Positions 1-22,663 of a stretch of 22,663 nt of DNA are shown in pieces. Every line of letters begins with the position of its first letter. The first letter of the stretch is position 1. Below the pieces are notes generated by a model. That model did not search any database and had not been told where the DNA came from. It saw only the letters and a program-made list of their open reading frames with translations. The stretch lies in the IMG/VR virus record IMGVR_UViG_3300021963_000701, positions 1 to 22,663 of that record. The stretch is one strand, 5' to 3'. Origin of the DNA: a virus. Both the position numbers and the translations under genes were made by a program.

Positions 1-374
1 ACAAGTTCAGCAATAGAAACAAGACAGAAACCACATCTTATTTTTGCTAAACTTCTTTATGACGAACTAAACGACATCAAATTACCAGTAGAACTTGGTA
101 AATAAAATTAGAATGGACATCTGCCAACCGTTATTATGGATTGGGTGATTTTGCTAAGAAGTTTGGTGGTTCTCCATCAAATATTCACACGCAACTTCGT
201 TATCTAACGAATGAAGTTCAATGGAAACGTATCGAAGATAGGATGAAAACTCCTGGTAAGTCTATTGATCGTTACATGAACTATGCGTATAGTTGGATTG
301 GTTGGGGCATTCATGGTGCCCGTACATCTTATGCACATGAATATGCTAACCGACTGATCACGGTAGAGGTTTGA
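1..374 (+). pseudogene. 3' end of phage tail-lysozyme-like gene, apparently frameshifted
   Basis: Two adjacent frames look like one gene. Frame 1 is open from the window edge to a TAA at 103-105 and ends in KLPVELGK. The frame used from 102 reads on as KLEWTSANRYYGLGDFAKKF and continues to the TGA at 372-374. One base inserted inside the TAA (TA-Y-A) would fuse them into a continuous VELGKYKLEW. The downstream part has the layout of phage tail lysozyme domains (Phage_lysozyme2): a YGLGDF segment like YGIGQW, a QLRYL helix, and a C-terminal SWIGWGIHGARTSYAHEY segment. Its role would be peptidoglycan cleavage at the tail tip. There is no credible start for a separate downstream gene: the only candidate is a TTG at 141, after clearly coding-like sequence. 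It could be a real broken gene or a sequencing/assembly indel in the A/T-rich stretch. The family call is from motif memory. Confidence 0.5.
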
Positions 375-383
375 TAAAATAGA

Positions 384-390
384 ATAAATA
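384..390 (+). promoter_or_regulatory. Possible T4-type late promoter box ATAAATA
   Basis: ATAAATA lies 28 bp before the ATG at 418. T4-like phages use TATAAATA-type boxes for late genes. Only the core is present and a short terminator-like hairpin follows it, so this is tentative. Confidence 0.3.
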
Positions 391-392
391 TT

Positions 393-417
393 GGGGAGTG
401 CTGCAGAACTCCCCTTT
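393..417 (+). terminator. Rho-independent terminator-like hairpin
   Basis: GGGGAGT (393-399) pairs perfectly with ACTCCCC (408-414) over an 8-nt loop, followed by TTT. It would end the upstream lysozyme-like transcript. The T-run is short and runs straight into the ATG of the next gene, so a role in its translation is also possible. Confidence 0.55.
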
Positions 418-810
418 ATGATTAACTTTGGAAAGAAGAAACCAGATATAAAACAATATGCTATAATAGGAATCATATTATCGTCTATTATTGCAGCACT
501 CTCTCAATGTACAGGATTATCTGAAAGTAAATTATGGGATTTATTTGATGAGATACAGAGAAAATATTTTCCACAAACTATAATTAATGAGTTTGTTATT
601 AAAGATCCAGAAAAATTAGAACGTAGGATTAAGCGTGATATTGACTCAGCAATTTCTCAGTATGAACGCTTGACGGGAGACGCTGGAGAGGTTAAAATGA
701 TTGCACCGAGGTTGGTTGAGAAACCACCAGACGGTAGCAAAGCGCAAGAACTACTAGGTGGTGAAATGCGACTTTGTGCTCCATGGGTTGACGACTGCCC
801 CAAAGAGTGA
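418..810 (+). CDS. Small membrane-anchored hypothetical protein
   Basis: The product is 130 aa and of unknown function. Residues 14-31 (YAIIGIILSSIIAALSQ) form one hydrophobic segment after a Lys-rich N-terminus, which predicts an N-in membrane anchor. A charged, probably helical domain follows, rich in Lys, Arg, Glu and Asp. The tail has two Cys residues (CAPWVDDCPKE). A membrane anchor plus a soluble domain with C-terminal Cys is compatible with a spanin-like or scaffold role, but no family is recognised. The ATG at 418 was chosen over a TTG at 391, which would translate the upstream hairpin. The coding end overlaps the promoter at 788-816, so the first tRNA-cluster promoter is built into this gene. 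Confidence 0.7.
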   Translation: MINFGKKKPDIKQYAIIGIILSSIIAALSQCTGLSESKLWDLFDEIQRKYFPQTIINEFVIKDPEKLERRIKRDIDSAISQYERLTGDAGEVKMIAPRLVEKPPDGSKAQELLGGEMRLCAPWVDDCPKE

Positions 811-816
811 TACAAT
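788..816 (+). promoter_or_regulatory. Sigma70-type promoter for the tRNA cluster
   Basis: TTGACG (788-793), exactly 17 bp, then TACAAT (811-816). The -35 box lies in the 3' end of the preceding gene and the -10 box starts directly after its stop codon. Transcription would start about 5 bp before the first tRNA. It matches a host RNA polymerase promoter, as used by early genes of T4-like cyanophages. Confidence 0.7.
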
Positions 817-826
817 AACTACATAA

Positions 827-898
827 GGGACTGTCGCCTATTGGTTAAGGCCCACTGCTTATAACGGTGTGAACGGAGTTCAATTCTCTGCAGTCCTA
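827..898 (+). tRNA. tRNA-Ile (anticodon UAU)
   Basis: The acceptor arm pairs GGGACTG with CAGTCCT (one G-U). The D-stem is GCCT/AGGC, the anticodon loop CTTATAA has TAT at 860-862, and the T-loop is TTCAATT. It reads AUA, a codon favoured in AT-rich phage genes and normally rare in GC-richer hosts. A second tRNA with the same anticodon but an unrelated body lies at 5447-5518. Confidence 0.9.
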
Positions 899-902
899 CC
901 TA

Positions 903-984
903 GGGTAGGTGTCCGAGTGGTTAATGGAGGCGGACTGTAAATCCGCTGGCTCTGCCTACGGGGGTTCAAATCCCTCCCTGCCCA
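903..984 (+). tRNA. tRNA-Tyr (anticodon GUA)
   Basis: The acceptor arm is GGGTAGG/CCTGCCC. The anticodon loop CTGTAAA has GTA at 937-939, there is a long class II variable arm, and the T-loop is TTCAAAT. The 82-nt length fits bacterial tRNA-Tyr. Confidence 0.92.
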
Positions 985-988
985 CCTT

Positions 989-1075
989 GGAGAGGTGTCC
1001 GAGTGGCTTAAGGAGCAGACCTGGAAAGTCTGTGTGGGAGCAATTTCACCGAGGGTTCAAATCCCTCTCTCTCCG
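989..1075 (+). tRNA. tRNA-Ser (anticodon GGA)
   Basis: The acceptor arm is GGAGAGG/TCTCTCC with discriminator G. The anticodon loop CTGGAAA has GGA at 1023-1025. It has a class II variable arm and a GAGGG/CCCTC T-stem. It reads UCC/UCU. A sigma70 promoter begins 1 nt after its 3' end. Confidence 0.92.
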
Positions 1076-1076
1076 C

Positions 1077-1105
1077 TTGACGATCAAATCAATTTATGAT
1101 ATGAT
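1077..1105 (+). promoter_or_regulatory. Sigma70-type promoter between tRNA-Ser and tRNA-Arg
   Basis: TTGACG (1077-1082), 17 bp, TATGAT (1100-1105). It starts one base after tRNA-Ser, and the predicted start falls just before tRNA-Arg. GACGATCA (1079-1086) is complementary to TGATTGTC (1102-1109) with one G-U, so the -35 and -10 regions lie in the two arms of a dyad. Confidence 0.7.
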
Positions 1106-1113
1106 TGTCTCAT

Positions 1114-1187
<74 letters not shown>

Positions 1188-1188
1188 C

Positions 1189-1217
1189 TTGACTTTTTGT
1201 GAAAAAAGTCTTATAAA
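1189..1217 (+). promoter_or_regulatory. Sigma70-type promoter, overlapping a TATAAATA late box
   Basis: TTGACT (1189-1194), 17 bp, TATAAA (1212-1217). The -10 is part of TATAAATA (1212-1219), the T4 late-promoter consensus, so the site could serve both early and late. GACTTTTT (1191-1198) pairs with AAAAAGTC (1203-1210), a perfect 8-bp hairpin in the -35/spacer region. It would drive the 33-aa reading frame at 1239. Confidence 0.6.
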
Positions 1218-1238
1218 TAAAACACTTAGGTCGAAACA

Positions 1239-1340
1239 ATGTCTTACTCCATGATTAACAAGCAGTTTAGTAATCTCGATTGCCGCGATTGGCATATTGA
1301 GGGTACTCCCCTGTTTGCAGATATGGAAAGACATATGTAA
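1239..1340 (+). CDS. Possible 33-aa small protein
   Basis: An ATG frame of 33 codons (MSYSMINKQFSNLDCRDW...) lies between tRNA-Arg and tRNA-Lys. It is unrecognised. The predicted peptide is mixed polar with one Cys and no membrane segment. Support comes from context: a promoter 20-50 bp upstream and a strong terminator 26 bp downstream make a self-contained unit of just this frame. No clear Shine-Dalgarno is visible, but many cyanophage genes lack one. The unit could instead be a small noncoding RNA with an incidental reading frame. Confidence 0.4.
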   Translation: MSYSMINKQFSNLDCRDWHIEGTPLFADMERHM

Positions 1341-1365
1341 GATGTAATCCATAAAAGCAAATAGA

Positions 1366-1399
1366 GGGGAGAGAAACCAAAAGTTTCCTCCCCTTTTTT
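1366..1399 (+). terminator. Strong rho-independent terminator
   Basis: GGGGAG plus GAAAC (1366-1377, one bulged A) pairs with GTTTC plus CTCCCC (1383-1393), followed by six Ts. It closes the unit that begins at 1189 inside the tRNA cluster. Confidence 0.85.
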
Positions 1400-1520
1400 G
1401 TTGCTTGGACCAGTTTCCTAAGTGTCCACCAATCTCCCCCCAGAGTCCAAAAGGTGGTATTCTTAAAGGGTGGTTGAGAGACCACCAGCACATCGACAAC
1501 TGAATATCTATCATATTATT
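1400..1520 (+). other. Structured spacer without a recognised gene
   Basis: No convincing gene is seen between the terminator and tRNA-Lys. It holds a perfect 6-bp hairpin (GGTGGT 1469-1474 with ACCACC 1481-1486) and a TGGAC/GTCCA pair near 1406-1420. No 17-bp-spaced promoter is visible, so how tRNA-Lys and its followers are transcribed past the terminator is unclear. Confidence 0.5.
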
Positions 1521-1592
1521 GGGACATTAACTCAGCGGTAGAGTATTCGGCTTTTAACCGATTAGTCCTCGGTTCGAATCCGAGATGTCCCA
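1521..1592 (+). tRNA. tRNA-Lys (anticodon UUU)
   Basis: The acceptor arm GGGACAT/ATGTCCC is perfect. The anticodon loop CTTTTAA has TTT at 1553-1555. The T-arm is CTCGG/CCGAG with TTCGAAT. It reads AAA/AAG. Confidence 0.93.
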
Positions 1593-1596
1593 CCTT

Positions 1597-1670
1597 GACC
1601 CATTAGTGTAGCGGTCTATCACGCCACCCTGTCACGGTGGAGATCACGGGTTCAAATCCCGTATGGGTCG
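1597..1670 (+). tRNA. tRNA-Asp (anticodon GUC)
   Basis: The acceptor arm GACCCAT/ATGGGTC is perfect with discriminator G. The anticodon stem is CCACC/GGTGG and the loop CTGTCAC has GTC at 1631-1633. The T-arm is ACGGG/CCCGT. Confidence 0.94.
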
Positions 1671-1672
1671 TT

Positions 1673-1718
1673 GCTACGCTGCCGATGGAGTGTCCCTCCT
1701 TGGCAGTTGTAGCATCAA
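1673..1718 (+). repeat. Hairpin leader before tRNA-Glu (copy A)
   Basis: GCTAC (1673-1677) and CTGCC (1679-1683) pair with GGCAG (1702-1706) and GTAGC (1709-1713), with an inner GGAG/CTCC stem. It ends in ATCAA directly before tRNA-Glu. A second spacer at 2288-2335 has the same GCTACG...GTAG...ATCAA frame. It may be a processing signal or a small structured RNA. Confidence 0.5.
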
Positions 1719-1790
1719 GTTCCTATCGACTAGCGGTTAGGTCACCACCCTTTCAAGGTGGCAGCACGGGTTCGAATCCCGTTAGGAATA
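1719..1790 (+). tRNA. tRNA-Glu (anticodon UUC)
   Basis: The acceptor arm is GTTCCTA/TAGGAAT (one G-U at the end). The anticodon stem is CCACC/GGTGG and the loop CTTTCAA has TTC at 1752-1754. The T-loop is TTCGAAT. Confidence 0.92.
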
Positions 1791-1794
1791 CTAT

Positions 1795-1866
1795 GGAATC
1801 GTAGCTCAGTGGTAGAGCACTCGGCTGATAACCGAGCGGTCACAAGTTCAAGTCTTGTCGGTTCCA
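1795..1866 (+). tRNA. tRNA-Ile (anticodon GAU)
   Basis: The acceptor arm is GGAATCG/CGGTTCC (one G-U). The anticodon stem is CTCGG/CCGAG and the loop CTGATAA has GAT at 1827-1829. It reads AUC/AUU and complements the two UAU isoleucine tRNAs. Confidence 0.93.
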
Positions 1867-1870
1867 CCTT

Positions 1871-1944
1871 GGCAGTATAGCTCAGTCTGGCAGAGCACGG
1901 GTCTCATATGCCTATGGTCGATAGTTCAAATCTATCTACTGCCT
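1871..1944 (+). tRNA. tRNA-Met or tRNA-Ile2 (anticodon CAU)
   Basis: The acceptor arm GGCAGTA/TACTGCC is perfect, the D-stem is GCTC/GAGC and the T-stem GATAG/CTATC. The anticodon loop CTCATAT has CAT at 1905-1907. The anticodon stem is weak (CGGGT with GCCTA: one C-A mismatch and two G-U). A G1-C72 pair excludes the initiator type. A CAU tRNA can also be an isoleucine tRNA after lysidine modification. With another CAU tRNA at 5523, one of the two may be that form. Confidence 0.8.
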
Positions 1945-1945
1945 T

Positions 1946-2016
1946 GTGTCGTTAGCCTAGTGGTAAGGCAGTGGTTTGTGGAACCACCTAGATGGGTTCA
2001 ATTCCCATACGGCACC
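1946..2016 (+). tRNA. tRNA-His (anticodon GUG)
   Basis: The acceptor arm is GTGTCGT/ACGGCAC with one G-U. The anticodon stem is GTGGT/ACCAC and the loop TTGTGGA has GTG at 1978-1980. The discriminator is C, as expected for histidine. Confidence 0.92.
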
Positions 2017-2020
2017 CCAT

Positions 2021-2091
2021 TGAGAAATCGTCTAACGGTAGGACACCTCCCTTTGAAGGAGTTTATCTAGGTTCGAGTCCTAGTTTCTCAG
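2021..2091 (+). tRNA. tRNA-Gln (anticodon UUG)
   Basis: The acceptor arm TGAGAAA/TTTCTCA has a U1-A72 pair, typical of glutamine tRNAs. The anticodon loop CTTTGAA has TTG at 2053-2055, with one C-U mismatch at the base of that stem. The discriminator is G. Confidence 0.92.
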
Positions 2092-2094
2092 CCA

Positions 2095-2166
2095 GTCGGG
2101 TTGGTCTAATGGTAAGATGCAGGTCTCCAAAACCTTGCGATGGGGGTTCGAATCCCTCACCCTTCG
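2095..2166 (+). tRNA. tRNA-Trp (anticodon CCA), acceptor arm mismatched
   Basis: The anticodon loop CTCCAAA has CCA at 2127-2129. The D-loop has GG and the T-arm is GGGGG/CCCTC with TTCGAAT. A genomic CCA follows at 2167-2169, fixing the end. The acceptor arm GTCGGGT against ACCCTTC has U-U and C-U mismatches at the second and third pairs, and there is a C-U at the base of the anticodon stem. It may be decaying, edited, or folded differently. Confidence 0.75.
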
Positions 2167-2170
2167 CCAA

Positions 2171-2243
2171 GTTCTTTTAGCTCAGTGGACAGAGCAGTAG
2201 GCTACGAACCTATGTGTCGGGAGTTCGAATCTCTCAAAGAACG
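2171..2243 (+). tRNA. tRNA-Arg (anticodon ACG)
   Basis: The acceptor arm GTTCTTT/AAAGAAC is perfect. The anticodon stem is GTAGG/CCTAT (one G-U) and the loop CTACGAA has ACG at 2204-2206. A34 would need TadA deamination to inosine by the host to read CGN codons. A promoter follows 1 nt after its 3' end. Confidence 0.92.
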
Positions 2244-2244
2244 C

Positions 2245-2273
2245 TTGACAGATTCTTGTAAATCTGTTAATAT
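2245..2273 (+). promoter_or_regulatory. Sigma70-type promoter between tRNA-Arg and tRNA-Leu
   Basis: TTGACA (2245-2250, consensus), 17 bp, TAATAT (2268-2273). ACAGATT (2248-2254) and AATCTGT (2261-2267) form a perfect 7-bp hairpin filling the spacer. It sits 1 nt after tRNA-Arg and would drive the leader at 2288 and tRNA-Leu. Confidence 0.72.
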
Positions 2274-2287
2274 ATAAAATGATAGAG

Positions 2288-2335
2288 GCTACGTCTCTGT
2301 TATATCCTTGAGGTATATCACACGTAGTCCATCAA
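2288..2335 (+). repeat. Hairpin leader before tRNA-Leu (copy B)
   Basis: GCTACG (2288-2293) pairs with CGTAG (2323-2327). An inner stem is TATA..CCT/AGG..TATA. It ends in CCATCAA directly before tRNA-Leu. It shares outer-stem sequence and the ATCAA end with copy A at 1673-1718 while the inner sequence differs, the pattern of a conserved structure. Confidence 0.5.
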
Positions 2336-2417
2336 GTCGATGTGGCGGAATTGGTAGACGCGCTGGGTTTAGGTTCCAGTAGAGTATTCTGTGAAGGTTC
2401 AAGTCCTTTCATCGACA
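2336..2417 (+). tRNA. tRNA-Leu (anticodon UAG)
   Basis: The acceptor arm GTCGATG/CATCGAC is perfect. The D-loop has the leucine-like GGCGGAATTGGTAGACG. The anticodon loop TTTAGGT has TAG at 2370-2372. A class II variable arm is present. It reads CUA and other CUN codons. Confidence 0.92.
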
Positions 2418-2418
2418 C

Positions 2419-2447
2419 TTGACAATTAAAACTAAATAGTTTATAAT
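2419..2447 (+). promoter_or_regulatory. Perfect-consensus sigma70 promoter before tRNA-Gly
   Basis: TTGACA (2419-2424), 17 bp, TATAAT (2442-2447): both boxes match consensus. GACAATTAAAACT (2421-2433) pairs with AGTTT plus TAATTGTC (2438-2451) over a 4-nt loop, with one bulged A. The entire core promoter is thus a 13-bp dyad, again starting 1 nt after a tRNA. Confidence 0.8.
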
Positions 2448-2457
2448 TGTCTCATAT

Positions 2458-2529
2458 GCGGGGTTAGTTCAGCGGTAGAACGCTATCCTTCCAAGTTAGA
2501 TGTCGTCGGTTCGATTCCGATACCCCGCT
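2458..2529 (+). tRNA. tRNA-Gly (anticodon UCC)
   Basis: The acceptor arm GCGGGGT/ACCCCGC is perfect. The anticodon loop CTTCCAA has TCC at 2490-2492. The anticodon stem CTATC/GTTAG has one U-U mismatch. The T-arm is TCGG/CCGA. It reads GGA/GGG. Confidence 0.9.
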
Positions 2530-2641
2530 CTTGGTAGTCGTTATGCAGATAGCATAGAAAGACGCCAACTAAATCCTATGGGAATCTCATAGGTCAAGGG
2601 AGTGATCACCCTTGCGGGAAGTTCTCTAACACTTCCCATTT
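2530..2641 (+). other. Spacer made of consecutive hairpins
   Basis: No gene is seen. Four inverted repeats lie in a row: TATGC/GCATA inside an outer TTGG/CCAA (2531-2570), CCTATG/CATAGG (about 2575-2593), CAAGGG/CCCTTG (about 2595-2615), and GGGAAG/CTTCCC (about 2617-2638). Such dense pairing suggests a structured RNA or processing spacer. Confidence 0.5.
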
Positions 2642-2713
2642 CCTCTGGTAGTCTATTGGTAAGGACGGGTGGACAACACACATGGAAACTGGGTTCGATT
2701 CCCAGACAGAGGT
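2642..2713 (+). tRNA. Degenerate tRNA-like element, anticodon not assignable
   Basis: The acceptor arm CCTCTGG/ACAGAGG pairs except at the seventh position. The D-arm is GTCT/GGAC with GG in the loop, and the T-arm CTGGG/CCCAG with TTCGATT is perfect. The anticodon region 2667-2688 cannot form a normal stem with U at position 33: there is no T between 2671 and 2682. Best folding gives a GACAACA loop (CAA at position 34-36) lacking U33. It is probably a tRNA pseudogene or a non-decoding tRNA-like RNA. Confidence 0.55.
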
Positions 2714-2721
2714 AACATTAT

Positions 2722-2793
2722 TCCCCTGTGGCGCAGCGGTAGCGCAGTTGACTGTTAATCAATGGGTCGCAAGTTCGAATCTTGCCGGGGGAG
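2722..2793 (+). tRNA. tRNA-Asn (anticodon GUU)
   Basis: The acceptor arm is TCCCCTG/CGGGGGA with U1-A72 and discriminator G. The anticodon loop CTGTTAA has GTT at 2754-2756. The T-arm is GCAAG/CTTGC. Confidence 0.93.
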
Positions 2794-2937
2794 TTGGAAG
2801 TTCTTCGGATCTTCCAAATTGCTGTTTGCGCTGGAAAGATAAACCAGAATGCCGCAGCAACAAACAGAATAAAGGGTCCAAACTTTTATTCTCATAGTGG
2901 GGTTCGGCTATACCTCCGTTAAACAAAATGGCCGCCA
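2794..2937 (+). other. Structured spacer between tRNA-Asn and tRNA-Val
   Basis: No credible gene. Hairpins seen: TTGGAAG/CTTCCAA (2794-2817), CTGTTTG/CAAACAG with an inner CTGG/CCAG (about 2822-2869), and GAATAAA/TTTATTC (about 2869-2893). It resembles the hairpin-rich spacer at 2530-2641. Confidence 0.5.
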
Positions 2938-3011
<74 letters not shown>

Positions 3012-3017
3012 TTTTGG

Positions 3018-3025
3018 TATAAATA
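3018..3025 (+). promoter_or_regulatory. Late-promoter-like TATAAATA
   Basis: An exact TATAAATA, 30 bp before the start at 3055, is the standard T4-type late promoter core and position. Confidence 0.5.
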
Positions 3026-3054
3026 TTTTTTTGAATTGAATAGGATGAGGGAAG

Positions 3055-3306
3055 ATGATAGTAGTAAGATGCAAGGAATGTAATAAGGAAATAACAAGTC
3101 ATCCATCAAAAACACAATGTTGTGGTTGTCCAAATATGATGACTGTAAAAGGTGATAGTGTTTCTGCTATTGACTTATCTAAGATTGTTATGGTAAACTC
3201 TATTAATAAAGACCAAAAGAAAAATGTTCTTTCCTCTCAGGATCTTGCTTATCAAGAGGCTAGAAGGCAAAGAAAAGTTCGTAAACTGGATTTCGAAATC
3301 CGATAG
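3055..3306 (+). CDS. Small zinc-ribbon-like protein
   Basis: The product is 83 aa. An N-terminal C-x2-C (Cys6, Cys9) and a CCGC cluster (about residues 22-25) look like a zinc ribbon, followed by a basic C-terminus (EARRQRKVRKLDFEIR). It is a small protein of unknown role; I believe close relatives occur in other cyanomyoviruses. A zinc ribbon plus basic tail would suit nucleic-acid or protein binding, which is inference. A purine-rich ribosome site (GAGGGAAG) lies just before the ATG. The TAG stop ends on the first base of tRNA-Ser at 3306, so the gene and tRNA share a transcript, and RNase P maturation would cut within the stop codon. Confidence 0.8.
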   Translation: MIVVRCKECNKEITSHPSKTQCCGCPNMMTVKGDSVSAIDLSKIVMVNSINKDQKKNVLSSQDLAYQEARRQRKVRKLDFEIR

Positions 3307-3397
3307 GAGGATTGGCAGAGTTAGGTTTAATGCAGGGGATTGCTAATCCCCCGATGTACTTTAAGTGCATCCGTTGGTTCAAATCCAACATCCTCCG
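3306..3397 (+). tRNA. tRNA-Ser (anticodon GCU)
   Basis: The acceptor arm GGAGGAT/ATCCTCC is perfect with discriminator G. The anticodon stem is GGGGA/TCCCC and the loop TTGCTAA has GCT at 3342-3344. It has a long variable arm. It reads AGC/AGU. Its first nucleotide is the last base of the upstream stop codon. Confidence 0.93.
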
Positions 3398-3400
3398 TTT

Positions 3401-3484
3401 GGAAAGGTGACCGAGTGGTTTAAGGTAGCAGTCTTGAAAACTGCCGTGTTAGTAGCACCGTGGGTTCGAATCCCACCCTTTCCG
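3401..3484 (+). tRNA. tRNA-Ser (anticodon UGA)
   Basis: The acceptor arm GGAAAGG/CCTTTCC is perfect with discriminator G. The anticodon stem is GCAGT/ACTGC and the loop CTTGAAA has TGA at 3435-3437. It has a class II variable arm. It is the third serine tRNA, so serine codons are covered entirely by phage tRNAs. Confidence 0.93.
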
Positions 3485-3545
3485 TTTTAAGATTAGTTAC
3501 AAATTTAACAATCTCTTTAACAGTGTTACGTAATGAACACATTTA

Positions 3546-3588
3546 TTGACGATGAAAGAACCGTGATTAGTATATAGTAGTATCACGG
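3546..3588 (+). promoter_or_regulatory. Possible weak promoter with dyad
   Basis: TTGACG (3546-3551) is followed by TATATA (3571-3576) at 19 bp, longer than ideal. A perfect 7-bp inverted repeat CCGTGAT (3561-3567) / ATCACGG (3582-3588) brackets the -10 region. It would serve the gene starting at 3598. Confidence 0.35.
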
Positions 3589-3597
3589 GACAGACCC

Positions 3598-3747
3598 ATG
3601 GATCAGCACACCTACCTTAATTGGGTGAAGATCAAGGCAACATTTGAAGAGTCTGGTAATACAGACAATATGTTTTATAAAAGAGCAGTTGAAATCGTAA
3701 AAACTCGTAGAGATCCTCTTGCAAAGTTTCTTGGAGATGAAAAATGA
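3598..3747 (+). CDS. 49-aa hypothetical protein
   Basis: The sequence begins MDQHTYLNWVKIKATFEESG and ends DPLAKFLGDEK. It is soluble, probably helical and unrecognised; small proteins of this type recur in cyanomyovirus genomes as I remember them. The stop TGA overlaps the next ATG by the ATGA arrangement (3744-3747), indicating translational coupling. The start ATG at 3598 follows the dyad at 3561-3588. Confidence 0.6.
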   Translation: MDQHTYLNWVKIKATFEESGNTDNMFYKRAVEIVKTRRDPLAKFLGDEK

Positions 3748-3950
3748 TGGAACCATTTGACGATGATTATGTTACTCGCACAGAAGTACAGGAGATGATT
3801 GATGCTGCTATACGAAGGCACAATCGAAATGCTTCCATTATTTCTATGTGCGTTGGTTGGGTGGTTCTTGCTCTATTTGCTGAGGGACTGTTGAGATTGG
3901 TTGGGGTTATTCCGCCTTTACTACCATGGCTCAAAATCACTCTGAACTAA
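3744..3950 (+). CDS. Small membrane protein
   Basis: The product is 68 aa. An acidic N-terminus (EPFDDDYVTRTEVQEMID) forms a short amphipathic helix, a basic patch RRHNRN follows, then a hydrophobic stretch from about residue 32 to 65 (IISMCVGWVVLALFAEGLLR plus a Pro-rich turn). This predicts one or two membrane helices. The function is unknown. It is first in a run of four tiny membrane genes with overlapping starts, so they are probably made together from one message. Confidence 0.65.
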   Translation: MMEPFDDDYVTRTEVQEMIDAAIRRHNRNASIISMCVGWVVLALFAEGLLRLVGVIPPLLPWLKITLN

Positions 3951-4222
3951 TTTTTTTGGTTCCGTGGTTTGTTCTTTTAGTTATTTCTATATCAATGTTT
4001 GTGCAGGGATGGATGATTATGAATGCTCATCATGGGTATTCAAAAAGTCCAAAAGTCAAACACCCAGAATTAAACGACGTTAAGGCAGGAGATCCTTTAC
4101 TGGTGATTAGATTTACAGAAGAAGATTTACAAGAACTACATCAAAGAATTCTTCAACAAAAAATGGATGAACTCTTTGAAGAACCATCTACTTACGAGGA
4201 TGATGAAGATGATGACCAATGA
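3926..4222 (+). CDS. Membrane-anchored acidic protein
   Basis: The product is 98 aa. One membrane helix spans about residues 7-30 (ELIFLVPWFVLLVISISMF). A soluble part follows with the segment DPLLVIRFTEEDLQELHQRI and a strongly acidic tail (EEPSTYEDDEDDDQ). The fold is unrecognised, though I believe it is conserved among cyanomyoviruses. It overlaps the preceding gene by 25 bp in another frame. A cytoplasmic acidic tail on a membrane anchor could dock to a basic partner, which is inference. Confidence 0.65.
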   Translation: MAQNHSELIFLVPWFVLLVISISMFVQGWMIMNAHHGYSKSPKVKHPELNDVKAGDPLLVIRFTEEDLQELHQRILQQKMDELFEEPSTYEDDEDDDQ

Positions 4223-4337
4223 AGAATGGATAATTTTTATTGAATTTGTTTCGCATGTTCTTTATATGTTTGTCTCATTTATGTGTGGAATTATAATAGG
4301 ATATATTGTAGGTTCTAGGAGCGGAGGAGATTACTAA
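4212..4337 (+). CDS. 41-aa membrane protein
   Basis: The frame starts at 4212 (in-frame ATGs also at 4203 and 4209) and reads MTNEEWIIFIEFVSHVLYMF...GSRSGGDY. One long hydrophobic helix covers about residues 6-34, ending with a glycine-rich GIIIGYIVGSRS, which is positive-inside-like. It overlaps the previous gene by 11 bp and the next by 1 bp (TAATG). The tight overlap pattern supports a real gene. Function unknown. Confidence 0.5.
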   Translation: MTNEEWIIFIEFVSHVLYMFVSFMCGIIIGYIVGSRSGGDY

Positions 4338-4429
4338 TGATTAGGTTAATTTTAAATTCTAGTATTATATTTTCTATGATCTCAGTGTTTATTCACTGGG
4401 GTTTAACTCATGCATATCCAAACCAATGA
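4337..4429 (+). CDS. 30-aa hydrophobic peptide
   Basis: The frame reads MIRLILNSSIIFSMISVFIH... and ends AYPNQ: a single hydrophobic segment and almost nothing else. Its start overlaps the previous stop (TAATG) and its stop overlaps the next start (ATGA, 4426-4429). Function unknown. The coupled overlaps on both sides are the main support. Confidence 0.4.
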   Translation: MIRLILNSSIIFSMISVFIHWGLTHAYPNQ

Positions 4430-4551
4430 TTTTTAAACTAGTAGAAACTTTGTTAAATAATAATGTGTTTTTGGGTGCATTATGCTACCTCTTGACTATG
4501 GTTCCAGTTATTGGTATAATGATCGTACATTCAAAACACAGCGGGACGTAG
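4426..4551 (+). CDS. 41-aa membrane peptide ending inside tRNA-Pro
   Basis: The frame reads MIFKLVETLLNNNVFLGALC... with a hydrophobic helix (about residues 13-35) and a basic end HSKHSGT. The last three codons and the TAG stop lie within tRNA-Pro (4542-4615); the stop is the conserved tRNA G-TAG-C. A consensus promoter (4492-4520) is embedded in its second half. Start overlap ATGA with the upstream frame supports translation, but the tRNA overlap means a given transcript cannot serve as both mRNA and mature tRNA. Confidence 0.42.
   Translation: MIFKLVETLLNNNVFLGALCYLLTMVPVIGIMIVHSKHSGT
4492..4520 (+). promoter_or_regulatory. Sigma70-type promoter for tRNA-Pro
   Basis: TTGACT (4492-4497), 17 bp, TATAAT (4515-4520). 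The start would fall about 15 bp before tRNA-Pro. It lies inside the small frame 4426-4551. It probably also transcribes the Phd-like gene and the sulfotransferase. Confidence 0.75.
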
Positions 4552-4615
4552 CTCAGTTTGGTAGAGCAGGCGCTTTGGGAGCGTCAGGCCGTAGGTTCAA
4601 ATCCTATCGTCCCGA
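4542..4615 (+). tRNA. tRNA-Pro (anticodon UGG)
   Basis: The acceptor arm CGGGACG/CGTCCCG is perfect with the C1-G72 pair of proline tRNAs. The anticodon stem is GGCGC/GCGTC and the loop TTTGGGA has TGG at 4576-4578. The T-arm is GTAGG/CCTAT. Confidence 0.94.
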
Positions 4616-4639
4616 CTCATAAATCTACTTTATGAAAAA

Positions 4640-4882
4640 ATGAATCAGGAAATCGACCAACTTCAAAAGTTTACAGTAGAAGAGTTTCAAGCAGATTTTG
4701 ATAATCTGATGGATAGAGTAGAAAAGGGAGAGTCCTTTTTAATAACTAGCGAATATGGAAATGCAGTTATAGTTCCATATAAAGAAGTCATCGATATTAT
4801 GGGTGGAGTAGATTTGTCTATACCTACTCCTAGTGATGATGATCTCTTAAAAATTTATAAAGATCATGAAGAAGGATGTTAA
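4640..4882 (+). CDS. Phd/YefM-like antitoxin-fold protein
   Basis: The product is 80 aa. The core FQADFDNLMDRVEKGESFLI followed by TSEYGNAVIVPYKEVID has the pattern of Phd/YefM antitoxins (helix, then a strand-turn-strand like ITRRGKPVAVLVP), then an acidic C-terminus that in the family binds a toxin. No RelE, Doc or other toxin is visible nearby. The next gene is a sulfotransferase overlapping by 7 bp. It may be an orphan antitoxin blocking a host toxin, a transcriptional repressor, or a repurposed small protein. The start at 4640 was chosen because an ATG at 4633 closes after two codons. Confidence 0.65.
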   Translation: MNQEIDQLQKFTVEEFQADFDNLMDRVEKGESFLITSEYGNAVIVPYKEVIDIMGGVDLSIPTPSDDDLLKIYKDHEEGC

Positions 4883-5439
4883 CTCAACAAAAAATCCTCT
4901 TCGTCCATATTCCCAAAACCAGTGGATCTTCAATTACATTTCATTTATCCAGAAAAGGATTAGATAACTGGAAAAGAGACTTGTTAAATTTCAAGCATCA
5001 TGACTCTCTTATTCAGTTATTGCAGAATAATATAATTGATGATAAAGTATTTAAGTTCAGTGTAGTTAGGAATCCATACACGAGAACATATAGTTATTAT
5101 CATCACTTCATGAAAATAAATTCGTGTTCTCTTACACTTAACGATTTTTTGTGGATCATTAAAAGAAAAATTCATTTTAATGAAACTCCATTAATACAAT
5201 ATCCTCAAAATTTTTATATCTTAAATGAAGATGGTAAAATTGGCGTTGATAAACTTTATAGATATGAAAATCTACATGAGTTAGAAATTGATTTAAATTG
5301 TAAGTTTGATAAAATTAATGTGGGAAACTATAAAAAAGATTCCTACTATAAAGATTATACTAATGATAATATAAATTTAGTTAAAGAAATTTTCTTTGAT
5401 GACTTTAAAATTCTTGATTATCCATTAGAATTTTCTTAA
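4876..5439 (+). CDS. Sulfotransferase family protein
   Basis: The product is 187 aa. The N-terminal HIPKTSGSSI (residues 11-20) matches the 5'-phosphosulfate loop of PAPS-dependent sulfotransferases. VVRNPYTRTYSYYHHF (about 63-78) matches the 3'-phosphate-binding R-x-P...S motif. This is the Sulfotransfer_2-like group that sulfates glycans or other carbohydrates. It is short for the family but both PAPS elements are present. It follows the Phd-like gene with a 7-bp overlap. The target is unknown; modification of the surface glycan built by the operon at 7237-15207 is a plausible guess. Codon use is very A/T-rich. Confidence 0.82.
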   Translation: MLTQQKILFVHIPKTSGSSITFHLSRKGLDNWKRDLLNFKHHDSLIQLLQNNIIDDKVFKFSVVRNPYTRTYSYYHHFMKINSCSLTLNDFLWIIKRKIHFNETPLIQYPQNFYILNEDGKIGVDKLYRYENLHELEIDLNCKFDKINVGNYKKDSYYKDYTNDNINLVKEIFFDDFKILDYPLEFS

Positions 5440-5446
5440 TTTTTCT

Positions 5447-5518
5447 GGGAGTATAGCTTAATGGTCAGAGCGGCCTGCTTATAACGGGTTAGTCTGGGTT
5501 CAACTCCCAGTACTCCTA
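5447..5518 (+). tRNA. tRNA-Ile (anticodon UAU), second gene
   Basis: The acceptor arm is GGGAGTA/TACTCCT (one G-U at the end). The anticodon stem is GCCTG/CGGGT and the loop CTTATAA has TAT at 5480-5482. The T-arm is CTGGG/CCCAG. It starts 7 bp after the sulfotransferase stop. Outside the anticodon loop it differs clearly from the UAU tRNA at 827. Confidence 0.9.
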
Positions 5519-5522
5519 CCTC

Positions 5523-5595
5523 GCTCCTTTAGCTATCTGGTGAAAGCAACCGACTCATAATCGGTCTCAGGTGGGTTCGATCCCCTCAAGGAGCA
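5523..5595 (+). tRNA. tRNA-Met (anticodon CAU)
   Basis: The acceptor arm GCTCCTT/AAGGAGC is perfect. The anticodon stem is ACCGA/TCGGT and the loop CTCATAA has CAT at 5556-5558. The T-arm GTGGG/CCCTC has one U-U. The G1-C72 pair makes it an elongator type (or lysidine-modified Ile2). Confidence 0.88.
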
Positions 5596-5596
5596 T

Positions 5597-5619
5597 GGAC
5601 ACTTAATATAGTGTCCTTA
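5597..5619 (+). terminator. Terminator-like hairpin after the last tRNA
   Basis: GGACACT (5597-5603) pairs perfectly with AGTGTCC (5610-5616), followed by TTATT. The T-run is weak and continues into the next promoter's -35 box. Confidence 0.5.
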
Positions 5620-5648
5620 TTGACTTTTACAAGTCAACCCTTTATAAT
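5620..5648 (+). promoter_or_regulatory. Sigma70-type promoter with palindromic -35
   Basis: TTGACT (5620-5625), 17 bp, TATAAT (5643-5648). TTGACTT (5620-5626) and AAGTCAA (5631-5637) form a perfect 7-bp dyad. The predicted start is about 15 bp before the ATG at 5671. Confidence 0.8.
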
Positions 5649-5670
5649 AACAAGGTCAACATTCAAAACA

Positions 5671-5886
5671 ATGACTCTCACTGCTAAATTCAAGAAAGAC
5701 ATTCAAACCCTCCGTGGTGCTGCAAACGGCGAATTCTACCTTGATGTAAAGAATCCGAAACTTTTCAAAAAGGTTCGTCGTTACTATGAAAATGAAGGAG
5801 TAGTATTTTCTGGTGATCCTATGGATGATTATGAAATGCTTATGGAATATGTCTTTAATGATCTTGAGACTGCAGAAGTTGCATGA
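5671..5886 (+). CDS. 71-aa hypothetical phage protein
   Basis: The protein reads MTLTAKFKKDIQTLRGAANG, then a soluble, mildly acidic body ending ETAEVA. It is unrecognised beyond a general likeness to small early proteins of cyanomyoviruses. A longer frame could be read from a GTG at 5611, but that would translate the promoter at 5620-5648, so the ATG at 5671 is the start. The stop overlaps the next start (ATGA, 5883-5886), so the two genes are probably translated together under the strong promoter. Confidence 0.75.
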   Translation: MTLTAKFKKDIQTLRGAANGEFYLDVKNPKLFKKVRRYYENEGVVFSGDPMDDYEMLMEYVFNDLETAEVA

Positions 5887-6128
5887 AAACTAAAGTTATC
5901 CTTGAACGAGAAGGTTTTCGGTTTGTCGAAAAGGGAATTATTGAACTAAACGGCAAACCTGATTATCGCCTTCAAATGCAAGATTATTATTCAAAAAAGT
6001 GGAATGACGTTTATTTGTTTGATAATTCTATGCAATGTTCTCTTGCAATGGAAGATATTGAATATGCAAAATGGTTAACAAACCAACCTTGTTATATTGA
6101 TCCAGATGATATTGAATATTGGGAATAG
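5883..6128 (+). CDS. 81-aa hypothetical phage protein
   Basis: The sequence is MKTKVILEREGFRFVEKGII... with a mixed beta-rich body and an acidic end (YIDPDDIEYWE). No family is recognised. It is translationally coupled to the 71-aa gene upstream by an ATGA overlap. It is 6 bp before the oxygenase gene at 6135, so the three form one early operon. Confidence 0.72.
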   Translation: MKTKVILEREGFRFVEKGIIELNGKPDYRLQMQDYYSKKWNDVYLFDNSMQCSLAMEDIEYAKWLTNQPCYIDPDDIEYWE

Positions 6129-6134
6129 ATTAAA

Positions 6135-6782
6135 ATGTTTGCAAATATAGAAAAGGTAAATGTTTTACCTGAAACTATAATTAAACTTAGTTATAACTTT
6201 AGTTTCGAAAGAACACTAAAAACTAAATGTGATGAAACTATTGGGTATTCTAGTAATCATACTGAAAAAGTCCCTCTAGAGCATGGAAACGCTACCTCAA
6301 CTGTCCTACATAATGTGAATGGCCAACCACATACCTGGACAGAAAATAAAAGGTTTGTTGAATTTTTATATGCAAACATTCCTGCTATTTTAAATGAGTT
6401 TCAATTAATTGAACAACCAATTTCAATAGTTCAATCTTGGATCAATCGTCATTCTACGGGTGGAGAAACTTTAGAACATAACCATCATTCAGTTGATTTG
6501 GTTGTTAGTTCTTACTTGTTTTGTCCACCAAACAGTGGTAATTTGTTGATCAGAGATCCTCTGGAGTATCATAACTGGTGTAGTTTTAGGAAACCATCTC
6601 CAAGTGAAAAGTATCCTTATCCTTGGTTAGAAGTTCCTGTAAAAACAAATGATGTTTTAATTTTTCCTGGTTGGTTAATGCACAAAACAGAAAAAAGTAA
6701 AACTGAAGTTGATAGATACGTAATGACTATTAACCTAAAGTATGGAATGACGGACCCGATGATGAGTCCCGGTATGACTTAA
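6135..6782 (+). CDS. 2OG-Fe(II) oxygenase-like protein
   Basis: The product is 215 aa. It has the layout of the phage 2OG-Fe(II) oxygenase family (related to prolyl hydroxylases): an H-x-H metal cluster in LEHNHHSVDLVVSSYLF (His115/His117), a second-strand GNLLIRDPLE, and a distal DVLIFPGWLMHKTE (His183) with DRYVMTINL (Arg194 for 2-oxoglutarate). These would bind iron and co-substrate to hydroxylate an unknown protein or small molecule. Many T4-like cyanophages carry several such genes; a second is at 16062-16697. It ends the operon started at 5620, together with the small membrane gene at 6813. Confidence 0.75.
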   Translation: MFANIEKVNVLPETIIKLSYNFSFERTLKTKCDETIGYSSNHTEKVPLEHGNATSTVLHNVNGQPHTWTENKRFVEFLYANIPAILNEFQLIEQPISIVQSWINRHSTGGETLEHNHHSVDLVVSSYLFCPPNSGNLLIRDPLEYHNWCSFRKPSPSEKYPYPWLEVPVKTNDVLIFPGWLMHKTEKSKTEVDRYVMTINLKYGMTDPMMSPGMT

Positions 6783-6812
6783 AACTAGCCCTGGTCGGGA
6801 GCAAAACCCCTC

Positions 6813-7046
6813 ATGTCTAAAACTAGTGTCTTAAGATACATTGGTAATATTCTTCTCATACTTGGTTATCAAATCATGCTTTGGGGAGATTTTAAATATG
6901 GGTTGTTGGTAAAGTTTATTGGTGGCGCTTTAACAATACCATTTGCAATTAAATTAAGACTCTATGATGTTTTAGTTTTATGCGTTTTCTTTTCAGTTAA
7001 CGAGATTGCAAAATTAACCCAACTTTTCCTAGTTAGTACAAACTAG
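6813..7046 (+). CDS. Small polytopic membrane protein
   Basis: The product is 77 aa and mostly hydrophobic. About three membrane segments are predicted: residues 9-24 (IGNILLILGYQIML), 30-48 (LLVKFIGGALTIPFAI) and 51-73 (YDVLVLCVFFSVNEIAKL). No family is recognised; I believe homologues occur in other cyanophages near host-metabolism genes. It starts 30 bp after the oxygenase. The transcript ends at the terminator at 7174-7202. Confidence 0.65.
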   Translation: MSKTSVLRYIGNILLILGYQIMLWGDFKYGLLVKFIGGALTIPFAIKLRLYDVLVLCVFFSVNEIAKLTQLFLVSTN

Positions 7047-7060
7047 GTGGTGGAGTCAAA

Positions 7061-7165
7061 ATGACCCCTATGAGTTTCTTGCTTCTCTCAAGAGCAAGTG
7101 GTGCGGATGGGACTCTCTCCCGCCTGGTTTCCAATTTCCAGATAAAGAATTGGTGGCGAGCCTGA
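7061..7165 (+). CDS. Possible 34-aa peptide in the 3' leader region
   Basis: An ATG frame (MTPMSFLLLSRASGADGTLS... to WWRA) fills most of the gap between the membrane gene and the terminator. It is unrecognised. A purine-rich GGTGGTGGAG precedes it. GC content is higher than in neighbours, and there are inverted segments such as GGGA/TCCC near 7109-7121. It may be a structured 3' untranslated region or small RNA instead of a coding gene. Confidence 0.3.
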   Translation: MTPMSFLLLSRASGADGTLSRLVSNFQIKNWWRA

Positions 7166-7173
7166 GCTACCTA

Positions 7174-7202
7174 AGAGGAGTTGCATAAACTCCTCTTTTT
7201 TT
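7174..7202 (+). terminator. Strong terminator overlapping the next promoter
   Basis: AGAGGAGTT (7174-7182) pairs perfectly with AACTCCTCT (7188-7196) over a 5-nt loop, followed by a run of Ts to 7202. The -35 box of the next promoter (7181-7186) starts in the stem and fills the loop. Confidence 0.9.
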
Positions 7203-7209
7203 GTATAAT
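7181..7209 (+). promoter_or_regulatory. Sigma70-type promoter of the glycan operon
   Basis: TTGCAT (7181-7186), 17 bp, TATAAT (7204-7209). The spacer contains the T-run of the terminator. It is the only promoter seen ahead of the eight-kilobase glycan operon, whose genes are nearly all overlapped or abutting. Confidence 0.75.
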
Positions 7210-7236
7210 ACATACTACAGAGATTATTAATTCTTT

Positions 7237-8283
7237 ATGAGTCAATATGTAAAGAAAGCACTTGTTCTTGGTGCTGGTGGTTTCATTGGAAGTCACATGG
7301 TAAAAAGACTACGCGCCGAAGGTTATTGGGTACGTGGTGTAGATTTAAAATATCCAGAGTTTTCTGATACGGAAGCAAACGAATTTGTTATTGGAGATCT
7401 AAGAGATATTACTTTTGTTGAGCGTGTAATTCAATATAAAGGAGATCGTGGAAACTTCTATCATTTTGTTCCTTCACGTTATCTCCAAGCATTTGATGAG
7501 ATCTATCAGTTTGCTGCTGATATGGGTGGCGCAGGTTTCGTCTTTACTGGTGAAAACGATGCTGATATCATGCATAACTCGTCACAAATTAATCTTAATG
7601 TTCTTGAATCTGTAAGGAAGTTCAATGATTTCCTAGGAAAGAACGTTACCAAAATTTTCTATTCTGGATCTGCCTGTATGTATCCAGAGTATAATCAACT
7701 AGATCCTGATAATCCCGATTGCCGTGAAGAATCAGCATATCCCGCAGCACCCGATTCTGAATATGGTTGGGAGAAATTGTTCTCAGAGCGGTTGTTTTTC
7801 GCTTATCATCGTAATTATGGGATCCCTGTTCGGGTTGCTAGGTATCATAATATCTTTGGACCAGAAGGAACTTGGGAAGGAGGTAGAGAAAAAGCACCAG
7901 CAGCAATCTGCCGTAAGGTCGCCTATCTTCCAGAGGAAGGTGGATCCGTCGAGGTGTGGGGAGATGGCTTACAAACTCGTTCCTTCCTGTATATTGATGA
8001 ATGCATCGAAGCAACCCGTAGAATGATGGATAGTGATTTCATCGGACCTGTTAATATTGGTTCAGAAGAAATGGTAACTATCAATCAACTTGTAGATACT
8101 GCTGCTAAAGTTGCTGGTAAGGTTGTAGAAAAGAATCATATTGATGGACCTCTTGGAGTTCGTGGTCGCAACTCTAACAATGATCTTATCCGCGAAAAAC
8201 TCGGTTGGGATTATTCTCAACCACTCGAAGAAGGTATTCGCAAAACCTATAATTGGATCTCTGAACAAATCGCTAAGAAATAA
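7237..8283 (+). CDS. GDP-mannose 3,5-epimerase
   Basis: The product is 348 aa, a short-chain dehydrogenase/reductase epimerase. The NAD site GAGGFIGS is at 12-19. The best match by eye is plant GDP-D-mannose 3',5'-epimerase: SACMYPE with Cys147, the YGWEK pair Tyr176/Lys180, the diagnostic GTWEGGREKAPAAICRK with Lys219, QTRSFLYIDE with Arg248, and GVRGRNS near residue 308. Cys-Tyr-Lys-Lys spacings (29, 4, 39) equal those I recall for the Arabidopsis enzyme. The enzyme inverts C3 and C5 of GDP-mannose to GDP-L-galactose (with some GDP-L-gulose). It is first in the glycan operon and presumably supplies an L-sugar donor to the transferases downstream. No GDP-mannose dehydratase for GDP-fucose is visible. 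Confidence 0.85.
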   Translation: MSQYVKKALVLGAGGFIGSHMVKRLRAEGYWVRGVDLKYPEFSDTEANEFVIGDLRDITFVERVIQYKGDRGNFYHFVPSRYLQAFDEIYQFAADMGGAGFVFTGENDADIMHNSSQINLNVLESVRKFNDFLGKNVTKIFYSGSACMYPEYNQLDPDNPDCREESAYPAAPDSEYGWEKLFSERLFFAYHRNYGIPVRVARYHNIFGPEGTWEGGREKAPAAICRKVAYLPEEGGSVEVWGDGLQTRSFLYIDECIEATRRMMDSDFIGPVNIGSEEMVTINQLVDTAAKVAGKVVEKNHIDGPLGVRGRNSNNDLIREKLGWDYSQPLEEGIRKTYNWISEQIAKK

Positions 8284-8287
8284 AAAA

Positions 8288-9106
8288 ATGAAAGTAATAT
8301 CTAATTTTTCATCAAATTATCCTGAAGATCCTATTAGATTTTTTAATTTTGAGGAATTTGAAGAAAAGGCAAACGACTGTCTTCTCTTCATCGGATGCAA
8401 TCCAGATGAAAGTGTAAAGATTCCGTCAGATATTCCTAAGATTCTATTTTCAACTGAAGAACAATATAATCCAGAGTATCAAAATAATGATCCATTTAAA
8501 ACTGATACTTATGTTCCATATGTAGATAAGATCCTTACAATTTGTGATTCCAAAGTTACAAAAAGAGAAAAAAGACAGAATGTATTTTTTCCCTTTAATA
8601 AGGATATGATTCCAGAACCAACTGAAAAAATTTACGATGTAATCTATACTGGATTCGCTAACATTCCTCACGTTCAAGAATTAACCAGTATTATATCAAA
8701 ATTTAATTATAGGTTTGTTTCTTTCTCTAGACAGACAGGAAAAGAAACAGATATCAATGCGACATACTCAGAAAAACTTAAATTGGTTGCTCAGAGTAAA
8801 TGTTCTATTGTTCACAACCTTCTTAGTTGTGGTACTCCTCAACTTAAGAGTAGGCCTTTTGAAGCAGCGTTTTCAAAAACATTAATGTTAGTTTTAAAAG
8901 ATGAGTATAATGTAATTGAAGAATGGTTTACTCCTGGTGAAGATTTTATCTATTTTGATACTCAAGAAGGTCTAGCAGAGTTGATTGAAACTACAACAAA
9001 GAACTATTCTGACTATTCAAATATTATCGAGAGTGCTTATAATAAAGCAGTCAATGAATATACTACAGAAAAGTTTATTGAAAAATATATTGGTTTTAAG
9101 AAATGA
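8288..9106 (+). CDS. CgeB/YkvP-like glycosyltransferase
   Basis: The product is 272 aa. The C-terminal half has the signature of GT-B glycosyltransferases of the Glyco_trans_1_2 / CgeB group: SKCSIVHNLLSCGTPQLKSR, then PFEAAFSKTLMLVLKDEYNV and a glutamate-containing PGEDFIYFDTQEGLAELIE segment. The N-terminal half (LLFIGCNPDESVKIPSDIPK, then a DVIYTGF) fits the acceptor domain. It would transfer a sugar from a nucleotide donor onto the growing glycan. It starts 4 bp after the epimerase stop; the ATG at 8288 was chosen since earlier in-frame codons lie inside that gene. The stop overlaps the next ATG (ATGA). Confidence 0.72.
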   Translation: MKVISNFSSNYPEDPIRFFNFEEFEEKANDCLLFIGCNPDESVKIPSDIPKILFSTEEQYNPEYQNNDPFKTDTYVPYVDKILTICDSKVTKREKRQNVFFPFNKDMIPEPTEKIYDVIYTGFANIPHVQELTSIISKFNYRFVSFSRQTGKETDINATYSEKLKLVAQSKCSIVHNLLSCGTPQLKSRPFEAAFSKTLMLVLKDEYNVIEEWFTPGEDFIYFDTQEGLAELIETTTKNYSDYSNIIESAYNKAVNEYTTEKFIEKYIGFKK

Positions 9107-10017
9107 AAAAATTTATTGTAACTACAACTATAAATCCTCCAACAGAAGCAACAATTAAGTACTCTCAGAAAACTGATTGGACTTTGATTGTTGTTGGGGA
9201 TACTAAAACACCTCATCAAGAATATGAAAAATTAAATTGCATCTATTTGCATCCAGATGAACAAGAACAAAAGTATCAAGAATTATCTGATACTATTGGA
9301 TGGAAATCCATTCAAAGAAGGAATATTGGATTTGTAGAAGCATATAATTTGGGTGCAGATATTGTAGCTACAGTAGATGATGACAATATCCCTTATGATA
9401 ATTGGGGAGAAGATCTTTACATCGGTCAAGAAATTGAATGTGATTTATATGAACCCACGTTACATGATGTGTTTGATCCTCTTTCCATTACTCAAAGGAA
9501 TGAAGTTTGGCATCGTGGATACCCAATAGAATATGTACCAACTCGGCATAATGTCGAATACAAAGGGAAAATTAAAAGAAAAGTATTAGTACAAGCAGAT
9601 CTTTGGGATGGAGATCCTGATATTGACGCATTAGCAAGACTTTCTATTAAACCAATAGTGAAGTATTCTGATGTAACATCTCCATATTGTTCAAATAAAA
9701 TTTCACCATTCAATAGTCAAAATACTTTTCTTGCTAGAGAAGTAATTCCATTTTATTCAGTATTACCTCATGTTGGTAGAATGGACGATATCTGGGGTGG
9801 ATATATACTACAACATTATTTTCCAAACTCTGTTATCTATAATAGAGCATCTGTTTATCAAGATAGAAATGTTCAAGATCTAATTACAAACCTTGAAAAA
9901 GAAGTAATAGGATATAGAAATACTTTAAATTTAATTAAAGATTTGGAAAATTACGTTAATTATCTTCCAAAAGAAACCCAAGAATATTGGGATGTTTATC
10001 GTAGAGTTTTTGAATGA
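9103..10017 (+). CDS. STELLO/DUF288-like glycosyltransferase
   Basis: The product is 304 aa. The opening KFIVTTTINPPTEATIKY, then DWTLIVVGDTKTP, GWKSIQRRNIGFVEAYNLGA and the acidic ATVDDDNIPYD follow the order seen in eukaryotic DUF288/STELLO proteins, which are GT-A-like. DDDN near residue 92-95 would be the metal/nucleotide-sugar site. A late GRMDDIWGGYIL segment resembles the catalytic-base region of GT-A enzymes. STELLO proteins act in plant Golgi glycan assembly; a phage version implies polysaccharide synthesis but the donor is unknown. ATGA overlaps couple it to the previous gene. Confidence 0.68.
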   Translation: MKKFIVTTTINPPTEATIKYSQKTDWTLIVVGDTKTPHQEYEKLNCIYLHPDEQEQKYQELSDTIGWKSIQRRNIGFVEAYNLGADIVATVDDDNIPYDNWGEDLYIGQEIECDLYEPTLHDVFDPLSITQRNEVWHRGYPIEYVPTRHNVEYKGKIKRKVLVQADLWDGDPDIDALARLSIKPIVKYSDVTSPYCSNKISPFNSQNTFLAREVIPFYSVLPHVGRMDDIWGGYILQHYFPNSVIYNRASVYQDRNVQDLITNLEKEVIGYRNTLNLIKDLENYVNYLPKETQEYWDVYRRVFE

Positions 10018-10018
10018 T

Positions 10019-10822
10019 ATGATTTCTTTTAATAATATTGGTAATCTGGGTAGACTAGCGAACCAGATGTTTCAATATGCTTCTTTGAAGGGCATAGCAA
10101 AAAATAGAGGATTTGATTATTGCATTCCTCCTAAAGATGCATTTGGTGCTTTGGATACTTTGGTAAGAAGATCTGATACAAACTTATATGAATGTTTTGA
10201 TATTCAGTGCGAAAGATATGGGATAACTCAATATAAAAACAGAGAAGAATCTACATTTTCTTTTGATGAAGATCTGTTTAATAACTGTGATGATGAGACA
10301 AATATAAACGGTTATTTTCAAACTGAGAAATATTTCAAAAATATCGAAACAGAAATCAGAAAAGAATTCATCTTCAAAGATGAAATATACACTCCAACAA
10401 AAGAAAAATTTGATGAATTTTTTCCAGGAACAAAAGTAATTTCACTTCATATTCGTAGAGGTGATTATGTTACTAATCCAAATCATCCAGTTCAACCATT
10501 AGAGTATTATCAGAAAGCTTTAAGTTTGTTAGATGAAAACGTTCCAGTTTTGATTTTATCTGATGATCCAAAATGGTGTAATAATCAAAAAATGTTTGAG
10601 GACGACCGATTTTTTGTATCTGATCTTGGAAATAGCAATGTAGATCTTTGTTTAATGACTATGTGTAATTATCATATTATTGCTAATAGTTCTTTTAGTT
10701 GGTGGGGATCTTGGTTAGCTAAGAGTGAAAAAACTATAGCGCCAAAACTATGGTTTGGTGATAGACTATCAAGAGAAAAAGATACGAAAGATATCTATTT
10801 GGAAGATTGGATTGTTATTTGA
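10019..10822 (+). CDS. GT11 alpha-1,2-fucosyltransferase-like
   Basis: The product is 267 aa. All three GT11 hallmarks are present: the N-terminal GRLANQMFQYA (11-21), the GDP-sugar-binding HIRRGDYV (144-151), and ANSSFSWWGSWL (222-233). GT11 enzymes (such as FUT1/FUT2 and bacterial WbiQ/FutC) add alpha-1,2-linked L-fucose to a galactose, making H-type structures. The start is the ATG one base after the previous stop; an ATG at 10014 closes after two codons. In this operon the visible GDP-sugar enzyme makes GDP-L-galactose, a 6-hydroxy analogue of GDP-L-fucose, so the enzyme might use that donor or host GDP-fucose. Length is normal for bacterial GT11. Confidence 0.88.
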   Translation: MISFNNIGNLGRLANQMFQYASLKGIAKNRGFDYCIPPKDAFGALDTLVRRSDTNLYECFDIQCERYGITQYKNREESTFSFDEDLFNNCDDETNINGYFQTEKYFKNIETEIRKEFIFKDEIYTPTKEKFDEFFPGTKVISLHIRRGDYVTNPNHPVQPLEYYQKALSLLDENVPVLILSDDPKWCNNQKMFEDDRFFVSDLGNSNVDLCLMTMCNYHIIANSSFSWWGSWLAKSEKTIAPKLWFGDRLSREKDTKDIYLEDWIVI

Positions 10823-10829
10823 GGTAAGT

Positions 10830-11450
10830 ATGCTTTTAAGTTTTTCACAGTTGTACAAGAAGTACAAGTTTAATATCAAAGGTATAATCCATATTGGGGC
10901 ACATTATGGGGAGGAAATTCCAGAATATATTCATTATGGAATTCAAGATATTGTACTTTTTGAACCTTTAACTTCAAACTTTAATGTTTTATCTGAACGA
11001 GTTAAAGATCTTAATGCTAACATTGAGGGGCATCAATTAGCACTAGGTAATGATAATAAAAAAGTTTCAATGTATTTGAGTAGTAATGAACAACAGAGTA
11101 GTTCAATTCTCAAACCAAAAATTCATTTGACTCATCATCCAAATGTAACATTTGATGGTGTTGAAGAAGTTGATATGGTAAAATTGGATGACTTCAGTTA
11201 TACTAAGTACAACTTCATTAACATGGATGTTCAAGGTTATGAACTTGAAGTGCTCAAGGGTGCTACAGAAACATTAAAAAATATTGACTATGTTTATTGT
11301 GAAGTAAACCGAGATGAGGTTTATGAAAACAATGCATACGTTGAGGAGATTGATGAGTTTCTATCTTCATATGATATGAAGAGAGTTGAAACTAGTTGGG
11401 AAGGTAAAATTTGGGGAGACGCTCTTTACATCAGGGAAAAACTTTTATGA
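10830..11450 (+). CDS. FkbM-family methyltransferase
   Basis: The product is 206 aa. IIHIGAHYGEE (19-29) is the SAM-binding motif I, VLFEPL (42-47) the post-I acidic residue, and NFINMDVQGYELEVLKGA (about residues 130-147) the FkbM hallmark. FkbM enzymes O-methylate sugars or polyketides; here the operon suggests a sugar hydroxyl. GAGGTAAGT just before the ATG at 10830 is a good ribosome site. The stop overlaps the GT6 start by ATGA. Methylation often caps a glycan chain. Confidence 0.85.
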   Translation: MLLSFSQLYKKYKFNIKGIIHIGAHYGEEIPEYIHYGIQDIVLFEPLTSNFNVLSERVKDLNANIEGHQLALGNDNKKVSMYLSSNEQQSSSILKPKIHLTHHPNVTFDGVEEVDMVKLDDFSYTKYNFINMDVQGYELEVLKGATETLKNIDYVYCEVNRDEVYENNAYVEEIDEFLSSYDMKRVETSWEGKIWGDALYIREKLL

Positions 11451-12139
11451 AAATCTGCATTCTTACTATTGCTACAAATAAGTATTTGAAATTTATTGAA
11501 CCTCTTTACAATTCAATCGCTGATAATTTCTTAGTAGACCATGAAATAAATTGTCTACTGCTTACAGATCATGAGTGTGAAGCATCGGATAATGTAAAAG
11601 TTAGTTTCATTGATCATGAACCTTGGCCTATGCCTACTTTAAAAAGATATAATTATTTTCTAAAAGAAAAGGATTATATCCTAGAACATGATTACTGCTT
11701 TTATCTTGATGCTGATATGAGAATTCATTCTCCAGTAGGTGAAGAAATCCTAGGCGATCTTGTTGGAACTATTCATCCTTGGAAATTTAATCAGAATCCA
11801 GAAGATTTTACATACGAAAGAAATGAAAAATCTCTAGCATACATTCCTGTTGGGGAAGGTCTTAACTATTTTGCTGGAGGATTTAATGGTGGAAAGACAG
11901 ATAAATTTATTGAAATGTCTGAGGTTATTGCTGATAGAGTTAATAAAGATTTAGAAAATAATATCGTTGCTGTATGGCATGATGAAAGTCATATGAATCG
12001 ATATATGGTAGATAATCCTCCTTCTAAGATTTTAACCCCCAGTTATTGTTTCCCTGAAGAGTTAATGGGAAATCCAAACTACCCATTTGATCCTAAAATT
12101 ATTGCACTTCAAAAAAATCATTCTGCATTAAGAACATGA
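11447..12139 (+). CDS. GT6 (ABO/alpha-galactosyltransferase type) glycosyltransferase
   Basis: The product is 230 aa. It matches the histo-blood-group ABO and alpha-1,3-galactosyltransferase family: PTLKRYNYFLKE, then DYCFYLDADMRI with a D-x-D metal site (88-90), LNYFAGGFNGGK (about 139-150), and AVWHDESHMNRYM (175-187) followed by NPPSKILTPSYCFPEE. The GGxxGG and WHDESH segments form the UDP-sugar and acceptor sites in the family. Vertebrate enzymes use D-x-D with Mn2+, while most bacterial homologues have N-x-N; this one keeps D-x-D. The family adds Gal or GalNAc in alpha-1,3 linkage, in ABO enzymes to an H-type acceptor. It lies two genes after the GT11, and a 4-epimerase follows. It lacks the membrane anchor of vertebrate members. 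Confidence 0.9.
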   Translation: MKICILTIATNKYLKFIEPLYNSIADNFLVDHEINCLLLTDHECEASDNVKVSFIDHEPWPMPTLKRYNYFLKEKDYILEHDYCFYLDADMRIHSPVGEEILGDLVGTIHPWKFNQNPEDFTYERNEKSLAYIPVGEGLNYFAGGFNGGKTDKFIEMSEVIADRVNKDLENNIVAVWHDESHMNRYMVDNPPSKILTPSYCFPEELMGNPNYPFDPKIIALQKNHSALRT

Positions 12140-12786
12140 AAATAGATTTAAGAGAAATTCCCGCTCTCTATATGAACTTGGAAAGGCATGTAGAGAAGAA
12201 TGAAAACATGCAAAAAATCCTATCTGAATGTGGATTTAAAAATATTCAAAGAGTTGAAGGTGTTCCTAGACCAGATAATCCTGTTGCTGGATGTTCTTTG
12301 GCTCACTTTAAAGGGTTGAATGAATTAGATCCTCCTTTCATTCTTTTTGAGGATGATTGTATGATTAAAAACTTTCAACCAGTTATTGAAGTTCCTGATG
12401 ATGCAGATGCTGTTTATTTGGGAATATCTTCATGGGGAAGAATGAATGGGCATTCTGGACCATATGTTCAATATCAAAAGGTTGAAGGTTATGATGATCT
12501 TTACCAAACATATAATATGTTAGGTGGTCATGCAATTCTCTACCTATCTAAAGAATATGTTTCCATGTGCTCAAGAGTATGTTATCATGCTGGAAATATT
12601 ATCGAGGATTATCAAGACATTGGATTTGCTGAAATTCAAAGGTGGTTTAACATTTATACCTTCAATGAACCATTCTTCTATCAAACAAGTGGATATCATG
12701 GAACAGTTAATAAGTTGACCAGTTATCCAACCGAGGAATGTTTTACATATAACAAACAATACTTTTTACCGGAGAGAATCGTATGA
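12136..12786 (+). CDS. GT25-like glycosyltransferase
   Basis: The product is 216 aa. ALYMNLERHVEKNENMQKIL, VEGVPRP, GCSLAHFKGLNEL and PFILFEDDCMI follow the order of GT25 (LPS/procollagen galactosyltransferase) proteins: a donor loop starting Y-x-N-L-x-R, a G-C-S-x-x-H turn, and an E-D-D metal site near residue 73-75. A second block (NMLGGHAILYLSKEY) fits the acceptor side. Likely a beta-sugar transferase in the same glycan. ATGA-type overlaps on both sides show coupling. A related protein sits at 14410. Confidence 0.75.
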   Translation: MKIDLREIPALYMNLERHVEKNENMQKILSECGFKNIQRVEGVPRPDNPVAGCSLAHFKGLNELDPPFILFEDDCMIKNFQPVIEVPDDADAVYLGISSWGRMNGHSGPYVQYQKVEGYDDLYQTYNMLGGHAILYLSKEYVSMCSRVCYHAGNIIEDYQDIGFAEIQRWFNIYTFNEPFFYQTSGYHGTVNKLTSYPTEECFTYNKQYFLPERIV

Positions 12787-13685
12787 CTAAATCATTAGTG
12801 ACTGGAGGAGCAGGATTTATTGGATCTAATCTAGTAGATCGTCTCATTGAACTTGGACATGAAGTTATCGTAATTGATAATGAATTTTCTGATGCTCATG
12901 ATCATTTTTATTGGAATGATAATGCTAAGAATTACAAGTATGATATTCGTGATTATCAAAACACACGCCCTCTTTATGAGGGAGTAGATTATGTATTCCA
13001 TCTTGCAGCAGAGGCACGTATTCAACCCGCTATCAATAACCCTGTTGAAGCAGTTAGCATTAATACTGTTGGAACATGTACAGTTCTTCAATGTTCTAGA
13101 GAGGCTGGAGTTAAGAGAGTAATGTACTCTTCGACATCTTCTGCTTATGGTAGAAATCCAACTCCAAACATTGAATATATGATTGATGATTGTTTGAATC
13201 CATATTCAGTTTCTAAAGTTGCTGGAGAAAAACTCTGTAAAATGTATACAGAATTATTTGATCTTCCTACAGTTACTTTTAGATACTTTAATGTTTATGG
13301 AGAACGTCAACCTCTTCGTGGACAGTATGCACCTGTAATTGGTATTTTCTTACGTCAACATAAAAATGGAGAACCTCTAACTATTGTTGGAGATGGTCAA
13401 CAATGTAGAGATTTTACTTATGTTGGAGATGTTGTTAATGCAAATATTCTAGCAGCAACAAAAGAAGTAGATTCGCAAGCATTTGGTTTGGTTTATAATG
13501 TTGGTACAGGGAAGAACTATACTATTAATAGTGTAGCAAAAATGATTTCCGATAATACTGTAAATATTGAACCAAGACTTGGTGAAACGAGAGTAAGTCT
13601 TGCTGCAAACGAAAGAATTAAAAATGTTTTTGGTTGGGAACCAACTATGAAACTAGAAGACTGGGTTTCAAATGCACTAAAATGA
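12783..13685 (+). CDS. NAD-dependent UDP-sugar 4-epimerase-like
   Basis: The product is 300 aa. It has SDR motifs: GGAGFIGSN (8-16), HLAAEARI, SSTSSAYG with the catalytic Ser/Thr, PYSVSKVAGEK with Tyr-x3-Lys, and RYFNVYGERQPLRGQYAPVI. These are typical of UDP-glucose / UDP-GlcNAc 4-epimerases of the WbpP/GalE type. It would make UDP-Gal or UDP-GalNAc, the donors used by GT6 enzymes. Small 4-epimerases of about 300 aa are normal. Which substrate it prefers cannot be read from sequence alone. Coupled by overlap to both neighbours. Confidence 0.82.
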   Translation: MTKSLVTGGAGFIGSNLVDRLIELGHEVIVIDNEFSDAHDHFYWNDNAKNYKYDIRDYQNTRPLYEGVDYVFHLAAEARIQPAINNPVEAVSINTVGTCTVLQCSREAGVKRVMYSSTSSAYGRNPTPNIEYMIDDCLNPYSVSKVAGEKLCKMYTELFDLPTVTFRYFNVYGERQPLRGQYAPVIGIFLRQHKNGEPLTIVGDGQQCRDFTYVGDVVNANILAATKEVDSQAFGLVYNVGTGKNYTINSVAKMISDNTVNIEPRLGETRVSLAANERIKNVFGWEPTMKLEDWVSNALK

Positions 13686-14407
13686 TAAAAGTTTTTATAT
13701 TTGCATTTAATAGACCAGACATTCTTCAATTGCAAATTAATTCTATTAAGAAATATCTTATTGGAAATTTTTCAATAGAAGTTGTCTATGATTATCGAGA
13801 TGATGTTCATGGTAATGAATTTGAAAAAATTTGTTTAGACAATAAAATTGTTTTACATAGACATCAATCGTATCCAGGAAAATCTGCAAGTCAATATCAT
13901 GCAGATACATTAATGTGGGTTTATGATAATCTTATTCATAATGATGATATCGTGATCTTTTTGGATCATGATATCTTTTTGTTGGATGAATTTGATGTTA
14001 AAAAATATCTAAATGATTGCGATATTTCTGCATGTTTGCAAAGTAGAGGTCATGTAGAGTATACTTGGCCTGGACTTTTACTATTTAAATATTCATCGAT
14101 CAAAGATATCAATTTTAATTTTGATCCTACTTATGTTGAAGGACAATCTCTCGATAGTGGGGGAGGAACTTATAGCATATTGCGAAATGAAAAAATAAAA
14201 TTTCTACCAATAGAAATTGAATACCCAGATACATACAAAGAAATTGATCTTTTGAATCCAATTCACAATAATGGATTTGGATTTGAATTGTTTATGGATG
14301 GAAAGTTTTTACATTTCAGAAATGCTTGTTCATGGCATATGGATATGAACGTCAATGATCATAAAAAAACTGAAATTTTAAATTTAATTCTAAAAGATTT
14401 TATATAA
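13682..14407 (+). CDS. GT-A-like glycosyltransferase, family unclear
   Basis: The product is 241 aa. The opening KVFIFAFNRPDILQLQINSI and IVIFLDHDIFLLDEF, with a D-H-D metal-type motif near residues 99-101, suggest a nucleotide-sugar-binding GT-A fold. SLDSGGGTYSI and a histidine-rich SWHMDMNVNDHKK follow. I do not recognise the family. Start overlap ATGA with the epimerase at 13682-13685 places it firmly in the operon. Very A/T-rich. It could be a transferase or a related glycan-modifying enzyme. Confidence 0.6.
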   Translation: MIKVFIFAFNRPDILQLQINSIKKYLIGNFSIEVVYDYRDDVHGNEFEKICLDNKIVLHRHQSYPGKSASQYHADTLMWVYDNLIHNDDIVIFLDHDIFLLDEFDVKKYLNDCDISACLQSRGHVEYTWPGLLLFKYSSIKDINFNFDPTYVEGQSLDSGGGTYSILRNEKIKFLPIEIEYPDTYKEIDLLNPIHNNGFGFELFMDGKFLHFRNACSWHMDMNVNDHKKTEILNLILKDFI

Positions 14408-14409
14408 AA

Positions 14410-15207
14410 ATGGATAAGAACAAATCTGCATATAAATTGAAAAACCTTGGCCCAATTTATTATCTGAATCTTGATGGGCAACCTGAAAGAAAGGAATACA
14501 TGGAGTCTCAATTTAAGTATTGGGAAATTGAAAATTATACTCGTATTTCTGCATATGACGGTAGAGATGATGATCTAAGCGATCTTATCAAGGGTCGTTA
14601 TCCTGAAATGATGAGTTCTGGTGAAGTTGGTTGTATAACTTCTCACCTCAAAGCAATTAAGCATTGGTATGAAACATCAGATAGTCCGTATGCAATCATT
14701 ATGGAAGATGATTGCAATCTGGATCTAGCTAAGTATTGGAATTTTACTTGGTCTGATTTTTATGCCCATATTCCATATGATTGGGATGTTGTTCAAATTG
14801 CTATTATTTGTACTGGCGATTTGCATGTAAAACTCCATAAGAGATTTGTAAATGATTTTTCAACCGCTTGTTATTTGATTAATCGTCATCATGCGGAAAA
14901 ACTTCTAAAGTTTCATGTTAGAGACAATAAGTATAAACTTGATAATGGTGTTAAACCACGTCCAGTAGCTGATGATTTGATTTACAATTCAGGTAATACT
15001 TATTCAATCCCTCTCTTCTTCTATAAAATTGAGTTGGGATCAACAATACATCCAGAGCATATTGATGCTTTTCATAAAGGAAATTATGAAGGACTTTTAA
15101 ATTTCTGGAGTCAGAATGGATCTATTTTGCAGATTAATGATCTTATGAATTATGATCCATATTTGGGAAGGGTAACCGAAAGCACTGCGATCAGGCAAGA
15201 GGCTTGA
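14410..15207 (+). CDS. GT25-family glycosyltransferase
   Basis: The product is 265 aa. YYLNLDGQPERKEYMESQF (17-35), ISAYDGRDD, SGEVGCITSHLKAIKHW (70-86) and YAIIMEDDC (92-100, E-D-D site) are the standard GT25 sequence order. CYLINRHHAEKLL and KPRPVADDLIYN give the later turn and D-D motif. The family transfers hexoses, often galactose, to LPS or protein. It is the last gene of the glycan operon. The final TGA overlaps the TTGACT -35 box of the next promoter. Confidence 0.83.
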   Translation: MDKNKSAYKLKNLGPIYYLNLDGQPERKEYMESQFKYWEIENYTRISAYDGRDDDLSDLIKGRYPEMMSSGEVGCITSHLKAIKHWYETSDSPYAIIMEDDCNLDLAKYWNFTWSDFYAHIPYDWDVVQIAIICTGDLHVKLHKRFVNDFSTACYLINRHHAEKLLKFHVRDNKYKLDNGVKPRPVADDLIYNSGNTYSIPLFFYKIELGSTIHPEHIDAFHKGNYEGLLNFWSQNGSILQINDLMNYDPYLGRVTESTAIRQEA

Positions 15208-15232
15208 CTTGATCCCAAAGAGAATGTAAAAT
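15204..15232 (+). promoter_or_regulatory. Sigma70-type promoter overlapping a stop codon
   Basis: TTGACT (15204-15209), 17 bp, TAAAAT (15227-15232). The upstream gene's TGA is within the -35 box. GACTTGAT (15206-15213) pairs with ATCAGGTC (15235-15242) with one G-U, so again the -35 opens a dyad reaching the start site. Confidence 0.7.
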
Positions 15233-15286
15233 GTATCAGGTCTCACACAATGAGACTAGTAAACTTTAAAATGGGTTGAACAAACT

Positions 15287-15733
15287 ATGAAATCTATTAT
15301 TCTTGCTACTACTACTGCTGTTTTTGCTGGTGGTTCTGCACTTGCAGGTGGTCTTGAAGGTTCCTATGTTGGTCCTGGTATTGCCGTAGGCACTGACGGT
15401 CAAGGTGCTGCAGCAACTATTGTTGGTCGTGTAGAGGCAGGTAATCTTCCTCTTTCTGTCCGTCCTCAAGTAACTATTAACAGCGAGGTTGAGGGTGCTA
15501 TTGGTGCTACCTATGATCTAGCTGTTGCAGAGAACACTAACGTTTATCTTGGTGGTGGTGCTGCTTTTGGTGACGCTGGTATTCTTACCTTTGATAATGA
15601 TACTGTTGGTTATATCCAAGCAGGTGCTGAAACACAACTTGCAGAACATGCAGTTGTCTTTGCTGATGTAAAAGTTGCTCTGACTGACGGTACTTCTGTT
15701 GTTCCTACTGTGGGTCTTGCTTGGAAGTTCTGA
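15287..15733 (+). CDS. Secreted outer-membrane beta-barrel-like protein
   Basis: The product is 148 aa. A clear signal peptide (MKSIILATTTAVFAGGSALA, cleavage after ALA near residue 20) is followed by about 128 residues of alternating strands rich in Gly, Ala, Val and Thr, with no membrane helix. It ends VPTVGLAWKF: a C-terminal Phe with alternating hydrophobics is the outer-membrane barrel insertion signal. Size suits an eight-stranded barrel of OmpA/OmpX/Lom type. It would sit in the host outer membrane, possibly for superinfection exclusion, adhesion or transport; function is inference. Own promoter and terminator. Confidence 0.68.
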   Translation: MKSIILATTTAVFAGGSALAGGLEGSYVGPGIAVGTDGQGAAATIVGRVEAGNLPLSVRPQVTINSEVEGAIGATYDLAVAENTNVYLGGGAAFGDAGILTFDNDTVGYIQAGAETQLAEHAVVFADVKVALTDGTSVVPTVGLAWKF

Positions 15734-15765
15734 TTTCCTAACAAAACTAAGTATAAATGACTACT

Positions 15766-15790
15766 GGGGCGCTTGACGCCCCTTTATTTT
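15766..15790 (+). terminator. Terminator overlapping the next promoter
   Basis: GGGGCG (15766-15771) pairs perfectly with CGCCCC (15777-15782) over a CTTGA loop, followed by a T-rich tract. The loop and 3' arm contain the -35 box TTGACG of the hli promoter. Confidence 0.85.
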
Positions 15791-15801
15791 TCCTATATAA
15801 T
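15773..15801 (+). promoter_or_regulatory. Sigma70-type promoter of hli
   Basis: TTGACG (15773-15778), 17 bp, TATAAT (15796-15801), embedded in the terminator of the barrel gene. The predicted start is about 10 bp before the ATG at 15818. Confidence 0.8.
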
Positions 15802-15817
15802 TGTGTAACAATTCTTA

Positions 15818-16024
15818 ATGAATGTAACAATGACTGTAACTACTAATGAATATGGGCAACAGAATATGTTTGCCAAAGAGCCTACCATGTATTACGAGAA
15901 CTATGGTATGCTCACTCCAAATCAAGTAAGGGAGCGTACCAATGGACGTTGGGCAATGATGGGGTTTGTTGCTGGAATTATTTCTTATGCAGCAACTGGT
16001 AATTTTTTCTTTGGTATTTTCTGA
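15818..16024 (+). CDS. hli: High-light-inducible protein (HLIP)
   Basis: The product is 68 aa. The C-terminal VRERTNGRWAMMGFVAGIIS (residues 37-56) is the chlorophyll-binding E-x-x-N-G-R-x-A-M-x-G-F helix of high-light-inducible proteins, followed by ATGNFFFGIF. HLIPs sit in thylakoid membranes, bind chlorophyll and protect photosystem II. Cyanophages carry them to keep host photosynthesis running during infection. The polar N-terminal extension varies among phage copies. A second, shorter copy is at 17584. Confidence 0.93.
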   Translation: MNVTMTVTTNEYGQQNMFAKEPTMYYENYGMLTPNQVRERTNGRWAMMGFVAGIISYAATGNFFFGIF

Positions 16025-16038
16025 GTGCATGATATAAT
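16011..16038 (+). promoter_or_regulatory. Possible sigma70 promoter before the oxygenase
   Basis: TTGGTA (16011-16016), 16 bp, TATAAT (16033-16038), with the -35 in the end of the hli gene. The -10 is perfect, the -35 moderate. Confidence 0.5.
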
Positions 16039-16061
16039 ATTTGAATATTTAAAATTATTAA

Positions 16062-16697
16062 ATGCCTGAGATTTTAAATTTATTTTCTATACCAATTTTC
16101 GTAGAAAACATTAACAACTATTGTGATGATGGAAATGAAATTATTTCCACAACAATCAAAGATTTAAAAAAAGAAAATTGGAGTTTAAATTCGCCATCAT
16201 TTAAGCAAACTGAATCAGGAACATTACATAAAAATTTAAGATATTCAAAGTTAGTAAATTTCTTTGAAAGTGTTTTAAATGATATCAAAACAAAATATCA
16301 TTATGATACTGAAAAATTTGAAATCATTAACATGTGGGCTAACAAGTCTTCAACTAATGGATTTCATAAAGAACACTTTCATACAAATTCTTATTTGAGT
16401 GGGGTATTTTATTTGACTGGTGGATCCGAAATATTTTTCAATGATCCAGTCAATAGTAGATCCAATACTTTATTATTCGTCAAATCATCATTAGATAATA
16501 GTAAATGTGAAATAAAACCAATACCTGGATCATTAATTGTTTTTCCTAGTTGGTTAGTTCATGGGACTAACCAAAATAAAGATATATTTGAAAGAGTGAG
16601 TATTAGTTTTAATACCTTTCCTCAAGGAAAAATAAACTTTAATTCTGGAGAAACATTTAACTATTCCAAATTAGATATTAAAGAATTAGGAAATTAA
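16062..16697 (+). CDS. 2OG-Fe(II) oxygenase
   Basis: The product is 211 aa. It matches the phage 2OG-Fe(II) oxygenase family (putative hydroxylase, PF13759 type): NGFHKEHFHTNSYLSGVFYL with metal His105/His107, FFNDPVNSR, PGSLIVFPSWLVHGTNQN (His167) and ERVSISFNTF (Arg178 for 2-oxoglutarate). The typical first motif LFSIPIFVENI is also present at residues 7-17. It would hydroxylate an unknown substrate using host 2-oxoglutarate, which is abundant during nitrogen stress. It lies between the hli gene and petF. Confidence 0.87.
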   Translation: MPEILNLFSIPIFVENINNYCDDGNEIISTTIKDLKKENWSLNSPSFKQTESGTLHKNLRYSKLVNFFESVLNDIKTKYHYDTEKFEIINMWANKSSTNGFHKEHFHTNSYLSGVFYLTGGSEIFFNDPVNSRSNTLLFVKSSLDNSKCEIKPIPGSLIVFPSWLVHGTNQNKDIFERVSISFNTFPQGKINFNSGETFNYSKLDIKELGN

Positions 16698-16702
16698 AAC
16701 AA

Positions 16703-16792
16703 ATGGCAGTAGAATTTATTTGGACCGTCACGACAGTTGCTTTTTTCGTGATTTTAGGTTATGCTGTAGATCAACTCTCTGAAACTTATTGA
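16703..16792 (+). CDS. 29-aa single-helix membrane protein
   Basis: The frame [20 protein letters not shown], ending AVDQLSETY, is one membrane helix with a short polar tail, the size class of photosystem and cytochrome b6f small subunits. I cannot match it to a named subunit. It sits immediately before ferredoxin, 5 bp after the oxygenase, in a block of photosynthesis-related genes, so a role in the thylakoid membrane is a reasonable guess. Confidence 0.55.
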
Positions 16793-16803
16793 GTCTTAAC
16801 ACA

Positions 16804-17094
16804 ATGACATTCAACGTTACACTCCAATCCCCTGACGGAACTGAAACAACAATTCAATGTGCTCCCGATCAGTATATTCTTGAAGCCGCTGAAGAGGCAG
16901 GCGTAGATCTTCCTTCATCGTGTAAAGCAGGTGCTTGCTCTGCTTGTGCTGGCAAACTGATTAGCGGTACTGTAGATAATGAAGAACAATCTTTCCTTGA
17001 TGATGACCAAATTGCTGATGGATGGGTTCTTACTTGTGTAGCATATCCAACCAGTGATTGTGTAATCCTCACTGAACAGGAAGAAAATCTGTGA
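16804..17094 (+). CDS. petF: Plant-type [2Fe-2S] ferredoxin
   Basis: The product is 96 aa. Cys40, Cys45, Cys48 and Cys78 give the C-x4-C-x2-C-x29-C pattern of plant-type ferredoxins ([16 protein letters not shown] ... WVLTCVAYP). It would carry electrons from photosystem I to reductases such as phage PcyA/PebS, ribonucleotide reductase or assimilation enzymes. The acidic surface and EEENL-like end are usual. The ATG at 16804 was preferred to a TTG at 16789 that lies in the previous stop. The stop overlaps the next GTG start. Confidence 0.93.
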
Positions 17095-17405
17095 TTGGTA
17101 ACCTTGAACCAGAGGAGCGCGTTATGGGCAATCCTGGAATGCTTGGACAATTTGCTCTTGCCCTCCAAGAACTTGGATGGGGCGCTGATGATGATATCTC
17201 AGTTGAAATTGGTGGAGTTGCAGTAACAGGAACTCCTACTAGTCCAGATGCAAATCCAAAATGGGCAAAACCATTTGGAACAGTATCATATCAAAACGAT
17301 GCTTTCATCGTAATTAAAAACAAATCAAGGAACCCAGTTGTTCCTTCACAACCAAATCCTGAACTCAAACAACAACATCCTTATAATGGAACACTCTCTA
17401 GTTGA
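17091..17405 (+). CDS. Hypothetical soluble protein next to petF
   Basis: The product is up to 104 aa from a GTG at 17091 that overlaps the ferredoxin stop (GTGA); an ATG at 17124 would give 93 aa. [20 protein letters not shown] is helical, then a mostly beta, Pro/Gly-containing part with [16 protein letters not shown]. No family is recognised. The overlap with petF suggests coupled synthesis, maybe with a redox role. Confidence 0.62.
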
Positions 17406-17571
17406 ACTGCTGACTTATTATGTGATTGTTGCTGCTCTCTTTATTGGAGCACCAGCAGTATTTTTCACAATTGCTTTTATGCCTGCTTTGATGAATACAA
17501 AGGGTGCAGTTGTTGGTTATAAAACTCACCGTGATTATGGTGAAACATCTATCTATTCTAAAGTAAAATAA
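17386..17571 (+). CDS. 61-aa membrane protein
   Basis: The frame [20 protein letters not shown], then GAPAVFFTIAFMPALM, has one long or two short membrane helices, then a polar tail KTHRDYGETSIYSKVK. It overlaps the previous gene by 20 bp in another frame. It is followed by GGAGAAAAC and the second hli gene. Function unknown; its neighbours suggest a thylakoid location. Confidence 0.62.
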   Translation: MEHSLVELLTYYVIVAALFIGAPAVFFTIAFMPALMNTKGAVVGYKTHRDYGETSIYSKVK

Positions 17572-17583
17572 AGGAGAAAACTA

Positions 17584-17703
17584 ATGGAAAAAATCTTTAC
17601 CGAAACTGCTGAGCGTTGGAACGGTCGCCTTGCAATGATGGGATTCCTTGCCGCTGCTGGTTCTTACCTTGCAACTGGTCAAATTATTCCTGGTGTGTTT
17701 TGA
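17584..17703 (+). CDS. hli: High-light-inducible protein, short form
   Basis: The product is 39 aa. ERWNGRLAMMGFLAAAGSYL is the E-x-x-N-G-R-x-A-M-x-G-F chlorophyll-binding helix, and ATGQIIPGVF closes it. It is the minimal HLIP, nearly only the helix. A good ribosome site (AAGGAGAAAAC) precedes the ATG. The stop is directly followed by the Shine-Dalgarno of the peroxiredoxin gene, so light protection and peroxide removal are co-expressed. Confidence 0.93.
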   Translation: MEKIFTETAERWNGRLAMMGFLAAAGSYLATGQIIPGVF

Positions 17704-17714
17704 TGGAGGTTAAA

Positions 17715-18242
17715 ATGCGTAAAGAACAATACGAAGTTCCCCAAGTTCAATTTGCATTTCGTGAAAATGGGGAGTTTGTAAATAAGACATCTTCCGATCT
17801 ATTTGATGGTAAGCGGGTTATTGTATTCTCTCTACCTGGTGCATTCACTCCTACATGTAGTGCCTATCAACTTCCTGGATTCGAAGAGAAATATGACGAC
17901 TTTATTGGTCTCGGCATCGATGCTATTTACTGCATCTCTGTTAATGATGGGTTTGTAATGAATGCATGGGCACAAGACCAGAACATCAAGAATGTAAAAC
18001 TTATCCCAGACGGAAATGCATATTTCACACGTTCTATGGGTATGCTCGTCAATAAGTCTAACCTTGGTTTCGGTGATCGCTCTTGGCGTTATGCTATGGT
18101 TGTGGATAATGGAATCATCGAAAAGATTTTTGTAGAACCTGGAATGAGGGACAATGCTGATACTGATCCTTACGAAGAAACAACGCCAGACAAAGTTCTG
18201 GATTATGTAAAATCAACAGTCAGAGAAACTGTTACTGCCTGA
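17715..18242 (+). CDS. Peroxiredoxin, Prx5 type
   Basis: The product is 175 aa. FSLPGAFTPTCSAYQLPGFE (39-58) is the Prx5 active site with peroxidatic Cys48 and the P-x3-T-x2-C frame. IDAIYCISVNDGFVMNAW holds another Cys that could act as resolving residue. SWRYAMVVDNGIIEKIFVEP is the family end. It reduces peroxides using glutathione or thioredoxin, helping against photosynthetic oxidative stress. The ATG at 17715 was chosen because GGAGG sits 5 bp before it; an ATG at 17703 overlaps the hli stop and would add four residues. Confidence 0.9.
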   Translation: MRKEQYEVPQVQFAFRENGEFVNKTSSDLFDGKRVIVFSLPGAFTPTCSAYQLPGFEEKYDDFIGLGIDAIYCISVNDGFVMNAWAQDQNIKNVKLIPDGNAYFTRSMGMLVNKSNLGFGDRSWRYAMVVDNGIIEKIFVEPGMRDNADTDPYEETTPDKVLDYVKSTVRETVTA

Positions 18243-18252
18243 AGATAATCGA

Positions 18253-18276
18253 AGCGCCCAAAAGGGCGCTTTTTTT
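18253..18276 (+). terminator. Strong terminator of the photosynthesis/redox block
   Basis: AGCGCCC (18253-18259) pairs perfectly with GGGCGCT (18264-18270) over AAAA, followed by Ts. It separates the early metabolic block from the late lysis block. Confidence 0.93.
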
Positions 18277-18283
18277 ATAAATA
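18276..18283 (+). promoter_or_regulatory. T4-type late promoter of the lysis genes
   Basis: An exact TATAAATA starts in the terminator's T-run and lies 23 bp before the ATG at 18306. Position and sequence fit a late promoter recognised by a gp55-type sigma. Confidence 0.7.
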
Positions 18284-18305
18284 TCTCAGTGTTTATAGAA
18301 AAACG

Positions 18306-18977
18306 ATGACGTTAGATCTTCATAACTTTTTTAAGTTTTATGATGATACAAATGCGAATCATGTAGCAGCAGTTCAATGGTTAGAAGATAATCTACCTGC
18401 TCAATTCCTAGACGACTCAGAAACTGATTGGATTGGAATTTTTAGAACTAAACCCCCTACACCAGCAGTTCTTGCAGTTCCATACTTCAATCAAGTAGAC
18501 AACTATAGAGATGCACATAGAACCTGCAACTCTTCATCGTGCGCTATGTGCCTTGCTTTCCTCAAGCCAGGAAGCATTAAAGGTGATGATGAATATGTTA
18601 AGAAAGTATTTGCAATTGGTGATACGACTGATCATGCCGTACAGACAAAAGTTCTGGCTGGTTATGGAGTTAAGTCACACTTTAGTTACAATCTTTCTTT
18701 TGCTGATATTGATAAAAGTCTTGATGCTGGGAAGCCTGTCGTTATTGGTATCTTGCATCGCGGTCCTCTATCTGCACCTACTGGTGGGCACATGTGTGTT
18801 GTAATTGGTAAAACGCCAGATGGTAAAGGATACTATGTAAATGATCCATATGGCTCATTGAACGATAACTATACTGGTCCAGTTACAAATGGTAAGAAGA
18901 CCATTTACACCAAAGCAGTTCTTAAGCATCGTTGGTGCCCAGGCGGCAATGATGGTTGGGGAAGAATTTTCGATTGA
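18306..18977 (+). CDS. C39-like cysteine peptidase with lysin N-terminal module
   Basis: The product is 223 aa. Residues 4-47 (LDLHNFFKFYD... to IGIFR) are a module also found at the start of the GH24 muramidase gene next door. A Pro-rich linker follows (KPPTPAV), then a Peptidase_C39-like domain: VPYFNQVDNYRD, catalytic Cys74 in RTCNSSSCAM, His162 in GGHMCVVIG, and Asp180 in YYVNDPYGS. It probably cuts peptidoglycan cross-bridges or a host protein. It is first behind the late promoter, so it acts at lysis or in the virion. No signal peptide. Confidence 0.85.
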   Translation: MTLDLHNFFKFYDDTNANHVAAVQWLEDNLPAQFLDDSETDWIGIFRTKPPTPAVLAVPYFNQVDNYRDAHRTCNSSSCAMCLAFLKPGSIKGDDEYVKKVFAIGDTTDHAVQTKVLAGYGVKSHFSYNLSFADIDKSLDAGKPVVIGILHRGPLSAPTGGHMCVVIGKTPDGKGYYVNDPYGSLNDNYTGPVTNGKKTIYTKAVLKHRWCPGGNDGWGRIFD

Positions 18978-18991
18978 TAGGAGAACAAAAA

Positions 18992-19663
18992 ATGGCACGT
19001 ATCGATTTGCACAACTTCTTCAAGTTCTATGACGAGAAGAACCCTAATCACGTTAAAGCAGTTCAGTGGTTGGAAGATAATCTCCCAGTCAAATATCTAG
19101 AAGATAATATTGATTGGGCAGAAATTTATCGCGGAAAAAAGACTAGTGCTGCACCAGCATCTGCACCCGCTGCTGCAGCTCCAGTAACAGGTGGTGATGA
19201 TGTCCCACAAATGGGAATTAAATTAATTAAAGAGTTTGAAGGATGTCACTTAAAGGCATATCCTGATCCTCTTACAGGTGGACTTCCAATTACTATTGGT
19301 TGGGGTTCAACACGTAAGAAAGATGGATCACATTTTAAACTAGGTGATACATTAACCCAACAAGAAGCAGACCAACTTCTTATCGAACAATGCAAGAATG
19401 AATTCCTTCCTGCCTTGCGTAAAATCCCTTATTGGAGTGAAATGTCTGATGGAAAAAGAGGCGCTCTGCTCAGCTTTGCTTATAATCTTGGTGCCGGTTT
19501 TTACGGTGGTGATAACTTTAATACTATTACTAAACGCCTGAAGAATAAAGAGTGGGACTTAGTGCCCGATGCGCTTTATCTCTACAGAAATCCTGGTTCT
19601 AATGTTGAAGCAGGTCTTGCTCGTAGAAGAAAAGCAGAAGGTGAAGCTTGGAAAAAAGGTTAA
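18992..19663 (+). CDS. GH24 muramidase endolysin with shared N-terminal module
   Basis: The product is 223 aa. An N-terminal module (residues 5-47) matches the upstream peptidase gene at about 70% identity. An Ala/Pro-rich linker (52-66) follows, then a T4-type lysozyme domain from about 74: KEFEGCHLKAYPDPLTGG with Glu83 and Asp92, PITIGWGST with Thr101, and ALLSFAYNLGAGF and AGLARRRKAE as the later conserved parts. It hydrolyses the glycan strands of peptidoglycan. No signal or anchor is seen, so it needs a holin (candidate at 19682). Ribosome site GATAGGAG precedes the ATG. Confidence 0.93.
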   Translation: MARIDLHNFFKFYDEKNPNHVKAVQWLEDNLPVKYLEDNIDWAEIYRGKKTSAAPASAPAAAAPVTGGDDVPQMGIKLIKEFEGCHLKAYPDPLTGGLPITIGWGSTRKKDGSHFKLGDTLTQQEADQLLIEQCKNEFLPALRKIPYWSEMSDGKRGALLSFAYNLGAGFYGGDNFNTITKRLKNKEWDLVPDALYLYRNPGSNVEAGLARRRKAEGEAWKKG

Positions 19664-19681
19664 CCTCAAACTAAGGAACAA

Positions 19682-20026
19682 ATGGAAACACCAAACAAAA
19701 AGGAAAAGTGTATGAGTACTGTTATACGCATTGCGATTTTGGGTTGGTCTGCTGCTCTCCTCACTGCTAGTTATGCTGGGGCTCTATCTAAGATGGACCC
19801 CACTTTCATTGCAACTGTTTTCACCGCATCTGCTGCAACTTTTGGTATTAACACAATGAAGAAGGGTGGTGATGAAGATGAAAAAAAAGAAGAACCACGT
19901 AGAGAAGTTGTAGTAGAACCTACACCAGAACCTGCAGCACCAGAAGTTGCTGCTGCAGAACCAACTCTTGAAGAAAGAGTTGAAGTCCTAGAAGGACAAG
20001 TACAACCACGCACAGGTAGAGCATAA
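19682..20026 (+). CDS. Holin-like protein with possible dual start
   Basis: The product is 114 aa from 19682, or 104 aa from the ATG at 19712. Two hydrophobic segments follow (VIRIAILGWSAALLTASYAG and PTFIATVFTASAATFGINTM) with a short turn, then a long acidic, Pro/Ala/Glu-rich tail (EDEKKEEP ... QPRTGRA). This resembles a class II holin and it lies directly behind the endolysin. Both ATGs have a ribosome site (AAGGAACAA and AAGGAAAAG). The longer form adds Lys-rich METPNKKEKC, recalling the lambda S holin/antiholin pair, in which extra N-terminal positive charge delays lysis. Function inferred. Confidence 0.62.
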   Translation: METPNKKEKCMSTVIRIAILGWSAALLTASYAGALSKMDPTFIATVFTASAATFGINTMKKGGDEDEKKEEPRREVVVEPTPEPAAPEVAAAEPTLEERVEVLEGQVQPRTGRA

Positions 20027-20139
20027 TGGCTAAGTCGGCAAACAAAGGTAAAAAAGGTTCTGCTGGAGGTAAGCAATCCAAGCAAAATCAAGGTAATGCA
20101 ACTGCAAAAAAAGCAAAGAATGGTGGTAAGAAAAAATGA
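20026..20139 (+). CDS. 37-aa strongly basic protein
   Basis: The frame MAKSANKGKKGSAGGKQSKQ, ending AKNGGKKK, is almost only Lys, Gly, Ala, Gln and Asn, with about 13 Lys. It is intrinsically disordered and likely binds nucleic acid or a negatively charged surface such as the acidic tail of the holin-like protein upstream. Its start overlaps that gene's stop (TAATG) and its stop overlaps the next start (ATGA). Not recognised as a family. Confidence 0.6.
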   Translation: MAKSANKGKKGSAGGKQSKQNQGNATAKKAKNGGKKK

Positions 20140-20315
20140 TTGAATTTGTGACTTTGACTATTGTTGGACATATGATAGTTGGACCTAATTTATGCCAAAC
20201 CGATTTTTTAGGTGACGATCAAATTTACACATTTACATACCAATGCCAAGAGAATGGAACACTCCTAAACGAGAGTGTTGGAATGCTCCCATCCATCAAA
20301 TACTCAAAGCTATAG
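20136..20315 (+). CDS. 59-aa hypothetical protein, overlaps the next gene
   Basis: The frame MIEFVTLTIVGHMIVGPNLC, then QTDFLGDDQIYTFTYQC, is a short hydrophobic start with two Cys later. ATGA overlap with the basic protein supports translation. It could be a periplasm-facing lipoprotein-like or membrane protein. Its last 73 bp overlap the next frame at 20243. Function unknown. Confidence 0.55.
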   Translation: MIEFVTLTIVGHMIVGPNLCQTDFLGDDQIYTFTYQCQENGTLLNESVGMLPSIKYSKL

Positions 20316-20443
20316 ATAATCACACCCGTCTTCACATGGAGACGGGTGATTTTTGGCATGAAGAACAGGCCCAGATCTTGAGAAAGTATGTAAAAGATTT
20401 GAAAGTCTGGATACATAAAGAAGAAGGTTGGTGGAACGAATGA
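20243..20443 (+). CDS. 66-aa hypothetical phage protein
   Basis: The frame MPREWNTPKRECWNAPIHQI, then LKAIDNHTRLHMETGD and a Trp-rich end (KVWIHKEEGWWNE), is a helical soluble protein with an H-x2-R/H-E pattern. I believe such proteins recur in cyanomyoviruses, but no function is known. It overlaps the previous gene by 73 bp in another frame and the next gene by four bases (ATGA). Confidence 0.65.
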   Translation: MPREWNTPKRECWNAPIHQILKAIDNHTRLHMETGDFWHEEQAQILRKYVKDLKVWIHKEEGWWNE

Positions 20444-21186
20444 AAAAGTTATTCACCTCAGTTGGTTTAGTTTTATCTTTAGCATTTCCTGCTATAGCAT
20501 CATCTTTAGAACCAAAACAACCAACAGTACGACCCTATAGTGCAGAGGCAATGGGTTGTATGATTCTCTTAGAATGCACTGAAGGAGTGGAAAAACTCAC
20601 AGTGGATTCTGAACTACTAAAGGATCCAGATTTTGATCCGTTTAGAGAAGAACTAAAAAGAATCATTGCTGCTCTTGATGGGGTAAATGTGCCCGTGTAT
20701 GTTGCACCAGAAAGATATTTTACACCGAGAACAGTAGGATTATACAAACCAAACTACAATCGTTTCTTTGTAAATGAAACTCTCCTTAAAGATCCCAGAG
20801 AGTTTCTTGGAACAATGAGGCACGAGGGATGGCACGCTGTTCAAGATTGTATGGGCGGAGGAATGCAAACTTCTTTTATGGCTCAAGTACATCAGGACTC
20901 TGAGATTCCTGCTTGGGTAATGAAGCAGACTAGATTAACTTATGAATCAATGATGCAAAGTCGTGCGATTCCTTGGGAAGCAGATGCTAACTGGGCAGAA
21001 GAACAATCAAATCAGACCGCAGAAAAGTTAGAAATGTGTGCGAAGGGTCCTCTGTGGGAACAAATTCGTCCTACACCAATGACTATGGATTGGTTGATTG
21101 GTTGTGGTTGGATGAAACCACAAGAGGGTAAGTATCCTTATTATCCAAATAAAAAAGTAGAGTATTGTACAGAAGGTAAGTATTGA
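20440..21186 (+). CDS. Secreted zinc metallopeptidase-like protein
   Basis: The product is 248 aa. A signal peptide (MKKLFTSVGLVLSLAFPAIA) is followed by a soluble domain. HEGWH (128-132) is an H-E-x-x-H zincin site and IPWEADANWAEE (Glu180) a likely third ligand, in gluzincin style. Several Cys (40, 46, 137 and more C-terminal) may form disulfides, fitting a periplasmic location. It might cleave envelope proteins or peptidoglycan peptides near lysis. The ATG at 20440 overlaps the upstream stop; an in-frame GTG at 20428 would spoil the signal peptide. Confidence 0.75.
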   Translation: MKKLFTSVGLVLSLAFPAIASSLEPKQPTVRPYSAEAMGCMILLECTEGVEKLTVDSELLKDPDFDPFREELKRIIAALDGVNVPVYVAPERYFTPRTVGLYKPNYNRFFVNETLLKDPREFLGTMRHEGWHAVQDCMGGGMQTSFMAQVHQDSEIPAWVMKQTRLTYESMMQSRAIPWEADANWAEEQSNQTAEKLEMCAKGPLWEQIRPTPMTMDWLIGCGWMKPQEGKYPYYPNKKVEYCTEGKY

Positions 21187-21335
21187 TGGAATTTCCTTGG
21201 GGAGTTGTAACAATATTGGGATGTGGTCTTATCTTTACTGCATATGTAATTTACTACATATTACGATTAGCACACGAGGAAATGAAAGATGAAAAATTTA
21301 GCAATCATTCTATCAACGACAAGTCTTCTCATTAG
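21186..21335 (+). CDS. 49-aa membrane protein
   Basis: The frame MEFPWGVVTILGCGLIFTAY, then VIYYILRLAHEEMKDEK, has one membrane helix and a charged tail. Its start shares the last base of the zincin stop (TGATG). Its last 47 bp overlap the next gene in another frame. With its neighbours it could make a spanin-like pair at the end of the lysis block; this is speculation from order and topology. Confidence 0.52.
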   Translation: MEFPWGVVTILGCGLIFTAYVIYYILRLAHEEMKDEKFSNHSINDKSSH

Positions 21336-21501
21336 TGGAGCACTTTGTTATGGTGCTTATGTAACTTATAAAAAGGCAGAAGCAATTCTCAATAACCCAG
21401 AACAGTTTGTTGGTAAGGTTGTGGAGAACCAAGTCAATAAAGCATTTGAAAAATTACCTATTCCAAAACTAAATAGTGAGAAGTTTAAGTTGCCCTTCTA
21501 A
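21289..21501 (+). CDS. 70-aa membrane-anchored protein
   Basis: The frame MKNLAIILSTTSLLISGALC ... is an N-terminal hydrophobic segment (5-26), possibly a membrane anchor or uncleaved signal, then a basic/polar helical part (TYKKAEAILNNPEQFVGKVV ... KLPF). It is nested into the end of the preceding gene, like o-spanin genes nested in i-spanin genes, though no lipobox is seen. Function unknown. Confidence 0.6.
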   Translation: MKNLAIILSTTSLLISGALCYGAYVTYKKAEAILNNPEQFVGKVVENQVNKAFEKLPIPKLNSEKFKLPF

Positions 21502-21507
21502 TAAATA
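21501..21507 (+). promoter_or_regulatory. Late-promoter-like ATAAATA
   Basis: TAATAAATAT begins on the last base of the preceding gene's stop, 20 bp before the ATG at 21527. It fits late expression of the next gene. Confidence 0.5.
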
Positions 21508-21526
21508 TCTAAAAAGTATTTGTAAA

Positions 21527-22027
21527 ATGGACGCACAAGAACTTCGCAATCTTCAAGAAGCATATATGGAAGTTGTTGAAAATCAGCAACTTGATGAAGC
21601 ATCTGGTGGTATTATAGGGGGAAAAACTTTTTCTTCTGGAAGTTCTCAATTAAAACAAAAACCAAAAAGTTCTTCAAAATTGGGTAGAAAAATTGGTAAA
21701 TCTTTGAGTGGTTTTAGTTTCGGTGGTGAAAAACCAAAAGATATTGTTAAAAGAACTAAAAGTGCTAGTGATAGTGAATTGAATACCTTATCAAGAAGAA
21801 GTGATGAAAAAGAACCAGGAAAAGGTAGAAGTAAAAGTGGTAGAGAGTTTCAGTTAAAAGTTATTGAAAGAGAGAAGAGAAGAAGAAGTAAAACTAATGA
21901 AGAAGTAGATATTTACGACATCATCCTCTCACATCTTCTTGATGAAGGATATGCTGAAACTCCAGAAGCAGCAGAAGCAATTATGGTGAATATGAGTGAA
22001 GAGTGGAGAGATAGTATTATTGGTTGA
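21527..22027 (+). CDS. Probable virion-associated protein
   Basis: The product is 166 aa. An N-terminal helix (MDAQELRNLQEAYMEVVENQ) and a C-terminal module (DIYDIILSHLLDEGYAETPE, then AAEAIMVNMSEEWRDSI) flank a long basic, Ser/Lys/Gly-rich low-complexity centre. I remember the two end modules as recurring in cyanomyovirus proteins of unknown, probably structural role. The disordered basic centre could contact DNA or serve as a processed head protein. Late-promoter box upstream. Frame starting earlier than the ATG at 21527 would run through the promoter. Confidence 0.68.
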   Translation: MDAQELRNLQEAYMEVVENQQLDEASGGIIGGKTFSSGSSQLKQKPKSSSKLGRKIGKSLSGFSFGGEKPKDIVKRTKSASDSELNTLSRRSDEKEPGKGRSKSGREFQLKVIEREKRRRSKTNEEVDIYDIILSHLLDEGYAETPEAAEAIMVNMSEEWRDSIIG

Positions 22028-22069
22028 TAAATATTAGTGCTTGTTTGTGGTTATTCAAGCAAAGGATTG

Positions 22070-22092
22070 GGAGCAGAAATGCTCCTTTTCTT
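22070..22092 (+). terminator. Rho-independent terminator
   Basis: GGAGCA (22070-22075) pairs perfectly with TGCTCC (22080-22085) over a GAAA tetraloop, then TTTTCTT. It ends the transcript of the gene at 21527 within the larger inverted repeat. Confidence 0.85.
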
Positions 22093-22093
22093 G

Positions 22094-22101
22094 TATAAAT
22101 A
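22094..22101 (+). promoter_or_regulatory. T4-type late promoter of the endonuclease gene
   Basis: An exact TATAAATA lies 22 bp before the ATG at 22124. Transcripts from here would begin within the 3' arm of the inverted repeat and lack the 5' arm, leaving the start codon free. Confidence 0.68.
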
Positions 22102-22123
22102 ACTATAACCACAAACAAAGCAG

Positions 22124-22663
22124 ATGGAATACTACACTTACGCTTATTTGCGTGAAGACGGAACACCTTATTACATCGGTAAAGGTAAGGGGTTTAGATT
22201 GTATGTTAAAAAAAGAATTGTGCCTTTACCAAGTAAAGATAGAATAATATATCTAAAAAGAAATCTAACAGAGCAAGAGGCAATCAAACACGAAATTTAT
22301 ATGATTGCTGTTTATGGTAGAAAAGATAATGGGACTGGTATTTTGAGAAATCTTACTGATGGTGGAGAGGGAACTTCTGGTAAGATTATTAGTGAAGAAC
22401 AAAAGAAATCTCATAGTTTGAGGATGAGTGGTACAAATCACCCTTTTTATGGTAAAACTGCTTCAAAATCTCATAGAGAAAACATAAGTAATGCTTTATC
22501 TGGTAAGAAAAAAACAAAGGAACATATAGAAAAACTACCACAAAATAAGAAAGGAGCAGTTCGTTCCCAAGAATTCAAGGACAAAAGAAAAAATTATATG
22601 ACTGGGAGAAAGTGGTGGAATAATGGTGAAGTTGAAAAACTTTTTGGTGGTAATGAAGTTCCT
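22124..22663 (+). CDS. GIY-YIG homing endonuclease (3' end beyond window)
   Basis: At least 180 aa, open at the window end. TYAYLREDGTPYYIGKGKGF (residues 5-24) is a GIY-YIG catalytic motif of the Y-x-Y-L-R...Y-Y-I-G-K-G type. EQEAIKHEIYMIAVYGRKD continues the fold with the conserved Glu, and NLTDGGEGTSG closes it. SEEQKKSHSLRMSGTNHPFY, then GKTASKSHRENISNALSGKK, are NUMOD3-like DNA-binding repeats. Such freestanding enzymes cut phage DNA to spread their own gene. Expression seems controlled by the inverted repeat and late promoter just upstream. The C-terminal MTGRKWWNNGEVEKLFGG matches a module common in phage homing endonucleases. Confidence 0.92.
   Translation, partial: MEYYTYAYLREDGTPYYIGKGKGFRLYVKKRIVPLPSKDRIIYLKRNLTEQEAIKHEIYMIAVYGRKDNGTGILRNLTDGGEGTSGKIISEEQKKSHSLRMSGTNHPFYGKTASKSHRENISNALSGKKKTKEHIEKLPQNKKGAVRSQEFKDKRKNYMTGRKWWNNGEVEKLFGGNEVP

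Follow-up and report, generated by a model that had tools for sequence, protein, structure and literature searches.

Organization of the cassette

The window analysed here is an entire IMG/VR record of 22,663 nt (22.7 kb) from a T4-like cyanophage, for which a megablast search returned no full-length phage relative, the best match, DSL-LC02, reaching 16% coverage. A tightly packed operon, in which neighbouring genes overlap or nearly abut, runs on the plus strand from 7237 to 15207. It is led by a full-length wcaG RNA (RF01761; 7070..7167, plus strand) detected by cmscan at 101 bits against a gathering threshold of 42 (E 1.1e-18). In the interval between this RNA and the first gene, a consensus scan identified an intrinsic-terminator-like hairpin with a 10-bp stem and a T run (7173..7197, plus strand), which is a consensus match only, and a promoter scan gave matches no more numerous than in shuffled sequences.

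The first gene of the operon (7237..8283) encodes a predicted GDP-mannose-3,5-epimerase (GME). It is followed by a glycosyltransferase of the Glyco_trans_1_2 family (8288..9106; Pfam PF13524, 36 bits against a cut-off of 25) and by a protein with no Pfam match and no family assignment (9103..10017), which we take, as an impression, to be a STELLO/GT75-like GT-A enzyme. Relatives of this protein sit near bacterial GT6 genes, scoring 117-134 bits in loci L303, L307, L314 and L326 and 510 bits in L068. Next come a GT11 alpha-1,2-L-fucosyltransferase-type gene (10019..10822, ATG at 10019), an FkbM-type O-methyltransferase (about 10830..11450; PF05050, 70 bits against 22.7, with TIGR01444 also over its cut-off), a GT6 ABO-type alpha-1,3-GalNAc/Gal transferase (11447..12139), a GT25-like gene assigned by neighbourhood and PHROG match (12136..12786; phrog_24091, 2.5e-81, with a weak match to phrog_2835), and an SDR UDP-sugar 4-epimerase (12783..13685; UDP-Glc/Gal or UDP-GlcNAc/GalNAc). 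The operon ends with a GT-A-like protein carrying a DHD motif (13682..14407), which found no match in Pfam or PHROG searches and received no family assignment but recurs in related cassettes, and a GT25 glycosyltransferase (14410..15207; PF01755, 48 bits against 24; phrog_2835, 4.5e-127). The arrangement described in the first-pass annotation, with GT11 and GT6 in a single operon separated by the methyltransferase alone and a 4-epimerase one gene past GT6, is therefore borne out, and the operon holds at least four glycosyltransferase-like genes beyond those it had listed.

Families, active sites and folds

The GT6 protein matched Pfam PF03414 (Glyco_transf_6) with 149 bits (cut-off 25) and phrog_3317 (1.5e-74), while its score of 214 bits against NCBIfam NF041524 lay under the cut-off of 250. 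By sequence it matched BoGT6a of Bacteroides ovatus (6.7e-43), its nearest solved relative, and human GTA (8e-37), and its AlphaFold model (pLDDT 95) displayed a GT-A fold with a TM score of 0.93 to BoGT6a. The DAD and WHDESH motifs and a C-terminal Lys align with both GTA and BoGT6a, and every donor- or acceptor-site residue of BoGT6a (list in PMC3961637) that could be mapped is retained, namely T10, Y13, W66, T70, R73, H122, T134, A155-G156-G157, WHDE 189-192 and K231. The two enzymes differ in that the phage protein has a DXD motif of the metal-dependent type, whereas the metal-independent BoGT6a has NXN. They share the donor tripeptide AGG, which is that of A-transferases (PMC6351642), and from this tripeptide the donor of the window GT6 is predicted to be UDP-GalNAc (A-type).

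The GT11 protein matched Pfam PF01531 (Glyco_transf_11; 86 bits, cut-off 23.9) and phrog_2644 (3e-110), and contains both motif I (HxRRxD) and an SSFSWW motif. Residues H144, R146, R147, D149, N223, S224, S227, W228 and W229 were invariant among 45 phage sequences. While a sequence search of the PDB found no solved GT11 relative, a fold search with the AlphaFold model (pLDDT 95.6) returned top matches that were nearly all fucosyltransferases, including NodZ, FUT8, POFUT1 and AtFUT1 (E 7e-7 to 1e-4, TM about 0.5-0.6), indicating a fucosyltransferase GT-B-like fold. The initial family assignments of both enzymes thus held, with profile scores well over the cut-offs, both predicted folds intact, the quoted motifs (HIRRGDYV, ANSSFSWWGSWL, DAD and WHDESH) all found, and no catalytic residue of either lost in alignment.

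The proposed role of the 12783-13685 product as a UDP-sugar 4-epimerase is plausible given its matches to Pfam PF01370 (Epimerase; 195 bits, cut-off 20.9) and, in the PDB, to GalE (4zrm, 7.5e-51), WbpP (1.9e-41) and WbgU (8e-41). A small Ser occupies the supposed gatekeeper position in an alignment to Thermotoga maritima GalE, compatible with both Glc and GlcNAc substrates. NCBIfam equivalogs for GME and the 4-epimerase all scored far under their cut-offs.

GT11 and GT6 are paired in many viral loci

The first-pass annotation had called for a survey of GT11-GT6 adjacency, and the pairing proved common: of 183 unique viral GT6 loci in IMG/VR, 141 had a same-strand GT11 no more than 3 kb upstream, and in 104 the two genes directly abutted. 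Chance pairing is excluded by this conservation across the 183 loci, and many marine viruses share such a cassette, which is predicted to build a sugar tag resembling the human A/B blood-group antigens. A 4-epimerase was found within 5.5 kb downstream of 45/50 AGG-type GT6 genes, compared to 11/82 genes of the QGC type, and the phrog_24091 gene adjoins AGG-type GT6 in 42/50 loci.

It is nonetheless conceivable that GT11 and GT6 serve separate glycans in a mixed bag of surface-sugar genes, the ABO logic being coincidental. Several viral cassettes carry two copies of GT11, and GT6 also occurs with no same-strand GT11 in the 3 kb upstream, chiefly in cassettes of the AGG type, 26 of which lack it against 33 that have it. 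However, QGC-type GT6 has GT11 just upstream, often abutting, in 93/103 loci; the pairing arose independently in diverse bacteria, where GT11 lies within 3 kb in 34/80 GT6 loci; and the bacterial GT6 enzymes BoGT6a and WbnI act on Fuc-alpha-1,2-Gal (PMC3961637, PMC4202792). We therefore regard separate glycans as unlikely, and the proposed ABO-type logic, GT11 followed by GT6, is supported by gene order and families.

An either/or donor slot at the head of the cassette

The product of 7237-8283 matched Arabidopsis GME (PDB 2c59) at 1.4e-86 versus approximately 1e-17 for GDP-fucose synthase. GMEs are diagnosed by a Cys acid, a Lys base and an Arg near the Cys, as opposed to the His/Lys of GDP-fucose synthase (PMC8787198), and the equivalents of Arabidopsis Cys145, Lys217 and Arg306 are all kept in the alignment to 2c59. 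Judged by these residues, the phage enzyme should yield GDP-L-galactose. Neither GMD nor Fcl, the genes of the GDP-fucose route, is present in the 22.7-kb record, which is a fragment, so that these genes may lie elsewhere in the phage genome. The UDP-sugar 4-epimerase proposed in the first-pass annotation is plausible, but that annotation, which had noted neither the wcaG RNA nor the GME gene, lacked a donor for the GT11 step; in place of GDP-fucose genes the operon opens with GME.

The same either/or choice was apparent across related loci. Among the 112 viral GT11-GT6 loci carrying any donor gene (phage, IMG/VR and the window), 68 had GMD/Fcl only, 43 GME only and one both, and the whole records of 11 GenBank phages comprised five with GMD and Fcl, five with GME, one with neither and none with both. 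GT11 is abutted by GME in 35/44 loci and by Fcl in 37/68. Using a three-sequence model, from which the wcaG annotation of phage S-SCSM1 was left out as it would not align, 26 of 32 strong wcaG matches in related loci lay no more than 1 kb ahead of whichever GDP-sugar gene came first, GME or GMD, and the leader was found directly before either kind of module. In related cassettes, GMD/Fcl occupy the wcaG-led start that GME fills in the window. Some cyanophages, including that of the window, appear to have an L-galactose-making gene in place of fucose-making genes, a swap that has apparently not been described before; among the papers searched on phages and blood groups, GT6 with GT11, and GME in cyanophages, only the S-SCSM1 and BoGT6a papers were relevant. 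The presence of the RNA before both modules offers a lead on what this orphan RNA senses, GDP-mannose being their common start. These loci also expose a widespread misannotation, as nearly all of 37 phage GME records were labelled UDP-glucose 4-epimerase, the most frequent label in GenBank, or generic epimerase.

GME-associated GT11s do not form a single clade (p-AU 5e-8), implying that the donor slot was swapped more than once. A one-residue loop insertion was present in 39/43 GME-type GT11s versus 1/68 of the GMD/Fcl type, and together with the G/T following HxRR it tracks donor type, which is a lead only, since the residue-donor test comprises 2-3 independent pairs on supported branches, placing significance out of reach.

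For the window itself, GME at the operon start and the lack of GMD/Fcl in the record suggest L-galactose, in place of L-fucose, as a possible bridging sugar, and GDP-L-galactose is accepted by fucosyltransferases, a plant alpha-1,2-fucosyltransferase among them (review, PMC8787198). However, the window GT11 lacks the loop insertion typical of the GME type, groups with P-SSM2-like GT11s, and has as its closest neighbours along the tree GT11s from loci with GMD+Fcl. Since the other members of this lineage go with GMD+Fcl while the slot here holds GME, we are unsure whether its donor is GDP-L-galactose made via GME or GDP-L-fucose from the host. It is quite possible, if short of an even chance, that this GT11 uses GDP-L-fucose, coming from the host or from genes of the phage that lie off the fragment, to make a standard A-type determinant, with GME feeding the transferase at 8288-9106 or that at 9103-10017. 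Consistent with this, two other genes stand between GME and GT11, and S-SCSM1 carries GMD, Fcl and GME in one phage; against it, 22.7 kb contain no GMD/Fcl and their usual wcaG-led slot is taken by GME.

Proposed pathway and target

Based on the gene content and order, the intact active sites and folds, their conservation and the either/or donor slot, the reading we favour, if with reserve, is that T4-like cyanophages encode here a glycan-assembly operon building an ABO-type branched determinant with interchangeable L-fucose or L-galactose supply. The reactions, the order of linkages and the action of GT11 and GT6 on one glycan are what we infer from these features. GME, behind the wcaG leader, would convert host GDP-mannose to GDP-L-galactose, while in sister cassettes GMD and Fcl in the same slot would produce GDP-L-fucose. 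GT11 would then attach that L-sugar alpha-1,2 to galactose, and GT6 would add alpha-1,3-GalNAc, as predicted from its AGG tripeptide, onto the branched galactose, with the 4-epimerase as the putative source of UDP-GalNAc/UDP-Gal. O-methylation may be the role of the FkbM enzyme, while the other glycosyltransferases may build or cap the remainder of the glycan.

More tentatively, the product in cyanophages might be an ABO-like antigen with L-galactose in it, GalNAc/Gal-alpha-1,3-[L-Gal-alpha-1,2]-Gal, the wcaG-led slot switching between GDP-fucose and GDP-L-galactose modules in evolution. If so, a switch would alter the antigen by one hydroxyl group, with a possible effect on recognition by competing phages or grazers.

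As to the target, the transferases, acting with flanking 2OG-Fe(II) oxygenases (6135-6782 and 16062-16697) and GT25s, might modify tail or capsid proteins of the virion and not the LPS of the host. The GT25 family includes protein-hydroxylysine galactosyltransferases, the oxygenases lie on either side of the operon, and a Pfam search of the 10 cassette proteins revealed no flippase, polymerase or ligase. However, 2OG oxygenases are common all over cyanophage genomes, wcaG RNAs usually stand ahead of exopolysaccharide or high-light genes (PMC2864571), and authors of cyanophage genomes have interpreted genes of this kind as modifying LPS (PMC9602691). A virion target is therefore credible but somewhat doubtful.

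On this reading, ABO-type synthesis would be common among marine viruses and no longer a peculiarity of vertebrates and a handful of bacteria from the gut. The donor slot also constitutes a natural experiment, in which related GT11s are paired with either GDP-fucose or GDP-L-galactose supply, so that direct tests become possible of which donor alpha-1,2-fucosyltransferases prefer and of what L-galactose does biologically.

Comparison with known systems

The suggestion that the pairing may be undescribed in phages is not supported, as GT11 and GT6 are already annotated in P-SSM2 and in records of other cyanophages. The cassette of P-SSM2/P-SSM5 (PSSM2_257-271) resembles that of the window in containing GT11, GT6 (53% and 62% identical, respectively), one to two genes between them, a phrog_24091 homologue, a sugar epimerase, GT25 and hli genes, and P-SSM2 has the same order (GT11, two genes, GT6, phrog_24091 homologue, epimerase, GT25). 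In contrast with the window, it starts with GMD and nucleotide-sugar epimerases of the GDP-fucose route in place of GME, and has other glycosyltransferases between the donor genes and GT11. The Synechococcus phages S-CAM9, S-PRM1, S-8S56 and SynMITS9220M01 carry a GME 66-84% identical to that of the window, followed by GT11 and GT6, but their GT6 has the QGC tripeptide, their GT11 has the loop insertion, and the downstream 4-epimerase is absent as a rule. In phage Bellamy, GME, GT11 and a glycosyltransferase follow one another with 4-bp overlaps.

Nor is novelty of the pairing in general supported, since Escherichia coli O86, a blood-group-B producer, has the GT11 alpha-1,2-fucosyltransferase WbwK and the GT6 WbnI in one O-antigen cluster (PMC4202792). 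That cluster builds a bacterial O-antigen repeat unit from a fucose donor and has no GME, while the window lacks GMD/Fcl; by its gene content, the cassette would work like an O86-type cluster without being one. Finally, the phage GME shares sequence and the Cys/Lys/Arg catalytic set with the enzymes of Arabidopsis and Methylacidiphilum, but whereas plant GME functions in ascorbate and cell wall synthesis, the phage gene stands at the head of a glycan operon.

A glycosyltransferase operon with apparently intact GT11 and GT6 enzymes

The viral contig of 22,663 bases carries 23 tRNA genes and a T4-like cyanophage gene set, including hli, ferredoxin, peroxiredoxin, endolysin and 2OG oxygenases. 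Its nearest named relative, Synechococcus phage DSL-LC02, covers 16% of the window. Outside the operon, an endolysin-like phrog_3617 match is divided between two overlapping ORFs (18306-18977 and 18956-19663), indicating either a split gene or a frameshift, and the ORF at the end of the record (22124-22663) is homing-endonuclease-like. A Phd-like antitoxin with no obvious toxin partner (4640-4882) lies upstream, followed by a match to phrog_3347, a phage galactose-3-O-sulfotransferase family (4876-5439; 1.5e-12).

The first-pass annotation had proposed the logic of A/B blood-group synthesis from a GT11, a GT6 and a 4-epimerase gene, and these genes proved to be real, located where it had placed them and packed on one strand. 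GT11, an alpha-1,2-fucosyltransferase-type gene (10019-10822), lies on the same strand as the other operon genes and is followed by an FkbM gene (about 10830-11450), GT6, the ABO-type transferase gene (11447-12139), a GT25-like gene (12136-12786) and an SDR epimerase (12783-13685), with neighbors that overlap or almost touch. The family assignments of GT11 and GT6 held, with both Pfam and PHROG matches far over the cut-off. The protein encoded at 9103-10017, for which Pfam gave no family match, has relatives near bacterial GT6 genes, including those of the cyanobacterium Moorena.

Both transferases look like intact enzymes, retaining the catalytic residues whose loss would have counted against the proposal. 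Over its full length, GT6 aligns with BoGT6a of Bacteroides ovatus (6.7e-43) and with human GTA (8e-37), and alignment indicates that it conserves the BoGT6a residues defined as functioning in UDP-GalNAc binding or catalysis (PMC3961637). In contrast with BoGT6a, which has NXN, the window GT6 has DXD at the equivalent site, and for this reason it should be metal-dependent. At the sites matching human GTA positions 266-268 it carries AGG, the donor tripeptide characteristic of A transferases (PMC6351642), which predicts that GalNAc is the sugar transferred. Structure prediction agreed with the family assignments: the GT6 model (pLDDT 95) has a TM-score of 0.93 to BoGT6a, while that of GT11 (pLDDT 95.6), which conserves HxRRxD and SSFSWW, matches mainly fucosyltransferases, the top matches being NodZ, FUT8, POFUT1 and AtFUT1.

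A GDP-mannose-3,5-epimerase and a wcaG RNA leader at the operon start

The first gene of the operon (7237-8283) encodes a protein closely related to GDP-mannose-3,5-epimerase (GME) and is preceded immediately by a full-length wcaG RNA (101 bits) and terminator-like hairpin (7070-7197); the first-pass annotation had reported neither the gene nor the RNA. The match of this protein to Arabidopsis GME (1.4e-86) is far stronger than that to GDP-fucose synthase (about 1e-17), and it contains the Cys/Lys/Arg set that separates the two enzymes. Its product should be GDP-L-galactose, the 6-hydroxy analogue of GDP-L-fucose. Several fucosyltransferases accept GDP-L-galactose (PMC8787198). The identity of phage GME is largely obscured in databases: nearly all of 37 GenBank phage records label it as a UDP-glucose 4-epimerase or generic epimerase, and the correct name is found only in the original S-SCSM1 record.

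In related loci, 26 of 32 strong wcaG RNA matches lie no more than 1 kb upstream of the first donor gene. Homologues of this RNA precede both kinds of donor slot, the position at the operon start that holds either GME or GMD, the latter of the GDP-L-fucose route, implying that the ligand of this RNA may be tied to GDP-mannose or GDP-L-sugars.

The GT11-GT6 pairing recurs with alternative donor genes

Four IMG/VR scans and one GTDB genome scan yielded 183 unique viral and 80 bacterial GT6 loci. The adjacency surveyed for is a recurrent one: GT11 lies on the same strand within 3 kb upstream of GT6 in 141 of the 183 viral loci, adjoining it in 104, and within 3 kb of GT6 in 34 of the 80 bacterial loci. 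By donor tripeptide, viral GT6s are of two types, QGC (128) and AGG (67), and no QGC-type GT6 was found among the 80 bacterial loci. The epimerase accompanies AGG-type GT6 in 45/50 loci, compared to 11/82 for the QGC type. This association supports the SDR epimerase as a candidate supplier of the GT6 donor, as had been suggested for the 4-epimerase.

Viral loci with an upstream GT11 and a donor gene, drawn from IMG/VR, GenBank phages and the window, were tallied by donor gene: 68 have only GMD and/or Fcl, 43 only GME, and a single locus both. GME adjoins GT11 in 35 of 44 loci, and Fcl does so in 37 of 68. The same pattern was seen when the whole records of 11 GenBank phages were searched: GMD and Fcl were present in five, GME in five, and neither in one. 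S-SCSM1 possesses GMD, Fcl and GME as well as a GT11, so the either/or rule is not absolute among cyanophages.

On the GT11 tree, the donor label requires 5 changes, compared to 34 after shuffling. A single clade of GME-associated GT11s was rejected both with the window included (p-AU 5e-8) and without it (p-AU 0.017), so more than one swap has taken place at the donor slot. In the loop that follows HxRRxD, 39/43 GME-type GT11s have one residue inserted, compared to 1/68 of the GMD/Fcl type; given the few independent changes, this marker is a lead rather than proof.

The window itself combines features of both types. Its slot is occupied by GME behind the usual leader, yet its GT11 groups with the P-SSM2-like, GMD/Fcl-associated GT11s and has no loop insertion. 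This combination may reflect a donor swap that occurred recently. Alternatively, the GT11 may continue to use GDP-fucose, supplied by the host or by phage genes beyond the ends of the fragment, with GME feeding a different transferase. We consider the two explanations nearly equal in probability.

Comparison with known systems

The literature searched, which left key older papers outside its scope, describes neither a phage ABO-type cassette nor donor-slot exchange. The pair itself, which the first-pass annotation had thought perhaps undescribed when combined with donor supply in one phage operon, is already present in public records: the deposited annotations of P-SSM2, ACG-2014f and S-8S56 contain GT11 and GT6 together. 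A bacterial precedent also exists in E. coli O86 (PMC4202792), which shares the pairing of GT11 with GT6 seen in the window cassette.
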